Assembly (NCBI GenBank): GCA_005772955.1
Contig: SXID01000027.1
Location: 1 to 64,000, forward strand
From: Planctomycetia bacterium
Lineage (GTDB): Bacteria; Planctomycetota; Planctomycetia; Gemmatales; Gemmataceae
Direction: 5' to 3'
Length of the DNA stretch: 64,000 bases
The first letter of the stretch is position 1, and each line of letters starts with the position of its first letter. Positions 1 through 64,000 of the stretch are shown here, piece after piece. The translations under genes and the position numbers were made by a program. A model generated the notes under the pieces. The model ran no database searches. It was not told the origin of the DNA and saw nothing but the letters and a program-made list of their open reading frames with translations.

Positions 1-1
1 G

Positions 2-133
2 CTGCGGAACGTGGCGGTGTACCTCCTGCGCAACGCCGACTACCCGAGCGTGGCGGCCGCGACCAGAGCCATGGTCGCGCGACCGGACCTCGCCCTGGAC
101 TTCCTCAACGACTCGGCTTCAATCTCTGAGTAG
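2..133 (+). CDS. C-terminal fragment of an unidentified protein
   Basis: An open frame enters from the left edge and ends at a TAG at 131-133, giving the last 43 residues of a protein. The fragment is helix-compatible and ends DFLNDSASISE. Its place directly before fliH would suit fliG in a normal fliF-fliG-fliH order, but I see none of the charged motifs of the FliG C-terminus, so I do not name it. About 120 bases separate it from fliH. Confidence 0.45.
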   Translation: MRNVAVYLLRNADYPSVAAATRAMVARPDLALDFLNDSASISE

Positions 134-250
134 CCCTGTTCAACCAGCGAAATCTCTTGCGGCTCGGACCACACACGGGTATCCGCTCACTGAGGTTCCG
201 GGCTCGCCTGATCGCTGATCGCGGGGTCGGATATGAATGAGGGGAATCAC

Positions 251-928
251 ATGCGGTCCACACCGGTCGCCTACCGGGGGAGCAATCCCGGATCTCACGA
301 GTTCCGCGTCCGGTTCGTACGGCCGCTCCGCCGTGCCCACCTCGTGATCGCGGAAGAACCCGCACCCGTGCTGGTCGCGGCGACGTCCACGCCCACGCCG
401 CCACCGCCCGCATCAGCCCAACCGTCGCCCACACGACCGATTGACTTCTGGAAAACGGACGCCGGACGCGAGATTCAGACCGACCGCGAACGCATTGAGA
501 CCGTTCTGAGCAACGTGACGACCGTCGTCGAAAACATCCGCACGGAGCGTGGCGAGCGTCTCCTTGAGTGGCAGCGGGCCGCCATCGAACTCGCCCTCAC
601 CATCACCACCCGCGTACTGCACGAACAGGTCGAGTCCGGCGAGTTCCCAATCGAGGCCAAGGTTCGCGACATGATTGGGCAACTCGGCGAGGATCCGGCC
701 GTGACGATCCGGTTGAACCCAGACGATCTCGCTTTGCTCTCCAAGCGTCTGGGCGGCAAACCGTTGTCCCCCGACCGTGATGACCCGCGATTCGTACCGG
801 ATTCGACTCTCGGCCGCGGCGACTGTCAGGTTGAAAACCGCGAGTCCATGCTGCTTTCAGACATTACTCGCGAATTGGAAGAGATTCGCGACGATCTTTT
901 AAGGAGTCTGAAGAATGCTCGGTCTTGA
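251..928 (+). CDS. fliH: FliH, flagellar export ATPase regulator
   Basis: FliH holds the FliI ATPase in an inhibited complex and links it to the C-ring and export gate. The protein has a proline/alanine-rich N-terminus (about residues 35-65), a long charged helical middle, and the FliH/YscL-type C-terminal stretch with IEAKVRDMIGQL and VTIRLNPDDLALL. I place the start at the ATG at 251, six bases after GAGGGG; an in-frame ATG at 233 has a poorer ribosome site. The 3' end overlaps fliI by 14 bases, so the two are probably translationally coupled. Confidence 0.82.
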   Translation: MRSTPVAYRGSNPGSHEFRVRFVRPLRRAHLVIAEEPAPVLVAATSTPTPPPPASAQPSPTRPIDFWKTDAGREIQTDRERIETVLSNVTTVVENIRTERGERLLEWQRAAIELALTITTRVLHEQVESGEFPIEAKVRDMIGQLGEDPAVTIRLNPDDLALLSKRLGGKPLSPDRDDPRFVPDSTLGRGDCQVENRESMLLSDITRELEEIRDDLLRSLKNARS

Positions 929-2231
929 CATGCCAGCGATGAACCGCAGCATCACGCTGACGCCGCTCTACTGCATGGGCGGGCGGTTGAAGAGCGTAAC
1001 GGGACTAATGACCTGCGCAATCCCGGCCGCGGTCGGCGACCACTGCGCGATCCTCCCCCGCGACGGCGATCCGGTTCTCGCCGAAGTTATCGGCTTCGAA
1101 AATGACCTCGCGTTCCTGGTGCCCTTCGACGCGGCCGAGAACCTCGAACCTGGAATGCCGGTACTGCGGAAAGGTAAGGGACTGAAGGTCCCGACCGGGC
1201 GCAACCTACTCGGTCGCGTGATCGACGGCCTCGGTCGCCCGCTCGACGGCAAGGGTCCGATCACCGACTGCCCAATGCGTTCTGTCAACCGTCCCGCCCC
1301 GCCCGCAATGGAGCGGCAGCGCATACGTGACCCGTTCGTGACCGGCATCCGCGCGATCGACAGCGTTCTGACCTGCGGCGGTGGACAACGCATCGGCATC
1401 TTCGCCGGTTCGGGTGTCGGCAAGAGTACCCTACTCGGCGAAGTCGCCAACGGGTCGAAGGCTAACGTGAACGTGATCGCCCTCATTGGCGAGCGCGGGC
1501 GCGAAGTGGCCCCGTTCCTCGAAGACGTTCTCGGCAAGGACGGAATGGCCCGCTCTGTGGTGATCGTAGCGACGTGCGAACAAACCCCACTGATGCGGGT
1601 GCGGGCGGCGCAGGCGGCAATCGCCATCGCCGACTACTTCCGCAGCGAAAACCAAAACGTACTCTTCGTGCTCGACAGCCTCACCAGGCTCGCGATGGCG
1701 CAGCGCGAACTCGGCTTGCTCCTGGGCGAACCTCCGAGCAGCCGCGGTTACACGCCAAGCGTGTTCCAGACGCTCGCGAACACGGTTGAACGGCTCGGCA
1801 ATGCGGCCGTCGGCGGCATCACCGCGCTGCTGACGGTGCTCGTGGACGGTGGCGACATGGACGAGCCGATCGCGGACTACGTGCGTGGACTGGTGGACGG
1901 CCACATTGTCCTTGATCGCAAGATCGCCGAACGCGGCTTCTATCCGGCCATCGACGTGTCGCGGAGCATTAGTCGCGTGGCAACCGAGGTCGTGGACCGC
2001 GACTTCGCGCTGGCGGCCCGCAAATTCCGCGCGATCATCGCAACGCACGCCGAAGTGCAAGACCTGATCCGCATTGGCGCCTACGTCCGCGGATCGAGCC
2101 AGCAGATCGACAAGGCCATCGAGTTGATGCCGAAGGTCGAGAAGTTCCTGAAGCAAGACGTGGGCGAGCGATCCACGTTCGAGGAAACCCGCACCGGGCT
2201 GTTCCAGATCGCAGGCGCGTGGCCGTTTTAA
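915..2231 (+). CDS. fliI: FliI, flagellum-specific ATP synthase (export ATPase)
   Basis: FliI is the cytoplasmic hexameric ATPase that unfolds and feeds substrates to the flagellar type III export gate. The 438-residue length is normal. The P-loop AGSGVGKST is at residues 164-172, the GERGREV motif near 192-198, and the Walker B strand VLFVLDSLTRLA has Asp254. GEPPSSRGYTPSVF is the family signature. An AAGGAG ribosome site lies upstream inside fliH. It is the second gene of the fliHIJ unit. Confidence 0.96.
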   Translation: MLGLDMPAMNRSITLTPLYCMGGRLKSVTGLMTCAIPAAVGDHCAILPRDGDPVLAEVIGFENDLAFLVPFDAAENLEPGMPVLRKGKGLKVPTGRNLLGRVIDGLGRPLDGKGPITDCPMRSVNRPAPPAMERQRIRDPFVTGIRAIDSVLTCGGGQRIGIFAGSGVGKSTLLGEVANGSKANVNVIALIGERGREVAPFLEDVLGKDGMARSVVIVATCEQTPLMRVRAAQAAIAIADYFRSENQNVLFVLDSLTRLAMAQRELGLLLGEPPSSRGYTPSVFQTLANTVERLGNAAVGGITALLTVLVDGGDMDEPIADYVRGLVDGHIVLDRKIAERGFYPAIDVSRSISRVATEVVDRDFALAARKFRAIIATHAEVQDLIRIGAYVRGSSQQIDKAIELMPKVEKFLKQDVGERSTFEETRTGLFQIAGAWPF

Positions 2232-2337
2232 ATCGAACTCAGAACAAAGGGCTTCCGACCTGTGATGTGCGACCGCTCGCCCTTGACAACTCCCCGCCGG
2301 TTCGCCATAACCCCGGCACCAACGGAGGTGCCTCGCC

Positions 2338-2823
2338 GTGAAACGATTTGAGTTCTCACTGGACCGACTGCTCCGCGTCAAGCGGCAGCTAGAACACCTC
2401 GCCGAACTCGAACAGCAGCGTGCGCTCGAGGCCACCGAGCGCGCACGCGCTACCCTCCTCACGCTCCGCGAACAACTCGACCGCATTTCGGACCGGATCT
2501 CTGCTTCGGTCGGCTGCGTAATGGCGCCGCAGCAGTGGGCGTCCGCGTCCGGCTTGGCCGAACGCGTCGGGGCTTCGATCAACGCGTCCGAGAAGGAAGT
2601 GGCGGAGACCGAGCAACGGCTATACGCCGCAGCCCAGGAACGGGCGCAACTCGCGACCGAGGTCGAGGCGCTCATCACACTGCAGAGGCAGCAACTTGAG
2701 AAGTGGCAACTAGAAGCCCAGAGGCTCGATCAGAACCAACTCGACGAGCTGATTCAGCAGCGGTGGCAGTCCGCCAAGACCACACCCGCCGTCGCGCTCT
2801 ACAAGGCCGAATCCGCCGCGTAA
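2338..2823 (+). CDS. fliJ: FliJ, flagellar export coiled-coil protein
   Basis: FliJ is the stalk-like coiled coil inside the FliI ring and helps couple it to FlhA. The 161-residue protein starts MKRFEFSLDRLLRVKRQLEHL, the usual FliJ opening, and is almost wholly charged helix. The start is GTG at 2338, with GGAGGTG about seven bases upstream. Sequence conservation in FliJ is weak, so the call rests on the opening motif, length, coiled-coil character and the position after fliI. Confidence 0.8.
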   Translation: MKRFEFSLDRLLRVKRQLEHLAELEQQRALEATERARATLLTLREQLDRISDRISASVGCVMAPQQWASASGLAERVGASINASEKEVAETEQRLYAAAQERAQLATEVEALITLQRQQLEKWQLEAQRLDQNQLDELIQQRWQSAKTTPAVALYKAESAA

Positions 2824-2851
2824 CTGGCCCAACTGCGAGCGTAGATCTGTC

Positions 2852-3556
2852 ATGAAAAACTTGCTTTTCCTGGGCGTGATCGCCCTTCTCCTGTTCTCGC
2901 TTTCGGCCGCGCTCTCGCTTTGGTTGAACCAGTCGCGGCAGCAGGACACCACGGAGAAGGACAAGGCGATTCCGAAACCCGCCGCGCCGGGCGGCGATCT
3001 GAAGACCGCACCCGATCCGAAAGTGCCGGCCAAGCTCACGCCCATAATCAGCGGGCCCGATACCGCCGCGCTCGACCAACAGGCCAAACTGGAGCGCAAG
3101 GCACTTCAGATTTCGATGGTCCTCCAGGACGTGCAGGCCCAGCGCGAGGCCACCGACGCGCTGCTCAAACAAGTGACGGCCGAACTGAAGACCGCGACCA
3201 AAAACCCAGAGCCGGACCCGAAATTGACGGCCGATCTGAAGAAGCAGCAAGAAGAGTCGCGCGCGAACGAGAAGAAGAACTTGGAGAAACTGGCCGCTGT
3301 GTACGACGCGATGACGCCCGAAGGCGCCGCCCCGATCCTCAAACAGATGGCCGAGTCCGGCACCGGCAAGATGGAGCAGGCCGCGCAGATTCTGGCGCTC
3401 ATGAAGGAGCGGAACTCGGCCCGGTTACTGGAGGCGATCAACGACGCGGCCCTCGCCGCGCAGCTGATGGACAAAGTGCGCCAACTGAAGACGCTCACGC
3501 CTCCCCCAGCGACTTCGCCGGGCACCGTTGGAACGTCGCCCGCTCGCACACCGTGA
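2852..3556 (+). CDS. MotE-like flagellar membrane protein (MgtE-N/FliG-like tail)
   Basis: The 234-residue protein has one N-terminal membrane segment (about residues 4-25), a linker rich in Ala/Pro/Lys, a coiled coil and a C-terminal helical repeat with YDAMTPEGAAPILKQM and AAQILALMKERNSARLLEAI. That repeat is typical of the MotE family (COG3334-like), whose members are flagellar-locus proteins implicated in stator chaperoning or motor structure. It sits 28 bases after fliJ and overlaps the longest fliO reading frame. Whether it acts on MotB here is inference. Confidence 0.7.
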   Translation: MKNLLFLGVIALLLFSLSAALSLWLNQSRQQDTTEKDKAIPKPAAPGGDLKTAPDPKVPAKLTPIISGPDTAALDQQAKLERKALQISMVLQDVQAQREATDALLKQVTAELKTATKNPEPDPKLTADLKKQQEESRANEKKNLEKLAAVYDAMTPEGAAPILKQMAESGTGKMEQAAQILALMKERNSARLLEAINDAALAAQLMDKVRQLKTLTPPPATSPGTVGTSPARTP

Positions 3557-3578
3557 CGAACTCCTTCCAGAGGGCACG

Positions 3579-4082
3579 ATGCCCGACGCCAAGCAACCCG
3601 GTCCCGTACGCATCCCCCCCGCGCTACTCGGTGTGGGAGTTCTCGTCATTGCCCTCGGCTTCGGCATCCCCGCGCTCATCTCCCAGCAACCCTCCCCAGA
3701 CGCGGCACCCCCTGCAACTCAAGCGGCCGAAGCGTTCGCACCGCGTCTGACCACGCCGCCGGCTACGCAATCGCCAGGGAGTATCGGTTCTGGATTATTA
3801 CGGCTTGTGGTCGCACTCGCGGTGGTGTGCGCACTGTCCATCCTCGCGGTGAAGTGGATCGGACGCAAGCCACCGCAAACCGCGGATCCGGCCATGCAGG
3901 TGATCGCGTCGCTACGCGTCGGGCGGTGCGCCGTCCACCTCGTGCGGGCCGGCGACCGGCGCCTGCTGATTGGAACCGACGTGAACGGCGTGAAAGCACT
4001 CGTCGAACTCTCCGGCCCCGAACCGGAACCCGCAATCGCCGACGTCCCAGCGGAAAACACGTCCGAACTTCCACCCGCGTAA
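3579..4082 (+). CDS. fliO: FliO, flagellar export gate assembly protein
   Basis: FliO helps assemble the FliP/Q/R gate. This protein has two hydrophobic segments (about residues 12-32 and 71-90), then the short FliO beta domain: MQVIASLRVGRCAVHLVRAGDRRLLIG followed by GVKALVELSG. I choose the ATG at 3579 because AGAGGG lies four bases upstream; the same frame is open to 3528 but that would overlap motE. It heads the fliOPQR order. A second FliO-like protein is encoded at 17339-17902. Confidence 0.78.
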   Translation: MPDAKQPGPVRIPPALLGVGVLVIALGFGIPALISQQPSPDAAPPATQAAEAFAPRLTTPPATQSPGSIGSGLLRLVVALAVVCALSILAVKWIGRKPPQTADPAMQVIASLRVGRCAVHLVRAGDRRLLIGTDVNGVKALVELSGPEPEPAIADVPAENTSELPPA

Positions 4083-4184
4083 ACCATTTTGTCTCAAGTT
4101 CGCGGTCCTCCCCGCATCTTCTCCGCCTTGACTCGCCGGGCCACCCACGATAAGCATCCGCCCCGACCGCACCGAGGGCGTGAC

Positions 4185-4862
4185 ATGGGCGACATTGCCG
4201 ACTTCATCAACAACCCGAACGGCCTGAACTTCCAGAACCTGTCGCCTCCGGTTCAGATGGCCCTCATGTTGGGCCTGTCCGCGCTCCTCCCCGCGGCGTT
4301 GATGACCATGACGTGCTTCACACGCGTCATCATCGTGCTGTCGTTCGTGCGGCAAGGGCTGGGCACGCAGAACGTCCCACCCAACCTCGTCCTTACCGGA
4401 CTGGCGCTGTTCATCACGCTGTTCGTGATGCAGCCGACATTCAAGGAAATCGACGAGAAAGCATACCAGCCGTACCTGACCAAGCAGTTGACCGGTCCGC
4501 AGGCGCTCAAGACCGGTGTGGATATCTACAAGCAGTTCATGTTGCGCCAGACGCGGAAACAAGACCTCGCGCTGTTCCTTCACCTGTCGAAGAACACAAC
4601 TGTCGAGAAGGCAGAAGACACGCCGTTCCTCACGGTGGTGCCCGCGTTCCTCATCAGCGAGTTGAAGACCGCGTTCATCATGGGTTTCTGCATCTACCTC
4701 CCGTTCCTGATGGTGGACCTGGTGGTGTCGAGCGTGCTCACATCGATGGGCATGGTGATGATGCCGCCGGTGACGATCTCGGCCCCGTTCAAGATCCTGC
4801 TGTTCGTCCTCGCCGACGGCTGGCATTTAGTGACGTACGCCATCGCGCTCAGTTATGGGTGA
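4185..4862 (+). CDS. fliP: FliP, flagellar export gate protein
   Basis: FliP is a membrane component of the FliP5-FliQ4-FliR1 export channel. The signatures are clear: VIIVLSFVRQGLGTQNVPPN, then LALFITLFVMQPTF, then a C-terminal half with FLISELKTAFIMGFCIYLP and VVSSVLTSMGMVMMPP. The frame is open from 4089, but the ATG at 4185 with GAGGGCG just upstream gives a typical 225-residue FliP without an added leader. It is followed after 114 bases by fliQ. Confidence 0.95.
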   Translation: MGDIADFINNPNGLNFQNLSPPVQMALMLGLSALLPAALMTMTCFTRVIIVLSFVRQGLGTQNVPPNLVLTGLALFITLFVMQPTFKEIDEKAYQPYLTKQLTGPQALKTGVDIYKQFMLRQTRKQDLALFLHLSKNTTVEKAEDTPFLTVVPAFLISELKTAFIMGFCIYLPFLMVDLVVSSVLTSMGMVMMPPVTISAPFKILLFVLADGWHLVTYAIALSYG

Positions 4863-4876
4863 TTGGTGAAGGTAGG

Positions 4877-4955
4877 CGACTCGCTCCGCGAGTCGTGCCC
4901 TCGCGTGCATCCGACGCCGAACGAGGTGCGGAGCGTGTCGCTCGCGGAGCGAGTG
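4877..4955. repeat. Intergenic hairpin repeats (CGCTCGCGGAGCGAG type) between fliP and fliQ
   Basis: The 114-base fliP-fliQ gap holds two small palindromes. The first is CGACTCG-CTCCG-CGAGTCG at 4877-4895. The second is centred on TCGCTCGCGGAGCGA at 4940-4954. The same core recurs at 28516-28534, so it is a dispersed hairpin repeat. It probably stays within the transcript, since the operon continues. Confidence 0.55.
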
Positions 4956-4976
4956 ACCGACCCTGAAGGATCCCGC

Positions 4977-5246
4977 ATGACCATCGAACACGTGATACGC
5001 ATGACGCAGGAACTGTTCCTCGTGGCGCTCGTCGTCGCGTTGCCAGCGCTTGTGGTAAGCCTCGCCGTCGGCCTGATCGTGAGCATCTTCCAGACAGTCA
5101 CGAGCATCCAGGACCAGACGCTCAGTTACGTCCCGCGAATCATCCTCGTGGGTCTGGCGCTCGTCATCACGCTCGGATTCTCGTTCCAGCAGGCGGTCGC
5201 GTTCACCCAACGCATGATCGCCTACGCCGCGGGAAAAGGCACGTGA
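4977..5246 (+). CDS. fliQ: FliQ, flagellar export gate protein
   Basis: FliQ is a small two-helix membrane protein that wraps the FliP/R channel. From the ATG at 4977 (GAAGGA upstream) the product is 89 residues, the family's standard size. It opens MTIEHVIRMTQELFL and contains the expected VGLIVSIFQTVTSIQDQTLSYVP loop between two hydrophobic helices. The stop overlaps the fliR start as GTGA, indicating coupled translation. Confidence 0.95.
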   Translation: MTIEHVIRMTQELFLVALVVALPALVVSLAVGLIVSIFQTVTSIQDQTLSYVPRIILVGLALVITLGFSFQQAVAFTQRMIAYAAGKGT

Positions 5247-6007
5247 GCATTTCCGGCGTCGCACTCGGTTTGTTACTCGCGCGGATCGGCGCGTTCGTCG
5301 CGGTGATGCCGCTGTTTTCGGCGCGCGCGCCGCGACTCGTGCGAGCCGGCATGGTGATCGTGTTCGCGGCGTTCTACATCGGCCCCGCGAGCGCCGACCT
5401 CGGCGCGATCCCGCCCGGCAGCGTGCAAACCGTCGATCCGATTCGCTACGGGCTGGTGCTCGGGCGCGAGGCGCTCATCGGCGCCGCGATGGGCCTCGCG
5501 TTCGGGCTGTTCCTCTTGCCGGGCCGGATCGCGGGTGAGTTCGTGACGCAGCAGATCGGGTTGAACATCTCGCCGCAACTCGGTCCCGCCGGGCAGGAAT
5601 CCGCTGGGCCGCTCACGAACGTGTTCGAGACCGCCGGCGCGCTGGTCTTCCTGCTCGTGGACGGGCACCACATCGTGCTCATGGCATTCCACGCGTCGTT
5701 CGCGACGCTCCCCATCGGCGGGTCCGCGATCCCGGAAGCCGGCCCTATGGTGACCGGCCTCGCGACCGCGTACGAAATGGGACTGCTGCTCGCAGCGCCA
5801 CTTGCGTTGTGTCTGTTCCTGCTCGCGGTCACGCTCGCGGTGATGGCTCGAGCTGCCCCGCAGTTGAACATCTACTCGGTCGGGTTCACGCTCCAGGTAC
5901 TCGTCGCGCTAATCGCGGGGCTGGTGCTAGTCCCGGAGTTCGTCAACACCCTCACCGCGATCATCGGCCGCACTGGTGAAGCGCTCCCCAAGATGTTGGG
6001 AGGCTAA
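5243..6007 (+). CDS. fliR: FliR, flagellar export gate protein
   Basis: FliR is the single-copy membrane subunit of the export channel. The 254-residue protein is mostly hydrophobic helices, with FliR hallmarks such as LGREALIGAAMGLAFGL and RIAGEFVTQQIGLNISP, and ends with a long hydrophobic helix. The start is GTG at 5243, overlapping the fliQ stop by four bases. It is followed after three bases by flhB. Confidence 0.93.
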   Translation: MSISGVALGLLLARIGAFVAVMPLFSARAPRLVRAGMVIVFAAFYIGPASADLGAIPPGSVQTVDPIRYGLVLGREALIGAAMGLAFGLFLLPGRIAGEFVTQQIGLNISPQLGPAGQESAGPLTNVFETAGALVFLLVDGHHIVLMAFHASFATLPIGGSAIPEAGPMVTGLATAYEMGLLLAAPLALCLFLLAVTLAVMARAAPQLNIYSVGFTLQVLVALIAGLVLVPEFVNTLTAIIGRTGEALPKMLGG

Positions 6008-6010
6008 CCG

Positions 6011-7075
6011 ATGGCCGAAGAAATCGATCAGGAATCGAAAACAGAAGACCCGACACCGCGCCGGCGCGACGAAGCGCGCCGGCGGGGGCAGGTACCCTTC
6101 AGCGCGGAGTTGGTCGGGAGCCTGGTGCTGTTCGCGGGCGTTCTCGGCCTCACGTACATCGGGCCGAACGTTTGGGACTCTCTCCTCAACGTGTTCCGGC
6201 ACGACCTCCCGCGAGCGTCACGGGCGGACTTCGACATTGAAGCAGCCGTCGAACTCATGAGCCGCACCGGGCTGCGGGCACTCGCGGCGCTCTTGCCGTT
6301 CTTCGCGCTGCTGCTCGTGGTCGGCGTCGCATCGTGCATCGCGCAGGTCGGGTTCCAAATCAATACGGAGAAGTTGGAACCGAACTTCGACAAACTGAAT
6401 CCGGTCAACGGCCTGGGCCGACTGTTCTCGGTCGCGGCTATGGTCCGCGGCGGGCTAACGATCCTGAAGGTTCTCGCGCTGGCTGCAGTCACGTACTTCG
6501 TGCTCGACGGGCGTGGCGGTTTGATCGCCGCGTTGGGGCGCGGCCAGATCGCAGGTGCGACGCCAGTCGCGTGGGCCATCGTGATGAAACTCGCGCTGTA
6601 CCTCACGGCCGCGGTCGCGCTAGTCGCGGTGTTCGATTATGCGTATCAGCGCCGACGGTTCGAAATGTCGCTTCGCATGACGAAGGAAGAATTGAAACAG
6701 GAACTGAAACAGGAAGACGGCGATCCGCTGATCAAGGCCCGCATACGGCAGATCGCGCGCGAGCGGACCAAGCGCAAGATGCTGACCGAGGTACCGAAGG
6801 CGACAGTAGTAATCACGAATCCAACGCACTACGCAGTCGCACTGCGATACGACCCAAACCGAGATGACGCCCCGGTTGTGGTGGCGAAGGGCAAAGGCGC
6901 GTTCGCCAAGCGGATCGCGAAACTAGCCCGCGATTCCGGCGTCCCGATCCTTGAACGTCCGCCGCTGGCACGGGCGTTACAGTCTATTCGCGAAGGACAG
7001 CCGATCCCGGGTGCGCTGTTCCGGGCAGTCGCGGAGGTACTCGCGTTCGTGATGAAGCTCCGGAATGCTGTGTGA
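6011..7075 (+). CDS. flhB: FlhB, export substrate-specificity switch protein
   Basis: FlhB switches the export gate from rod/hook to filament substrates by self-cleavage. The 354-residue protein has the usual charged N-terminus (PTPRRRDEARRRGQVPFS), four membrane segments to about residue 210, and a cytoplasmic domain. The autocleavage motif Asn270-Pro271-Thr272-His273 is intact in VVITNPTHYAVALRY. It is the last gene of the tightly packed gate operon before a 182-base gap. Confidence 0.96.
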   Translation: MAEEIDQESKTEDPTPRRRDEARRRGQVPFSAELVGSLVLFAGVLGLTYIGPNVWDSLLNVFRHDLPRASRADFDIEAAVELMSRTGLRALAALLPFFALLLVVGVASCIAQVGFQINTEKLEPNFDKLNPVNGLGRLFSVAAMVRGGLTILKVLALAAVTYFVLDGRGGLIAALGRGQIAGATPVAWAIVMKLALYLTAAVALVAVFDYAYQRRRFEMSLRMTKEELKQELKQEDGDPLIKARIRQIARERTKRKMLTEVPKATVVITNPTHYAVALRYDPNRDDAPVVVAKGKGAFAKRIAKLARDSGVPILERPPLARALQSIREGQPIPGALFRAVAEVLAFVMKLRNAV

Positions 7076-7192
7076 CAATACTATTCAGGCACGATACGAG
7101 AGCGGTGACGAACGCGGTTTCCGTTGGAGTTGAATCCTGAGAGTGTGACAGGAACCGAAGCTCCGAAATACTGCGGCCGTGGCAACTTGTGC

Positions 7193-7212
7193 GCGCCGCT
7201 TGTCAGCGGCGC
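7193..7212 (+). other. Hairpin in flhB-flhA gap
   Basis: GCGCCGC and GCGGCGC form a 7-bp stem around a six-base loop. There is no T-run behind it, so it is unlikely to be a strong intrinsic terminator on its own. It could be an attenuator or a dispersed repeat. Confidence 0.4.
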
Positions 7213-7225
7213 TCTAAATCATGGT

Positions 7226-7243
7226 GTCACCGGAAACGGTGAC
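7226..7243 (+). promoter_or_regulatory. Leader hairpin just upstream of flhA
   Basis: GTCACCG and CGGTGAC form a perfect 7-bp stem closed by a GAAA tetraloop, ending 14 bases before the flhA ATG. GAAA belongs to the very stable GNRA loop class. Its place beside the ribosome-binding region suggests control of translation or RNA stability, but function is inferred. Confidence 0.45.
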
Positions 7244-7257
7244 CGAACGGACTCACG

Positions 7258-9381
7258 ATGGCGAACGAACTAACACCTGCACCCGGCTCGATCCTCTTGC
7301 GGAGCGAACTGCTCCTCTCGGTGGCTCTTCTCGGTCTGCTCGTGATCTTCCTGGTTCCGCTCCCGACGTGGGCGCTGGACCTGTTACTCGCCTTCAACCT
7401 CAGCGCGACCATCCTGCTGTTGTTGGTCACGCTCACGGTAAAGCAGCCGCTGGAATTCTCGACGTTCCCGTCGCTGCTTTTGCTCCTAACACTGTTTCGG
7501 CTCGCCCTGAACGTGGCGACAACCCGGCTTATCCTGCTGAACGCAGACGCCGGGAATATTGTCGAAGCATTCGGCAAGTTCGTGGTCGGTGGCAGCCTGA
7601 TCGTCGGCCTCGTGATCTTCCTGATTCTGATCGTGATTCAGTTCGTGGTGATCACGAAGGGTGCCGGACGCGTGTCGGAGGTCGCGGCGAGGTTCACGCT
7701 CGACTCGATGCCAGGCAAGCAGATGGCGATCGACGCCGAAATGAACGCGGGGATGATCGACGAGGTCGAAGCGAAAAAGCGCCGAACGCTGTTGATGCGC
7801 GAGAGCGAGTTCTACGGCACGATGGACGGTGCCAGCCGGTTTGTTCGCGGTGACGCGGTCGCGGCGATCATTATCACGGCTGTGAACTTGGTGGGCGGGT
7901 TCATCATCGGCTTGACGAAGGGCATGCCGTTGGAGCAGGCGATCCGAACGTACTCGATCCTCACGATTGGCGACGGGTTGGTGACGCAGATTCCGGCTCT
8001 GATCACGGCGACCGCGTCGGCCATGCTGGTGACGAAGGCCACATCGGGAAGCAGTCTGGGACAGGAATTGGGAGTCCAGTTCCAGACCGCCGCGGGTCCG
8101 TTCCGGCTCGGGTCGCTCATCCTGCTGGGGCTTGCCCTGATTCCCGGAATGCCGACGCTGCCGTTCCTCGCGCTGAGCGCCGGGATGTTCGTGCTGGCGC
8201 GGCGAATGGCTCGGACGCCCGAAACGCCGGCCGTTCCAGCGCCAGGAACCGCGGGTGCACCAGCCGGCGCACCCGCAAAGGCACCGGTCGAGGGTTATCT
8301 CGATGACTTCCTGCAGACGGACCGGATTAGCCTTGAGATCGGTGCGGCTCTTATTCCCCTGGTGTCCGCGAGACGCGGGCCAGGGTTACTCGACCGGATC
8401 GGCGGGTTGCGGCGTGATCTTGCGAAACAAAGTGGCTTGTGGGTTCCGGCCGTGCGTGTACGCGACAACATCTCGCTCGACCCGCCGACGTACCGCGTCC
8501 TGCTCGGTGGGCGCGAGGTGGCTCGCGGCGAAGTGCGGCCAGACCTGTGGCTCGCGATCGACCCAGGCGGCGCAAGCCGCATCCAGCTCAACGGCGAAGT
8601 CGCACGTGAGCCAGCCTTTGGACTGCCCGCGAAGTGGATCACCGAGGCCGACCGCAACCGCGCCGAGGCCGCCGGGTTCACGGTGGTGGACTCGCCGAAC
8701 GTGATCATCACACACCTCGGCGAAGTAGTCCGCCGGCACGCTGGCGAACTGCTCGGCCGCGACGACCTGAAATCAATGGTGGACCGCGTCCGCGAGACGA
8801 CGCCCGCCGTGGTCGATGACCTGATCCCGAATGTGATGAGTATGGGAACGCTTCACCGCGTCCTCATCCTGCTGCTCGACGAGCGCGTGCCAATCTCAAA
8901 CTTGCCACGCATTCTGGAGAGCCTCGCGGCGCACGCTCCAAGCGTGAAAGACCCGAGCGAGTTGGCTGAGAGGGTGCGAACAGACCTGGGCCGTTCGGTC
9001 GTGGACCGGTTCCGCGATCCGACCGGGCGCATCCGGGCACTCGTGCTCGACCCGCGCCTCGAACTCGAACTGCGGCGTGCGATCCAGGGGCACCAATTGC
9101 TCCTCGACCCAACTCGACTGGAGCAACTGACACTGCGAGTGGCGGCCGAGTTGCGGAAGGCGAGCGCCCGGGGCTACGAGGTCACACTGTTGTGCGACGC
9201 AAGCCTTCGACGGGCAGTGAGGCACTCACTCGCTCGCGCCTTGCACGACCTGAGTGTGGTCTCGTACCAGGAAATACCTACCGACCTGTTGATGGAGCCG
9301 ATGGCGGTGATCCGCCTGGAGGAGTTGACCGGCGAGGGTTCATCCGCCGTCGCCACGATGTTCGAGCCCCCGCGAACCTGA
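7258..9381 (+). CDS. flhA: FlhA, flagellar export gate and docking protein
   Basis: FlhA forms the nonameric export ring that uses the proton motive force and docks substrate-chaperone complexes. The 707-residue length is typical. The N-terminal membrane half has LEFSTFPSLLLLLTLFRLALN, VVITKGAGRVSEVAARF and DSMPGKQMAIDAEMNAG, all strong family signatures. The cytoplasmic half follows an alanine/proline-rich linker at about residues 320-345. The ribosome site (GGACTCACG) is modest, and a GAAA hairpin lies just upstream. Confidence 0.97.
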   Translation: MANELTPAPGSILLRSELLLSVALLGLLVIFLVPLPTWALDLLLAFNLSATILLLLVTLTVKQPLEFSTFPSLLLLLTLFRLALNVATTRLILLNADAGNIVEAFGKFVVGGSLIVGLVIFLILIVIQFVVITKGAGRVSEVAARFTLDSMPGKQMAIDAEMNAGMIDEVEAKKRRTLLMRESEFYGTMDGASRFVRGDAVAAIIITAVNLVGGFIIGLTKGMPLEQAIRTYSILTIGDGLVTQIPALITATASAMLVTKATSGSSLGQELGVQFQTAAGPFRLGSLILLGLALIPGMPTLPFLALSAGMFVLARRMARTPETPAVPAPGTAGAPAGAPAKAPVEGYLDDFLQTDRISLEIGAALIPLVSARRGPGLLDRIGGLRRDLAKQSGLWVPAVRVRDNISLDPPTYRVLLGGREVARGEVRPDLWLAIDPGGASRIQLNGEVAREPAFGLPAKWITEADRNRAEAAGFTVVDSPNVIITHLGEVVRRHAGELLGRDDLKSMVDRVRETTPAVVDDLIPNVMSMGTLHRVLILLLDERVPISNLPRILESLAAHAPSVKDPSELAERVRTDLGRSVVDRFRDPTGRIRALVLDPRLELELRRAIQGHQLLLDPTRLEQLTLRVAAELRKASARGYEVTLLCDASLRRAVRHSLARALHDLSVVSYQEIPTDLLMEPMAVIRLEELTGEGSSAVATMFEPPRT

Positions 9382-9493
9382 CCTCGAATTCTGTGAACAG
9401 TCTGTCAGGCCGTACTGCCGCTGGTGTCGATCCGAAGCCACAGACCCCGGCTGCAGAAGAATACTCCCCTTGTTCGCCAGAGTTTAACACAAC

Positions 9494-10234
9494 ATGAGCG
9501 ACATCATTCCAAGCAGTCAAATCCACGCGTACCAGCGACAAGCCGACCAGCAGCGGCGCGACGAATTGATCGTGTCACACCTGCCCCTTGTGAAGCACGT
9601 GCTCGGCCGAATCATCGGCGACACCCCGCCCGGTGTGGACGTGGAGAATCTGGAATCGGCCGGTGTTCTCGGTCTCGTCGAAGCAGCGTCGAAATTCGAC
9701 CCGGCTCGCAACGCGCAGTTCAAGACGTTCGCGTACCTTCGCATTCGCGGCGCGATCGTCGATGAGATGCGGCGAAACAGTCCGCTTCCCCAACATGTTC
9801 ACGCCAAACTCACGGCTGTTCGACGTGCGATTCGCGAACTGCCGCACCCGACCACAGTCGAAGCGATCGCCGCGGTAACCGGGTTGACCGAGGACGAGGT
9901 CACCGACACGCTTGCGGCGGAACGCGTCACCAAAACGATGTCATGGGAGCAGACTGCGGAGGCGAACGGCATGGAACCGACCGGCGTGACCGAGGAACCG
10001 TCGGCCGAGTTGGAGCGATGGGAAGAGCTACAACAGCTCACCGACGCGATTGAGACGCTCGACCCGAAGGAGCGGATTGCAGTCACGCTGTACTACCGTG
10101 AAGACATGCGGTTGAAGGAAATCGCCGAGGTACTGAAGCTGTCCGTGTCGCGCGTGTCGCGATTGTTGAGCAAGGCGACCTTTGAGTTGGGCGAACGGCT
10201 GAAGGCGCTCCGCAATGGGGCACTCGTGTCGTAG
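9494..10234 (+). CDS. fliA: FliA, sigma-28 factor of the flagellar regulon
   Basis: This is a 246-residue FliA/WhiG-type sigma factor directing RNA polymerase to late flagellar promoters. Region 2 is visible in VDVENLESAGVLGLVEAA through FKTFAYLRIRGAIVDEMRR. Region 4 is in MRLKEIAEVLKLSVSRVSRL with its helix-turn-helix. It is the last gene of the plus-strand export cluster. Its likely targets in the window are the motA, fliC and flgM promoters described below, and its likely antagonist is the FlgM-like protein at 34839-35138. Confidence 0.92.
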   Translation: MSDIIPSSQIHAYQRQADQQRRDELIVSHLPLVKHVLGRIIGDTPPGVDVENLESAGVLGLVEAASKFDPARNAQFKTFAYLRIRGAIVDEMRRNSPLPQHVHAKLTAVRRAIRELPHPTTVEAIAAVTGLTEDEVTDTLAAERVTKTMSWEQTAEANGMEPTGVTEEPSAELERWEELQQLTDAIETLDPKERIAVTLYYREDMRLKEIAEVLKLSVSRVSRLLSKATFELGERLKALRNGALVS

Positions 10235-10278
10235 GAGGCTTCTCCGCTTGCGGCTTCGCGAATCGCTGCGTTTTCTTT

Positions 10279-10316
10279 GGTGTTGTGACAGGCCTTCTTG
10301 TCTGTGTCTCAACACC
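10279..10316 (+). terminator. Hairpin downstream of fliA, possible terminator
   Basis: GGTGTTG (10279-10285) pairs with CAACACC (10310-10316), with an inner GACAG/CTGTG partial stem. It lies about 45 bases after the fliA stop and before the convergent HEAT gene. No clear T-run follows, so termination is uncertain. The inner part resembles the hairpin at 56390-56413. Confidence 0.35.
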
Positions 10317-10347
10317 ATATGCAACACCATCAGAACAAGTGATCGGC

Positions 10348-11139
10348 TCAGGGCGTGACCGAAACACGAGCCAGAGCGTCGACAACTGCCCTGCGCACGT
10401 CGGGGTCTGGGTCCGTTCGCAGCAACTCGATGTCGGCCGCGACGCCCACTGCCCCCGGCCCAATTCGGCCGAGCGCGCGAACCGCGAGCAAGCGGTAGTT
10501 CGCGTCCGGGTCTCTCAGATCTACCGCGATCGCGCGCACGAACACCTCCGTCGGCTTCGCACCGGGTTGCACCGCTCGTAGCGCGCCGATCGCGCTGCGG
10601 CGCACGTCCCCGTCCGCATCCGTGAGTATCGCCACGAGTCCAGGAACCGCCGATCTCGCCGCTGGCCCGAGATCGGCGAGCGCCTTCGTCGCGCGCAACC
10701 GCGTACTCGCGTCGCGGCTCGTCAACTGCCGGATCAGCAACTCGACATCCTGCGCGTCCGAGGCGAGCAGGATTGACTCGCGTGCCCTCTTCAGCGCCAG
10801 GTCGATGTCGATGCTCCTGCCTGCGGCCTTCGTCAGCGCGGGTATCGCCGGTTTTGCGGCGCCGCCGATCTGCCCGAGCGCTTCGACGATGGCTTCCTGA
10901 AGCGGTTCCTGCTCCGTGTTGCGAAGGCGTTCGAGCACCGCGACCAGATCGCCAACCGCGGTCCCCGCGACAGGGCCCAGTTTGCCGATCGTGTTCGCGG
11001 CTTCAACGCGCGCCCACAACGTCTGACGCGGGTCGCGCACGATCCCGCCGAGCTTTTTCGCGAGCGCGTCCTCGGTCTCGTCCGCACGCGCTGCGAGCGG
11101 AAGCGAAAAGAGCCCGACCAGAACCAGTCCACAGCGCAT
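10348..11139 (-). CDS. Secreted HEAT-repeat protein
   Basis: From the ATG at 11139 the 263-residue protein opens with a signal peptide (MRCGLVLVGLFSLPLAARA) and is then built of about six HEAT-like helical repeats. Examples are RVEAANTIGKLGP, RLRATKALADLGPAARSAVP, VRRSAIGALRAVQPGA and YRLLAVRALGRIGPGAVG. Such repeats make protein-binding solenoids. The frame is open upstream to 11232, but only this start gives a leader peptide. It is divergent from motA and convergent with fliA. A flagellar role is suggested only by position. Confidence 0.75.
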   Translation of the reverse strand: MRCGLVLVGLFSLPLAARADETEDALAKKLGGIVRDPRQTLWARVEAANTIGKLGPVAGTAVGDLVAVLERLRNTEQEPLQEAIVEALGQIGGAAKPAIPALTKAAGRSIDIDLALKRARESILLASDAQDVELLIRQLTSRDASTRLRATKALADLGPAARSAVPGLVAILTDADGDVRRSAIGALRAVQPGAKPTEVFVRAIAVDLRDPDANYRLLAVRALGRIGPGAVGVAADIELLRTDPDPDVRRAVVDALARVSVTP

Positions 11140-11277
11140 GACGGAACCCCGGTGGAGCGGAACAAAGAGACCATCGGCGTTGGAATCGACGCGACTTCGG
11201 CCCCGCGCCTCGTCCGCCCCACTCAAGCGCAAGCGTCACTACTTTTCCAGGTACAATCGGCTTTTTCCTCGCGGAGG

Positions 11278-11303
11278 CAAAAAACCCCCACGGCATTCGA
11301 TAG
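11278..11303 (+). promoter_or_regulatory. Sigma-28-type promoter of motA-motB
   Basis: CAAA at 11278-11281 is followed by exactly 14 bases and TTCGATAG at 11296-11303, about 47 bases before the motA start. The same CAAA-14-TTCGATA layout stands upstream of fliC and flgM. It resembles the FliA consensus (TAAA, 15 bases, GCCGATAA). Confidence 0.68.
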
Positions 11304-11349
11304 TGGTTGCACTCGGTTCGTGAACTTCCCCACAACGGATGGTGATCCA

Positions 11350-12195
11350 GTGGTCGTCATTGTTGGCGCGCTGATCGTTCTCGTCTCCGTCCTCGTTGGG
11401 TTCTCGATGGCGGGTGGGCAGATCGGTGCCCTGATTCACCTCTCCGAGTTCGTCACAATCGGCGGGGCCACCCTCGGCGCACTGATCCTGATGTCGCCCA
11501 CGAAAGTGATAAAAGACCTGCTCCGGGGGATCATCCAGACAATAAAAGGATCGTCATTTGGGAAAGCCGCGTGTGTCGATCTGTTCAAGCTCCAGTACGC
11601 TCTCGCGCGACTGGTGCGCCAGGAGGGTTTGCTCGCGCTCGATACACACATCATGAACCCCGAAAGCAGCCCGCTGTTGAAGGAACACCCCAAGGTGAGC
11701 GGGAACCACCATGCCCGCGACTTCCTCTGCGACTCGCTCGCCATGATCCTCGATGGCACTGTGGAAAGCGAACAATTGGGAGAATGGCTCGAAGAAGAAA
11801 TCGCGGTGGTCGAACGGGAACACCACGCGGCCTCCGACGCGCTCGCGAAGACAGCGGACGCGTTGCCTGGGTTCGGGATCGTGGCCGCCGTGCTTGGGAT
11901 CGTCGTGACAATGCAGTCCATTGGTGGCCCCGTGGACGAGATCGGCTACAAGGTTGGTGCGGCACTGGTCGGCACGTTTCTCGGGATCCTCGCGGCATAC
12001 GGCTTCGTTGCCCCGCTCGCGGCGCGAATGCAATCCCTGGGAGACCAGGAGATTCTGTTCTTCCGCGCGATGGCCGCCGGGGTCATCGCGATGAACGACG
12101 GGGCCAGCCCGAAAGATGTGGTGACCCGCGCCCGCCGGATCATCGCGACCGACTGCCGGCCCACCCAGGCGGAACTCAAGAACATGTTCACGTAA
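11350..12195 (+). CDS. motA: MotA, flagellar stator ion-channel protein
   Basis: MotA surrounds MotB to form the ion-driven stator. Starting at the GTG at 11350 the product is 281 residues, with two N-terminal membrane helices (MVVIVGALIVLVSVLVG; GGATLGALILMS), a large cytoplasmic loop and two C-terminal helices including GFGIVAAVLGIVVTMQSIG and VGAALVGTFLGILAAYGFV. The frame extends upstream to 11152, but that part is non-coding-like and overlaps the promoter. motB follows 102 bases later. Confidence 0.9.
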   Translation: MVVIVGALIVLVSVLVGFSMAGGQIGALIHLSEFVTIGGATLGALILMSPTKVIKDLLRGIIQTIKGSSFGKAACVDLFKLQYALARLVRQEGLLALDTHIMNPESSPLLKEHPKVSGNHHARDFLCDSLAMILDGTVESEQLGEWLEEEIAVVEREHHAASDALAKTADALPGFGIVAAVLGIVVTMQSIGGPVDEIGYKVGAALVGTFLGILAAYGFVAPLAARMQSLGDQEILFFRAMAAGVIAMNDGASPKDVVTRARRIIATDCRPTQAELKNMFT

Positions 12196-12297
12196 CGGAG
12201 CAAATTCGAAAGGAAGACCTTCCGGTGCCCGCCTCGGCTCGCGCTGCTTTCGAATTTCGTGCTTCGAATTTCGAATTGGCTCCGAAGGAGATACCTC

Positions 12298-12852
12298 ATG
12301 GCTAAAGGCGGCGGCGGATCGTGGAAAGTCGCCTACGCGGACTTCGTGACCGCGATGATGGCGTTCTTCCTCGTCATGTGGATCGGTGCGCAAGACGTGA
12401 AGGTTCGCCAATCGGTAGCGAACTACTTCGTCGATCCGAACGGGGTGAGCAAAAAGCCCGCGAACGCGGGCGCAGTGTTGGACTCGCCCGTGTCCGGTCC
12501 CGCACCGGAGAACGTGAAGGTAGACGGTGGCCCCGGCACCCGACAGCCGGGCGGCGACACCCCGAGTCCGAGTACCTCCGCCGTCATCAACTACATCAAG
12601 GGCGATCCCAAGCGGTTCCAGTATTGGAAGGCGGAAGCACAGCGGTGCCGCGAAACCGCGAACGTACAGAAGGCGATCAACCAGACACGATCCCCCGACG
12701 AGATGGCGGCCGCGCAACTGACCACCCTCATCGCAGCGGAAGTCACCGGCGGCATCCCAAAAAACACGCCGGACGTGTACAAGGATCTGTTGTTCGGGTC
12801 GTTCAAAGAGATAAACTGGAATCAGGTCGCCCGGATGCTGCTCTTCGAGTGA
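12298..12852 (+). CDS. motB: MotB-like stator protein lacking the OmpA domain
   Basis: The first 40 residues are classic MotB: GSWKVAYADFVTAMMAFFLVMW, with the ion-binding aspartate at residue 15, then a plug-like QSVANYFVDP. The 184-residue protein is far shorter than usual MotB (about 250-310). I find no OmpA-like peptidoglycan-binding domain after the proline-rich linker, only a helical tail ending WNQVARMLLFE. A good GGAG ribosome site precedes the ATG at 12298. It pairs with motA upstream. Confidence 0.88.
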   Translation: MAKGGGGSWKVAYADFVTAMMAFFLVMWIGAQDVKVRQSVANYFVDPNGVSKKPANAGAVLDSPVSGPAPENVKVDGGPGTRQPGGDTPSPSTSAVINYIKGDPKRFQYWKAEAQRCRETANVQKAINQTRSPDEMAAAQLTTLIAAEVTGGIPKNTPDVYKDLLFGSFKEINWNQVARMLLFE

Positions 12853-12927
12853 CAGCGAACGAACTTGTTCTCGCGAACCCCTCATGGTATAGCCGCCCGA
12901 AACAACGACTTCGAAGAGGGCAGGCCC

Positions 12928-13548
12928 ATGCAATTCACGATGTACCGTAGCCTGGTGGCTGGAGCAATCCTGATCCCGTGCGTGGCCGCCGGGGTTCTCG
13001 CGCAGCCACCCGCATCACTGTCCACGACGGACAAACTGAAAACCGACACTGCGGCACTCGCCGCGGAACGGGCCGCGGCCGAATCGACCAGTGCGGAGCG
13101 GGCCAAACTCCAGGCCGACCTCCGCCGACTGCTCGACCGGATCGACAAGGCGCCCGTTGGCCCAGCACCGGGACCAATGATCCCGCCCACCAGCCCGACG
13201 CCCAAGACAAAGGACGACGGAACCGTGGGCGCGTCGGTCGATCAGCTCCGTGCGGCGACAAATTTGGCGCAGGACAACCAGATCGAATCCGCCTTGAAGG
13301 CGTTCCAGCTCATTGATCCGGCAAGACTCGCTCCAGCAGACCGGGCGTTCGCGCGGTTCATGACGGCCTCCTGCCTTCGGCGGTTAGGGCGAATGACCGA
13401 AGCTCTCCCGATTTACCGAGAGGTCGGCGACGGCGGAGAGGAGCCTTTTATTGCGTCATCTGCAGTTTCACAGGTTGCCCTGATAAGAACCAGTGAGGAA
13501 CTTCAGGCCCAACTCACACAACTTCGCGCCCGGACGAAATCGCGATGA
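12928..13548 (+). CDS. Secreted coiled-coil/TPR-like protein in the flagellar cluster
   Basis: The 206-residue protein starts at the ATG at 12928 (GAGGGC upstream) with a signal-like segment ending AAGVLAQ. A coiled coil rich in Ala/Glu/Arg follows (about residues 30-75), then a proline linker and a C-terminal TPR-like part (ALKAFQLIDPARLAPADRAFARFMTAS; RMTEALPIYREVGDG). The layout is reminiscent of the CpoB-like periplasmic proteins, but I cannot assign it. It lies between motB and fliK, so an envelope role in the stator or hook is a guess. Confidence 0.6.
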   Translation: MQFTMYRSLVAGAILIPCVAAGVLAQPPASLSTTDKLKTDTAALAAERAAAESTSAERAKLQADLRRLLDRIDKAPVGPAPGPMIPPTSPTPKTKDDGTVGASVDQLRAATNLAQDNQIESALKAFQLIDPARLAPADRAFARFMTASCLRRLGRMTEALPIYREVGDGGEEPFIASSAVSQVALIRTSEELQAQLTQLRARTKSR

Positions 13549-13606
13549 TCGTTGGCGTGTTGCCATCACATTTTCAGTTTCTCCAACACATTTCCCCTCG
13601 GCTCAC

Positions 13607-13942
13607 GTGCTACATGACCTGCGAGCAACGGTAACAACCGCGAATGAACTGGTAGTCGCGATTGGCGACCAGTTCAAACACGGTGAGGCAGACCCCGAGC
13701 AAACTGCTCGCCTCGCCGTCCTTGTCGCAACGCTTGAACTACAGGTCGCGAAGGTCGAAACTCTTCCCAGTGACCTGCGCGCCGAGATTGCAGGGTTGCT
13801 CACGAAAGTTCAAACGGCGACAATGATAGGTGGTGGCTGGCTCGAAGCGGTTGCTGCCGACCCCGAACTTGCCAACCTTCACATGCGGACTCGCGTGAGG
13901 AAGGTGTACGGTGCCACCACGCAGGACGATTCATCCCCTTAA
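13607..13942 (+). CDS. Small helical protein before fliK, possible flagellar chaperone
   Basis: From the GTG at 13607 this is 111 residues of mostly helix (LRATVTTANELVVAIGDQF, LAVLVATLELQVAKVETLP) ending RTRVRKVYG. The frame is open from 13493, but the earlier part overlaps the previous gene and looks non-coding. Its size, helicity and position are like FlgN/FliT-type export chaperones. A clear flgN is present elsewhere (24735-25259), so this assignment is only a possibility. No good ribosome site is visible, so the start is uncertain. Confidence 0.5.
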   Translation: MLHDLRATVTTANELVVAIGDQFKHGEADPEQTARLAVLVATLELQVAKVETLPSDLRAEIAGLLTKVQTATMIGGGWLEAVAADPELANLHMRTRVRKVYGATTQDDSSP

Positions 13943-13957
13943 ACCGGACAGAATCTG

Positions 13958-15724
13958 ATGCCGATCTCAATCGCCGATCTGATTCCCACCTCTCCTGCCG
14001 TACCGACAGCGACTACCGCCACGACTCGACAAACCTCGCGCACGGGTTCCTCAGAACCGTTCCAAGCCGTTCTCTCGGGAGCAACCGCGGAGACACGTTC
14101 GGCGGTCGCAGCGGAGGAGGCGAGCAAAGTCGAAGCGGCCAAGACTTTCGCGCAAGCCGAAGTGACCGACGATGAGGCGGACGAGGCTCTCGCAGCGGAA
14201 TTCGCCGGGGTTCTGGTCGCCGCTCAGTTCGGCGTGCCAAATCCCATGCCACTCAATTTCGCGGAAGCGGGTGTAGCGGCCGGGCAATTGACGCCCGAAG
14301 CACTGAACGGAGTATCGCCCGAACTCACGACGAACCCGACCGTCCCGCCGACACGCGCGAACCCCCTGTTCCGCCAGTTCGTTGCCGAAGCGGCCACACA
14401 AAACAACACTCCTCCAGGAACGACACCCGCCCCCACGACGCCTGTTGTGCCACAGAACGCCCTCCCGACTGTGCCGGAGGTGTTGCCCGCGACCACGAGC
14501 CTTCCTGGCGCCGTCGCGGCGGTGCAACCGGGCCAACTCCAAGTGGTCGTGCCGCAAACCCCGATCATCCCCGGCTTGATTCCTCCTTCGCCGACAACAG
14601 GAGCGACGGAAACTCCGACACCCATCGTGGCGCCTCAGGCACCCATCAGAGCGACCGCGGTTCCCGAGTCGCGTGTCGGCGATCGTCCAGGCACTGCGGG
14701 TGAGCAGCTCGCCGCGATCGCCTCGGCCGCGTCTACGTTGACCGTCGCGCGAAGCGTCACGCAGGCGGATTTCGCACGGGTGACACCCGCGGAGGCACCG
14801 ACACCAGCCGCACCGGTGCAGGCAACTGCGACGACCGCGGCACTCCCATCGACGCCGACCAACACGGTCGTTTCGACCGACCTTACCGCAGTGCCGAATG
14901 CAACTCTGGCCGCTTCCGCACCCGTGGCGAACGTCGTCCCCACGATGAGCAGCACGCCTGTCACGAACACTGCACCCACCAACGTACCGACACCGAACGC
15001 ACTAACGCCAACCGTACCAATCTCGAACATCGAGTCTCCACTCACGACACCCGTGTCCACGCTCACCCCGAGAGCAGTGCCGAATGCCTCGCCCGCGCCT
15101 GTATCCGCGCCGACCGCGTTCGTGCCGGTACCTCCCAACGCCATCGCGACGACCACAGCACCCGCTTTGACTCGACCCGCCGAAGTTGTCGAACCGAAAT
15201 CGCCGGATAACGACTTCGGCGACGCGGCCCGCACTTCGGGTTTTGGGAGCGGCGTACCGGCACCGTTCTCGCCGAACACAACCACCGCTCCCCGCGCGAC
15301 CTATACCGCACAACCACCCACCCCGGCGGTGCAGGTCGCGGACGGAATCATCACTCACGCTCACCTGGTCGAACGGGCAGGAACAACCGAGTTCCAACTC
15401 CGACTTGACCCGCCCGAACTCGGTCCAGTGCGAATCCGTCTCACCCAAAACGGCGACGGGATTAACGGACAAGTGATGGTGTCGGACGACGCGATTCGCC
15501 GAATGATTGAAAGCCAGTTGCCCGAACTGCGTCAGCGGCTCGAAGCAGCCGGGGTCGCGCTCCAGAGTTTCGACGTCTCAACGGACGCGAACACTGGTGG
15601 CGCCGGCCGCAACCCGTATCGTTCGGACGCGCCAACAGTCGACGTTACGGCCGCTACGACTGCCTCCACGCCGCGCGCACCCCCCGGCCGGCGCGGTCCC
15701 GGTGTGCTCGACGTGATGGCCTAA
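13958..15724 (+). CDS. fliK: FliK, hook-length control protein
   Basis: FliK is the exported ruler that triggers the FlhB specificity switch when the hook is complete. The 588-residue protein has a long low-complexity Ala/Pro/Thr-rich ruler region (to about residue 455). Its C-terminal Flg_hook domain contains TTEFQLRLDPPELGPVRIRL and RRMIESQLPELRQRLEAAG. It is followed after 30 bases by flgD and flgE, the hook genes it controls. Confidence 0.92.
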   Translation: MPISIADLIPTSPAVPTATTATTRQTSRTGSSEPFQAVLSGATAETRSAVAAEEASKVEAAKTFAQAEVTDDEADEALAAEFAGVLVAAQFGVPNPMPLNFAEAGVAAGQLTPEALNGVSPELTTNPTVPPTRANPLFRQFVAEAATQNNTPPGTTPAPTTPVVPQNALPTVPEVLPATTSLPGAVAAVQPGQLQVVVPQTPIIPGLIPPSPTTGATETPTPIVAPQAPIRATAVPESRVGDRPGTAGEQLAAIASAASTLTVARSVTQADFARVTPAEAPTPAAPVQATATTAALPSTPTNTVVSTDLTAVPNATLAASAPVANVVPTMSSTPVTNTAPTNVPTPNALTPTVPISNIESPLTTPVSTLTPRAVPNASPAPVSAPTAFVPVPPNAIATTTAPALTRPAEVVEPKSPDNDFGDAARTSGFGSGVPAPFSPNTTTAPRATYTAQPPTPAVQVADGIITHAHLVERAGTTEFQLRLDPPELGPVRIRLTQNGDGINGQVMVSDDAIRRMIESQLPELRQRLEAAGVALQSFDVSTDANTGGAGRNPYRSDAPTVDVTAATTASTPRAPPGRRGPGVLDVMA

Positions 15725-15754
15725 CCCCCGCCCGTTCCGTCAAGGAGATATCAC

Positions 15755-16120
15755 ATGGCAAGTACCGGAGCACTCACCGGCATCGGCCAGGACCAGTTCC
15801 TCCAACTGCTCATCGCGCAGTTGCAGAACCAGGATCCGCTCGAACCGGTTAACAACCAGGAATTCATCCAGCAACTCGCGACGCTGAACAGCGTGCAAGG
15901 GCTGCAAGACCTGAACGCGAGCTTCGGGCAGATGCTCAAACTCCAGCAGCTAACGCAGGGATCGGACATGATCGGTAAGACGATCGAGTACACCCTGACC
16001 GACGCGGCTGAGAGTAAGACCGGTACCGTCGAATCGGTCCAGACGCAGGATGGCAACTTCGTCCTCCTGGTCGGCACCGACCAAGTGTCTCTCGATCAAG
16101 TTCAATCCGTGATCGCGTAA
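15755..16120 (+). CDS. flgD: FlgD, hook-capping protein (short form)
   Basis: FlgD is the scaffold that caps the growing hook. The 121-residue protein carries the conserved N-terminal motif QFLQLLIAQLQNQDPLEPVN and EFIQQLATLNSVQGLQ, then MIGKTIEYTL. It stops after the first beta part, so it lacks the FlgD Ig-like domain of the longer enterobacterial protein. AAGGAG precedes the ATG. It lies between fliK and flgE. Confidence 0.92.
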   Translation: MASTGALTGIGQDQFLQLLIAQLQNQDPLEPVNNQEFIQQLATLNSVQGLQDLNASFGQMLKLQQLTQGSDMIGKTIEYTLTDAAESKTGTVESVQTQDGNFVLLVGTDQVSLDQVQSVIA

Positions 16121-16165
16121 CCCAACAGTTTTCTTCTCCAGACAACGCACCAGGAGTCTCTTTCC

Positions 16166-17437
16166 ATGTCTCTGAACTCCCTCTTTGTCGGTTCCAGTGG
16201 CCTGACGACCAACTCGTCCGCGCTGGACGTGATCGGCAACAATCTCGCGAACATCAACACAACTGGCTACAAGGGCCAGCGGATCTTGTTCAAGGACGTG
16301 GTGTATCAGACACTCAGCACCGGTTCGGGTTCGTCGACAACGGTCGGCGGGACGAACCCGACCCAAGTTGGCTATGGGGTCGGGGTCGGCTCGATCGGAA
16401 CCTTGTTCGCGCAAGGCAACCTGAACCCGACCGGGCGGAGCCTCGACGCCGGCATCCAGGGCACCGGGTTCTTCGTCCTGCGTGATGGACAGGCACCGGT
16501 TTTTTCACGGGCAGGCATCTTCGGCGTGGACTCGTCCGGGTTCCTGGTCGATCCCGGTACCGGGTTCCGGGTCCAGCGGTTCGGAGCGGTCGGAGAGGGG
16601 TCGGCAACGGACCCGGTATTCCAGGTCGCCGGCAACCTGGACATCCAGATCCCGTTCGGGTCCGGCGCCGCGGGTTTCGCGACAACAGAGGCCCGAATTC
16701 AAGGGAACCTGAGCAGTTCGAGCCTGCTCGGCGAGTTCGCGACGACCGCGATTCAGGTGTACGACTCGCAGAGTACCCCCCGCGCGTTGACGGTCACGTT
16801 CACCAAGACTGCCACGCCCAACGAATACCTTGTCAGCGCCAACATCAGCGGCGGCACCGTTACATTCGCACCGGGGGCGGACATCGTGACATTCGACGAG
16901 CGTGGTCTGCTGGTCGGTGCCGGGCCGGTGACCCTGGGCGCCATCGTCACCGGCATCCCCGGAATCACGACGGCGCAGACGATCAACCTGGTCCTCGGGA
17001 ACGGGGGCACTGCGTCCGGGGTGACACAGTTCGGCGGGGTAACGACCGTCAGCGCCATCGGCCAGGACGGCTCCGGCTTCGGCACCCTGAGCGACGTTGC
17101 GATCGACTCGGAAGGCATTATTCAGGGGAAGTTCACCAACGGGCGCACGCTCAGTCTGGCTCAACTCGCGATCGCCGGGTTCAACAACGAAGACGGGTTG
17201 CTCCGCTCCGGGAGCAACTACTTCCGGTCTTCGGTCGCGTCGGGCGAGGCGCTGGTCGGCATCGCCGGGCAAGGCGGGCGCGGCAACGTTCAGGGCGGGG
17301 CACTGGAGGCCGCGAACGTCGATATCGCGGTCGAGTTCTCACGCCTGATTGTCGCCCAGCGGGGATTCCAGGTTAATGCTCGGACCATTTCCACGGCGAA
17401 CGAGACGCTGCAAGAGTTGGCGAACATCCTCCGCTGA
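16166..17437 (+). CDS. flgE: FlgE, flagellar hook protein
   Basis: FlgE polymerises into the flexible hook. The N-terminal axial signature SALDVIGNNLANINTTGYKG and C-terminal LIVAQRGFQVNARTISTANE are both intact in the 423 residues, with a hypervariable middle. AGGAG lies upstream of the ATG. Its last 99 bases overlap, on the other strand, the end of the fliO-like gene at 17339-17902. Confidence 0.94.
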   Translation: MSLNSLFVGSSGLTTNSSALDVIGNNLANINTTGYKGQRILFKDVVYQTLSTGSGSSTTVGGTNPTQVGYGVGVGSIGTLFAQGNLNPTGRSLDAGIQGTGFFVLRDGQAPVFSRAGIFGVDSSGFLVDPGTGFRVQRFGAVGEGSATDPVFQVAGNLDIQIPFGSGAAGFATTEARIQGNLSSSSLLGEFATTAIQVYDSQSTPRALTVTFTKTATPNEYLVSANISGGTVTFAPGADIVTFDERGLLVGAGPVTLGAIVTGIPGITTAQTINLVLGNGGTASGVTQFGGVTTVSAIGQDGSGFGTLSDVAIDSEGIIQGKFTNGRTLSLAQLAIAGFNNEDGLLRSGSNYFRSSVASGEALVGIAGQGGRGNVQGGALEAANVDIAVEFSRLIVAQRGFQVNARTISTANETLQELANILR

Positions 17438-17902
17438 TTTGGCCGACACCGCGGACGCGACTGGCGCGGGCGGTGCCGCTTCTGGCTGGGGTTCGGTCGC
17501 CGCGTCAAGCACGGCGTCGAACGGTTCCGATAGAACGACCATCGACCGCAAGCCGCTCGCGTCCGTGGTCACCGCAACCGTCTGGCCGTCCACCGACAAC
17601 AGGTGGACGGCACACGTCCGATCGAGCGCGAGGGTTCCCTCGTGCTTCACGCGCCCGCCCCCGGCAACGGTTCCGCCTACTGGTCGATTCGCACGGCGTG
17701 CAAGCCACAACACCAACATGCACAGGCCGACAAGCACCGCCGTCATCAAGGAGAGACGGAGCACCAGGCTGCCGATGTCCGGCGCAGCGGGCGCCGTTGG
17801 AGGCGCATATTCCAGCCCGCCTGTAGTGCCCGCGAACAGCGGGGCGGAAGCAACACACAAAACCGTTAGTGCGCTCAACATCCGTGTCAGGGTGACGGTC
17901 AC
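17339..17902 (-). CDS. Second FliO-like protein, downstream of fliN
   Basis: The 187-residue protein has a signal-like N-terminus, one membrane helix (LSLMTAVLVGLCMLVLWLARR) and then the FliO-type domain VKHEGTLALDRTCAVHLLSVDGQTVAV plus GLRSMVVLSEPF. Its GTG start overlaps the fliN stop as GTGA, so it is the last gene of fliL-fliM-fliN-fliO2. The C-terminal 30 or so residues are encoded by the antisense of flgE. It resembles the FliO encoded at 3579-4082 in layout, but the two are diverged. Confidence 0.72.
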   Translation of the reverse strand: MTVTLTRMLSALTVLCVASAPLFAGTTGGLEYAPPTAPAAPDIGSLVLRLSLMTAVLVGLCMLVLWLARRANRPVGGTVAGGGRVKHEGTLALDRTCAVHLLSVDGQTVAVTTDASGLRSMVVLSEPFDAVLDAATEPQPEAAPPAPVASAVSAKSAEDVRQLLQRLVRRGNGPSINLESPLGDNQA

Positions 17903-18261
17903 GAGTCGATCCTTCCGGCACGTGGGGGCAGCAGAGCTTTGATGCGCACCGCGAAGTGGTCATCAACGACCACGACTTCGCCGGTGGCGAACGGGACGCC
18001 GCGGACGGTCAACTCGACCGGCGCGCTGATCCCCTCTTCGAGTTCCACAACGGAGCCGGGACCGAGAGTCAGGATCTCCGCGATCGGCATGACCGTGTGT
18101 CCCAGGCGCGCAGTGATTGTGATCGGCACGTCGCGTAGTGAGTCCAGCGTGGTACCCGGGCCGCTTCCGGCACGCGGTTCCAGTTGCGGGAACTCGGGTT
18201 GTTTGGCGACCACGGCGGACAATGCGTCCGCAGGGTCGGTCGGGGTGGTGGGATCGGCCAT
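17899..18261 (-). CDS. fliN: FliN, flagellar C-ring switch protein
   Basis: FliN forms the lower C-ring and binds export complexes. From the ATG at 18261 the 120-residue protein has an unconserved N-terminal arm and the SpoA domain: LRDVPITITARLGHTVMPIAEIL, GSVVELEEGISAPVELTVRG and GEVVVVDDHFAVRIKALL. The frame extends upstream into fliM antisense of codon use unlike FliN, so the internal start is preferred. It follows fliM by 26 bases. Confidence 0.9.
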   Translation of the reverse strand: MADPTTPTDPADALSAVVAKQPEFPQLEPRAGSGPGTTLDSLRDVPITITARLGHTVMPIAEILTLGPGSVVELEEGISAPVELTVRGVPFATGEVVVVDDHFAVRIKALLPPRAGRIDS

Positions 18262-18287
18262 GTGTCGTGTCTCGCTCCCGCGTGCGG

Positions 18288-19136
18288 TCAATCTGCGGCT
18301 ACGGCATCGACGACGACCGCAGCCCGGTCGCCAACAACCCCTGGCCAAACGCGGAATTTCCGCGCACCAGCCACCAGTCCGTCAAGCGGCTGGGTCACTT
18401 TCTGGTCGAACACGACCACGTCGCCAGCCACGAGGCCCGCGAGATCGTGCATAGTCAGATCGGCTTTTCCAAGCACGACCGTCATTTCAACTGCCATCGC
18501 GCGGACCAGAGATTCGATCTCCTCACGCGGAACCGGTGTAACCAGGTCCGGCGGTGCAATCGCCAGTTCTTCCCAGCGCCCAGTACGGTTGAACAGCAGA
18601 TGAACTTGGTGGTCGCCGAAGGCGGCGGAAAGAGTAATCGTTGCAAACAGCGTGCGCTCAGTGCCGGCGCGCCACACGGCACCGGGGACCGACGGTAGGC
18701 CGACGGCCAACGCGGGCGGTTCGTTGCCCTGCCAGCTCTTCAGAAGCGGGTTGGCGAACAGTTCGGTAACGAGGTGAGGAACGAGAGAGAGTTCCATCAC
18801 CGTAGCTTCGCGCTGGGGCGGTAGCGCGGCTGGCGACTCGCCAACGAGACCGGAGACCAGTGCGAGAAGGAGTGTGTTGGGGAGTGCGAGGAGTACCCCG
18901 CCGACGCCCGCAACGGGTTCAGCGAGGAGTACGCCCACGGTGCCCTCGGGGAGCAGCGCGAGACAGGCGCTCGCGGACGGCGTTTCGACGCCCGCGAGTT
19001 GAACCGTTAGCGGAAAGGACAGAATGTTCGACGCGGCTTCGGTAGCCCGCCGACACGCGGTCGTGAGCCACGCGGTCACGTTGCGCTCGATGTCGCCCGG
19101 AGGGGGCCTTCGGAAGTCGAACTCAGCCAGGGTCAT
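18288..19136 (-). CDS. fliM: FliM, flagellar motor switch protein
   Basis: FliM is the middle C-ring protein that normally takes CheY-P. The 282-residue protein has a CheC-like middle domain and a C-terminal SpoA domain (LDGLVAGARKFRVWPGVVGDRAAV; AGLVAGDVVVFD). The start at 19136 overlaps the fliL stop as ATGA, fixing the N-terminus as MTLAEFDFRRPPP. The usual N-terminal CheY-binding peptide (LSQxEIDALL) is not there. Length is short for FliM (about 320-350), consistent with that loss. Confidence 0.85.
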   Translation of the reverse strand: MTLAEFDFRRPPPGDIERNVTAWLTTACRRATEAASNILSFPLTVQLAGVETPSASACLALLPEGTVGVLLAEPVAGVGGVLLALPNTLLLALVSGLVGESPAALPPQREATVMELSLVPHLVTELFANPLLKSWQGNEPPALAVGLPSVPGAVWRAGTERTLFATITLSAAFGDHQVHLLFNRTGRWEELAIAPPDLVTPVPREEIESLVRAMAVEMTVVLGKADLTMHDLAGLVAGDVVVFDQKVTQPLDGLVAGARKFRVWPGVVGDRAAVVVDAVAAD

Positions 19137-19639
19137 TGGACAACATACTCTTCAAACAAGACGGCCCGGATGCGGCTATTGCCGTCGGGGTAGAGAACTT
19201 CCTCGATCCGTTCGAGGAGTTCCCGCTGCATCCGCTGAACACCGATCGATCCGCTCACGTCGTTCGTGTTCTTCCCGGACAGGTGACTGATGAGGGCGCT
19301 CTTCACGGCGGCCTTCTTCTTGGTCACCAGGTCCGTCGCTTCCTTCTCGGCTTCCGCGTCAACGAGAATCGCGATCTTCAACCGCAGATAGCGCTGCTGC
19401 CGCTCTTCGGACAGGTTTACGACTACCTCGCCGAAGGGTACAATTGCGGTCTTGCCGCTCTCCTTCGACTTCCCCTTCTCCGCGGTCTTCGACTTGCCGA
19501 ATGGGAGCATCCCACCCATCGCCATCGGCACAACGGCTCCGGCGCCGAGGGCAACGACACACACGACAACCAGAACCAGTTTACGGCTTTTCTTCGGCGG
19601 CCCTACTCCGGGTGCGGGCGCGGCTGCGGGCGTTGACAC
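19133..19639 (-). CDS. fliL: FliL, basal-body/stator-associated membrane protein
   Basis: FliL is a single-pass inner-membrane protein that rings and stabilises the stator. The 168-residue protein has one membrane helix (LVLVVVCVVALGAGAV), a lysine-rich linker and the FliL periplasmic domain with VNLSEERQQRYLRLKIAILVD and RIRAVLFEEYVVQ. It starts the fliL-fliM-fliN-fliO2 unit, with a four-base overlap to fliM. Confidence 0.9.
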   Translation of the reverse strand: MSTPAAAPAPGVGPPKKSRKLVLVVVCVVALGAGAVVPMAMGGMLPFGKSKTAEKGKSKESGKTAIVPFGEVVVNLSEERQQRYLRLKIAILVDAEAEKEATDLVTKKKAAVKSALISHLSGKNTNDVSGSIGVQRMQRELLERIEEVLYPDGNSRIRAVLFEEYVVQ

Positions 19640-19815
19640 GGTGCGAACTCCTTGGTGCGTGAATGCTCAATGGTTCGCTTCCGTGCGGGGGTAATACGTG
19701 GAGCGGGTTTCGCTCCCGCAGTTTCCATACTTCGTGTGACTCCAGATACCTTTTAGTACACCGCTCTCCGAACAGGCGGCTGGAACTGGCCTCCGAACGC
19801 GCGCCGCGAACACAT

Positions 19816-20616
19816 TTATTTCACAGTTCCTGCGCCAGGCACAATTGGCGTGTCTGGCGCGACTTGCCGTTGGCAACCGGACCCGACCGGCGTCCCGTCC
19901 ACGCCCATGAGGACACCAGGGACGGGCAAGCCCAACATCGCGAGAACGGCCTCGCGCGCCACGAATCGACGGAACAAAATGGGCGAATCCAAAGCGAGTT
20001 CGGCCGCGAAGCTGTCGTCACTCGCGATCACGTGATTCCGGATCCACGGCGGGCGCTCGCGGGTTCGCTGCCTGTAGTACACCCGGAGTCGTTCTGCGAT
20101 CGCCGGATCGGTTGTGTCCCACAACCCGTCCACCGAGGCGACAACTTTCGCCTGTTGTGGCCCAACCGCCTGAAGCACCCAGCCAAGGCGCGGGCGCGGG
20201 TAGGGCGAATAATTCGACACGGTGCCATGAATCACCACGTCCGCGTTCGTGGCCTGCGCGATGTCAAACAGGACGATTTCGTCGAATCGCCCACCGCATC
20301 GCACCTGCGCCGCGAGGAACGCGCGGTCATCGACCGGGGTCGGAACCACCTCAAACCGGCCCGCCTTCTGCAGTTCCGCAACGAACGCTTCGCGGGCCTC
20401 CTCACCGGCCTTCGTATACCCGGACTCGTTCCGGAACGGCAGCACGACCACGCGACCGACCCCGTTCCACTGCCACTTGTCGAGGTGGTACTGGCTGAAC
20501 GTGGGTGGTCCGGGAGCGGGCTTATCGCGGTCGCGTACGCGGTCCAACAGCGCACACCCCGTAAGGGCAGCGCACGCCGAGAGAATCACCGCCCCGCCCA
20601 TCAATCGCGGTCTCAT
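19816..20616 (-). CDS. Flagellar-cluster lipoprotein, LpoB/CsgG-like fold suggested
   Basis: The 266-residue protein has a lipoprotein signal (ILSACAALTGC; lipid Cys at about residue 21), then VGRVVVLPFRNESGYTKAGEEAREAFVAEL. This is the strand-helix opening shared by periplasmic proteins of the LpoB, FlgT and CsgG type. It continues with DVVIHGTVSNYSPYPRPRLG. It overlaps the upstream lipoprotein gene as ATGA, so the two are coupled. Membrane anchoring near the flagellar rings is inference from context. Confidence 0.7.
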   Translation of the reverse strand: MRPRLMGGAVILSACAALTGCALLDRVRDRDKPAPGPPTFSQYHLDKWQWNGVGRVVVLPFRNESGYTKAGEEAREAFVAELQKAGRFEVVPTPVDDRAFLAAQVRCGGRFDEIVLFDIAQATNADVVIHGTVSNYSPYPRPRLGWVLQAVGPQQAKVVASVDGLWDTTDPAIAERLRVYYRQRTRERPPWIRNHVIASDDSFAAELALDSPILFRRFVAREAVLAMLGLPVPGVLMGVDGTPVGSGCQRQVAPDTPIVPGAGTVK

Positions 20617-21383
20617 GGCTCCCTCCGCGGGGAGGGCAGCAGTTTCTCGAACGCGGCGATCACCAGTTTCAGCAAGTCGATATCTTCTCGCTCCATCTGC
20701 CGGATCTTATCCTGCAAGGACACGATTTCAGACTTCTGTGTGAGGATGATGCCACGAGTCTTGGCCACTTCGTTTTCGGCGGCCTCGACTTCGCGAATCG
20801 CCTCGACCAATGCCTGCTCACGTCCAGCGCCAAGACGCTCGAGTTCGGTGATGCGGGCGACAAGGTCGCGGTTCTGCGCGAGAAGCACTTCCAGATGTCG
20901 TGCCAGTTCGAGTACTCGATCCGTAGGAACCTCGTTCGGCCCGAGACCCAGGATCCTGCCGGATGCCGTCGGCTTGGTAAGCAGGTGGGGATCGCTTGGT
21001 GTCGGGGAACCCGTCAGCGGCGATACAGGCAACACACCGGGTGGGAGCGGCGGCAGGCTCTTTGGTTCGCCCGGTGGCGGCAGTGGCGGCAGTGCCGGTC
21101 GCGGTGGAGGAAGTGGTTGGCCTACGGGCGGCGACTGGAAAGTGCCAACCGGTTGTCCACCGCTGAGGTCAAATTTCCCGGTCCCACCAGCGTCAACGGG
21201 TTGTGTCCCGCCAACCGGAACCACCTCGCCGAAACCGGACGGGGGAGCACCGTTGGTGAGCCTGTACTCGCCGAGAGGCGGTGGTACGGGCGCGTCGGGT
21301 CGGGAGCCGCGCAGCGGGGTGCAACCCGCCGCAACCGCAGCGAGTACCCACAGGCCCGACAGAATGACGTACCGTCGGTTCAC
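20613..21383 (-). CDS. Proline-rich lipoprotein with C-terminal coiled coil
   Basis: From the GTG at 21383 (AGGGAGGGAG upstream) the 256-residue product has a lipoprotein signal ending AAVAAGC, a long Pro/Gly-rich stretch (about residues 25-135) and a C-terminal coiled coil (VLELARHLEVLLAQNRDLVA; EIVSLQDKIRQMEREDIDLL). The frame continues upstream to 21467 without plausible signals. It is coupled to the next lipoprotein gene by a four-base overlap. I recognise no family; the layout suits an envelope spacer. Confidence 0.65.
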   Translation of the reverse strand: MNRRYVILSGLWVLAAVAAGCTPLRGSRPDAPVPPPLGEYRLTNGAPPSGFGEVVPVGGTQPVDAGGTGKFDLSGGQPVGTFQSPPVGQPLPPPRPALPPLPPPGEPKSLPPLPPGVLPVSPLTGSPTPSDPHLLTKPTASGRILGLGPNEVPTDRVLELARHLEVLLAQNRDLVARITELERLGAGREQALVEAIREVEAAENEVAKTRGIILTQKSEIVSLQDKIRQMEREDIDLLKLVIAAFEKLLPSPRREP

Positions 21384-21432
21384 CGCTCCCTCCCTGGAGC
21401 CGGGGTCGTGTCTTCTGGCCGCGCGGCCAGTC

Positions 21433-21642
21433 CTAATAGTCGCACCGAATGCGGATCCGTTCCCCACAGGAACAAACCACTTCGAGCATCTGAATCACGT
21501 CGCCTTCCCGAACGATCCGCACCGTTGGTCCACCTGCTGCCCCTTCGAGTGCAGGGGCACCGATCGGGATTACTTCTTCGGAAACCCGCACGTGAGCGGC
21601 GCGTACGACCGGGCCGCCGGTTCCGGCTCGTCCCTTGTCCAT
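21433..21642 (-). CDS. Small CxCG protein of the flagellar cluster
   Basis: The 69-residue product starts at the ATG at 21642, nine bases after AGGAG. It ends VRIVREGDVIQMLEVVCSCGERIRIRCDY, with a CSCG pair and a further Cys, possibly a partial zinc site. It lies 50 bases ahead of the two lipoprotein genes in the same direction, so it may be co-transcribed with them. I do not recognise a named family. Confidence 0.6.
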   Translation of the reverse strand: MDKGRAGTGGPVVRAAHVRVSEEVIPIGAPALEGAAGGPTVRIVREGDVIQMLEVVCSCGERIRIRCDY

Positions 21643-21793
21643 ACCCCGTCTCCTACCTACAGGAACCCGATCAATTGGAATCAAGGCTCACGCTATACCT
21701 GCACCGTCCGCCTTGTCAACCCACGCTGTCGGCGCGTCTTCAATGGAGTAGTGCGTATCCGCCAAAGTGTCACAGTGGGCAGTGGTTCTCTCT

Positions 21794-21928
21794 TTGCCCT
21801 CTCCCCTTGCGGGAGAGCGCCGCCGCGCTTCGCGGCGGGGTGAGGGGTGAAACGATAGCACGCAGAAGGCGCTCCTCCTCACCCGTCGGCGAAGGGCCGA
21901 CACCCTCTCCCGCACGGGGAGAGGGCAA
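21794..21928. repeat. 135-bp inverted-repeat element upstream of the lipoprotein genes
   Basis: The ends (21794-21817 and 21905-21928) are 24-base inverted repeats with 23 matches, reading TTGCCCTCTCCCC and onward at the left end. The interior contains GGGGTGAGGGGTG and a partial complement CCTCCTCACCC, so the whole can fold into one long imperfect hairpin. It has no coding capacity and sits in the 369-base gap between flgL and the small CxCG gene. It looks like a dispersed MITE- or REP-like repeat. Confidence 0.7.
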
Positions 21929-22011
21929 GACAGCGTGTCATCCGCCCGTGACACATTCGAGTCGCACAAATAGGCACGCCGTGTGCTTTTCTATTTTGAG
22001 AGGCCGTCACG

Positions 22012-22950
22012 TTACCCGATAAACGCGAGCAACCCCGGGTCCGCGAGTTTGGCGGTAACCGCGTAAATTGCCTGGAGTGCGGTCTCCTGTTCCCTCACTT
22101 TCACAATCGCCTCCGCGAAATCTGTGCCTTCAAGCTCGTTGGCCCGGGCGGCCGTATCGAGTTGCGCGTCGCCGATGAGCGTCTGGAGCGCTTCGAGTGT
22201 CGCCAGGTTCGAGGCCTGTTCCCCGACCGATTCGCCGACCACGGTCCGGGCTGCGTCCACGTCTGTGAGTTGCTGGGTAATTGCCTGAGAGTAGGTCGTC
22301 CCGACGGGCAGGGTGCCCCGCAGGGTGTCGCGAAGGGCAATGAGCGACGCAAACACGTCCGCGCCTGACTGCTGAAACACTTCGCTGCCGACGTAGCGGG
22401 TATCGACCGTCGTGCCACGCCCGGTAATGGTGCGGGTCCGGTCGGTCGAGCCGTCGTAGGCAATCGTCGCAGGGCGGCCCGAGGCGTCGGTCGTCGCAAC
22501 CCGGAACGGGGGGGTGGCGAACGCAGTGCCGGCGAACAGTGTCTTTCCATCGGGTCGCGAGTTCGCAGCCGTGAGCGCGCGACCGATCATCCCATCGAGT
22601 TCGGTCGCGAGCGCTTCGCGGCTCGTCGGCTCGCCTTCGGTCGTCGCGTTGCCGGCTTCCAGCGCGATTTGCCGCGCCCGCACCAGCACATCGTTCACGT
22701 CCTGGAGGACATTGACGCCCGCGTTGAGAACAGAGGTCGCGTCGGCGACAGTTTGGCTGTAGCTCGTGAGGCGATCGGCGGCGGCTCGCGCCTGCGCGAG
22801 TGCCGGGTAGGACCCGGGGTCGTCGGACGCCCGCGCGACGCGCACGCCGGACGAAATCTGTTCCTGGAACTTGGCCAGTTCCGAGCTGCGCGCCCGGATG
22901 TTCGCGACTGCGTTGTTGCTCTGGGTCAGGCTACTGACGCGAAGGTTCAT
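22012..22950 (-). CDS. flgL: FlgL, hook-filament junction protein
   Basis: FlgL (HAP3) joins hook to filament. The 312-residue protein begins MNLRVSSLTQSNNAVANIR, with the flagellin-like N-terminal helix including QEQISSGVRVARASDDPG, and has the C-terminal helix ANELEGTDFAEAIVKVREQE. I start at the ATG at 22950; the frame is open to 22995, but that part falls in an inverted repeat. It lies downstream of flgK in the same direction. Confidence 0.9.
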   Translation of the reverse strand: MNLRVSSLTQSNNAVANIRARSSELAKFQEQISSGVRVARASDDPGSYPALAQARAAADRLTSYSQTVADATSVLNAGVNVLQDVNDVLVRARQIALEAGNATTEGEPTSREALATELDGMIGRALTAANSRPDGKTLFAGTAFATPPFRVATTDASGRPATIAYDGSTDRTRTITGRGTTVDTRYVGSEVFQQSGADVFASLIALRDTLRGTLPVGTTYSQAITQQLTDVDAARTVVGESVGEQASNLATLEALQTLIGDAQLDTAARANELEGTDFAEAIVKVREQETALQAIYAVTAKLADPGLLAFIG

Positions 22951-22967
22951 GGTGTCGGCCTCATTCG

Positions 22968-23038
22968 GCAGTTCCAGGTTCCGAGTTGAGGACAAGGAAC
23001 CGTTCGTCTGGTGTCCTCAGCCTGGAACTTGGAACTGC
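22968..23038. repeat. Inverted repeat between flgK and flgL
   Basis: GCAGTTCCA (22968-22976) and TGGAACTGC-type sequence at 23013-23038 form 26-base imperfect arms (about 20 matches) around a 19-base centre. It occupies most of the flgK-flgL gap and would fold in the transcript. Confidence 0.55.
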
Positions 23039-23058
23039 TGGAGATTGGAACTGTCCTA

Positions 23059-24738
23059 TTAGATGATTGCGAGGATGGAGTCGATCGCGGTGTTCACGAC
23101 GGACAGGTATTTCGATGCGCTCTGCACGAGTCGCTGGTAGTCGAGCAGGTGGAGCAACTCTTCGTTCGAGTCCACGCCGGTAACCGCCAGTTCCTGGTTG
23201 GACAACTCGCGTATCGCGGCGCCCTGCGTGGTCTGTTTGTCGTCAAGCGAGTTGATCTCGCTCCCGAGCGTGGCAGCGATGTCGGCGAAGTCTTCAAACA
23301 GCGTGCGTGTGCCGATAGCTTGCGCGTCGCGAACCGCCCCGAGGCGTTCGAGGTTCGTACCGTCGCCGGCCTGCCCAGTGCGCGACGTGGCGAGCAGGCC
23401 CGGGTCCGCGACGATCGCCTGGCGCACCGTGATGCTGGTCGCGTCCGTCCCGGTGAACAGCCCGTTGAGGCCCAGCGCGACGAGTACACCCGAGGTGTCC
23501 GGGTTCGCGACCACGCCGGAACCAGGCGGGTTCGAGTCTCGCCCCGCGAAGTCGAAAGCGAAACCCGGTTGTCCTTGAATCTGCAACGTATTGCTCGTCG
23601 GGTCGACCGACGCTTGCAGCCCCGCTACGCCGTTCAGTGCGGTTGCGAGGTCATCCAGGGTGGTCGCCGCAGTGATACTGATCTGCGTAGTCGTGCGGTT
23701 CCCGGTCGCGGTGTCGGTGACGCTTACTGTGAGCGCCCCGGGCTGGACCGCGAACGGCAGGTTCGCGCTGTTGAACGCGACGTTTGACGCCGAGGCGCTG
23801 TTCGTTCCGGTCGCGGAGGTCAATGGGCCGCTCGTGCCCAGCCCCGTCGCCTGGATCTGATTCACCCGGCGGATCAGTTCGCTCGCAACCGTGTCCAGAC
23901 GGTCACGGATCGCGGGAATGTTCGTGTTGAAGTCCTGTAGCAAACCGCCAAGCGTGCCGGCGCGGAACGTGAGCGGTTGCGATGTTCCGGGGTCCGTGAT
24001 GACGATCTGGTCGTTGGCGTCCTGCGTCAGCGTGAACGTGTTGGCGAACTGGCCGACGACAACCGCCGCACCTGACGCGATCACGTTGATCTCGCCCGAC
24101 GGTGCCTCGACCGTCCGGATGTCGATCCGCTGCGACAGGTCGTCGATGAGCCGGTCACGCTGGTCGCGCAACTCGTTGGTCGTGAACCCGCGGTTCTCGG
24201 TCACCAGAATGCGGTTGTTCAGTTCCGCGATCTTCGAGGCGAGATCGTTCACCTCGGCCACGGTCTTCGCGATCCTGTTCCCGACGTCGGCGCGGAGTCG
24301 GTCCGTGTCACCAGCGGTCGCCTTGAACTGTGCCGCGAGATCCGACGCGGACGTGAGAATCGCCCGGCGCGACGCGAGGCTGTCCGGGCGCCCGGTCAGT
24401 TCTTCGACCTGGTTGAAGAAGTTTTCGAGCCGGTCGCCAATGCCGCCCTGCCCTGTGGCGAGGGTTGTTTCGATCTGCCGGCGCGTGTCGATCTGTACCG
24501 TGAAACTGGCCTGGTCCGCGTTGCTGCTAATGATCGCGGTGCGGAGCGGAGCGGCGGTGAACCGCGTGATGGACGCGATGTCGACGCCGGTTCCATCGGC
24601 ACCGGTGATGCTGTTAACGAGATCGACGCGCTGCCGGTGGTAACCGGGGGTGACCGCGTTCGCGATGTTCTGGCCGATCAGGTCGAGCGCGCGCTGACCG
24701 ACCTGGAGCGCCGACGTGCCGATGGGAATTGCGTTCAT
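23059..24738 (-). CDS. flgK: FlgK, hook-filament junction protein
   Basis: FlgK (HAP1) is the first hook-filament adaptor. The 559-residue protein has the expected ends: ALDLIGQNIANAVTPGYHRQ at the N-terminus and VDSNEELLHLLDYQRLVQSASKYLSVVN at the C-terminus, with a beta-rich middle. Its ATG overlaps the flgN stop by four bases. flgL follows downstream. Confidence 0.95.
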   Translation of the reverse strand: MNAIPIGTSALQVGQRALDLIGQNIANAVTPGYHRQRVDLVNSITGADGTGVDIASITRFTAAPLRTAIISSNADQASFTVQIDTRRQIETTLATGQGGIGDRLENFFNQVEELTGRPDSLASRRAILTSASDLAAQFKATAGDTDRLRADVGNRIAKTVAEVNDLASKIAELNNRILVTENRGFTTNELRDQRDRLIDDLSQRIDIRTVEAPSGEINVIASGAAVVVGQFANTFTLTQDANDQIVITDPGTSQPLTFRAGTLGGLLQDFNTNIPAIRDRLDTVASELIRRVNQIQATGLGTSGPLTSATGTNSASASNVAFNSANLPFAVQPGALTVSVTDTATGNRTTTQISITAATTLDDLATALNGVAGLQASVDPTSNTLQIQGQPGFAFDFAGRDSNPPGSGVVANPDTSGVLVALGLNGLFTGTDATSITVRQAIVADPGLLATSRTGQAGDGTNLERLGAVRDAQAIGTRTLFEDFADIAATLGSEINSLDDKQTTQGAAIRELSNQELAVTGVDSNEELLHLLDYQRLVQSASKYLSVVNTAIDSILAII

Positions 24739-25259
24739 CGAGGGGTTCCGCGTATCAGGATCGCAGAGCCAGAAGCCGGGGGCAGCCAGTTACCGGTGGG
24801 ACCGTACCGCGCCGGGGTGTCGTCTCCCGTGAGGTCCGACAGGATTGCCCGAAAGAAGGATCGCAGGTGTGCAAGCAGATTTGCGTTCCGCGTCTGAATT
24901 GTCGCGAGTTCGGCAGCCATGGCGGTGAGCCGTTCGCGCGAGACCCGAATTTCGATGGCCAGCGCGTCGGGCAGTTTCTCAGCAATTGTGGACAATTTAA
25001 TCCCATCGGCGGGAACGCCGAGCGCGTTGGCGAGCGTGCCAGCAGAAGCAGTGCGTTGGGCGCTCGCGGCACGGAGTGCGATCGCGTTCGCGTGCTGTTG
25101 AGCAGTGATCGCGGTCGCGGACGCCAGGTCGCCTCGGCGCAGGGCCAGGTTCAATTCGCGCGCGTGTGCGTGCGCGTCGCAGAGCAACTCTTCCTCAGCG
25201 AGTAGCCGCGGAAGGAGTGAGGCGACCAGGGTCGATAGCAGTTGGTGCGAGGTGTGCAT
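24735..25259 (-). CDS. flgN: FlgN-like export chaperone for FlgK/FlgL
   Basis: The 174-residue helical protein (LLSTLVASLLPRLLAEEELLC; LSTIAEKLPDALAIEIRVSRERL) sits immediately before flgK with an ATGA overlap, which is the standard place of the FlgN chaperone. Conservation is low, so the call relies on helicity, size and position. Its start overlaps the end of flgJ by 65 bases. Confidence 0.72.
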   Translation of the reverse strand: MHTSHQLLSTLVASLLPRLLAEEELLCDAHAHARELNLALRRGDLASATAITAQQHANAIALRAASAQRTASAGTLANALGVPADGIKLSTIAEKLPDALAIEIRVSRERLTAMAAELATIQTRNANLLAHLRSFFRAILSDLTGDDTPARYGPTGNWLPPASGSAILIRGTPR

Positions 25260-25599
25260 CGGTGGAGTTCACCGTCTTCGGAGCGGTGCCGGCCTGCATC
25301 TGGCGCACGAGCGCGGTCGCCATCCCGACCCCGCCCGCGTCGGCCAAGTGCCGACTGAGGTAAAGGTCGAAGAGACCGCCTTGCACGTCGCCGGAGTCGC
25401 CAGGGAACAGTCCACCGCCCTCGTCAGGGTCGAGGGTTTGCCGCATTTCCTTCAGTAGCATCGAGAGAAACGTGGCCTCCATCTCAGTGGCCATGTCTTT
25501 CACGCGCGATTCAGCCTTGCTCTGCACCGTAGCACCCGGCTTGCCCGCGAGCGGGGCCGAAATTGTGGTGGCAGACGGAATTGATTGCGCCCCGAACAT
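25195..25599 (-). CDS. flgJ: FlgJ-type rod-binding protein, no glucosaminidase domain
   Basis: The 134-residue protein has the rod-binding (FlgJ N-terminal) motif: MEATFLSMLLKEMRQTLDP, GGLFDLYLSRHLADAGGVG and MATALVRQM. The peptidoglycan hydrolase half of proteobacterial FlgJ is absent, so another enzyme must open the wall for the rod. GGAGAGGAG precedes the ATG. It lies between flgI and flgN. Confidence 0.82.
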   Translation of the reverse strand: MFGAQSIPSATTISAPLAGKPGATVQSKAESRVKDMATEMEATFLSMLLKEMRQTLDPDEGGGLFPGDSGDVQGGLFDLYLSRHLADAGGVGMATALVRQMQAGTAPKTVNSTDAHLAPTAIDPGRLTPSAATR

Positions 25600-25668
25600 A
25601 GTTTTCTCCTCTCCGTGCGAATCGCTGCGTCAAGAACCACGGGTTTCAACCCCGGGACAAGAGGCGCG

Positions 25669-26775
25669 TCACTCCAGAATCAGTTCCGCATGGAGCGCGC
25701 CGGCCTTTTTCATCATCTGGAAGATGGCGATGAGGTCACGCGGGGTCACGCCCAGCGCGTTCATCGCGCGTGCGACTTCCGCGACCGTGGTGGACTTGGG
25801 CACGTTGATGAGCCGGGCCGGTTGCTCGACACCGGCCACCTGCGTGCGCGGCACCACGGTCGTCATGCCACCCGCTAACGGACTGGGTTGGGACACGATG
25901 GGTGCGTTCGTCACCCCAATAAACAGGTTGCCGTGCGCGACCGCAGTGGTCGAAATGCGGACGTTCTCACCGGCCACGACAGTTCCAGTGCGTTCGTTGA
26001 TCACTACCCGCGCCGTACTGTCGGGACGAATTTCGAGCAACCCCACTTCCGCGAGGAACAGCGTCGGCGTCTTCGCCGGGTCTGCAGGCGCGCACAGCGT
26101 CACTGCACCGGGGTCGGTCGCGCTTGCGGTTCCAGGGTAGCGCTCATTAATGGTCTTCGCGATCAATCGCGACGTGTTCAGGTCGGGGTCCTTCAGAAGC
26201 AGCGTGGACTTACCCTCGCGCACGAGTTCACCGGGCGCTTCCTTCTCCACGATCCCGCCAGCAGGGATGCGGCCGACGTTCAGGTGGTTCTTCTGAATGC
26301 CGCTCCCCTGCCCCGTCACCGAGAACCCACCGATCGACAGCGGTCCTTGCGCGAGCGCGTACACGTTCCCATCCGCCCCACGAAGCGGTGTGAAGATGAG
26401 CGTACCGCCTTGCAAACTGCGTGCGTCGTCGATCGCGGAAACGGTAACATCGAGGCGCCCGCCTTTTCGCGTGAACGGCCCGATTTCGGCCGTGACGAGC
26501 ACCGCGGAGATGCTCGTCGAGCGGATCACCGATTCGGCCGGGAGTTGGCTGAAGATTTGCGTGCTGGTCCCCATGCGTTGAAGCATGTCCACCGCGATCT
26601 GCTGCGTAAACGTGCTGCGGCTACCGGTGCCGTCCAGCCCGACCACGAGGCCGAACCCGAACAACTGGTTGCTGCGCGAACCAGACACGTCGGTCACGTC
26701 CTTGATACGCACTTGCGCGGACGCGGTTCCCGACCCGACCAAAACGACCACTGCGGCGATCAAAAGCCGTAACAT
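25669..26775 (-). CDS. flgI: FlgI, flagellar P-ring protein
   Basis: FlgI polymerises around the rod in the periplasm. From the ATG at 26775 the 368-residue protein has a signal peptide ending SGTASA and the family hallmarks VRIKDVTDVSGSRSNQLFGF, LVVGLDGTGSR and a C-terminal MNALGVTPRDLIAIFQMMK. The open frame runs upstream to 27081, but this is flgH antisense-like extension. It lies between flgH and flgJ. Confidence 0.95.
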   Translation of the reverse strand: MLRLLIAAVVVLVGSGTASAQVRIKDVTDVSGSRSNQLFGFGLVVGLDGTGSRSTFTQQIAVDMLQRMGTSTQIFSQLPAESVIRSTSISAVLVTAEIGPFTRKGGRLDVTVSAIDDARSLQGGTLIFTPLRGADGNVYALAQGPLSIGGFSVTGQGSGIQKNHLNVGRIPAGGIVEKEAPGELVREGKSTLLLKDPDLNTSRLIAKTINERYPGTASATDPGAVTLCAPADPAKTPTLFLAEVGLLEIRPDSTARVVINERTGTVVAGENVRISTTAVAHGNLFIGVTNAPIVSQPSPLAGGMTTVVPRTQVAGVEQPARLINVPKSTTVAEVARAMNALGVTPRDLIAIFQMMKKAGALHAELILE

Positions 26776-26890
26776 GGATTCCCCCAGTGGAAGTGAACAG
26801 AGGCCAGCAATCAGAGAACTGGTAAACAGGGGTACTGTTCTTCTCGTTGCTGTCCTCTTGCTTCTGTTCTCTAAACTCTTTCCTCTGCGC

Positions 26891-27526
26891 TTACGGTCGC
26901 AACAGGTTGCCGAGGCGCCCGAGGTAGCCTTGCTGCGTCGTGCGTGTTGCCGGGCCGCGGCCCAGGTAACTGATGCGGAAGTTCGCGACCGAGCCGGACG
27001 TGATGACGTTTCCCACCCCGATGTCTGCCGGGCGCACGATCCCGGTGATCCGCAACACGCGCTCTTCACCTTGTACCACACGACTCCGATAACCCTCGAC
27101 GACCAGGTTCCCGTTGGGCATCACGTCTACTACCGTCACGGCCATGCGGTCGGTGAACACGCGATTGCTCGTGTTCTGCGCATTGCCGGTAAACGTCAGG
27201 TTACTCGACTGATTCGGATACACGAACCCGACGCCGGGCGCGGCGACGGTACCGGCACCGCCGTTACCGACCGCCACGGGACCGCCCCCGAACATTTGCA
27301 GGTTACCGCTGGATGCGGTCGTACGGTTCAGCGACTTCTGGTCGTTCTCGTTCGTGACGGTCGTTTCGGTGATGGTCACGGTCAACGTATCGCCGATGTT
27401 GCGGGCACGGTTATCCTGAAACAGGAACCCGTACCGCGGGTCACGCCGCTCCCAGAGCGAATCGGCCTTCCCGGTCGTTCCGACAGCCGCGAGCATCGTG
27501 AGGGTTGCTATTAGTAGTCGCCTCAT
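26891..27526 (-). CDS. flgH: FlgH, flagellar L-ring protein without a lipobox
   Basis: FlgH forms the outer-membrane L-ring. The 211-residue protein contains SLWERRDPRYGFLFQDNRAR, IGDTLTVTITETTVTNENDQK and VVEGYRSRVVQGEERVLRITG, all typical. The leader MRRLLIATLTMLAAVGTTGKA has no cysteine, so it is not a standard lipoprotein, unlike most FlgH. It overlaps flgA by four bases. Confidence 0.93.
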   Translation of the reverse strand: MRRLLIATLTMLAAVGTTGKADSLWERRDPRYGFLFQDNRARNIGDTLTVTITETTVTNENDQKSLNRTTASSGNLQMFGGGPVAVGNGGAGTVAAPGVGFVYPNQSSNLTFTGNAQNTSNRVFTDRMAVTVVDVMPNGNLVVEGYRSRVVQGEERVLRITGIVRPADIGVGNVITSGSVANFRISYLGRGPATRTTQQGYLGRLGNLLRP

Positions 27527-28404
27527 GGCGTAATTCCTCCGAGTTCGACTTCGAGTTTGCCGGGTCCGACGACCTTCGCAGGGATCAGCTTCTTCGAGTC
27601 GGGGTTTTGCACGAAAACGGTCTGTCCAAGGCGCCCGTCCTGCTGCGATTCGCCGATCATCACGACCTTCAATTCGCCACTCTGGATGCCCACTTCCACA
27701 CGTTGCCGGGCGCGAACAAGCACTTCATTGGGTGCGATAGCAACGCCATCGGCGGGCATCCCGGGGACGGTTCCACCGGCGCGAACGATTGCTCCAGTGT
27801 TCGAGCGCGAAGCGGACTTAACATCGAGTTGGATCGCGAACGCGAGCAGCGTTTCGCCGTTGCTGACAACGGTCATGTCCATCTGGATACGCCCGGTTGT
27901 GCCGGGCTTGCCGCGTGGTTTCGCGGTAATCGTGATGCGATCGTTGGCCGGTACATCGGGCAACCGCACCACGAGAGGAACAGCGAGGTCGATAGTGAGG
28001 TCCGGTGTGTCGCCTGTATGACGGAGCGATTCAGCCCGCGCCACCGCGATCACCTCTTCAATGGTGACTGGGCGGCGTACCGGAATGACAGTCACCCGTT
28101 CGGCGCCGATGACGCGCACGGCAGCGGTGTCGATACCTGCCAGTTGGAGCCGGTACTCGACAGACCGGCGCCCGATGGCGGTGCTCCGGTCGCGTGCTTT
28201 GAATTCCGCGAGATCGAGCTTGGAAATGGTTGCGCGAAGGCCGGCGTCGCCCCCTGATAGGAGCGTCACATCACCCACCGTGACGAGGGACGTGCCGACG
28301 GTCGCACGGTCATTGAGTTCCACCACGACTGGGTCGACGGCCCGCGCCCCGGCGGTAGCGAGAACGGCTCCCACGATGGCAACCAAGTATTGGAAGATTC
28401 GCAT
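27523..28404 (-). CDS. flgA: FlgA, P-ring assembly chaperone
   Basis: FlgA is the periplasmic chaperone for FlgI. From the ATG at 28404 the 293-residue protein has a signal peptide (FQYLVAIVGAVLATAGARA), a SAF-like domain and the C-terminal part GVAIAPNEVLVRARQRVEVG, VMIGESQQDGRLGQTVFVQN and KKLIPAKVVGPGKLEV. Stop and flgH start overlap as ATGA. The order flgF-flgG-flgA-flgH-flgI-flgJ is a classic rod/ring operon. Confidence 0.9.
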   Translation of the reverse strand: MRIFQYLVAIVGAVLATAGARAVDPVVVELNDRATVGTSLVTVGDVTLLSGGDAGLRATISKLDLAEFKARDRSTAIGRRSVEYRLQLAGIDTAAVRVIGAERVTVIPVRRPVTIEEVIAVARAESLRHTGDTPDLTIDLAVPLVVRLPDVPANDRITITAKPRGKPGTTGRIQMDMTVVSNGETLLAFAIQLDVKSASRSNTGAIVRAGGTVPGMPADGVAIAPNEVLVRARQRVEVGIQSGELKVVMIGESQQDGRLGQTVFVQNPDSKKLIPAKVVGPGKLEVELGGITP

Positions 28405-28434
28405 CCCTGCGCTCCGCGAACGTGGCCCGAGAGT

Positions 28435-28537
28435 GGTCCGCTCAATCCGCGAGCGGTCCGACACGCACGAACCGTTATCAAGGACACCGTGTCAGCAATT
28501 CCAACAGCAACGCAACCGCTCGCGGAGCGAGCGGACC
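28435..28537. repeat. Hairpin repeat cluster between flgG and flgA
   Basis: GGTCCGCTC (28435-28443) and GAGCGGACC (28529-28537) are perfect 9-base inverted repeats flanking about 85 bases. Inside the right arm is the palindrome CCGCTCGCGGAGCGAGCGG (28516-28534). It is the same family as the fliP-fliQ hairpins. Confidence 0.55.
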
Positions 28538-28561
28538 GCACTCAAGACCGGACCATACCAC

Positions 28562-29353
28562 TTATCGGATCAAGTCCGTGGTCGAGGCCAGCATGTTGTC
28601 AGCGGTTCGCACAGCACGCGTGTTGAATTCGTAAGCGCGCTGCGCGAGGATCAGGTTGATCAGTTCGGTTACCACATCCACGTTTGAGCGTTCCAAGAAT
28701 CCTTGTCGGGTCAGGCCAACACCGTTCTGACCCGGCGTCGCGATGAGCGGCGTTCCCGACGACGCGGTTTCGGCGAACAGATTCCGCCCCTCGGCGCTCA
28801 GGCCAGCCGCGTTCTGGAACCGCACGAGTGTGAGTTGCCCCAACACAGTCGAAGCATTCAATGCGCCGGCGTTCTGCACAGAAATGGTGCCGTCCGACCC
28901 AACCGACACCGACACTGCCTGAGTCGGAATCGTGATTTGCGGCGAGATCAAGAACCCGTCACTCGTGACGAGACTGCCCTGTGCGTTCAGCCGGAGGGCA
29001 CCGTCGCGTGTGTAACGCAGTTCGCCACTTGGGAGTGTGACCTGGAAGAAGCCTTCACCCTCCACCGCCACGTCAAACGGGTTCTGCGTATTGACCAGCG
29101 CACCAGGGGTGAACACCTTCGTGATGCCAGCGACCCTCGCCCCGCTGCCGATCTGCAACCCGGTAGGCACCTGAAGCCCCTGGGCCGCGTCTGACCCTGG
29201 CGCGCGCTGGTTCACATAGAGGAGGTCTTGGAAGTCGGCCTGACCCTTCTTGTAACCGTTGGTGTTCACGTTGGCGATGTTGTTCGCGGTGTTGTCGATC
29301 GCCGTCGTCTGGACGTTCATCCCAGTCGCGCTGGTGAACAGTGCCTTGATCAT
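28562..29353 (-). CDS. flgG: FlgG, distal rod protein
   Basis: FlgG builds the distal rod. The 263 residues have MIKALFTSATGMNVQTTAIDN, NTANNIANVNTNGYKKGQADF and a C-terminal LINLILAQRAYEFNTRAVRTAD, all textbook FlgG. It follows flgF by 28 bases in the same direction and precedes flgA. Confidence 0.96.
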   Translation of the reverse strand: MIKALFTSATGMNVQTTAIDNTANNIANVNTNGYKKGQADFQDLLYVNQRAPGSDAAQGLQVPTGLQIGSGARVAGITKVFTPGALVNTQNPFDVAVEGEGFFQVTLPSGELRYTRDGALRLNAQGSLVTSDGFLISPQITIPTQAVSVSVGSDGTISVQNAGALNASTVLGQLTLVRFQNAAGLSAEGRNLFAETASSGTPLIATPGQNGVGLTRQGFLERSNVDVVTELINLILAQRAYEFNTRAVRTADNMLASTTDLIR

Positions 29354-29381
29354 GGCCGAATCTCCTGGGTAGTGAGCCGCG

Positions 29382-30107
29382 TCAGCTCTGCGGTCGCGTG
29401 TTCAGTTGGATTGTTTCGGCGAGCGAGCGGAGTGCGCGCTGCGCGGCGTCGTAGTAGCGAGCGCCGATGATCAGCCGCACCATCGCGTCGGCCGGTTGCA
29501 CATTGGAGCCTTCGCGGAAGCCCTGGAGTACGCGTCCCGGTGCGACTTGCAACCCGGCTTCGGGCGGTGCCGTGTATAACGTCGGACCTGCGGCCGTGAG
29601 TTGTTGCAAGTTGGTGAACCTGACGACACGGAGTTGACCAAGAGGTGTGCCGTCCGCAGTGACACTCCCGTCCGCAGCGACGACAAGTTGGTTGGTTCCC
29701 TGCGGCACGTTCAGCGCACCACCGTCGCCCTGGAGCACGTACCCGGACTGACTGACGAGTTGGCCCTGCGGGGTCGGCGCGAAACAACCGTTACGCGTGT
29801 AGATTGGACCATCCGGCCCAGCCAACACGAAGAAGCGGTCAGGTTCCCCGAGTGCAAGATCGTAGGGGTGTCCGGTCTGCTGGAGAGCGCCTGGGCGGAA
29901 GTCGTGATAGGCCTGAACGGTGCGGGCGCCGACGATGTCGCCTGTCGGCTCGGTTGCACGCCCGAGTACGCGGTCGAAGGTCTCGAACACCAGCCCGCGT
30001 TCGCGGTAACCGGGGGTGCTGGAGTGCGCGAGGTTGTGCGCGGTCACCTCTTGCTGCTCGGAGGCGACCACAAGCGCGGTCGCCGCGCTATACATTCCAC
30101 GAATCAT
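29382..30107 (-). CDS. flgF: FlgF-like rod protein
   Basis: The 241-residue protein opens MIRGMYSAATALVVASEQQE and AHNLAHSSTPGYRERGLVF. It has the FlgE/F/G core (FFVLAGPDGPIYTRNGCFAP, GQLVSQSGYVLQG) and a C-terminal MVRLIIGARYYDAAQRALRS. Its place before flgG favours FlgF, the proximal rod. The upstream gap (30108-30212) contains GTCGATAA in the right orientation, but without a clear CAAA partner. Confidence 0.87.
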   Translation of the reverse strand: MIRGMYSAATALVVASEQQEVTAHNLAHSSTPGYRERGLVFETFDRVLGRATEPTGDIVGARTVQAYHDFRPGALQQTGHPYDLALGEPDRFFVLAGPDGPIYTRNGCFAPTPQGQLVSQSGYVLQGDGGALNVPQGTNQLVVAADGSVTADGTPLGQLRVVRFTNLQQLTAAGPTLYTAPPEAGLQVAPGRVLQGFREGSNVQPADAMVRLIIGARYYDAAQRALRSLAETIQLNTRPQS

Positions 30108-30212
30108 GGCGGATCGTTCCCGTGTGTCCGGTCCACGGAATTTATCGACCCGGCATGACCGGCGTGTTCACTTCTTTTCACCGATCTTGCGGAACTGCCA
30201 GAACCGGCAACC

Positions 30213-30635
30213 TCAGGCGATCACCAGAACCGCTTGTGCCCGTTCCGCGGACGCGAGTTGGCCGGTGCGTTCCATCTCGTTCGCCTCGACGCGCACCGCC
30301 TCGAACCCCTCGCGGAGTGTGCTCATAATCCTCCGCACATTCGCGATCGCAACGAGAGACGGTCTGGTCAGTTCCGTCACCATGTACTCGTAGAGCCGCA
30401 GCAGGTTTGTGTTCGTTTCAGGGCTAACCTCAACGCAGACACCGGCTGCAAGCGCCATGAGGACGTTCTGCGTCTTGACCAGTTGCGCCACAACCGCCCC
30501 GGACTCGCCCGCATGGAACGACCCCTCGGCTCGGTCGAGCCGCTCAAGCGCGTTATCGTAAAGGGCCAAGAGGAGGTCGATGCGGGTCCAGCCGCCGTCT
30601 GACTCGTTCTGTCGGTAGCCGCGGTACATGTTCAT
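30213..30635 (-). CDS. fliS: FliS, flagellin export chaperone
   Basis: FliS binds flagellin and prevents its polymerisation in the cytoplasm. The 140-residue protein begins MNMYRGYRQNE and contains RIDLLLALYDNALERLDRAE and NLLRLYEYMVTELTRPSL, close to the family pattern (LLxxLYDxALxxL). It lies 19 bases after fliD in the same direction. Confidence 0.92.
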   Translation of the reverse strand: MNMYRGYRQNESDGGWTRIDLLLALYDNALERLDRAEGSFHAGESGAVVAQLVKTQNVLMALAAGVCVEVSPETNTNLLRLYEYMVTELTRPSLVAIANVRRIMSTLREGFEAVRVEANEMERTGQLASAERAQAVLVIA

Positions 30636-30654
30636 GGCCTCGTCCTGTTCGGGG

Positions 30655-32655
30655 TTACTTGCTGTTGTTGATGATGACGAGTGAAGAAAGTTGGGTCTGG
30701 AGTCCCTTCAGATTGTTAACCGCGGTCTCCATCGCGGCGAACCGCGTCTGGAGCTCGGCCATTTTGGATTCAAGAAGCGCACTCTGTTTGGCGACGGTTT
30801 TGTCTATAGCCGACGAGCGCTCCGTGAACGCGTCGTTGATCGCCTTGAACCGGCCGTTCACCGGGTCGAGGTACTTGTTGAGTACCGCCCCGAGCCTGCT
30901 CGCAAGCCCCTGGGTCACGGTCAGGTTTGCCGAGCCTGGCGCGGACAACGTCGACGTGACTTGCAGACCCACAGTGTTGGCGTTGCCCGACGCACCGCTC
31001 AGGATCTGACCGGAACCGGTCGCGGTCTCAGTCATCCCATTCGCGACGAAGTTGCCGGCCACGTCCGAACCGGTGCCGGTCTCGGTGCCATTGAACCCGA
31101 GTGCCGCGAGCAGCGGGGCCGACCCGCCGGTGATCGCGACACTCGCTCCGGAGCCGTACTTCTGGGTGGTGAGTTCGATCTTCCCATTACCATTCACCAC
31201 GGCACTGACGAGATTGCCCCCAAGACTCGGGGCCGAGTTGATCGCCTTCTGAAGCGCGGCGACCAGTTCGTCCCGCGTGTACGCCCCGCCCGGCAGCGTG
31301 ACGCCACTGGAGATGAGACCGTTGAGCTTGATCTGGAGCGCGTTGTCCGGCGGTGTGAGCGTCACCGGTCCGGCCGGCCCGGCCGAGACTACCACCGCGC
31401 GACTGGCCGCCGAAGTGATGTTGACCGTATATGGGGAACTGGTGGGCTTGGTCTTGTTCGAGCCGATGAGGAACTCGACACCATTCGTGTCCGACTTGCC
31501 CGAGAGAGCGAACAGGCGCTTGAAATTGGCCGCGGCATTTCCGGGTGAGTTCAGCGCGGCGCTGAACTTCGAGGAGTCGAAGCTCAACTTCCCGCGTTCG
31601 TCGAAAGCCAGCCCGACCGACGACAGCCGGTTCGCGGTCGCGCTCAGCCCGGGGACGGTGGCCGAGAGCGCCGACGCGAGTTCGTTCGCCAGCGCGGACG
31701 CGTCGCGGTTCCCGAGCAGCGCGCCGGCGAACTTCGTGTCCGTGTCGAACCGGGTCTGCTCGGTGATGAAGTCGCGAACGCCGTTGTACGCGGTGACGAA
31801 GTCCTGAACCGCCTTGACGGTCGCGTCGTTGTCGTTCTTGACCGACACGGTGATGGACTTGTTCACGTCCGCCTGGAGTACGGTCAGGCTCACCCCCGCG
31901 ATCAGATTGCTGAACTGGTTGGTCTCGCTCGTAATGGTCAGCGCCCCGGCCCCGCTGCCGACTTTCACCTTGGCGTCGGTCGCGGCTTGAACGGTGGTAA
32001 TCGCTCCCGTTTCCAGAACCGACGCGCCGGTGCCGGTGGTCAGGTTGTTCGTCACGGCGATGCTGTTGGCGCTGCCCGTCTTGGCGGAGGTGAGGAGCAA
32101 CCGGTAGGGCGCGGTGGTCGTGCCGTCGTTGACGACCGACGCGCGGAGATCGCCGTTGGCCGCGTTGACCGCATCGGCCAACCCCTGGAGCGTGTTGTTC
32201 CGGCTATCGACGGTGACGGTCGTCGTCACGCCACCGCCGACTTGAAAAGCGATCGTGCCTTCTTGGATCCTGGCGTTGGGGTCGGCGTACCCCGCGGAGG
32301 AAAACTGTGCGGCCTTCGCGAGGCTCTCCACGGTCAGGGTGTACGTGCCCGCGACTGCGGCCGTTCCGGCGACGGCGGTCACGGCTGCGGTGTCCGACGC
32401 GGTCGCGGTCCGGCCGTCGAATGCCCCACCTCCAGAACGGGCCAACGCGTTCGTTTTGGCTTGCAGGTCGAACAACTTGCCCTGAAGGGCCGCGAACGTT
32501 GTTTGCTTGCCGACGATCTCGGACTTCTGGGTCTTGAACCGATTGATCCGCTGCTGGCTAACCGCGTTCAACCCGTCGATGACTTTGGCCGTGTCGATAC
32601 CGGTGGCCAGGCCGGTGAAATTCAACCCGTTCGAACTAACGCCACCGAGGGCCAT
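30655..32655 (-). CDS. fliD: FliD, filament cap protein
   Basis: FliD (HAP2) caps the filament and inserts flagellin subunits. The 666-residue protein begins MALGGVSSNGLNFTGLATGID and has the FliD_N motif (NAVSQQRINRFKTQKSEI) and a C-terminal coiled coil (LLESKMAELQTRFAAMETAV). Two flagellin-IN-like stretches lie in the middle. I use the ATG at 32655, preceded by GAGGTG. It lies between fliC and fliS. Confidence 0.93.
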   Translation of the reverse strand: MALGGVSSNGLNFTGLATGIDTAKVIDGLNAVSQQRINRFKTQKSEIVGKQTTFAALQGKLFDLQAKTNALARSGGGAFDGRTATASDTAAVTAVAGTAAVAGTYTLTVESLAKAAQFSSAGYADPNARIQEGTIAFQVGGGVTTTVTVDSRNNTLQGLADAVNAANGDLRASVVNDGTTTAPYRLLLTSAKTGSANSIAVTNNLTTGTGASVLETGAITTVQAATDAKVKVGSGAGALTITSETNQFSNLIAGVSLTVLQADVNKSITVSVKNDNDATVKAVQDFVTAYNGVRDFITEQTRFDTDTKFAGALLGNRDASALANELASALSATVPGLSATANRLSSVGLAFDERGKLSFDSSKFSAALNSPGNAAANFKRLFALSGKSDTNGVEFLIGSNKTKPTSSPYTVNITSAASRAVVVSAGPAGPVTLTPPDNALQIKLNGLISSGVTLPGGAYTRDELVAALQKAINSAPSLGGNLVSAVVNGNGKIELTTQKYGSGASVAITGGSAPLLAALGFNGTETGTGSDVAGNFVANGMTETATGSGQILSGASGNANTVGLQVTSTLSAPGSANLTVTQGLASRLGAVLNKYLDPVNGRFKAINDAFTERSSAIDKTVAKQSALLESKMAELQTRFAAMETAVNNLKGLQTQLSSLVIINNSK

Positions 32656-32776
32656 GGGACACCTCAAAGTAGGATGCGGGACGCAGGCGACGCGACTACC
32701 GTGGTGTGCGGCGATGGGGCGTGGGACGAAGTGACCTCCGTTCCGCGCCCCTTAAGTTACGATTCAACGGTCCCGA

Positions 32777-34624
32777 TTAGCCCCGGAGCAACTGGGCGAC
32801 GAGGGCCGTCGTCTGGTTGGCGTTGCCGAGCACCGTCGCACCGGCCTGCTGCTGCGTCTGGAGGCGGGTGAAGTTTGCGATTTCCGACGCGAAGTCCGTG
32901 TCGCGGATCACCGACTCGGCCGCGATCGTGTTCTCCAGCGTGTTCCGCAGGTTGTTGGCGTTTGACTCGAGGCTGTTGGTCTGGAAAGCCCCTAGCTTGG
33001 CCCGCACGTTGGACACGTCGTTGATGGCCTGATCGATGATCCTGATCGCGTCCTGCGCACCGGATGTGGTGGTCACGTCGACCTTGCCCAGGTCGGTGGT
33101 GGAGGTGTTCACCAGCCCGCTCACCCCACTGCCGAGCTTGTCGGTCGTCACCTTGTCGATGGACAGCCGCACCGTTTCACCCGCGTTCGCCCCGATCTGG
33201 AACGAGAGGGAGTTGTCGGCCACGGTCACGGTGTTCGTGCCGGAGGTCGCCTTGCCGCCGCTGACACCGACGTTGAACGTCAGCCCGGTGGCCCCGCCGA
33301 AAGTGACGAAGTTGCTCAGCCCTTGGGTGCCCGCGGCGACCGTCGTGGCGTTGCCGTCCACGAAGGCGAACAGGGCGTTGCCGCTGGCCCCGGTATCAGC
33401 GGAGGCGCTGCTCACGCCGGTGATGGCGGCGGTGTTGCCGCCCGTGTCGGCCTGGATGGTGATGGCCGACGAACCCAGGATGTTGCTCTGGATCGTCAAC
33501 CGGTTCCCGGCCGTCCCGCCGACGGTGAACTTGCCCAGCCCGCCACCGAGGGACGCCGCGTTGTCCAGCGCGGTCTGGACCTTCTGAACGATGGTGGCCG
33601 CGTTGTCGCCCGCGGTCAGACTGACGATCAGGGACTGCGTCAGTCCGCCGCCCGCGACGGTCAGTGTGCCGTTGGCCGTCAAGGTGGCAACGCCCAGGTT
33701 GCTCGCCCCGGCCGCGCGGCCGCCGGTCGCGTTCCCGCTGGTGACGTTGGCCGCGCTCAGGGCAGCGCCCGCGGTGCCGGTCAACAGGGTGCTGGCCGTG
33801 GTTCCGGTCAGTGCGGCCGAGTGAGCCGTGTCGGAGAGCAGGGTGACGGCGGAGCCGCTGATCTTGCTGGTGATCACGAGCGGGGCACCGGCTGAACCGG
33901 TCACGGTGAAGTTGCCCGCACCGGCCTTCGTATCCAGGGCACTCTGGATGGCCGTGACCGTGGCCGCGACGGTCGCGATCGCAGTCAGGTCGACCGTGAC
34001 GCCCGCCGCAAGGCCACCGCCGCCAATGATCACGGTACCGGCAGCCGCCGCATTGTCAGCCGTGTTCCCGCTGGTAACGATCCCGCCGCTGGCCGCTCCG
34101 ACCGCGACCGACTTGGCACCGGCCGTCGCACCGATGTCGGCCTTGACCTGACCCAGGCTGCTGGGGTTCGTCGAGGCGGTCGCGGTCACACCGGCCTGGC
34201 CGTTGAGGAGGAACTTGCCGGTCCCGAACTTGGTCGTGTTGGCGATGTTGTTGATGGTGTTGAGGGCGTTCGTGATTTCGGCCTGGTTCGCCGCGAGGGC
34301 GCTGGCCTCGTTCACGCCGCTGTTGGCTGAGTCGATGGCCAGGCTGCGGACCTTGTTCAGAAGGGTGTTGAGTTCGTTCAGCGCGCCTTCGCCGGTCTGG
34401 GCCAGCGAGACCGCCTTGTTCGTGTTGTCGATGGCCGTCTTCAGACCCGAGATCTGTGCCCGCTGCTGTTCCGAGATCACAAGACCGGCGGGGCCGTCCG
34501 CACCGCGGTTGATCTTCAGACCGGTCGAGAGCCGTTCGAGCGACTTCGACAGGGCCGAACCGGTGCGGCCCAGGTTCTGCTGGGCGTTGAGCGACGCGCC
34601 GTTGTTAACGACTGACAGGGCCAT
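32777..34624 (-). CDS. fliC: FliC, flagellin
   Basis: This is the filament protein. The 615 residues have conserved ends: LGRTGSALSKSLERLSTGLK, DGPAGLVISEQQRAQISGLK, then a C-terminal DTDFASEIANFTRLQTQQQA and LVAQLLRG. The middle holds two related beta modules (about residues 183-278 and 297-405) that make it longer than usual flagellins. A sigma-28-type promoter lies 61 bases upstream, and a hairpin separates it from the flgM-like gene. Confidence 0.96.
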   Translation of the reverse strand: MALSVVNNGASLNAQQNLGRTGSALSKSLERLSTGLKINRGADGPAGLVISEQQRAQISGLKTAIDNTNKAVSLAQTGEGALNELNTLLNKVRSLAIDSANSGVNEASALAANQAEITNALNTINNIANTTKFGTGKFLLNGQAGVTATASTNPSSLGQVKADIGATAGAKSVAVGAASGGIVTSGNTADNAAAAGTVIIGGGGLAAGVTVDLTAIATVAATVTAIQSALDTKAGAGNFTVTGSAGAPLVITSKISGSAVTLLSDTAHSAALTGTTASTLLTGTAGAALSAANVTSGNATGGRAAGASNLGVATLTANGTLTVAGGGLTQSLIVSLTAGDNAATIVQKVQTALDNAASLGGGLGKFTVGGTAGNRLTIQSNILGSSAITIQADTGGNTAAITGVSSASADTGASGNALFAFVDGNATTVAAGTQGLSNFVTFGGATGLTFNVGVSGGKATSGTNTVTVADNSLSFQIGANAGETVRLSIDKVTTDKLGSGVSGLVNTSTTDLGKVDVTTTSGAQDAIRIIDQAINDVSNVRAKLGAFQTNSLESNANNLRNTLENTIAAESVIRDTDFASEIANFTRLQTQQQAGATVLGNANQTTALVAQLLRG

Positions 34625-34684
34625 TTCAGACACTCCGAGTGTAATTGTCGTTGCGGGTCGGTCAATCCGCCCCGTCTTCAGGAG

Positions 34685-34710
34685 TTATCGAAGTCGGGTC
34701 CCGAAATTTG
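34685..34710 (-). promoter_or_regulatory. Sigma-28-type promoter of fliC
   Basis: On the minus strand CAAA (34710-34707) is followed by 14 bases and TTCGATAA (34692-34685). The spacing and -10 element match those before motA and flgM. It is placed correctly for the flagellin gene. Confidence 0.75.
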
Positions 34711-34778
34711 CCCGCGAACGTTCGCACACTTCCCGCGCCACGCCTGGATTTCCTGGGGTGCAGACTCGCCCCCAAACG

Positions 34779-34816
34779 CCCACGGCCCGGCGAGCTACCG
34801 CTCGCCGGGCCGTGGG
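34779..34816 (-). terminator. Strong hairpin downstream of flgM-like gene
   Basis: A 17-bp perfect GC-rich stem (34779-34795 with 34800-34816) closes on a four-base loop, 22 bases after the flgM stop. There is only a short GTTTG after it on the minus strand, so it may act as a weak intrinsic terminator or RNA end-stabiliser between flgM and fliC. Confidence 0.6.
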
Positions 34817-34838
34817 GAAGATCGTGTCGGTCCGCGTC

Positions 34839-35138
34839 CTAATCGGTGATGCTCGGTTGAGCGGCCACGATGGCCGCGGCGGCAGCAGCGGCCGCTTGGG
34901 GCGTGTTGAAGTCACCGGCCGCGAGGCGGGCCGTCGCGACCGCAACGACGTCCGGCCGGACCTCGGGGAACTCGCGCACCGCCGAGAGCAGTGCGGCGAG
35001 TTGGCCCGTGAGCGCGAACTCTTCCGCGCTCCCGGGGGCCGCGACCGGAACCGGTGCCGGGTCAGAGGCACGCGGGCCGGGGCGCGGGGCGGGGGCTTGC
35101 GGGACGACGGGCTGGGCTCCGGTGGGTTCAATTCGCAT
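34839..35138 (-). CDS. flgM: FlgM-like anti-sigma-28 factor
   Basis: FlgM holds FliA inactive until it is exported through the finished hook. The 99-residue product has a disordered Pro/Ala-rich first half and a C-terminal part (VREFPEVRPDVVAVATARLAAG, then DFNTPQAAAAAAAAIVAA). This follows the FlgM sigma-binding pattern: a helix with VR..V....RIA.G.Y, then a second helix. Position next to fliC and its own sigma-28-type promoter support the call. Confidence 0.72.
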   Translation of the reverse strand: MRIEPTGAQPVVPQAPAPRPGPRASDPAPVPVAAPGSAEEFALTGQLAALLSAVREFPEVRPDVVAVATARLAAGDFNTPQAAAAAAAAIVAAQPSITD

Positions 35139-35197
35139 GGCTTGGGCTCGTGCTTATTTCAGGTCTGGGTGCCGATCTTCTCGGCGTACAGAAACCA

Positions 35198-35223
35198 TTA
35201 TCGAACGCGGACGGTAAAATTTG
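35198..35223 (-). promoter_or_regulatory. Sigma-28-type promoter of the flgM-like gene
   Basis: On the minus strand CAAA (35223-35220), 14 bases and TTCGATAA (35205-35198), 60 bases before the flgM start. It repeats the layout of the fliC promoter, including CAAATTT at the -35 end. Confidence 0.75.
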
Positions 35224-35303
35224 TCCATAATTGCTTCCCCGCTCTCGCGCTCCTACTGTTCGCTAATTCCCATCTTGCGTCAACCGGAATATGGCCCACA
35301 ACA

Positions 35304-37385
35304 ATGTCCACTCCACTGCCCACCGCTCCCAACCAGTCCACTCCGATCCCAGCGTCGATCCGAGGTCGGTTCCGGCGAGCGATACGGGTCTCGCTCGTCA
35401 TCGCGTGCGCCACCGGCGGCGCGGCCGGGAGCCTCGCGTTTCAAACCAACCGAAACCCAACGGCGACCACAGCGAAACCCGACGAGCCGGTGTCGCCTGG
35501 CATCGCGCCGCCAAACGGCGAACCGGTGCCGAACTTGGTGGGCGCGCCGTTCGCTGCCCGCATCGACACACTCATCCGCGCTGGCTGCTACGCGGACGCT
35601 CTGGCGGCCTGTCGCGAAGCGCCTCGCACGACGTTCGGCGCCGATGAGTGCCCACTCGCGTACCGCGAGGCGCTGAGTCTGGAGGGGTTGGGGAAGTGGA
35701 AAGATGCGGACGCTGCTTTCAAGAAGGCGGAGGGGGACACGAATGCTGGCGCGTGGGCGCGGGCGATACTCGGCCGGGCGCGGTGCGCGGTCGCACAGGA
35801 CTCGTTTCCGGCAGCGTGGGTGTTCCTGAATCGCGTGCTGCTCCGCACGGGACACCCCGAATGCCGCGGAACGAAAGTGTACGAGGAGGCACTCTCCATA
35901 CGCGCACGCCTCGCGGTTCTGGAAGCCGGTGCGGTGCCAGCCCTCGGCCCGCTCAACGCGGACGCGCTCGCGTGGCCATCACTCCGCGTGAGCGCGGACC
36001 AGTATCTCGACTGGCTCCCGACCGACTCGGCAACCGGTAGCCCTGCATCGGGCGCAGTCGGTGAGGTCGTCGAAGTCCATCACAATGTGGAATCGCACGG
36101 CACGCCGGAAGTGACCGTGCGGTTGTCATCGCGGCCGGCGATCGATGTGCTGCGTGCGGTCGCGGCCGCGGCCGGCCTGGAAATTCGTGCCGATAACAAT
36201 GCGTCCACGTTCCTGACCGCGACCGTCGGTCCGGTCGAAGTGGAACGACTCCCGCTCGGTGAACTGCTCGGTTCACTCACCGAGCGCGACGGAATCGCGT
36301 GGACAATTCAGAGCGGTACATTGCAGCTCACCCACGCGCCGCGTGTCACCGAACCCGACGCGACCGCAGACTTGTTGCGGCGAGTTCTCGCTATCGCGCC
36401 GGAACACCCGGCCACCGCAGCGACGCGCGTCACACTCGCGAACCTGGACGCCCACGCCGGCCGCATCCGGTCCGCGGCGCGCGGCTACAAGCAGGTGATC
36501 GAGATCCGCTCGAGCAGGCCAGAGGCAACACACGCGGCCTATAACCTCGGCCTGCTCGAACTCAAGGAAGGGAACCGGGCCAGCGCACGATCGCGGTTCT
36601 TGGAGGTGATCGATCGCGCGCCTGGCACTCACTGGGCAGACTTGGGTTGGTGCTGGGTCGCGCGCACACACCTCGATGGTGGCGACACCGTCTCGGCTCG
36701 GTCCGCGTACCGAACCGCACTCAATGGGAACACCAAAGAGGCTCTCTCCGCTGCGGCGCTCGGCGTGTGTACCTGCGACCTGCTCGATGGGTCCGACGAA
36801 TCAGCTCGTTCTCTTCTCCGCGACACCAGGTTGAGCGTGCGCGAATCGCACGCGATGCTCGGGACGTTCTACGAATCGCTCCTCCGGTACCGCGGCGCAC
36901 CTACGGAGAGCCGGCGCGAGTTACTCCTTACCGCGATCGAGGGCAGCAACCACGGGCGCGCGTTCGGTCCGGCGGGCGTGTACTTCGTCGGGCGAGTATA
37001 CGCTGAACTCGGCCTCGCGCAACAGATGTGCGACCTGTACGACACCGCCATCAATGACGCGCGCGGCCCGTTCGCGCTCCGAATGACGTTCACCGCGGCC
37101 GCACGGTACGACCACCTCGACATGCGGAAACAGGCTCGGACGCGGTACGCGGCCCTCGCTGCGGCCGACCCGGATACATTCGGCGCGCAATCGGAACTAC
37201 GGCTCGCGGCGCTCGACGCGCGCGAAGGAAACGGTGCGGAAGCCGTGCGCCGCTGCCGGTCGCTCCTGAACAGGGCCGGCGTTGAACGCACGGAAGTACT
37301 CGCCGTGATGGGCCACGGGTACGAACTCCAAAAGAAGTTCGGGCACGCCGCGGAGTGCTTCGCTGGCCGCGTACCTGGCAAGTAG
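35304..37385 (+). CDS. Secreted TPR protein with an STN-like domain
   Basis: From the ATG at 35304 the 693-residue protein has an N-terminal membrane/signal helix (about residues 30-50, VSLVIACATGGAAGSLAF). TPR-like helices follow to about residue 200, then a beta-alpha domain at about 265-342 (VTVRLSSRPAIDVLRAVAAA, LGELLGSLTERDGIAWTIQ) that reads like the STN domain of secretins and TonB receptors, then further TPRs to the end. The open frame runs back to 34203 through antisense of fliC and is not coding there. It could be a periplasmic assembly or scaffolding protein. Confidence 0.75.
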   Translation: MSTPLPTAPNQSTPIPASIRGRFRRAIRVSLVIACATGGAAGSLAFQTNRNPTATTAKPDEPVSPGIAPPNGEPVPNLVGAPFAARIDTLIRAGCYADALAACREAPRTTFGADECPLAYREALSLEGLGKWKDADAAFKKAEGDTNAGAWARAILGRARCAVAQDSFPAAWVFLNRVLLRTGHPECRGTKVYEEALSIRARLAVLEAGAVPALGPLNADALAWPSLRVSADQYLDWLPTDSATGSPASGAVGEVVEVHHNVESHGTPEVTVRLSSRPAIDVLRAVAAAAGLEIRADNNASTFLTATVGPVEVERLPLGELLGSLTERDGIAWTIQSGTLQLTHAPRVTEPDATADLLRRVLAIAPEHPATAATRVTLANLDAHAGRIRSAARGYKQVIEIRSSRPEATHAAYNLGLLELKEGNRASARSRFLEVIDRAPGTHWADLGWCWVARTHLDGGDTVSARSAYRTALNGNTKEALSAAALGVCTCDLLDGSDESARSLLRDTRLSVRESHAMLGTFYESLLRYRGAPTESRRELLLTAIEGSNHGRAFGPAGVYFVGRVYAELGLAQQMCDLYDTAINDARGPFALRMTFTAAARYDHLDMRKQARTRYAALAAADPDTFGAQSELRLAALDAREGNGAEAVRRCRSLLNRAGVERTEVLAVMGHGYELQKKFGHAAECFAGRVPGK

Positions 37386-37522
37386 TGGCGGCGATCATTC
37401 GAACTGCCTCATCTCTTCGGTTGCCTCGGGTCTTGGTTCGGGTAAACTCGTGCAACGAGACCCGGCCAGCACCCGTGAGGCGTCGACTCATACCCCGTTA
37501 CGCCGCGACCGACTGCCGCACT

Positions 37523-37699
37523 ACCTACAATCTCGTCTGCTTCGATTCGCGCGGCGACGAACGGACCGTCGACCTGAACGGCGTGATGTCCGACCGGATC
37601 CTTCGCACGTTCGCGGCCGACGGTTCCGGCAGAACTGATGTGTTCCTGTTCGGCCACGGGTGCGGTAATGTGGTTTCGCGCCCGACACCGGGCGAGTGA
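37523..37699 (+). pseudogene. Broken start of an alpha/beta-hydrolase-like protein
   Basis: The frame reads YNLVCFDSRGDERTVDLNGV and DVFLFGHGCG. This resembles the beginning of a planctomycete alpha/beta hydrolase family in which VFLFSHGW precedes the fold's core. The reading stops 14 codons later and no core domain follows before the cupin gene. It is probably a decayed or truncated gene. The rest of the 320-base gap (37386-37705) shows nothing I can name. Confidence 0.35.
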
Positions 37700-37705
37700 G
37701 CGACA

Positions 37706-38056
37706 ATGGAAATCACCAGCGGCAACCTCTTCACCGTCTTGCCCGCAGCACCGCCCGCGTGTGAGTTGAGCGACGTGTTAGTCCATCGCCCAAGATGGAA
37801 GGTCGAGCGCATCACGTCCTGGGGCCACGCGACCGCACCGGGTGAGTGGTTCGACCAGGATACGGACGAATGGGTGGTTCTGCTCGCAGGCGCGGCACGC
37901 CTGCTGATCGAGGGTGAACCCACAACGCGCGAACTTGTACCGGGCGACTGGGTGTTCCTCGCGGCACGCATGCGGCACCGCGTCGAATGGACCGACACGA
38001 CGCGGCCAACCGTCTGGCTCGCGTTCCACACACTCGCTTCAGGAAGGGATACATGA
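37706..38056 (+). CDS. Small cupin protein
   Basis: The 116-residue protein is one cupin barrel. Motif 1 is degenerate (TAPGEWFDQDTDEWVVLLAG, with Glu in the metal-ligand region) and motif 2 is LVPGDWVFLAARMRHRVEWT with a His. Such single cupins are commonly metal-binding enzymes or sugar-binding proteins, but no substrate can be read. The stop overlaps the next start as ATGA, so the two are co-translated. Confidence 0.75.
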   Translation: MEITSGNLFTVLPAAPPACELSDVLVHRPRWKVERITSWGHATAPGEWFDQDTDEWVVLLAGAARLLIEGEPTTRELVPGDWVFLAARMRHRVEWTDTTRPTVWLAFHTLASGRDT

Positions 38057-39741
38057 TGAGCCGATTCCTGTTCGTGGTGTGCTCGCTGGGTCTGGCGAGC
38101 GCGCCGGTGTTCGCGGCTGAACCGGAGCAGAATCCCATACCCGGCATCGGCCCGGCGGGTGCGATCACCAAGTTGCACACCGGGTTCAAGTTCACCGAAG
38201 GCCCGGCCGCCGATGGCGACGGCAACATCTACTTCACCGACATCCCGAACGACCGCATCCACAAGGTCGATGCCGAGGGCAAACTCACGACGGTGCTGGA
38301 GAAGAGCGAAGGGTGTAACGGCCTCATGCTCGACGCCCGCGGCCGGCTCATCGCGTGTCAGGGCGGCACGAAGCGCCTCGTCGCACTCGACCGCGAAACG
38401 AAGAAGATCGCGGTGCTGGCGGACGCTTCCGACGGCAAGCCGCTCGGCACACCGAACGATCTCGTCATCGACCGCACCGGCGGCGTGTACTTCACCTCCC
38501 CGGACATCTCGTCCGTGTTCTATCTCCCGGCCGCAGGTAAAGCCGTGCGCACACTCGACGGACTCCCTCGCCCGAACGGCGTGCTGCTCAGTCCCGATGA
38601 GAAGACTCTGTACGTGCTGCCGTCGGGTTCCGCGGACGTACTCGCGTATCCTGTCGAGCGCCCCGGCGCGGTCGGTAAGGCAAAGGTGCTGTGCAAGCTC
38701 GAACAGAACCCGAGGCAACCGAACCGGCTCGGCGGCGACGGACTCACCATCGACACGCGCGGGAACCTGTACCTCACCAAGCCCTCGCTCAAGGCGATTC
38801 AGGTGGTTAGCCCCGAAGGCAAGACGCTCGGGTTGATCTCATTCCCGGAAGACCCGTCGAACTGCACGTTCGGCGGGAAGGATCGGAAGACGCTCTACGT
38901 CACCGCGCAGAGTTCGCTGTACGCGGTCCCAATGGACGCGACCGGGCACCGGTTCGGCGCGACGCGCAGCGAAGAACCACTCCCCGAAGCGTGGGACTAC
39001 GCCGCGCCAATGAAGAAGGTCGCGGGCAAGTTCCGCGGAACCGAAGGCGTGGTGATTCACCTCGGCGGCTCGATGACGATTGCCAACCCATACGGCACCT
39101 GGCCGCGGAGCGGGAAGGGCAAGACGCCCGACGACCTCGCGATTCTGAAGTGGATGCACACCGAAACGAAGGACAAGACCGACGGCTGGTGGCTGTGCCG
39201 CACGGAGATCGAACACTACCGCGCCTACACGTCCGAAAGCGGGCTGAAGTCCGCGATGTTGTTCGACGGCGGGAAGCGCGGTCTGCCGAAACTGGAGAAG
39301 ATGCTCGACGACTACAAGCCGCGATTGGTGACCATCGAGTGCGGCATCTATGACGTGGAGGACAACGTCGCGCTGGACGACTACCGGAAGAACATGGCGA
39401 AGGCACTCGACCTGATCCTCGACCGCGGCGCGATCCCGCTGCTGAACACGATCCCGCCGTTCAAGGCGCAACTCGAACGCACGAAGCAGTTCAACACCGC
39501 GCTGCGCGAACTCGCGAAGGAACGTGGCTGCCCGATACTCGATCTCGAGCGCGAAATCTTCATCCGTCAGCCTGAAAACTGGTACGGCACGCTGGTGGAC
39601 CGCATTCACCTGACCGCGCCGAACTCCGGTGCCGAGCCGACCGAGGGGAACCTCCGCAAGAGCGGGTATCAGCTTCGCGGCTGGTTGACCGTTCGGAAGA
39701 TCGCCGAGATCAAGCGGCAGGTACTCGATGCCGGGAAATGA
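38053..39741 (+). CDS. SMP-30/gluconolactonase fused to an SGNH-type hydrolase
   Basis: The 562-residue secreted protein (signal SLGLASAPVFAA) has two parts. Residues about 30-310 form a six-bladed SMP-30/gluconolactonase propeller with typical metal-site sequences FTEGPA (Glu49), LGTPNDLV (Asn136) and GGDGLTID. Residues about 330-562 read as SGNH/GDSL esterase, with block I HLGGSMT (Ser340, GGS in place of GDS), a block III-like CGIYDVEDN and block V VDRIHLT. AGGAAGGG precedes the ATG. It is coupled to the cupin gene. Confidence 0.8.
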   Translation: MMSRFLFVVCSLGLASAPVFAAEPEQNPIPGIGPAGAITKLHTGFKFTEGPAADGDGNIYFTDIPNDRIHKVDAEGKLTTVLEKSEGCNGLMLDARGRLIACQGGTKRLVALDRETKKIAVLADASDGKPLGTPNDLVIDRTGGVYFTSPDISSVFYLPAAGKAVRTLDGLPRPNGVLLSPDEKTLYVLPSGSADVLAYPVERPGAVGKAKVLCKLEQNPRQPNRLGGDGLTIDTRGNLYLTKPSLKAIQVVSPEGKTLGLISFPEDPSNCTFGGKDRKTLYVTAQSSLYAVPMDATGHRFGATRSEEPLPEAWDYAAPMKKVAGKFRGTEGVVIHLGGSMTIANPYGTWPRSGKGKTPDDLAILKWMHTETKDKTDGWWLCRTEIEHYRAYTSESGLKSAMLFDGGKRGLPKLEKMLDDYKPRLVTIECGIYDVEDNVALDDYRKNMAKALDLILDRGAIPLLNTIPPFKAQLERTKQFNTALRELAKERGCPILDLEREIFIRQPENWYGTLVDRIHLTAPNSGAEPTEGNLRKSGYQLRGWLTVRKIAEIKRQVLDAGK

Positions 39742-39754
39742 GCGCGAGCCGGGT

Positions 39755-40456
39755 TCACATGGACTCGGGGATCGACGCTGGAGCGGGCCGTAACACTTCG
39801 GTCACCCCGACCCCGCTGCGCCCGGTTGCCCGGAACTGATCCGCCAGCGCGACGATCCACGCTCGCGGCATCGTCGAGACCGACACTGCGGGCGTGGATG
39901 TTCGAGACGAGGTTGCGGTCTGCGTCGGTGTGCCCGGTTCGCGGCCGGAATGCCATGTACGCGAACAGGCTCACGGCCGTCGCCAACCCCGGCCGCTCAC
40001 CGATCAGCAGCACGACAACCGTTGGCGCGAGCAGATCGCCGACGTCGTTCATCACGCCGACGCGACAGTACCGCACGAGGAACGGCCGCCCGAACGACCA
40101 CCCGCGATCCGAAGTCGATCAAGCAATCCCGGCGATTGCTTCGCGACAGCCGCCGCAGAGAGGCCGTCGCCGATCACGACTTGCAAGTCGCGTCCGGTCG
40201 GGCAGCGTGCGGAAAGGAGTTCGCGCGAGTGGTCGGACAGCATCCGGCCGAGGTCGGGCCGTCGCAGGTACACGCCCTTCGACGCCACCCTCGACTGCGT
40301 GTTGAACAACTGGAAGCCGTCGATACGCTCGCGTTCGGAGGTGGCCGTGAGACCCGCGAGCGCGTCGACGGAATTCGGCTCGTTCGCCCTGGCGAGCAGC
40401 GCACGCAGATCGGGGAAGGCGAACCGCTCGCCGCGAACAGTGTGGGAAAACAGCAT
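39755..40456 (-). pseudogene. eutC: Degenerate ethanolamine ammonia-lyase small subunit (eutC remnant)
   Basis: Two minus-strand frames carry EutC pieces: SRVASKGVYLRRPDLGRMLSD with LQVVIGDGLSAAAV, then GDLLAPTVVVLLIGERPGLA with FRPRTGHTDADRNLVSNI. They are joined only by a frameshift at about 40052-40076. A second shift near 39890 moves the tail (RAWIVALADQFRATGRSGVG) into another frame ending at 39755. The N-terminal third is not recognisable, and no eutB is next to it. Either the gene is decayed or the sequence has indels. Confidence 0.7.
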
Positions 40457-40778
40457 TGAGGGCGTCGGGGATTGGGGAGCCGTAGTGTACGCGGCGCGTG
40501 GGAAGCGGCACGGTATCGCAAGCGTGGTGCGATGACTCGTCTTCCCGGCGCCCGTTGCGCGAACACGCGAACGAATGGGGAAACAGTGAGACTCGGAATG
40601 GGTTGGTCAGGATTCGGGGACTGAGCTATGATCGGATTAGGTAGTAGCAACTGCACCGGATTCTGCGCCCGCCTTACCACCCGAAAGCTGTGGATTGCTT
40701 TCGTGTCGGTTTTCATGGCTAGCGTTTCGAATCCCGCACTGGCCACGCACTGCTTGCACACCCCACCGGGCACAACTC
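40457..40778. other. Gap without a recognised gene
   Basis: These 322 bases lie between the eutC remnant and the cytochrome gene. Short frames occur on both strands, but none has a plausible start, ribosome site or family motif. They probably hold the promoter of the cytochrome gene and any 5' remains of eutC. Confidence 0.5.
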
Positions 40779-41513
40779 ATGTCCGAATTCGCCACGCACC
40801 AGTCCGATTCCGACGCCGACCGGACGCCGCTCCCCGCCGGAAAACTCTCAGCCAATGGGCAGTGGATCTTCGGATCGGTCTACGCGGGATTGGCGCTCAT
40901 CGGCTTCAGTTTCGGCGTCTGGGCCGGTGCGAGCAAGCCGAAGCCCGCCGAGGTCGCGGAGATCAAGAAGGACAACACCGAAAAGCCGCCGGTCACGCCA
41001 CCGGTCGTGAAGCCGCCGGTCACGCCACCGGTCGAGCCAAAGCCGAAAGACAACACGCCGCCGGTTGTCACGCCGCCGGTTGAACCGAAGCCCAAGGACA
41101 ACACCCCGCCGGTAGTCGAGCCAAAAAAGGAGCCGGAGCCGGAGCCGAAACCCAAGGTTGAGATCCAACAGGTCGCGTTCAAGGACGTATCAGCTCTCTT
41201 CGTTCGATACTGCAACAACTGCCACGGTGCGGTTGGAAAGCCAAAGGGCGGGGCCGACCTCCGCACGCTCGTGGCCATCATGAAAGGCGGCGAGAACGGC
41301 GTGATGGTCAAGCCCGGTGAGCCGGACAAGAGTTCGCTGTATCTGTCGATCAAGATGGGGACGATGCCGCCGGACGGGAAGCCGGGACCGAACGAGAAAG
41401 AACTGAAGATGATCCACGACTGGATCGCGGGCGGCGCGAAGCCGCGGCGCACGGTCCGCGGCCGGCGTGAGGTGAAGCCCGCACGCCACACCGGTTACTC
41501 GCCGATGACGTAG
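40779..41513 (+). CDS. Membrane-anchored planctomycete-type cytochrome c
   Basis: The 244-residue protein has one N-terminal membrane helix (GQWIFGSVYAGLALIGFSFGV), a proline-rich linker (residues about 65-125) made of repeated PPVTPPV/EPKPKDNTPPV units, and a heme-c domain with CNNCH (Cys145, Cys148, His149). The likely axial Met is in IKMGTMPPDGK. This is the single-heme domain widespread in planctomycetes. The encoded DNA repeats are imperfect tandem copies. The start is the ATG at 40779. Confidence 0.82.
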   Translation: MSEFATHQSDSDADRTPLPAGKLSANGQWIFGSVYAGLALIGFSFGVWAGASKPKPAEVAEIKKDNTEKPPVTPPVVKPPVTPPVEPKPKDNTPPVVTPPVEPKPKDNTPPVVEPKKEPEPEPKPKVEIQQVAFKDVSALFVRYCNNCHGAVGKPKGGADLRTLVAIMKGGENGVMVKPGEPDKSSLYLSIKMGTMPPDGKPGPNEKELKMIHDWIAGGAKPRRTVRGRREVKPARHTGYSPMT

Positions 41514-42228
41514 CCGAACAACACTTCGGCCGCCTTCTGGCGTTCCACCCCGAACAGGTTCGCCTGTTCCTTCGCGACCTTGATCGCGTCTTGCAACTTG
41601 CGCACACGGGCGAGGATCGAATTCTTACGATCCGTCGCGATACGCCCGCTGTACAGGATCTGCGTCCCCGTCACAACCGGTACGTCCTTCGTGAACAACT
41701 CGGTCTGTGCCGGGTGTTCGGTCGTTGTCGGGTACTTCACGATGACGGTCGGTTCCGTGCTCGTGCGCAACGACTCGTTCGCCTTGCCGCAAAGCAGCCT
41801 GCTGTTCGGGTCGTGCGCCCACTCTTCCGCCGGGTCCGGTTTCGGCAGTTTCGACACGAAAGTTTCGAGGTCGTTCACCTGCTTGTCGAGGAACAGAAGC
41901 GTGGTAACCGGCACGTTCGCGAGGACGGACTTGCCGTCCACGACGATGTCGGCCTTCGCGGACTGGTTCACGGTGAGCTGCGTCCGCACGAGGTTCCACA
42001 ACTCGGCCCACTTGTCGCGGGCCTGTCGAATCAGGTCGTCGGCGCGCCGCAGCACGCGCTGGCTCTCCGGTGGCAGTTTCTGGCCGTTGACATCAACGAG
42101 CGGGCGGTACGTCCGCTCACGCCTGGTGAAGAGTTGTTCCTTCTGGATGAGTTTGTACAGCCCCGTGATTTGCTTCTACGCGTCGGCCCTTTCGCGGTGA
42201 CGACGGCGTTAATCTGGTTGAGTTTCGG
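41495..42228 (-). pseudogene. Frameshifted conserved protein of unknown function
   Basis: The main frame (to about 42170) reads LYKLIQKEQLFTRRERTYRP, LPPESQRV, KADIVVDGKSVLANVPVTTL, LLFLDKQVNDLETFVSKLP and HPAQTELFTKDVPVVTGT, a pattern I associate with a conserved planctomycete/actinobacterial family of unknown role. The expected opening (KLNQINAVVTAKG) lies just upstream at about 42187-42225, but in another frame and with no start codon. A TAG precedes the main frame. An intact translation would begin only at the GTG at 42055. Its end overlaps the cytochrome gene by 19 bases. Confidence 0.5.
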
Positions 42229-42313
42229 CCCGGGTGTTCACCTGTTACGCTCAGGTTGAGGCTGACAGAAGATGACACACCAGGCGCGCAAGAGTTCGAT
42301 GCCACGCAACAGA

Positions 42314-42928
42314 CTAGCGACAGCCCCGAAGGGGAGGGCGTTTCTGTTCCGCTGCGAACGCTATCAATTCCGGGTAGAAACCGTGGAAATCGGCGGCGAG
42401 TTCGGCGTCGCGCGCGATGAGGAGCGGCATCGCGTCCGGGAGCCACATCGCGCGGTTCGGGATGCGCTTCGCGATCACCTTCGAAACGCGAGCAAGCGTG
42501 TCCTCGATCCCGTCGAGCGTCGCGTACCGGTTTAGCCGGTCGTCGTCGATGAACTTGCGCATGAAATCGCGAGTGTCGTCGGGCAGGTTGGTGAGCCGGT
42601 CTTCCAGCACGAGGTAGCACCGCGTGGCGAACTCGCTCAGCGGTTCGCTACTGTACGCGGGCCAGTCGCGTGCGAGGATGTGGTCGTAGTAGATGTCGAT
42701 GACGATGCCGCCGAACCAGCCGAATTCTTTCGAGACGCGGCTGATGCTTCGGAGCGTGAGCGGGTGCCGGTCAGTGAAGCCGTCGATAAGCCGGTGTAGC
42801 ATGACGCCGCGAAGCACGTCGGTCGCCAGCGACGGCAGGTCCGGGTTGCGCACGAAGTCGGCCGCAACGCCGCCGGCCATGTCGCCGGGGTCGCCGTCGG
42901 CCAGGTGTAAGTGTGCGAGAAAGTTCAT
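42314..42928 (-). CDS. acpH: ACP phosphodiesterase-like protein
   Basis: The protein opens MNFLAHLHLADGDPGDMAGG and has RGVMLHRLIDGFTDRHPLTL and GIVIDIYYDHILARDW, the signature of AcpH-type acyl-carrier-protein phosphodiesterases (HD-like metal site). These remove the phosphopantetheine arm from ACP. The 204-residue length is normal. It is transcribed away from the ThuA gene, with an inverted repeat in the gap. Substrate is inferred from family. Confidence 0.85.
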   Translation of the reverse strand: MNFLAHLHLADGDPGDMAGGVAADFVRNPDLPSLATDVLRGVMLHRLIDGFTDRHPLTLRSISRVSKEFGWFGGIVIDIYYDHILARDWPAYSSEPLSEFATRCYLVLEDRLTNLPDDTRDFMRKFIDDDRLNRYATLDGIEDTLARVSKVIAKRIPNRAMWLPDAMPLLIARDAELAADFHGFYPELIAFAAEQKRPPLRGCR

Positions 42929-42945
42929 GGGGCAGTTTGCAGTAA

Positions 42946-43021
42946 CAGTTTTCAGTGGCCAGGGTACGCAGTGGTTTGAGGAACGCCATGGACCCGCTGC
43001 GTGACTGAACGCTGAAAACTG
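42946..43021. repeat. Inverted repeat between acpH and the ThuA gene
   Basis: CAGTTTTCAG (42946-42955) and CTGAAAACTG (43012-43021) are perfect 10-base inverted repeats across a 56-base centre. It fills the short intergenic region and resembles dispersed hairpin repeats. Confidence 0.5.
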
Positions 43022-43038
43022 AACACCGAAAATCTGAA

Positions 43039-43941
43039 CTACTTCTTGCCGCTGGGTGTGGCGTCGCCCTTGAGTTCACCGGTCGCCCACTTCAGCCCGC
43101 CGAACAGGTGTTTCTGGAACTTCTCGTCCTTCCACACCTTCGGGTCGTGCCCGAACGACGTGTAGAAAACCTTTCCCTTCCCTTCTTCGCGGCACCACGA
43201 GATCGCGTAGTCGCCGTCCTTGCGGGCCTGACCGTCGTTCAGCTTGGTGTTGGTCCACTCGCTGACGCTCAGGATGATGTGCAGGCGATCGCGTGAGTAC
43301 GGCGCGTCGCGGAAGATGTACATTTCGTCCTGGTATTCCATGCCGTTCTCGAACCCGGCCGCGGCCGGGTGCTTCGCGTCTTCGACCTTCACCTTGATCT
43401 TCTGGAGGCCCGCAGGGTGCGTCTTGAAATACGCGCCGATCAGATCGCCGTACACGGTATCGGTGTACTGTGTGTCGGTCGCGCAGTGTGTGCCGCAGAG
43501 AGCGCCGCCAGCCTTCACCCACTCGCGAAGGTCGGCGAGTTCGTCCTTCGTCAGCGGGTTACCAGTGGTGAAGAACAGCACCACGTCGAAGTTCTTCAGC
43601 GTCTCCTTGTTGATGCGCCCGCAGTGTTCCTTGCCGACGGGCTGCTTGGTCGGGCCGCGGAACTTGTCGCTGTACGCTGCAAGCGCGGTCTTGCCGGACT
43701 TGTCCTTCGCGTCCGGGTCGCCGGTGAACCGCCAGCAGGTCACGTCGAACCCGTTCTTCGGTGCGACGTCCTTGAGCACCTCTTCCGCGGCGAACACCGA
43801 ACCGTGAACGAACCCGGTGCTGTGCGTCACGAGCAGTAGTCGCTTGTTCTTCGCCTTCTCCGGGGCCTCGGCGATGCAGGGTGACGGCGTGCCGATCGCG
43901 ACAAGCGCCGTGACGGCAAGGAGGAACGTGAGCTTCTTCAT
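43039..43941 (-). CDS. Secreted ThuA-domain protein
   Basis: From the ATG at 43941 the 300-residue protein has a signal peptide (KKLTFLLAVTALVAIGTPSP) and a ThuA (trehalose-utilisation, class I GATase-like) fold: LLLVTHSTGFVHGSVFAAEE, NFDVVLFFTTGNPL, WVKAGGALCGTHCATDT and FYTSFGHDPKVW. ThuA domains are very common in planctomycete sugar metabolism; the substrate is unknown. The start with a leader is preferred to the frame's extension to 43977. Confidence 0.87.
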   Translation of the reverse strand: MKKLTFLLAVTALVAIGTPSPCIAEAPEKAKNKRLLLVTHSTGFVHGSVFAAEEVLKDVAPKNGFDVTCWRFTGDPDAKDKSGKTALAAYSDKFRGPTKQPVGKEHCGRINKETLKNFDVVLFFTTGNPLTKDELADLREWVKAGGALCGTHCATDTQYTDTVYGDLIGAYFKTHPAGLQKIKVKVEDAKHPAAAGFENGMEYQDEMYIFRDAPYSRDRLHIILSVSEWTNTKLNDGQARKDGDYAISWCREEGKGKVFYTSFGHDPKVWKDEKFQKHLFGGLKWATGELKGDATPSGKK

Positions 43942-44071
43942 GTGTGAGGACTCCGCATGTGGGAAAGGAACCGACACGCGGATTGTAAGCGAGTGGATCG
44001 TTCAAGGCGAGCGTTCGCCACGAAGCCGCAATCGGCGAACAAGTGCCGCTTGCGACCTCGCGTGCGACGAG

Positions 44072-45370
44072 TCACACCCGCTTCACCACAACCAATGTGC
44101 GGTCGTCGGCCGCGGTCGTGCCCGCGGTGAAAAGCCCGTGCGACGCGAGGATCGCGCGGAGCAGCGCGCCGGCGGTTGGGAGACGCGTTTCCAACTCTTC
44201 GTCGATGCGAGCGGAACCGAACACGTCACCATCGGTGTTCACGGCTTCAATCACGCCGTCGGTGAACAGCACCACCTGATCGCCCGGCAGCAACGTCAAG
44301 GACTGCTCCAGATACACTTCGTCCGCCTTAATGCCAAGCGGGAGCTTCTGCGCGCGGTTCAAGACGAGTTTGAAGCCGTCGGCAGAGCGCAACAGGCGTG
44401 GCGGGTTGTGGCCGGCGCTCGCGTAACTGATTGTGCCGTTCGGTGGATCGAACACCGCGTAGAACGCGGTCATGAAACTGCCCGTCGGCCGCGTGTAGCG
44501 CCGCGTCAAATGCGCATTCATGTACGTGAGGAACTCGCCCGGGCGCTGTGGCGGTTCGGACCGCGTGTGTGCGATGCTGTGCGCCACCGCCATTAGAACC
44601 GCAGCCGGTGCGCCATGACCGCTCGCGTCGGCGATCAACACTCCGAGCCGGTCGTTCGGCAGTGGGAAGAAGTCGTAGTAGTCGCCGCCGGCGCGCTTCG
44701 CGGTCTGGTAGTGAACGGCCACATCCAGCCCCGGCACATTCGGCTTCTCGGCCGGCAACAGCGACTTTTGCATCTCCGCGATCGACCGCAGTTCGTAGTC
44801 CAGCCCGTCGAACGCTTCCTTCACCGCTTGCGACAACACCAGGGTCTGCGTCGCTCGAGCGAACAGGTTGCTCAACAACACTAGATCGGCGACTCGCTCA
44901 CGCGGAAACGTCTCGATATCGTCGCGAGTGACGATCACCATGTTCTGCGCGATACCGTTCTCGAAGTGCGGTATCGCGAGCAACGACCGCTGGCCCGCGA
45001 GGTACTCGTTCGCCGGGTCTTCGGGGTGGAGCGTCAAACCATCAATGACGCGCGGCTGGTCGCTGTAGAGAAGTTCGCTGAGCAACCCGCCGTGGTGGAC
45101 AGGGAGCCGGTGCGACTCCTTCCACGGGTTGACCGGGGCGTTCCACAGGCTGTATCGCGCAACGCGGTATTCGGGGTTCCGCAATCCGCGGCGCGAGATG
45201 GTCAGGTGCCGGCTCACGGGGAACAGTTGCTCCATGCGCCGGGCGAAGACCGCGTACATCTCCTGCGGGTCGGTTGACCGGCTGAGTTCGCGCATCACCT
45301 CGACGCTGACTGCGAGACGCACGCGCCAGTTGCGGGGTTCGGTATCGAAGAAGTCAGGTGCCACGGTCAT
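44072..45370 (-). CDS. GAF-type sensor with PP2C/SpoIIE phosphatase domain
   Basis: The 432-residue protein has an N-terminal GAF-like half (about residues 15-190, with FARRMEQLFPVSRHLTISRRG). A linker helix IAEMQKSLLPAEKPNVPGLD typical of RsbU-type proteins follows, then a SpoIIE/PP2C domain with GGDYYDFFPLPNDRLGVLIA, DASGHGAPAAVL, YASAGHNPPRLL and FTDGVIEAVN. It should dephosphorylate a serine/threonine-phosphorylated partner-switch protein. Asp residues for two metals are present. The partner is not in the window. Confidence 0.88.
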   Translation of the reverse strand: MTVAPDFFDTEPRNWRVRLAVSVEVMRELSRSTDPQEMYAVFARRMEQLFPVSRHLTISRRGLRNPEYRVARYSLWNAPVNPWKESHRLPVHHGGLLSELLYSDQPRVIDGLTLHPEDPANEYLAGQRSLLAIPHFENGIAQNMVIVTRDDIETFPRERVADLVLLSNLFARATQTLVLSQAVKEAFDGLDYELRSIAEMQKSLLPAEKPNVPGLDVAVHYQTAKRAGGDYYDFFPLPNDRLGVLIADASGHGAPAAVLMAVAHSIAHTRSEPPQRPGEFLTYMNAHLTRRYTRPTGSFMTAFYAVFDPPNGTISYASAGHNPPRLLRSADGFKLVLNRAQKLPLGIKADEVYLEQSLTLLPGDQVVLFTDGVIEAVNTDGDVFGSARIDEELETRLPTAGALLRAILASHGLFTAGTTAADDRTLVVVKRV

Positions 45371-45565
45371 TGGCCGCCTCCGCAGTTAAGATGCGAGCGA
45401 CAGTTCGTGTGGCGGGCGATTGAATCAGACGGGCTGACTCACAGTAGACACGCGACCGACGCAAAACGCAAGCCGATCGGACAGCTTTACACATTTTTCA
45501 TCACGCGTCGTGGGGAACTGTGGGGGTGACTACAATCGATGGCACGCTTACCAAGGAGCCACCAA

Positions 45566-47482
45566 ATGCGCGCGCGAATCCTGCTCGCTGCGTCCTGTGC
45601 GATTACGGTTGGGCTGATCGCGTGGTTCACCAGCGCACAGCCGAAGGCCGAACTGAAGCACTGGGAGAAGGTCGGAGACGGTGTCTACCGCTCGAAGGCC
45701 GGTCCGCACAGCTACGCGATTCTATCCGGTGACCGCGTGTTGCTCATCGACGCGACCGTGCCGCCAGACGCGGTCGCGGAGTTAGGCGCCAGGACCATCG
45801 ACGCGGTTCTGCTTACGCACCACCACCGCGACACCGCCGCGTTCGCGAGCGTGTACCGCGCGAAGAAAGTTCCCGTGCGATCGCCGAAGGAATCTGCCGA
45901 CTGGCTCTTGCCAGAGAACGTCGCGAAATTCTGGAAGGAAGCGATCCCGCTCCGCAACTCGCGGACCGCGTACTTCGTCTTGCCGGAAGGTGTCGAAGGG
46001 ATCGATTGCACACTCGCGGACGGAAAGAGCTTCAACTTCGGCGGGTGGAGCATCACTCCCACCGCGACGCCTGGGCATTCGCGCGATCACTTCGCATATC
46101 TCGTGGAACCGGCAGCCGACGTGAAGGGTCCGCGATACCTGTTCACGGGCGACGCACTTCATTCACGCGGGAAACTGTGGGCACCGTACACGACTGACTG
46201 GGACCACTGGACCGATGTTGGCTTGAAGCCGACTGCGGAGTCGCTCCGCAAACTCGCGAAGTTGAACGCGACCGCACTCCTCCCCGCGCACGGACCCGCG
46301 ATCATTGCGGACATCGCGAAAGCACTCACCGACACCGCGGACGTTGTCGAAGAAGCCGCGTTCATGAAGAGCTATGAGCGATACACGAAACAGCGGATCA
46401 AGGACGAACCGAAGTACGACTTCCTCGTGCCGATGGAGCAGATCGCAAGCGCCGGGGACAAGCCGTGGACAAAGGTCGCGGACCGATTGTGGATCACCGG
46501 GAACACCTACGTCCTTCAGTCAAAGACCAGCAACGGCATCTTCGTACTCGACCCGTGGGGTCAGCGCTCCGCCGATCAGGTGGAGGTACTCCGCAAGGCC
46601 GAGAAACTCGGCGCGGTCGAGTTGGTAGCGTTCAGTCACGCGCACTACGACCACTTCGACGGCATCCACGTTCTGAAGGGCGGCGACAAGGCTGAGGTGT
46701 GGTCGCTCGAAACGGTCGCCGGGCCGCTGAAAGACCCGAACCGGTTCCGTGCACCCTTCCTCGATGCACGACCGATCAAGTTCACGAAGGAACTTGCGGA
46801 CGGCGAAACCGGCGCGTGGGGCGGCTACACGCTGAAGTTCCACCACCTGCCGGGGCAGTCGCACTTCACGAGCGCGATTGAAACGACCATCGACGGCAAA
46901 CGCTGTCTGTTCACCGCGGACAACTTCTTCCACCAAGATCAGTTCAGCGGCACTGGCGGGTGGATGGGACTGAACCGCAGTTACCCCGCGATCTACGGCA
47001 CAAGCGCGAAGAAGGTACTCGACCTCGCACCAGAGCGCATCCTCGCGGAGCATGGCGGGCCGTACGTCTTCAGCGCGGAGGACTACCGTCGGCGTGTGAA
47101 GTGGGGCGAGGCTGCCGGCAAGGCCGCCGACGCGCTCTGCGTGAGCGGCAACCATCAGTGGGACTGGAACCCGAATCGCGTTGAGTTCGAGCCGCACCTC
47201 CAGACCGCGAAACCGGGCGCGAAACTGAAGGCCACGATTCGCGTGAACAACACCTCGACGAAGAGCCAAACGGTTACGCTCACGATCCGCGGACGCGGTG
47301 TTGTGCCCGACATTACAGAGACACTCACCGTGAACGCGGGGACGAGTAAGGAAGCCAATCTCGACACGTACGTGTCGCGGACAGCGAAGCCAGGGCGCTA
47401 CGTGATCGAGATCCGCACCAGCGAGGCGAGCGGGGTCGAAGGCTGCGACTGCTTCTTTGCAGTAGACGTGGTCACGCCGTAA
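45566..47482 (+). CDS. Double metallo-beta-lactamase-fold protein with C-terminal beta domain
   Basis: From the ATG at 45566 (AAGGAG upstream) the 638-residue protein has an N-terminal membrane helix and two MBL folds. The first has TPGHSRDHFAY and LFTGDAL, but its HxHxDH motif reads HHHRDT (residues 85-90), losing the last His. The second has an intact HAHYDH (358-363). A beta-sandwich domain (about 560-638) ends it: LKATIRVNNTSTKSQTVTLT. The role of either active site is not evident. Confidence 0.8.
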   Translation: MRARILLAASCAITVGLIAWFTSAQPKAELKHWEKVGDGVYRSKAGPHSYAILSGDRVLLIDATVPPDAVAELGARTIDAVLLTHHHRDTAAFASVYRAKKVPVRSPKESADWLLPENVAKFWKEAIPLRNSRTAYFVLPEGVEGIDCTLADGKSFNFGGWSITPTATPGHSRDHFAYLVEPAADVKGPRYLFTGDALHSRGKLWAPYTTDWDHWTDVGLKPTAESLRKLAKLNATALLPAHGPAIIADIAKALTDTADVVEEAAFMKSYERYTKQRIKDEPKYDFLVPMEQIASAGDKPWTKVADRLWITGNTYVLQSKTSNGIFVLDPWGQRSADQVEVLRKAEKLGAVELVAFSHAHYDHFDGIHVLKGGDKAEVWSLETVAGPLKDPNRFRAPFLDARPIKFTKELADGETGAWGGYTLKFHHLPGQSHFTSAIETTIDGKRCLFTADNFFHQDQFSGTGGWMGLNRSYPAIYGTSAKKVLDLAPERILAEHGGPYVFSAEDYRRRVKWGEAAGKAADALCVSGNHQWDWNPNRVEFEPHLQTAKPGAKLKATIRVNNTSTKSQTVTLTIRGRGVVPDITETLTVNAGTSKEANLDTYVSRTAKPGRYVIEIRTSEASGVEGCDCFFAVDVVTP

Positions 47483-47628
47483 GTTCGATTATCCGGTGAT
47501 CTTCACTGGTATCATTTTGAATTACGTCAGAGTGAATTCGCGTTCCGAATCGGATTCGGACAGTCGTCACAACCCGCATAGTCGGAATAGTTTACACTTT
47601 CTCTCCGATCGTGCCCCCACGCGATTCC

Positions 47629-47657
47629 TTGCATCGTTGCATCGGTAGCCCTATAAC
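47629..47657 (+). promoter_or_regulatory. Possible sigma-70-type promoter of hisDCB
   Basis: TTGCAT, 17 bases, TATAAC lies about 108 bases before the hisD start in the 282-base gap. The -10 box is good and the -35 is poor. Elsewhere in the gap the palindrome CCGAATCGGATTCGG occurs (about 47555). No terminator or leader-peptide attenuator is evident. Confidence 0.35.
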
Positions 47658-47764
47658 GATAGTTAAGATTTGCCTGACGTGCGACTCGGCGGGATTGGGT
47701 AGTGTCGTGAAGTTCTGCTCAGACAGGTGGCGCCCTATCCAACGCCCCCTGCGAGGTTCACCAG

Positions 47765-49192
47765 ATGTCAGCCCTCAAGCTGCGACGAATTGATCTCACA
47801 GCCAATAATGCCGCGGCCCAGATCATCAAACTTCGCGACCAGTTCCGAATCGACGCCGAGGTCGTCTCGGCCTCCAGCAAGAAAAAGACACAAGCCGTGT
47901 TCGGCGAAGCGATCCCGCCGGCACGGGCGGTCGAGCGCATCTGCAACGACGTGCGAGAGAAGGGGCTTTCCGCCGCCCTGTACTACACCGAACAGTTCGA
48001 TGGCATCAAACTCAAGCCAGATCAGATCCGTGTGAAGCCTGCGGAACTCGCCGAGGCACATGCGAACGTCGGCGCCGAATTCCTCGAGGTCATTCGGCAG
48101 GTGCGCTACAACGTGATGCAGTTCCAGTCGGGTCTGCTCCACTGCGACGCAGTAATGCCCGTTTCGGGCAAGCACGATCTCCAGGTGCGGTACCGGGCGC
48201 TGAAACGCGTTGGGGTGTACTGTCCTGGCGGCGCGGCGGCGTACCCGTCCACGTTGCTGATGACCGTGTGCCCGGCGCAGGTCGCGGGATGCGAGCAAAT
48301 CGTAGTATGCATGCCGCCGAACGCGACTGGCGGTTACAACCGCGAGATGCTCGCGACGTGCTACGAACTCGGCATCACCGAGGTGTACCGCCTCGGAGGT
48401 GCGCAAGCGATCGCGTCACTCGCTTACGGGGTCGAGGGGCTGAAACCGGTCGATATGATCGTCGGCCCAGGTAACCAGTACGTCGCACTCGCGAAGAAGC
48501 ACGTGTTCGGCCAGGTCGCGATCGACTGCCTCGCGGGTCCGAGCGAAATCGTCGTACTCGCGGACGACTCCGCGCACCCAGATTACGTCGCGCTCGACCT
48601 TATCGCGCAGGCAGAACACTCTCCCGGTGTTGCCATCCTGGTGACCTGGTACGAGCCTCTAATCAACGAGATTCACGAAGCGCTCCAGAAGCGGCTGGCA
48701 AAACTCTCTCGCGCCGACCTCGCGCGTGACAGTCTCGAACGCTTCGGCGCGCTGGTGCTAGCCCCGACGAAGGCCGCGGCGGTGGACTGCGTGAACGCGA
48801 TCGCGCCCGAACACCTGCACATCCAGACCCGCGACCCGGATGCGATCCTCGAAGACATCGACAGCGCGGGCGCGGTGTTCCTGGGGCCGTTCACGCCGGT
48901 CGCGGTGGGTGACTACGCAGCCGGTCCTTCGCACGTGTTGCCAACCGGCGGCACCGCGAGGTTCGCAAGCGGGCTGACGACCAACGACTTCCGCAAGCGC
49001 ACCAGCATCATGCGATTCACGCGCAACGGGCTGAAGGAAATCGCCAGTGACGTGATCTTCATGGCGAACAAGGAGGGGCTAACCGGGCACGCAGCGAGCG
49101 TGGAGTTGCGTGCCAACGACAACGGCCCCGCGGCCCGCCCCAAACCGAAGCCGGACAAAGTTCCTGTCGTAGCACCTGTCGCGAAGAAGTAG
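47765..49192 (+). CDS. hisD: HisD, histidinol dehydrogenase
   Basis: HisD oxidises histidinol to histidine in two NAD-dependent steps. The 475-residue protein has RVGVYCPGGAAAYPSTLLMT, VYRLGGAQAIASLAYG, DMIVGPGNQYVALAKKHV, IDCLAGPSEIVVLAD and LIAQAEHSPGV, all hallmark sequences including catalytic Glu-His. A lysine/proline tail (about residues 455-475) extends the usual length. Two bases separate its stop from hisC. Confidence 0.95.
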   Translation: MSALKLRRIDLTANNAAAQIIKLRDQFRIDAEVVSASSKKKTQAVFGEAIPPARAVERICNDVREKGLSAALYYTEQFDGIKLKPDQIRVKPAELAEAHANVGAEFLEVIRQVRYNVMQFQSGLLHCDAVMPVSGKHDLQVRYRALKRVGVYCPGGAAAYPSTLLMTVCPAQVAGCEQIVVCMPPNATGGYNREMLATCYELGITEVYRLGGAQAIASLAYGVEGLKPVDMIVGPGNQYVALAKKHVFGQVAIDCLAGPSEIVVLADDSAHPDYVALDLIAQAEHSPGVAILVTWYEPLINEIHEALQKRLAKLSRADLARDSLERFGALVLAPTKAAAVDCVNAIAPEHLHIQTRDPDAILEDIDSAGAVFLGPFTPVAVGDYAAGPSHVLPTGGTARFASGLTTNDFRKRTSIMRFTRNGLKEIASDVIFMANKEGLTGHAASVELRANDNGPAARPKPKPDKVPVVAPVAKK

Positions 49193-49193
49193 C

Positions 49194-50318
49194 GTGAGTG
49201 TGAGTGCGAGCGACGAAGATGGTCGCGTAGTCGCGACGCTAAGCGGAGCGCTGGCTGCGGTGCGTCCCAACATTCGCGCGATGGCCGGCTACGTTCCGGG
49301 CGAGCAACTCAACGACCCGGACATCATCAAGCTCAACACGAACGAGAACCCTTATCCGCCCAGTCCCATAGTGTTCGAGGCGATCCGCGCCGCACTGACT
49401 TCAAACAGCCTCCGCAAGTACCCGCAACCTTTGGGAGATCGATTCCGCTACGCGGCGAGCCGCGTGCTTGGGGTCGATCCCGATAGCATCCTCATCGGGA
49501 ATGGCTCCGATGATATCCTTACCATCCTGACACGCGCGTTCGTCCCCGAAGGCGGGCTGATCGCGTCCCCGACGCCGAGCTACATCCTCTACAAGAGCCT
49601 CGCGGAGATTCAGGGCGCGCGGTTCGAGGCGCGACGGTTCGCGGACCCGTGGGCGATGCTGGGGCCGTTGCCGCAAGACGCGAACCTCATGTTCGTGCCG
49701 AACCCGAACTCGCCGTCGGGAACGATCCTTGATCCGTGGATGGTGATCCGACTCGCGCAGGCGCTCGCCCCGACGCCACTGGTGCTAGACGAGGCCTATG
49801 CTGACTTCGCGGAGTGGAACGGCATCGAGTTGTTGCCGCATCACCCAAACCTCATCATCACCCGAACGCTGAGCAAGTCCTATTCGCTCGCCGGCATCCG
49901 GTTCGGGTTCGCGATCGCGCAGCCGGAGGTGATTCGCGAGTTGGCGAAAGTGAAGGATTCCTACAACTGTGACGTGTTGAGCCTAGCCGCCGCGACCGCC
50001 GCGGTCGAAGATCAGGACTACTTCCGCGAAGTGCGAGTGAAGATCCTCGCCACGCGAGACCGCATGACAACCGAACTCACGGCGCTGAACTTCGACGTGA
50101 CGCCGAGCCACGCGAACTTCGTGTGGTGCCGGCGTTCGGACCGCGACGTGAAGCCGATCTACGAAGCGTTGAAGCAGAAGAAGATTCTGGTCCGGTACAT
50201 GAGCTACGCGGCCGGACCAATCGGTTCCCCCGATGGCGCCTATGGTGGCCTGCGAATCTCCGTCGGCACCGACGCGGAGATCGACAAACTCCTCACCGAG
50301 TTGAAAGCAATCCTCTGA
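49194..50318 (+). CDS. hisC: HisC, histidinol-phosphate aminotransferase
   Basis: HisC is the PLP enzyme making histidinol phosphate. The 374-residue product contains LNTNENPYPPSP, LIGNGSDDILTI, LVLDEAYADF and the PLP-lysine motif TRTLSKSYSLAGIRFGF. The start is GTG at 49194. The stop overlaps the hisB ATG (TGATG), showing translational coupling in hisD-hisC-hisB. Confidence 0.94.
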   Translation: MSVSASDEDGRVVATLSGALAAVRPNIRAMAGYVPGEQLNDPDIIKLNTNENPYPPSPIVFEAIRAALTSNSLRKYPQPLGDRFRYAASRVLGVDPDSILIGNGSDDILTILTRAFVPEGGLIASPTPSYILYKSLAEIQGARFEARRFADPWAMLGPLPQDANLMFVPNPNSPSGTILDPWMVIRLAQALAPTPLVLDEAYADFAEWNGIELLPHHPNLIITRTLSKSYSLAGIRFGFAIAQPEVIRELAKVKDSYNCDVLSLAAATAAVEDQDYFREVRVKILATRDRMTTELTALNFDVTPSHANFVWCRRSDRDVKPIYEALKQKKILVRYMSYAAGPIGSPDGAYGGLRISVGTDAEIDKLLTELKAIL

Positions 50319-50905
50319 TGGCACGCACCGCACGCATCGAACGTAAGACGGCCGAAACGGAAATCGACCTGTCGCTGAACCTCGACGGCACCGGCGCGTC
50401 GAAGCTCGCGACCGGCGTCGGGTTCTTCGACCACATGCTCACGCACATCGCGAAGCACGGCCTCTTCGACCTCAGCGTGACGTGTAAGGGAGACACACAC
50501 ATCGACGCGCACCACACCGTCGAGGACGTGGGCATCTGCTTCGGAAAGGCGCTCGTTCAAGCTCTCGGGGACAAGGCCTGCATCCGGCGGTTCGGGGACT
50601 GTACACTCCCAATGGATGACACGCTCGCGACGGCCGCGATCGATCTGAGCGGGCGGCCGTACCTCGTGTGGCGCGCGGAGGTGCCGCTGGAAACGCTCGG
50701 CACGTTCTCGTCGCAACTGGCCGAAGAGTTTTGGCGCGCCGCGAGTTCCGCAGGTCTGTTCAACCTCCACGTCGTGTTGCCCCACGGGCGAAACACGCAC
50801 CACATCGTCGAAGCCATTTTCAAGGCGTGCGCTCGTGCGCTACGCGCCGCGGTGGAACCGGACCCACGCGCAAGCGGCGTGCCGTCCACGAAGGGCGTTC
50901 TGTAG
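50318..50905 (+). CDS. hisB: HisB, imidazoleglycerol-phosphate dehydratase
   Basis: The 195-residue protein is the stand-alone dehydratase: RKTAETEIDLSLNLDGTG, GFFDHMLTHIAKHGLFDL, DAHHTVEDVGICFG and HGRNTHHIVEAIFKACARA give the metal-binding histidines. It lacks the phosphatase half seen in enterobacteria. The true start is the ATG at 50318, inside a longer frame that opens within hisC. Confidence 0.95.
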   Translation: MARTARIERKTAETEIDLSLNLDGTGASKLATGVGFFDHMLTHIAKHGLFDLSVTCKGDTHIDAHHTVEDVGICFGKALVQALGDKACIRRFGDCTLPMDDTLATAAIDLSGRPYLVWRAEVPLETLGTFSSQLAEEFWRAASSAGLFNLHVVLPHGRNTHHIVEAIFKACARALRAAVEPDPRASGVPSTKGVL

Positions 50906-50929
50906 ATACACAAACAAGGATGTGAGGTC

Positions 50930-51298
50930 GTGGCAATGAAGATGGCAGCCGTTTCCTTGGGTGAGTTGGTTCGCGTCGCCCTGTTGAAAGCGGCTGACGC
51001 GGGCGAAGTGGCTCTGACAGGAAAAGAAGGCTTGTTCACGAGCGCCGCGGGAGCGAACAAGGAAGCCATCGCGGAGTGCAAGAACGTCGAGACGCCGCTA
51101 CTCGTGGTGTTGCGGAAGGAAGGCAAAGCGGAGATCGTCACCCTCACGCGAGCCGGTTACGAGCGGATCGCGGACGAGATTCCCGAAGAGAAGGTCGGCT
51201 CGCTCGCGAAACGCATCGCCAGCGACTGTCCGCTTGCCGCGCGAATCGACTCTATTCAGTCCGTGATTGGTCGACTCCGCTCGCGGCAGCGGAACTAA
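50930..51298 (+). CDS. Small protein of unknown function, probable 5' part of a frameshifted gene
   Basis: The 122-residue product (start GTG at 50930, AAGGATGTGAGG upstream) contains GELVRVALLKAADAGEVALT, LLVVLRKEGKAEIVTLTRAG and LAARIDSIQSVIGRL, then an abrupt RSRQRN end. Its natural continuation (TPLAAAELTPVLEAAIAAEK) follows directly in another frame from about 51270. So the ORF is likely truncated by a one-base change. No named family recognised. Confidence 0.5.
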   Translation: MAMKMAAVSLGELVRVALLKAADAGEVALTGKEGLFTSAAGANKEAIAECKNVETPLLVVLRKEGKAEIVTLTRAGYERIADEIPEEKVGSLAKRIASDCPLAARIDSIQSVIGRLRSRQRN

Positions 51299-51627
51299 CA
51301 CCGGTACTTGAAGCCGCAATCGCCGCGGAGAAAGTCGAGCAAGCCACGCGAGTCGCGCTAGCCGCGAAGCGGCGCGAAGCCGAAGAAGCCAGCCGCAAGG
51401 CACTTGAACGGGCACTCCACCTGCGGAGAGATCGTCGCCAATCGCGTGTCGATGCTCTCCGACGCGAACTCGAAGCCGAAGGAGAGGAAGCCGAGGAACC
51501 GATTGTCCTCAAATGGAAGGATCCGACGAAGCTCGCTCCCGATACCGCCGAAGACAAGGAATTAAGATGCGAGCGGAAAGGCTACCGCGTCAGGATCAGG
51601 ACGCGTCGTTGGCGGTCCGACCGATAG
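51270..51627 (+). pseudogene. 3' part of the frameshifted gene, helical
   Basis: The frame reads TPLAAAELTPVLEAAIAAEK, VALAAKRREAEEASRKALER and LRRELEAEGEEAEEPIVLKW, a charged coiled coil, and has no start of its own. It fits as the C-terminal half of the protein starting at 50930. After about 51575 the reading turns into arginine-rich non-coding-like sequence. Confidence 0.45.
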
Positions 51628-51634
51628 CGCCGCG

Positions 51635-51937
51635 GTGCAGAAGTGCCTCACCGCATTTGCCAAACGGGTCGCGGACGAAGCCACTGCATTCGGCAAGCGT
51701 CTGGACCCAGCGTTCACCCAAGAACTCATTCTCACCGGCGGCGGGAGCGGCATTCCCGTGATCCGCGGGGCGCTCCAAACGGCCGCGAACTCAGGCGGCA
51801 AGTCATTCGTCAAGACGCACGCCTCGGACCTGAAACGTGTGAAGGGCGCCCCAGTCGATAAACTCGATGAGCAGTTCACCCGCGGTGGCAGCGCACTGGG
51901 AGGCGCGAGCATCTACCTCGAGAAGTCCGATCACTGA
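51635..51937 (+). pseudogene. C-terminal fragment of an Hsp70/actin-fold ATPase
   Basis: The 100-residue frame holds QELILTGGGSGIPVIRGALQ, the ADENOSINE-type loop of actin/Hsp70 ATPases, then KRVKGAPVDKLDEQFTRGGS and LGGASIYLEKSD. The phosphate-binding N-terminal parts are missing upstream, where only broken frames lie. It is most likely the tail of a lost gene. The 116 bases after it hold no feature I can name. Confidence 0.45.
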
Positions 51938-52053
51938 GCAGGGCACCGGGCGGGTTGGGTTTGCTTGCGGACGTGTTCGAGCGTACCATTCGCACTGTCC
52001 CCGCCGGACGCGGTCCGCGGGCGGCGCGACTCACCCCCCACAAATCACCAACA

Positions 52054-53766
52054 ATGTCCTCACAACCCGTCACGTTCCCGTGCCCGTTCTGCTCCCGCCG
52101 GATGGGCGTGCCCGCGGAGCTTCTCGGCCGACAGGTGCGGTGCCCACACTGCAAACAGGTGGTCGTCGCACCAGTCACCGCTGGCACACCACCCGCTGCG
52201 CCCGCGCCTGTGCCCGTCGTGAACGCGCCGCCGCAACCGGCACCCGTTCCGGTCCCTGTCGCGGTGGTGCCGCCACCCGCGCCCGTGGCGCCGGAACCCG
52301 AACTGCGAGCGTTCAACATCCCGCAGAAGGAAGGCGCCGACAGCATTCTGAGCGAGCCGGACGAGTCTGACGACGAGGTGTTCGGTTCGCAGCCCGGCGT
52401 CAAACTGCAAACACTTCCGCCGCTCGATATGCCCCCGCAGCCACCCGAGCCGGCGAACGACCCCGCCGTTACCGACGACCCGTTCGGTTTCGGACCGGCG
52501 CGGACGCCGTCCACGCCACCCGCGCCTGTTCCCGCGGCCACACAACCGCTCATCACAGCGACAATCTTCGACCTGCCCCCGAATCTTGTACCCCCTGCGC
52601 CAGCACCCGCACCGGCGCCCGTCGCGGTGACCGGACCGGTGAACCCGTTCGCCGACATGGAAACGGGGCCGACGCCGGCGGTTCCGCATAAGGCGATACC
52701 ACATCCGCAACCGGTTCCCGTCGCCACGAAACCAGCCCCAGCACCGCGCCCCGTCACGTCTGCGCCAGCCCCGCCTACGAGCGGCAACCCGTTCGCCGAT
52801 TTTGAAGCAGCCCCAATCCCGGTACCCGTACCCGTCCCAGTCGCGCAGCCGAGACCTACGCCAGTCGCGGCCGACGAACTGCCCACCGAAACACCCCTGC
52901 GAAAGCGCCCGCGCAACGAAGATAGTGACACCGACCCTGACGAGAAACCGAACCGCACCGGGCGGGCGCGCCCCGCAGCAAGCACCGGGGGAGGCGCGAA
53001 GAACATCGTTCTGATCCTGCTGGCCGGGTACGCTTTCGTGGCGACCGGACTCGCGGTTTACGGGCTGTTCTTCAAGTCCGGCGGCGGAGCGTCCGACACC
53101 GGGCACCCGCTGTCCACGATCCCCGACAACTTCGGCGAGTTCGACCCCGTTAGCCGGAAGAAAGTCACCCAGCACAAGTTCCGCGTGGACGGAGAACTGC
53201 CCGTGGCGCAGCGTGCCACGCTCGGCGGTAAAGTGGTCATCGGTCAGATCGAAGTGCAACCCATCCGTATCGAGAAGCGCCCACTTCAGATTCGGAGCGA
53301 GGGCACTGACCAGAGAGAAAAGAAGGTGACCACCAGGACCGCCGCAGCATTGGTGCTGACGCTCGACATCAAGAACACTTCCAGCGACCTGCCCATCTTC
53401 CCGATGGACCCAGCATTTACTCGCCGCGCGACCAAAACCGACCAACCGATTACGCGTCTCGTGGTCGGACCGAAAACGTACTTCGGGGGCGAGATCGAGT
53501 GGCCCCTTTCCAACGTCTACAAGAAGAAAAGCGAGGTGCAGCAGGCGAACGACACGATCCCGCTAAAACCGGGAGAGAGCCGCGAGTACGTTGTGTTCAC
53601 CGAAGCGAGCCTCGACCTTGTCAGAACTGCGGAGACCGCGAAAGACCCACTCCAGTGGCGAGTGCAATTGCGCCGCGGTTTGATTGAGTACAAGGGGAAA
53701 GACTTGCCCGTGACCGCAGTCATCGGCGTGGACTTCAAGGGCAGTGAGATCCGCGGACCAGAGTGA
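52054..53766 (+). CDS. Zinc-ribbon, proline-rich membrane protein
   Basis: From the ATG at 52054 the 570-residue protein has an N-terminal zinc ribbon (CPFC at residues 10-13, CPHC at 30-33), then a long Ala/Pro/Val-rich disordered region to about residue 300. One membrane helix (about 317-340, IVLILLAGYAFVATGLAVYG) and a beta-rich C-terminal domain (VVIGQIEVQPIRIEKRPLQI; LVLTLDIKNTSSDLPIFPMD) follow. Such architecture is common in planctomycetes with no known role. The frame's upstream extension to 51955 is unlikely. Confidence 0.72.
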   Translation: MSSQPVTFPCPFCSRRMGVPAELLGRQVRCPHCKQVVVAPVTAGTPPAAPAPVPVVNAPPQPAPVPVPVAVVPPPAPVAPEPELRAFNIPQKEGADSILSEPDESDDEVFGSQPGVKLQTLPPLDMPPQPPEPANDPAVTDDPFGFGPARTPSTPPAPVPAATQPLITATIFDLPPNLVPPAPAPAPAPVAVTGPVNPFADMETGPTPAVPHKAIPHPQPVPVATKPAPAPRPVTSAPAPPTSGNPFADFEAAPIPVPVPVPVAQPRPTPVAADELPTETPLRKRPRNEDSDTDPDEKPNRTGRARPAASTGGGAKNIVLILLAGYAFVATGLAVYGLFFKSGGGASDTGHPLSTIPDNFGEFDPVSRKKVTQHKFRVDGELPVAQRATLGGKVVIGQIEVQPIRIEKRPLQIRSEGTDQREKKVTTRTAAALVLTLDIKNTSSDLPIFPMDPAFTRRATKTDQPITRLVVGPKTYFGGEIEWPLSNVYKKKSEVQQANDTIPLKPGESREYVVFTEASLDLVRTAETAKDPLQWRVQLRRGLIEYKGKDLPVTAVIGVDFKGSEIRGPE

Positions 53767-53863
53767 AATCCGCTCGCGGGGTTGAACCTCGTCCCCACAC
53801 GCGGCATCATATCTATTAGCACAGGCGTGCAGGCTGAACTTCAGCTTCAGGTTCAGGCTCAAC

Positions 53864-53951
53864 GCGGAACACCCACAATGCAGGTTCGACTCCTGCTCCC
53901 GCCACTTTCCACCACGGCAGGATAGCCCAACTGTAGAGGCAGGCGTCCCGC
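53864..53951 (+). ncRNA. tRNA-like cloverleaf with permuted halves, unit 1
   Basis: In 5'-3' order the parts are: strand GCGGAACACC (53864-53873), CACAAT, a perfect T-arm GCAGG-TTCGACT-CCTGC (53880-53896), acceptor-like TCCCGCC (53897-53903), an 11-base spacer, acceptor-like GGCAGGA (53916-53922), TA, a D-arm (GCC...GGC, 53925-53940), A, and GGCGTCCCGC (53942-53951). The acceptor strands pair 6 of 7 and the outer strands 8 of 10; every mismatch is A with C. Halves thus lie in reverse of normal tRNA order. It may be two truncated tandem tRNAs instead. Confidence 0.4.
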
Positions 53952-54029
53952 ACAGAACGATTCAGGTTGTCACGCCAGATCCAGTACCGTGCCGAGGTGT
54001 TCAATCGAACGACCGGTGAAAAACGTCAG

Positions 54030-54109
54030 CCTCGAAATGCCGGTTCAATCCGGTCCCCCACGCTCTCGCCCAAACCCTTGTGGGGGTAGTGAAATCGCAT
54101 GACGCGAGG
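54030..54109 (+). ncRNA. tRNA-like cloverleaf with permuted halves, unit 2
   Basis: Order: CCTCG (54030-54034), AAAT, T-arm GCCGG-TTCAAT-CCGGT (54039-54054), acceptor-like CCCCCAC (54055-54061), 18-base spacer, acceptor-like GTGGGGG (54080-54086, perfect 7 bp), TA, 16-base D-like segment, CGAGG (54105-54109, perfect 5 bp to CCTCG). This is the same part order as unit 1 with unrelated sequence. The T-loop is six bases, one short of canonical. Confidence 0.4.
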
Positions 54110-54195
54110 TTATCAGGCTAAGCGCCGGCGACCGGTTTACCGTGAACACTCCCTGAGACGGCACACCAAAACCTTAGCAAGGCTTTGGAACCAGC

Positions 54196-54232
54196 CCCGG
54201 TCGAACGGCTACTTCGACCGGGCCGCTTTTTT
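54196..54232 (+). terminator. Intrinsic terminator just upstream of cca
   Basis: CCCGGTCGAA (54196-54205) and TTCGACCGGG (54213-54222) form a perfect 10-bp stem with a seven-base loop, followed by CCGC and six T. It lies eight bases before the cca ATG, so it ends a plus-strand transcript coming from the 53.8-54.2 kb region. A second hairpin, CCAAAACCTT-AGC-AAGGCTTTGG, lies just before it at about 54166-54188. Confidence 0.8.
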
Positions 54233-54240
54233 CCTCCCTC

Positions 54241-55650
54241 ATGACCGACCGCGAGTTCGCACTGGATGTTGTTCGTACGCTCCAAAATGCCGGGTACGCG
54301 GCACTCTGGGCTGGCGGGTGCGTGCGCGACGAGTTCCTAAGCCTCACTCCACAAGACTACGACGTTGCGACTTCCGCACGCCCGGAGCAACTCCGCCCGC
54401 TGTTCCGGCGACGGAATGAGATCGGCGCTCACTTCGGCGTGGTGCAAGTGATCGGGCCGAAAGGCAACGACGGTGAGTGGCTCACGATCGAGGTCGCGAG
54501 TTTCCGCTCCGACGGAATCTACACAGACGGCCGGCGTCCCGACACGGTCACGTTCTCTTCGCCCGAAGAGGACTCGCAACGTCGTGACTTCACCATCAAC
54601 GGCATGTTCTTCGACCCTGTGAAGAACGAACTCATCGACTACGTCGGCGGCCGCGCCGACCTTGCCGCAAAGGTTCTCCGCGCGATCGGCGACCCGGTCG
54701 CGCGATTCACTGAGGACAAACTGCGCATCCTCCGAGCCGCGCGCATGGCGGCACGATTCGCGATGACCATCGACCCCGCGACACACTCCGCCGCGAAGCG
54801 AATGGCTGCGCAGATTCAGGTTGTGTCCGCAGAGCGCATCGCTGAGGAACTGCGGAAACTGCTCGTCCACCCGAACCGCGCCCGGGGATTGGAGCACCTC
54901 CGCGAGTTGTCGCTCATCCCACCGATCCTGCCTGAGATCGCGACGTTCGGCACATGGGCGAGCGGGATTCGCGTCGTCGAGACGCTTCGCGGACCTACCC
55001 CCCCTGCCCCCCTCCCTGAAGGGAAGGGGGAGGAAGATTCGCCGCTTGCGGCTTCGCGGAACGCGCGCGAAGAGATACTCGCAACGCCGCGAGTGGCTTT
55101 AAACTCCCCCTTCCCTTCAGGGAGGGGGGCAGGGGTGGTAGGTTCTCCCGTCTCCTTCCCGCTCGCGTTCGCAGCGGTGCTGCACACTCTCGGCAAGGAA
55201 ACCGCGGAGCGCATTGCGATACGACTGAAACTGTCGAACGTCGAAACGGTACGCGTGTGCTGGCTCGTCGAGAAGTTTGCGTATCTCACGGACGCACCGA
55301 CGATGCGCGCGAGCAAACTCAAGACTATTCTGGTTCACCCCGGCATAGGCGAACTACTCGCGCTGCACCGTGCTATCGCACTCGCGAGCGACAGTAGTTT
55401 GGAACACGTCAAATTCTGCGAACGCGTGTTGCGCGAAACGCCCCCAGGAGTACTGAACCCCACACCTGTGCTGACCGGAGAAGACCTGATCGCGATTGGA
55501 TTGAAGCCCGGACCCGCGTTCAAGCGGCTGCTCGATGCCGTGCGGGAGGCACAACTTGAGGGGCGAGCGGCGTCGAAGGAGCAGGCACATGTTCTGGTGA
55601 AACAGCTTCTCGCAGAACCGCCACCCGCATCTGAACCACCGCCGGCGTAA
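54241..55650 (+). CDS. cca: CCA tRNA nucleotidyltransferase with in-frame repeat insert
   Basis: The enzyme adds or repairs the CCA end of tRNAs. The 469-residue protein has GGCVRD (residues 25-30), the catalytic DxD in PQDYDVATSA (39-41), RRDFTINGMF (114-123) and VSAERIAEELRKLLVHP, all class II signatures. Residues about 252-300 (PAPLPEGKGEE through PSGRGAGVVG) come from a 147-bp inverted repeat inserted in frame. It starts right after a terminator with no clear ribosome site. The 3' end overlaps the opposite glycosyltransferase gene by 131 bases. Confidence 0.92.
   Translation: MTDREFALDVVRTLQNAGYAALWAGGCVRDEFLSLTPQDYDVATSARPEQLRPLFRRRNEIGAHFGVVQVIGPKGNDGEWLTIEVASFRSDGIYTDGRRPDTVTFSSPEEDSQRRDFTINGMFFDPVKNELIDYVGGRADLAAKVLRAIGDPVARFTEDKLRILRAARMAARFAMTIDPATHSAAKRMAAQIQVVSAERIAEELRKLLVHPNRARGLEHLRELSLIPPILPEIATFGTWASGIRVVETLRGPTPPAPLPEGKGEEDSPLAASRNAREEILATPRVALNSPFPSGRGAGVVGSPVSFPLAFAAVLHTLGKETAERIAIRLKLSNVETVRVCWLVEKFAYLTDAPTMRASKLKTILVHPGIGELLALHRAIALASDSSLEHVKFCERVLRETPPGVLNPTPVLTGEDLIAIGLKPGPAFKRLLDAVREAQLEGRAASKEQAHVLVKQLLAEPPPASEPPPA
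54995..55141. repeat. 147-bp inverted-repeat element inside cca
   Basis: The arms 54995-55032 and 55104-55141 are 38 bases each and match at 37 positions as inverted repeats (CTACC...GGGGGAG). The total length is 49 codons, so the frame is kept. The centre holds a TTGCGGCTTCGCGG piece similar to that at 63148-63189. Confidence 0.85.
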
Positions 55651-56368
55651 CTGCGAGCTTCGACCCCCGAACGACCCCGCGCCACCAGAACGCGAATAGC
55701 GTGCGTGCCGTGCGCGGCACTTCGCGCAGCGACACCTTACTCTCGCCGCCGGCACGCGGGCGGTGCGTCACCGGCACCTCTGCGACTTCCAACCCCAACT
55801 GCCGCGCGCGGGTCATCATCTCGGTGTTCACGAAGAAGCCACACGCCTCTGGCATCAAGCCCGCGATCACCTCGCAGCGGAACACCTTAAGCGCGCAATC
55901 CACGTCGCGTACCCGCGTGCCGAGCAGCGTACGCGCCATCGCGTTGTAGCCCCACGACAGGAACCGCCGGCGCCACGGGTCTTTCCGGTCGGCGCGATAG
56001 CCCACGACAACCGGCGCTTCGTCCGCAAGTCGCGTGAGCTTCGCCAGGTCGGTAAGGTCGAACTGACAATCGGCGTCGGTGAACGCGACCAACGCAAATC
56101 GCGCTGCTTCAAAACCGGTGCGAAGCGCGGCCCCGTACCCGCGATTGACCTCGTGCTGGAGCAGCCGCGTGTGAGGAGCGCATGACAGCACGCGGCGTAC
56201 TTCCGCCGCGGTGCCGTCGGAACTGCCGTCATCGACAACGAGAATCTCGAACTGCTCGAAGTGCGCGGCGAGTGCCGTCTCTGCTTCCGCGACCGCACGG
56301 CTGATCACCGCGGCCTCGTTGAACGCGGGGATCACGAGACTCAAGCCAGCGCGATGCACCACATCCAT
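55520..56368 (-). CDS. Family 2 glycosyltransferase, polyprenyl-phosphate sugar transferase type
   Basis: From the ATG at 56368 the 282-residue protein has LSLVIPAFNEAAVISRAV, EILVVDDGSSDGTAAEV, HEVNRGYGAALRTGFEAARF and the metal-binding FTDADCQFD (DAD 98-100). DCALKVFRCEV and a basic THRPRAGGESKVSLREV tail are typical of DPM1-like enzymes that move a sugar to a lipid carrier. No C-terminal membrane helices are present. The last 25 or so residues lie antisense to cca. A 24-base hairpin lies in the leader. Confidence 0.87.
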   Translation of the reverse strand: MDVVHRAGLSLVIPAFNEAAVISRAVAEAETALAAHFEQFEILVVDDGSSDGTAAEVRRVLSCAPHTRLLQHEVNRGYGAALRTGFEAARFALVAFTDADCQFDLTDLAKLTRLADEAPVVVGYRADRKDPWRRRFLSWGYNAMARTLLGTRVRDVDCALKVFRCEVIAGLMPEACGFFVNTEMMTRARQLGLEVAEVPVTHRPRAGGESKVSLREVPRTARTLFAFWWRGVVRGSKLAVTPAVVQMRVAVLREAVSPEHVPAPSTPLAPQVVPPARHRAAA

Positions 56369-56389
56369 GCGGACCTTCCGAGTTTTCGT

Positions 56390-56413
56390 GGCGCAGACAT
56401 TCCTGTCTGTGCC
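56390..56413. repeat. Short hairpin repeat upstream of the glycosyltransferase
   Basis: GGCGCAGACA and TGTCTGTGCC form 10-base arms (9 pairs) around TTCC. A similar core (GACAGGCCTTCTTGTCTGTG) lies downstream of fliA at about 10287-10306. It looks like a dispersed hairpin element. Confidence 0.5.
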
Positions 56414-56574
56414 GTGAAGAGGCCAACGGCGGCGCGACACTAGCAGCATCGCGAAACCGCGTAAAGTGCGGCCTTCAGAGAAATAGTACTTGTCAGGTAC
56501 GCATCTGTGGCTACAAATGGAATAGCGGGAGTACTGATTCCGCAAACACTTGTTCCGATAGGCGAGGGCGAGCC

Positions 56575-57078
56575 GTGACGCTGATGAGTCGCAAGGCCGA
56601 TTATGCCCTCCTTATCCTTTCATTCCTGTACCAACGGAAGGAAGGCGGGACCGCTCGCGCGATCGCGGAGCAGTTCGGCCTGAGTCGCTCGTTCGTCGCG
56701 AACATCCTCAAGGAATTGTGTCAGAACGGGTTCGTGGCGAGCCATCGCGGAGTGAAGGGTGGGTACGCCCTCGCCCGTGATGCCTCCACAATCAGCCTCG
56801 CGGAGTTGCTCGAAACGGTGGAAGACGGGTTCCAACTCACGGTGTGTAACCAACATACCGACACCGGATCCGACGCGGACGCTTGCTCGCACTCCTCTTC
56901 ATGCACCGTGAAAGGGCCGATGGCAGAAGTGCATCAGCGGCTAATGGGTGTGCTTCGTGGGGTCATGCTCGTGGAGTTGTTCGACCCGAAGGCGCGTCCG
57001 TCTGGTTTGCACGCCCTTCCAGTTCTCGCCGCGAGCGGATGCGGCTTGTCGAGCAGTGTTGAGGTGTTCCCCGCGTAA
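56575..57078 (+). CDS. iscR: IscR-like Rrf2 regulator of the ISC operon
   Basis: Rrf2-family regulators bind DNA by a winged helix and sense Fe-S clusters. The 167-residue protein has MSRKADYALLILSFLYQR, RAIAEQFGLSRSFVANILKE and HRGVKGGYALARDASTISLA. Three cysteines (Cys91, Cys104, Cys110) in CNQHTDTGSDADACSHSSSC could ligate the cluster, with spacing unlike E. coli IscR. The start is GTG at 56575 or ATG at 56584. It precedes iscS by about 40 bases. Confidence 0.82.
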   Translation: MTLMSRKADYALLILSFLYQRKEGGTARAIAEQFGLSRSFVANILKELCQNGFVASHRGVKGGYALARDASTISLAELLETVEDGFQLTVCNQHTDTGSDADACSHSSSCTVKGPMAEVHQRLMGVLRGVMLVELFDPKARPSGLHALPVLAASGCGLSSSVEVFPA

Positions 57079-57120
57079 CGGTTGATTCTTGAGAGTAGCC
57101 ACCAGAACTCGGATACGATT

Positions 57121-58338
57121 ATGACGCAGATGCCAATCTACATGGACAACAACGCGACCACCCGCACCGATCCGCGAGTGGTGGAGGCGATGCTGCCCTA
57201 CTTCACTGAGAAGTACGGGAACGCCGCGAGCCGGAACCACCCGTTCGGCTGGGCTGCGGAAGAAGCCGGCGAGGCCGCACGCGGGCAGATTGCAGGCATC
57301 ATCGGCGCGAGCGCGAAGGAAGTGATCTTCACGAGCGGCGCAACCGAGAGCAGCAACCTGGCGATCAAGGGCGTCGCCGCGATGTACAAGAAAAAGGGGA
57401 ACCACGTCGTCACGCAGGCGACCGAGCACAAGGCGACGCTCGACACCTGCAAGCGCCTCGAACGCGACGGTTTCCAGGTCACGTACCTCCCGGTCGATAA
57501 GTTCGGCCAGGTTCACGCGGAGCAGATCCGTGAGGCGCTCACTGACAAGACGATTCTCGTGTCGATCATGGCCGCGAACAACGAGATCGGCAGCCTGCAA
57601 CCAATCCGCGACATCGGTAAGTTGTGTAAAGAAAAAGGCGTGCTCTTCCACACGGACGCGGTGCAGGCGGTCGGTAAGGTTCCGCTTGACGTCGAAGACA
57701 TGGGCGTCGATCTGTTGAGCCTGTCCGGGCACAAGATTTACGGGCCAAAGGGCCTCGGCGCGCTGTATGTCCGCAAGAAAGACCCGCGGGTACGGTTGGA
57801 ACCGCAGATCGACGGCGGTGGCCACGAACGCGGCATGCGTTCCGGCACGCTACCGGTTCCGCTGATCGTCGGCCTCGGGGTCGCGTGCGAAATCGCGAAG
57901 AACGAGATGGCGACAGAGGTAGCACACACCTACAAACTCCGCGAGCGACTCCGCGAAGGCATCATGTCGAAGCTGCCGGAATCGTACCTGAACGGGCACC
58001 CGACCGAGCGTCTCCCCGGTAACGCGAACATCAGTTTCGCCTACGTCGAGGGCGAAGGCTTGATGATGGGCATCAAGGATGTGGCGGTTTCGAGCGGTTC
58101 GGCCTGCACGAGCGCAAGCCTCGAACCGAGTTACGTGCTGCGGGCGCTGGGCGTCGGCGACGAACTCGCACACAGCAGCATCCGGTTCGGGCTGGGCCGG
58201 TTCAACACCGAGGCGGAGGTGGACTTCGTCATCGAGTTGGTTGTGCGCGAGGTGAACCGCCTGCGCGAGATGTCCCCGCTCTACGAGATGGTGCAAGCAG
58301 GTATCGACATCAAGAAGATCGAGTGGGCGAGTCACTAA
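57121..58338 (+). CDS. iscS: IscS, cysteine desulfurase
   Basis: IscS is the PLP enzyme giving sulfur for clusters. From the ATG at 57121 the 405-residue protein has [44 protein letters not shown] (His102), the PLP Lys205 in [13 protein letters not shown], and the persulfide Cys329 in [11 protein letters not shown] on a long mobile loop. IscS-type rather than SufS-type. It lies between iscR and iscU. Confidence 0.94.
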
Positions 58339-58417
58339 CCACGCGCCACGCCCACTCGTTGCGACGAGTGGGCCGGAACCCAAACACCAGCAGCATCTAA
58401 ATAGGTGGAGAACAACC

Positions 58418-58861
58418 ATGCCATACAGCGATAAGGTACTCGACCATTACAACAACCCGCGGAACGTTGGGAGCTTCGACGCGAAGGATCCAACCGTGGG
58501 CACAGGCCTCGTTGGCGCGCCGGAGTGCGGCGACGTGATGAAGCTCCAGATCAAGGTGAACCCTGACACAGGCGTCATCGAAGACGCGCGGTTCAAGACC
58601 TTCGGGTGCGGTTCGGCGATCGCATCGAGCAGCCTTGCAACCGAATGGCTCAAGGGTAAGACGGTGGACGAGGCGCTCGCGATCAAGAACACCGAGATCG
58701 TCGAGGAACTCGCGCTGCCGCCGGTCAAGGTTCACTGCTCCGTTCTTGCCGAAGACGCGATCAAGGCGGCGCTGAAGAACTACCAAGAGAAGCAGGACGT
58801 CGACGAGACGATCGGCGAGACCACCGAGAAAATCGCGAAACCCGAGCCGGCCGGGGTGTAA
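58418..58861 (+). CDS. iscU: IscU, Fe-S cluster scaffold
   Basis: IscU is where clusters are built. The protein has DHYNNPRNVGSF, three cluster cysteines (Cys37 in APECGDVM, Cys64 in FGCGSAI, Cys107 in HCSVLAED), Asp39, and LPPVK at 100-104, the peptide bound by HscA. A charged tail of about 20 residues is added. It is fully consistent with the downstream hscB and hscA. Confidence 0.95.
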   Translation: MPYSDKVLDHYNNPRNVGSFDAKDPTVGTGLVGAPECGDVMKLQIKVNPDTGVIEDARFKTFGCGSAIASSSLATEWLKGKTVDEALAIKNTEIVEELALPPVKVHCSVLAEDAIKAALKNYQEKQDVDETIGETTEKIAKPEPAGV

Positions 58862-58934
58862 TCTGACAGCCCCGCTGCTGTATACTTCCTGACACGAACC
58901 AGCCTCTACCACACTCGAACGAAAGGTGAATCCC

Positions 58935-59348
58935 ATGTCCACCGCTGTTGCAGCCGAACCGCAGACGCTGGGCCTCAACACGGCACCCGCCGGTCCGCCG
59001 CCCGTCGTCGTGACTGAGAAGGCCGCACTCGAAGTCAAGCGGCACATCGCCGACATGACTCAGCGCGGGGAGATTGAAGCCGGCGGCACACTGTACCTCC
59101 GCGTCCGCGTGCAGGGTGGCGGCTGCAGCGGGTTCCAGAACAAACTCGACCTCGATGCCAAGTACGACGAGAAGTCCGACCACAAGTTCGAGTTCTTTGG
59201 CATCGAAGTCGTCGTAGACAAGCGCTCGCTGCTGTACCTCAACGGCGCTACCGTGGACTTCCACGACGACCTCAACAAACGCGGCTTCACGATCTCGAAC
59301 CCGCAAGCCAAGAGCACCTGCGGTTGCGGTAGTTCGTACTCGATGTAA
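58935..59348 (+). CDS. iscA: IscA/ErpA-type A-type carrier protein
   Basis: The 137-residue protein has the three conserved cysteines of A-type carriers: Cys64 in GGGCSGF and Cys129/Cys131 in STCGCGSSY. VTEKAALEVKRHI and FHDDLNKRGFTISNPQAKS complete the pattern. A 20-residue Ala/Pro arm precedes the domain. The ATG at 58935 has AAAGGTG upstream; a GTG at 58926 is an alternative. Confidence 0.9.
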   Translation: MSTAVAAEPQTLGLNTAPAGPPPVVVTEKAALEVKRHIADMTQRGEIEAGGTLYLRVRVQGGGCSGFQNKLDLDAKYDEKSDHKFEFFGIEVVVDKRSLLYLNGATVDFHDDLNKRGFTISNPQAKSTCGCGSSYSM

Positions 59349-59436
59349 GGGAAAGTGCCGAGTCGCAAGTTCCGAGTCACGAGAGAAGGCACGGCATTCT
59401 TCTGGTTCGGAACTCCCCACTCGTCGCTCGTCACTG

Positions 59437-59961
59437 ATGACTGACTGCTTCCACCGCCTCGGCCTTCCGAGGCGGTTTACTATTGACGCGGCCGAGCTGG
59501 AGCGGGCGTACCTCGCGCGGTCACGCGCGGTCCACCCCGATTTCCACCTCACGGGTTCGTCGGCCGATCTAAACGCCAGTCTGGAGCTGTCAGCAGCGGT
59601 CAACGAGGCGTACAACACCCTCCGCGACGCGTTCTCCCGTGCCGAACACCTGCTCGCTCTGGAAGGCGGGCCGAGCGCTGCGGAACACAAGCAGGTTCCG
59701 CCCGCGTTCCTCGCGGAAATGCTCGACGCTCGCGAGGAGATCGAATCAGCTCGCGAGAACGCGAGCGAGACGGATCGCTTGGAACGGGTTTTCAGCGACC
59801 GATTCGACAGCTTGATCAGTAACGCGGCGGCTATGTTCGAGCAACTCGCAGCACTTTCGCCCGGAGACGCGCAACGGGCGAACCTCCGAGTCCGCGTCCG
59901 GGGTCTGTTGAACGCGGCCAAGTACGTTCGCGGTCTCGTCCGTGACCTCCACACCAACTAA
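59437..59961 (+). CDS. hscB: HscB, J-domain co-chaperone for Fe-S transfer
   Basis: HscB brings IscU to HscA. The 174-residue protein has a J domain with HPD at residues 33-35 (RAVHPDFHL), NEAYNTLRDAFSRAEHLLAL, and the HscB C-terminal helices (PPAFLAEMLDAREEIESARE). It lies between iscA and the AhpD-like gene. Confidence 0.92.
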   Translation: MTDCFHRLGLPRRFTIDAAELERAYLARSRAVHPDFHLTGSSADLNASLELSAAVNEAYNTLRDAFSRAEHLLALEGGPSAAEHKQVPPAFLAEMLDAREEIESARENASETDRLERVFSDRFDSLISNAAAMFEQLAALSPGDAQRANLRVRVRGLLNAAKYVRGLVRDLHTN

Positions 59962-59973
59962 CAGGAAGCGATC

Positions 59974-60276
59974 ATGTACGACGCGGCGAACATGAAGAAG
60001 ATCAAATCGATGCGGGCACTGGCCCCCGAGGGCATGGCCGCGTTTGACGCATTGAACGCGGCCGTGTTCAAGGAAGGCGCACTGTCGTTGAAGGTCAAGG
60101 AACTGATCGCGGTCGCGATCGCGGTAACGACGCAATGCCCGTACTGTATCGAGGCGCACGTGAAGAAGGCAAAGGCAGCCGGCGCGACGGAAGCCGAGCT
60201 GACGGAGGCGACACTGGTCGCGGCCGCGCTCCGTGCCGGCGGCGCGGTGACGCACGGCACGCACGCGATCAGCTGA
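59974..60276 (+). CDS. AhpD/carboxymuconolactone-decarboxylase-like protein
   Basis: The 100-residue protein has the CMD/AhpD core: KVKELIAVAIAVTTQCPYC, IEAHVKKAKAAGATEAELTE and ALRAGGAVTHGTHA. The CxxC at Cys55/Cys58 with His62 is the peroxidase-like redox site of AhpD. It lies 13 bases after hscB in the same direction, so it is probably in the operon; a thiol-redox role in cluster assembly or defence is inference. Confidence 0.85.
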   Translation: MYDAANMKKIKSMRALAPEGMAAFDALNAAVFKEGALSLKVKELIAVAIAVTTQCPYCIEAHVKKAKAAGATEAELTEATLVAAALRAGGAVTHGTHAIS

Positions 60277-60283
60277 AAATGAC

Positions 60284-60356
60284 GGGCGTGTAACTCAGCG
60301 GTTAGAGTGCCTCCCTTACAAGGAGGAAGTCGGGGGTTCGAGTCCCTCCACGCCCA
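60284..60356 (+). tRNA. tRNA-Val (anticodon TAC)
   Basis: A full cloverleaf: acceptor GGGCGTG with CACGCCC, TA, D-arm ACTC/GAGT, anticodon stem CCTCC/GGAGG around loop CTTACAA with anticodon TAC, and T-arm GGGGG-TTCGAGT-CCCTC. The discriminator is A, and CCA is not encoded, so it depends on the CCA enzyme. It sits inside the isc gene cluster. Confidence 0.96.
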
Positions 60357-60385
60357 CTCCCTCATCCACCACCTTGGAGTTCCCC

Positions 60386-61045
60386 ATGAAGAACACCTGT
60401 CCCAAGTGCGATACCGCGTACAACGTGAGCGCCGCGGCCATCGGCCGCAAGTTCACGTGTAAGAACTGCAGCACCCCGGTCGTCGTGACGGACGAGGGGC
60501 TCGACTACCAGAACCCGCCGACCAAATCACCGCCCGCCAAGGCGACACCGCCTGCCGCGCCCGCAGCGGCGTTCGACTTCGACGCGGGCGGCGGGGACGA
60601 GCAAGAGGAGCGTAAGCCCGCGAAGGGGACCAAGCCGGCCAAGGCCGCGAAGCCGGCCAAGCGGCCGCGCGACGAGGAAGAGGAGGAGAAGTTTGAGGAC
60701 GATGACTACAACAGCTCTCCACGGCGCAAGCCCAAGCGGAAGGGTAACATCGTCGTCGATTTCCTCTTCTTCAAGGAGTTCATTGCCCCGCTCTTCGTCA
60801 AGTTAATTTTCTGGCTGTTGGTCCTCGTGATCGTCGGCGGCGGTCTGGTCTTCGCACTCATCTCTGTCGTTTCCGGGACCACGGCGGGCATCTTGACCGC
60901 GTTCGGTATCGTCTTTATCGGGATCCCGCTCTACCTGTTGCTGGTTCGTGTCTACGTCGAGTTGATTCTCCTCGGTTTCGCGCTCTACGACCGGCTCGGC
61001 GAAATCAAGACGCTAATCGAGAAGCACGAACCGCCGACGCCCTGA
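60386..61045 (+). CDS. Zinc-ribbon membrane protein, DUF4282-like
   Basis: The 219-residue protein has an MJ0042-type zinc ribbon (CPKC at 5-8, CKNC at 25-28), a Lys/Ala/Glu-rich linker, then FFKEFIAPLFVKLIFWLLVL and a second membrane segment GIVFIGIPLYLLLVRVYVEL, a DUF4282-like unit. The start is the ATG at 60386 with TTGGAG upstream. It lies between tRNA-Val and hscA. A role in the isc cluster is not implied by its sequence. Confidence 0.75.
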   Translation: MKNTCPKCDTAYNVSAAAIGRKFTCKNCSTPVVVTDEGLDYQNPPTKSPPAKATPPAAPAAAFDFDAGGGDEQEERKPAKGTKPAKAAKPAKRPRDEEEEEKFEDDDYNSSPRRKPKRKGNIVVDFLFFKEFIAPLFVKLIFWLLVLVIVGGGLVFALISVVSGTTAGILTAFGIVFIGIPLYLLLVRVYVELILLGFALYDRLGEIKTLIEKHEPPTP

Positions 61046-61075
61046 TATTGCCCGGCCCTCTTCGGAGACATTCCC

Positions 61076-61297
61076 GTGTCCGTCGCCGAACTGCTGCCCG
61101 CGAACCGCGCACTCGCGAAGGCAGAGCATGTGCAACTCATGCACTTGCTCTTTGATCTGGTCGCGCGACCTGACCTCCCCGACGACGATGTGATCCACTA
61201 GGAACTGTTCCTGCACGCCCTCCACGGCGGTGCAGGCGGTGTCTCCTTCGCCGTCGAACTCCAAGAACTCCTCCAAAGTCAAATGCCGAAGGTATGA
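61076..61297 (+). pseudogene. Small gene split by an in-frame TAG, upstream of hscA
   Basis: One frame runs from a GTG at 61076 to a TGA at 61295-61297, with a TAG at 61199-61201. Before it lies SVAELLPANRALAKAEHVQL and MHLLFDLVARPDLPDDDVIH; after it ELFLHALHGGAGGVSFAVEL and QELLQSQMPKV. Both halves look coding, and the final TGA overlaps the hscA ATG as ATGA, as for a coupled gene. So it is either a recent nonsense mutant, a read-through gene, or a 41-residue product. Confidence 0.5.
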
Positions 61298-63129
61298 CTA
61301 CTCCGTCCGTTGTCGGTATCGACCTGGGAACCACCTTCAGCCTCGCCGCGTTCGTCGAGAATGGGCGCCCGCACGTGGTTCGCGACCCTTCTGGCATCGC
61401 GCTCGTGCCGAGTTGCATCAGCTTCCATGACGACGGCTCCGTGCTAGTGGGAAGCGCCGCGAAGGAGCGGGCGCTCTCCGACCCGAGCCACACCATCTTC
61501 AGCGTAAAGCGACTCATGGGCCGCACGCTCGCGGATCTGAAGAAAGAACTCGAACTCATCCCGCACCAGATTCTCGAACGCGAAGTCGCCGACGGTCGGA
61601 AGGTGCTGCACGTCAACATCGGCGGGAGCGAATACACGCCAGAGGAGCTTTCCGCGCTCATCCTGAAGGAAGTTCGCAAGCGGGCCGGCAACCCAACGAA
61701 AGCGGTCATCACCGTACCCGCGTACTTCGACGACTCTCAGCGACAGGCCACGCGCGACGCAGGGCGAATCGCGGGGTTGGACGTCCTGCGGATCGTGAAC
61801 GAGCCGACCGCCGCGGCGCTCGCGTATGGCCTCGACCGTCGCGGGGCCGGCACGGTTGCGGTATATGACCTCGGCGGTGGCACGTTCGATTGCTCGGTGC
61901 TGTCGCTCGCGGACGGCGTCTTCAAGGTTCTCGCGACCAACGGCGATACCTACCTCGGCGGCGACGACTTCGACCGGTTGCTGATGCAAGCCGCCGCGAA
62001 GGAGATGGGCGTCGACCTCGCAACGCGGGACGCGGAGCTACTCCAGCACCTCCGCGACGCGGCCGAGCGCGCGAAAATCGCGCTGAGCGCAAACGAGTCC
62101 GCCGAGTTGAACGTGGCGATCGCTTCACGCGGGGTGAAGTTCCTTCGGGTCGTGACGCGCGCGGAGTTCGAGGAACTGATTCGACCGCTGATCGAGCGAA
62201 GCCTCGACCGGTGCAAGGCCGCCCTTCGTGACGCGAAGCTCACGCCGTCGCAAGTCGATGAGGTAGTACTGGTGGGCGGTTCGACCCGAATCCCTTACGT
62301 ACGAAAGCGGGTCGGTGAGTTCTTTGGCAAGACGCCACACACCGGGTTGAACCCGGACGAAGTCGTCGCACTGGGCGCCGCAGTGCAAGCGGACATCCTC
62401 ACAAGCGGCCGACGCGACATGCTGCTGCTCGACGTGGTGCCGTTGTCGCTCGGCCTGGAGACGCTCGGCGGTGTTGTCGACAAGCTCATTCACCGCAACA
62501 CCACCGTGCCCGCGCGCGCCACGACGCGGTACACCACCGGGGCCGAAAACCAGACGGCGATCCTCCTGAACATCTACCAGGGCGAACGCGAACTCACGAA
62601 GGACTGCCGCTTCCTGGGCACGTTCAAGCTGTCGGGAATCCCGCCGATGCCGGCTCAGTTCGCGCAGGTCGATGTCACGTTCCTCGTGAACCAGGACGGC
62701 ATCCTCACCGTGAGCGCGAAGGAACTGCGAAGCGGTGCGCAGGCCCAGGTAACGGTGCAACCGGCTCACGGTCTCACGACCGCGGAAGTCGATCAACTCG
62801 TGAACGACAGCATCGAGAACGCGCAAGAGGACTTCACAGCGCGGCGTCTGATCGAACTGCGGAACAAGGGCGAGAACGACCTACGCCACACCGAGAAGGC
62901 ACTCTCGCAAGCCGGTGACATGCTCACCAAGGCACAGCGTGATGCAATCAGTTCCGCGACGACAACACTGCGAGGTGCGCTCGCGAGTTCCGAATTGGAC
63001 GCACTCCAGCGCGCCCTCGATGCCTTCGGCGGTGCGACCAACCACCTTGCGACACTGATGATGAACGAGGTGCTTCGCCAATCGCTCGGGGGGAGCAACG
63101 AAGACGACCTGGACCCAAACAAGTTGTGA
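61294..63129 (+). CDS. hscA: HscA-like Hsp70 chaperone
   Basis: HscA drives cluster transfer from IscU. The 611-residue Hsp70 has VVGIDLGTTFSLAAFVENGR, VITVPAYFDDSQRQATRDAG, NEPTAAALAYGLDRRGAG, AVYDLGGGTFDCSVLSL and VVLVGGSTRIPYVRKRV. Length and the location with hscB, iscU (LPPVK motif) and iscX favour HscA over DnaK. The C-terminal lid is a normal helical bundle, ending with an acidic tail. Confidence 0.85.
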   Translation: MTTPSVVGIDLGTTFSLAAFVENGRPHVVRDPSGIALVPSCISFHDDGSVLVGSAAKERALSDPSHTIFSVKRLMGRTLADLKKELELIPHQILEREVADGRKVLHVNIGGSEYTPEELSALILKEVRKRAGNPTKAVITVPAYFDDSQRQATRDAGRIAGLDVLRIVNEPTAAALAYGLDRRGAGTVAVYDLGGGTFDCSVLSLADGVFKVLATNGDTYLGGDDFDRLLMQAAAKEMGVDLATRDAELLQHLRDAAERAKIALSANESAELNVAIASRGVKFLRVVTRAEFEELIRPLIERSLDRCKAALRDAKLTPSQVDEVVLVGGSTRIPYVRKRVGEFFGKTPHTGLNPDEVVALGAAVQADILTSGRRDMLLLDVVPLSLGLETLGGVVDKLIHRNTTVPARATTRYTTGAENQTAILLNIYQGERELTKDCRFLGTFKLSGIPPMPAQFAQVDVTFLVNQDGILTVSAKELRSGAQAQVTVQPAHGLTTAEVDQLVNDSIENAQEDFTARRLIELRNKGENDLRHTEKALSQAGDMLTKAQRDAISSATTTLRGALASSELDALQRALDAFGGATNHLATLMMNEVLRQSLGGSNEDDLDPNKL

Positions 63130-63147
63130 TCCTGGCCTGACTGTCTT

Positions 63148-63189
63148 GCCGATTGCGGCTTCGCGACCGGTCGCGAAGCCGCAATCGGC
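63148..63189. repeat. 42-bp perfect palindrome between hscA and iscX
   Basis: The left 21 bases (GCCGATTGCGGCTTCGCGACC) minus none equal the reverse complement of the right 21, with no loop. The half contains TTGCGGCTTCGCG, seen also at about 10246 and 55038. It probably forms a cruciform or an RNA hairpin and may be a dispersed element. Confidence 0.75.
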
Positions 63190-63204
63190 GGCGAGAAATA
63201 CCCC

Positions 63205-63420
63205 ATGATGTGGCACGACGCACGCGCGATCGGTGAATCGCTGTTCGATCAGTTCGACACCATCAACCCGCTCACGGTGCGATTCACAGACCTGCACAAG
63301 CACGTGCTGAACCTCGAAGGCTTCACCGGCAAGCCGAACGAGTCGAACGAGAAACTCCTCGAAGCGATTCAGATGGCATGGTACGAGGAGTGGAAAGACG
63401 AGTACGGCGACGGTGCGTGA
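63205..63420 (+). CDS. iscX: IscX, ISC accessory protein
   Basis: IscX binds IscS and modulates iron-dependent cluster assembly. The 71-residue protein is close to the family: MWHDARAIGESLFDQFDTIN, PLTVRFTDLHKHVLNLEGF and SNEKLLEAIQMAWYEEW. The short acidic protein is the usual end of isc operons. It lies 76 bases after hscA. Confidence 0.9.
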   Translation: MMWHDARAIGESLFDQFDTINPLTVRFTDLHKHVLNLEGFTGKPNESNEKLLEAIQMAWYEEWKDEYGDGA

Positions 63421-63423
63421 CCG

Positions 63424-64000
63424 TTACTGGGGGCGTTTCGCCTCTCTTGGCACGCGATTGTAGAGCGTCGTGAGATCGCCGAGGCGCTGGATCGTCTCCG
63501 GGCGGAACTGATCGAGCCTGAACCGCCAGCGCCAGTTCCCGGTCGCGATGCCCGGTTTGTTCATCCGTGCGTCGCTGCCCATGCTCAACACATCCTGAAG
63601 TGGAGCGATCGCAACGGACGCGACCGACGACCACGCGGCGCGGATCATGTCCCACGCCACATCGCCAATCGGCTTCCCGAACGTCAGCACGAGGTAGTTC
63701 CGGTCGCGTTCGTTGAGCGTGGCGAACCAACCGTGAACGGTGTCGTTGTCGTGCGTGCCGGTGTAGACCGCACTGTTCAGCACGAAGTTGTGCGGCCAGT
63801 GCAGGCTGACCGGCCCTTCAAGCGCGAACTGGATCACGCGCATCCCAGGCAGCGCGAGCGTGTCTCGCAGTTCTTCCACATCGGGCGTAATCACGCCCAG
63901 GTCTTCGGCGATGAGCGGTAGACCGCCCAGCGACGTGCGGAGTTGCTCGAACAACTTCAGTCCAGGACCGTTGACCCACTTGCCGACACGCGCGGTGAGT
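63424..64000 (-). CDS. malQ: MalQ-like 4-alpha-glucanotransferase, C-terminal part
   Basis: The minus-strand frame continues past the right edge. It carries the GH77 C-terminal half: LPLIAEDLGVITPDVEELRD (acid/base region), MRVIQFALEGPVSLHWPHNF, YTGTHDNDTVHGWFATL with THDNDT, and PLQDVLSMGSDARMNKPG. The enzyme moves alpha-1,4-glucan segments in glycogen or maltodextrin metabolism. It converges with iscX, three bases apart. Confidence 0.9.
   Translation of the reverse strand, partial: LTARVGKWVNGPGLKLFEQLRTSLGGLPLIAEDLGVITPDVEELRDTLALPGMRVIQFALEGPVSLHWPHNFVLNSAVYTGTHDNDTVHGWFATLNERDRNYLVLTFGKPIGDVAWDMIRAAWSSVASVAIAPLQDVLSMGSDARMNKPGIATGNWRWRFRLDQFRPETIQRLGDLTTLYNRVPREAKRPQ

What the first reader, a model, noticed from the sequence alone, without database searches (positions are those of the whole stretch)
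53864..53951. tRNA-like element with its two halves in reversed order (unit 1)
Seen directly: a perfect 5-bp T-arm with canonical TTCGACT loop and an acceptor-like strand lie upstream of a matching acceptor strand, TA and a D-arm. Acceptor strands pair 6 of 7. The strands that would be the anticodon stem pair 8 of 10, with only A-C mismatches. Known: circularly permuted tRNA genes are reported in some algae and archaea, and permuted tmRNA in some bacteria; I know of none of this kind in planctomycetes. Inference: a permuted tRNA-like RNA, or decayed tandem tRNA genes.
Basis: partly seen in the sequence, partly recalled or inferred. Interest (0 to 1): 0.75.

Follow-up and report, generated by a model that had tools for sequence, protein, structure and literature searches.

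The report
RNA with two built-in tRNA mimics
The reversed tRNA-like element is real: it is one of two tRNA look-alikes in a roughly 415-base non-coding RNA that, across planctomycetes, actinomycetes and many phages, almost always travels with the same uncharacterised protein (DUF7873), which points to an undescribed RNA-protein particle that imitates tRNA.

Summary
Window 53864-53951 is a circularly permuted tRNA fold. It is the first of two such folds (second: 54029-54110) in one conserved RNA, 53819-54232, with its own terminator and a promoter-like upstream block. In 18 relatives the acceptor, T, D and basal helices are kept by compensatory changes: 40 pairs change on both sides, shuffles give 24. 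Both acceptor stems are 7 bp and closed by a loop; in actinobacterial homologues the loop is often only 4-9 nt. There is no anticodon loop, so these are tRNA mimics, not tRNA genes or decayed tRNAs. The closest known RNA is the bacterial Y RNA YrlA, a permuted tRNA mimic with one module that binds Ro60. This RNA differs: two modules, no YrlA match at cutoff, no Ro60 gene in this genome. Its partner is DUF7873: in 398 Planctomycetia genomes, all 27 with DUF7873 carry the RNA; none of the other 371 do at comparable strength. Homologues lie directly 3' of DUF7873 in nearly all actinobacterial loci and 74 of 80 viral loci examined. In this genome DUF7873 (41504-42190, minus) is broken, so the window's copy may be outliving its partner. 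Function (tether or decoy for a tRNA-binding factor) is inferred.

The parts
53819..54232 (+). whole non-coding RNA (414 nt): two domains, each a basal helix carrying a permuted tRNA-like module, then terminator
   Evidence: conserved block in 18 Gemmataceae relatives, covariation, models R1 139.6 bits and R2 162.5 bits on the window copy; 5' end inferred from the conserved GCACAGGCGTGCAG start
53782..53810 (+). promoter-like block: TTGAAC, 17 nt, CATCAT, 8 nt before the RNA start
   Evidence: conserved upstream block in the alignment; the strict consensus scan does not report it; inferred
53824..53976 (+). domain 1 basal helix P1: 53824-53837 with 53962-53976
   Evidence: invariant within family; base helix covaries across phyla, 4 of 6 pairs changed on both sides
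53864..53951 (+). tRNA-like module 1 (the finding): stem in anticodon position 53864-53873/53942-53951, T-arm 53880-53896, acceptor 53897-53903/53916-53922, U8 53923, D-arm 53925-53940
   Evidence: T-stem and acceptor covary, 100% and 99% of cells paired
53904..53915 (+). loop closing acceptor stem 1 (12 nt here; up to about 100 nt in some relatives, as short as 4 nt in Actinobacteria)
53989..54164 (+). domain 2 basal helices: P2a 53989-53993/54160-54164, P2b 53997-54002/54144-54149, P2c 54013-54016/54125-54128
   Evidence: compensatory changes in P2a, P2b and P2c
54029..54110 (+). tRNA-like module 2: stem in anticodon position 54029-54034/54105-54110, T-arm 54039-54054, acceptor 54055-54061/54080-54086, U8 54087, D-arm 54089-54103
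   Evidence: strongest covariation: T, acceptor, D and anticodon-position stems each have 3-4 pairs changed on both sides
54196..54232 (+). intrinsic terminator (stem CCCGGTCGA/TCGACCGGG, then T run), about 8 bases before cca ATG
41504..42190 (-). DUF7873 gene (PF25283), the partner protein in relatives; broken here: start codon lost, 2-nt deletion and 1-nt insertion near the 5' end, in-frame TAG
   Evidence: E = 5.4e-70 with one TAG inside; alignment to the G024 copy
54241..55650 (+). tRNA nucleotidyltransferase (cca) ORF downstream; not a constant neighbour
   Evidence: named from sequence; found downstream in 8 of 19 homologous loci

Best explanation
The element is one of two tRNA-mimic modules in a stable ~415-nt non-coding RNA that works as the RNA half of a two-component particle with DUF7873. 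Shown: each module folds as a tRNA body (7-bp acceptor, U8, D-arm, T-arm, stem in anticodon position) in circularly permuted order, the acceptor capped by a loop and the anticodon end opening into a long basal helix; DUF7873 and the RNA are inherited together. Inferred: DUF7873 binds and holds the RNA, perhaps at the conserved basal helices, while the two elbows occupy one or two tRNA-recognising factors (an exoribonuclease such as PNPase, a tRNA-processing or tRNA-modifying enzyme, or a tRNA-attacking toxin). With no free 3' end and no anticodon loop, the modules could bind such a factor but could not be charged, used in translation or cut in an anticodon loop. That is a tether or decoy, as proposed for YrlA with Ro60. 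In the window's organism DUF7873 is broken, so this copy may be losing its role.
For: Covariation of both modules, again across phyla for domain 1. Acceptor stems of exactly 7 bp, often with 4-9 nt loops, in actinobacterial homologues. Co-inheritance in 398 Planctomycetia genomes: 27 of 27 DUF7873 genomes carry the RNA, 0 of 371 others have a comparable hit (Fisher p = 1.7e-42, uncorrected for relatedness), including about 10 genomes where the two are not adjacent. RNA directly 3' of DUF7873 in nearly all Actinobacteria, Ktedonobacterales and planctomycete loci examined, in 74 of 80 viral loci, and in named Gordonia, Arthrobacter and Klebsiella phages, several inside tRNA arrays. DUF7873 is the only protein neighbour shared by essentially all 68 non-viral loci compared. 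YrlA with its permuted tRNA fold is the structural precedent.
Against: No expression, binding or knockout data. DUF7873 has no informative structural relative, so RNA binding by it is only inferred. Which tRNA-binding factor is targeted is unknown. In this genome the protein gene is broken, and the modules carry lesions: C-A in acceptor 1, no GG in D-loop 1, a shortened T-loop 2, G-G in D-stem 2. TROVE/Ro60 genes are commoner in RNA-positive relatives (9 of 22 against 6 of 73, p = 0.0009) and occur in 15 of 21 other DUF7873 genomes, so a link to Ro is not excluded.
Confidence: 0.65

Rival explanations
1. It is a bacterial Y RNA (YrlA) in the strict sense, a tandem fused form whose partner is Ro60/Rsr, with DUF7873 as an accessory.
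For: Same permuted tRNA fold; true YrlA pairs in tandem lie beside TROVE genes in other members of this family (L093, L094, L095); diverged copies of this RNA get weak YrlA scores, 28-36 bits; TROVE is enriched in RNA-positive relatives.
Against: YrlA model scores 15.1 bits here against a cutoff of 69. No TROVE gene in this genome nor in 99-100% complete RNA carriers G011, G012, G016. G015 has a separate YrlA pair next to its TROVE gene as well as this RNA. TROVE was not found beside DUF7873 in 68 loci.
Confidence: 0.12
2. The two modules are processed at the acceptor loops, like permuted tmRNA, giving multi-piece RNAs with CCA ends that are aminoacylated.
For: T-half before D-half as in permuted tmRNA; inserts of about 70-100 nt in the acceptor-1 loop of L008, L013, L017, L018.
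Against: Loops as short as 4 nt in homologues leave no room for separate 5' and 3' ends; third acceptor pair is C-G, not the G-U of tmRNA; no tmRNA match at the locus and a normal tmRNA elsewhere.
Confidence: 0.06
3. It is a leader element that regulates cca by sensing uncharged or end-damaged tRNA.
For: It lies just upstream of cca here and in 7 other loci.
Against: Present without cca in 11 of 19 loci; terminated before cca; in phages and Actinobacteria the constant neighbour is DUF7873.
Confidence: 0.03
4. In this organism the RNA is a relic: the partner gene has decayed and the RNA is drifting, although the family is functional elsewhere.
For: DUF7873 has lost its start, has a frameshift and a TAG, and has lost residues invariant elsewhere; the RNA has several module lesions. 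A transposase-type insertion also splits the gene in G012.
Against: The RNA still has promoter-like block, terminator and high scores (139.6 and 162.5 bits), and the assembly is a draft that could contain errors.
Confidence: 0.4
5. Decayed tandem tRNA genes, or chance.
For: tRNA-like parts; real tRNA arrays exist elsewhere in the genome.
Against: Covariation, conservation in two phyla and in phages, 7-bp acceptors that match only in permuted order; no ARAGORN tRNA at the locus.
Confidence: 0.01

Closest known systems
Bacterial Y RNA YrlA (Rfam RF02553; Salmonella YrlA structure PDB 6CU1)
   Same: Circularly permuted tRNA mimic: T-arm, then a closed acceptor hairpin, then D-arm; a long basal stem where the anticodon arm would be.
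   Different: Two modules in one ~415-nt RNA instead of one in 90-150 nt; score far below the YrlA cutoff; partner DUF7873 instead of Ro60/Rsr; no Ro60 gene in this genome.
Circularly permuted (two-piece) tmRNA
   Same: T-half lies 5' of the D-half, joined through the acceptor ends.
   Different: No match to tmRNA families, C-G not G-U at acceptor pair 3, very short acceptor loops in homologues, ordinary tmRNA also present.
Circularly permuted tRNA genes (some algae and archaea)
   Same: Halves in reversed order.
   Different: No anticodon loop; the anticodon end opens into a conserved basal helix; modules occur in pairs.
GOLLD RNA of tRNA arrays (PMC9569102)
   Same: Large structured RNA that co-occurs with tRNA arrays and phages.
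   Different: No Rfam match to GOLLD or ROOL at this locus; different architecture and partner.
DUF7873 (Pfam PF25283)
   Same: Partner protein family found here, conserved across planctomycetes, actinomycetes and phages.
   Different: Pfam calls it unknown; no link to an RNA was found in the papers searched.

Membership tests
YrlA bacterial Y RNA | permuted tRNA-like module with closed acceptor on a basal stem | tested here: met
   helices and covariation
YrlA bacterial Y RNA | matches Rfam RF02553 at the gathering score | tested here: not met
   15.1 bits against 69
YrlA bacterial Y RNA | Ro60/Rsr (TROVE) partner encoded in the genome | tested here: not met
   no PF05731 match in G000; absent from several complete carriers
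YrlA bacterial Y RNA | 90-150 nt with one module | tested here: not met
   414 nt, two modules
YrlA bacterial Y RNA | binds Ro60 through its basal stem | not testable with these tools
   needs binding assay
tmRNA (permuted) | match to a tmRNA covariance model | tested here: not met
   no Rfam tmRNA match at the locus; the genome's tmRNA is at C56:12838
tmRNA (permuted) | G3-U70 identity pair | tested here: not met
   C3-G70 in module 1 and other Watson-Crick pairs in relatives
tmRNA (permuted) | excised segment between acceptor strands, free CCA end | tested here: inconclusive
   long inserts in four relatives, but 4-9 nt loops in many homologues
permuted tRNA gene | anticodon loop restored after circularisation | tested here: not met
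   anticodon-position stem opens into P1 or P2; ARAGORN finds no tRNA
DUF7873-associated RNA (group described here) | DUF7873 in the same genome | tested here: met
   window 41504-42190, broken copy
DUF7873-associated RNA (group described here) | two permuted tRNA modules on basal helices | tested here: met
   R1 and R2 full-length matches
DUF7873-associated RNA (group described here) | RNA lies directly 3' of DUF7873 (usual, not obligatory) | tested here: not met
   11.6 kb apart and on opposite strands in this genome; adjacent in most others

The most novel reading that the evidence does not exclude
An undescribed family of ribonucleoprotein made of DUF7873 and a double tRNA mimic, carried by bacteria and by phages next to their tRNA arrays, that acts as a two-headed tRNA decoy against tRNA-attacking or tRNA-recognising factors.
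Probability: 0.35. Interest if true: 0.9.

Novelty: new variant of a known kind. Interest (0 to 1): 0.8.

Why it matters
Bacterial tRNA mimicry by a permuted fold is known only from YrlA with Ro60 (and, in part, tmRNA). It gives a function lead for DUF7873, supplies covariance models to find it elsewhere, and makes testable why phages with tRNA arrays carry RNAs that look like tRNA but cannot act as tRNA.

Tried and rejected
Rfam on the locus: only a sub-threshold tRNA-Sec fragment and chance hits; the mir-8927 hit is an inverted repeat inside cca. RNA as the genome's tmRNA: rejected, ordinary tmRNA at C56. RNA as cca leader: rejected by synteny. Ro60 as partner: Pfam TROVE absent from this genome; in the DUF7873 neighbourhoods the test was phmmer with planctomycete queries, so weaker. 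First alignment with loci in mixed orientation was wrong and was redone. First chance-test pattern missed the site itself and was corrected, so it was tuned after seeing the site. Folding energy as evidence: not significant. DUF7873 fold: AlphaFold model mean pLDDT 83, but no reliable relative in the PDB by Foldseek or VIA-align; no informative NCBIfam, PHROG or PADLOC family. Paper searches for permuted tRNA or tmRNA in planctomycetes and for DUF7873 returned nothing; coverage is open-access only.

Full report
What was checked. ARAGORN finds no tRNA there and Rfam no family at its cutoff. A pattern for this permuted layout hits the window twice, at 53880 and 54039, and never in 300 Markov-randomised windows; the pattern was adjusted to include the known site, so I lean on comparative evidence instead.

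It is a conserved RNA. A DNA search of 95 family genomes with 53780-54230 found homologues in 18 further Gemmataceae genomes. Their alignment shows a conserved block that starts at a promoter-like TTGAACCT...GCATCAT and ends in an intrinsic terminator, with no conserved reading frame seen. The RNA is 414 nt in the window (53819-54232). cca follows in only 8 of 19 loci, so the RNA is an independent gene, not a cca leader.

Structure. Two domains repeat one plan: a basal helix, then a tRNA-like module at the tip. In module 2 the layout is that of tRNA in detail: 7-bp acceptor, U8 and one more base, 4-bp D-stem, one base at position 26, 5-6 bp stem in anticodon position, 4-5 base variable loop, 5-bp T-stem with 7-base T-loop (6 in the window copy). 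Compensatory changes support both modules and the domain 2 base: for example acceptor 1 GGCGGGA/TCCCGCC, GAAGGGG/CCCCTTC, GGTGGGA/TCCCACC; D-stem 2 GCCT/AGGC, GTCT/AGAC, GCTC/GAGC, GTGA/TCAC. Forty pairs change on both sides, against 24 in shuffles, and sliding one strand by a base destroys the pairing. The weak point is the anticodon-position stem of module 1, which pairs in 61% of cells. In homologues from Actinobacteria the acceptor is again 7 bp and is often closed by only 4-9 bases, which argues that it is a capped mimic, not a site where tRNA ends are made.

Distribution. Covariance models R1 (domain 1) and R2 (domain 2) find one strong copy per carrier genome: strong R1 hits in about 20 of 102 genomes of the order and R2 hits at 60 bits or more in 23 of 398 genomes of the class, including two in another family.

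The partner. In 13 planctomycete genomes a DUF7873 gene lies just upstream of the RNA on the same strand. Across the same 398 genomes DUF7873 occurs in 27. Of these, 23 are the strong R2 genomes. The other four, G094, G108, G184 and G379, carry the RNA next to the gene at lower scores. No genome with a full-length R2 hit of 60 bits or more lacks DUF7873; five further R2 hits of 36-39 bits are partial matches, in the cases inspected to tRNA arrays or YrlA. About ten carriers keep both genes far apart, which makes a mere neighbourhood effect unlikely. Fisher's exact p is 1.7e-42, not corrected for shared ancestry.

Beyond planctomycetes. R1 finds the RNA just 3' of DUF7873 in nearly all of them, with the second unit further on; pairing of domain 1, including its basal helix, covaries across this set (that alignment was fitted to the model and so leans towards it). 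DUF7873 is also in 73 phage records, in Gordonia, Arthrobacter and Klebsiella phages inside or beside tRNA arrays, and 74 of 80 viral loci with DUF7873 have an R1 hit at E <= 0.001. DUF7873 is the only protein neighbour shared by essentially all the 68 non-viral loci compared.

Comparison with Y RNA. YrlA is a circularly permuted tRNA mimic of 90-150 nt that tethers Ro60 to PNPase (PMC8394870, PMC11472068). True YrlA pairs lie beside TROVE genes in other members of this family, so the two systems are similar in plan. This RNA is not YrlA by the tests available: score 15.1 against 69, no TROVE in the genome, different size and partner. G015 has both systems at separate places. TROVE is somewhat enriched among carriers and present in 15 of 21 other DUF7873 genomes, so some interplay remains possible.

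State of the window's copy. DUF7873 in this genome lies at 41504-42190 on the minus strand. Against the G024 gene it has lost its start codon, has a 2-base deletion and a 1-base insertion near the 5' end, and has an in-frame TAG. The RNA itself has more broken pairs in its T, acceptor and D stems than any relative aligned (two, against none or one). Either this lineage is losing the system or the draft assembly has errors.

Mechanism. What is shown: structure, conservation, co-inheritance. What is inferred: DUF7873 binds the RNA; the two elbows engage tRNA-recognising factors; lack of 3' end and anticodon makes the RNA a tether or decoy. A decoy role for the YrlA tRNA-like domain was raised for Salmonella (PMC7790460), and the location in phage tRNA arrays fits, but neither is proof. 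An AlphaFold model of DUF7873 (mean pLDDT 83) has no reliable structural relative.

Noticed in passing
L100 (G017:C96:4500-6000), L101 (G009:C13:164400-165800), L157, L158, L159, L160, L161, L162: Separate loci in several Gemmata genomes with up to four tandem YrlA-like permuted tRNA modules (YrlA 32-52 bits; two or more modules seen in L100, L101, L157, L159, L160), no tRNA by ARAGORN; in L101 each module is flanked by a motif like GCGTACAAAC...ACGAACTCGTGCG. Not beside DUF7873 as far as seen.
   Followed up: partly
L093 (G041), L094 (G015), L095 (G007): Pairs of YrlA-type Y RNAs lie next to TROVE (Ro60) genes in planctomycetes of the same family; L099 (G070) has a YrlA above the Rfam cutoff.
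   Followed up: partly
window 54991-55140: Inverted repeat (CCCCTGCCCCCCTCCCTGAAGGGAAGGGGG) inside the cca coding sequence, read through as PPAPLPEGKGEE...FPSGRGAGVVG; looks like a palindromic element inserted in frame. It gave a false mir-8927 hit.
   Followed up: no
L280 (G012:C1:466500-469600): DUF7873 of G012 is split by a roughly 1.7-kb insertion with a transposase-like ORF while the RNA stays intact, a second loss of the partner.
   Followed up: partly
L274 (Gordonia phage GodonK) 2384-2912: A tmRNA (90 bits, above cutoff) lies in the phage tRNA array; the record annotates part of it as tRNA-His.
   Followed up: no
L008, L013, L017, L018 (acceptor-1 loop): Insertions of about 70-100 nt in the loop that caps acceptor stem 1, some with self-complementary ends; whether they are excised is unknown.
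   Followed up: no
L156 (G000:C5:21500-25000): The window's genome has a large array with at least 16 tRNA genes on another contig.
   Followed up: no
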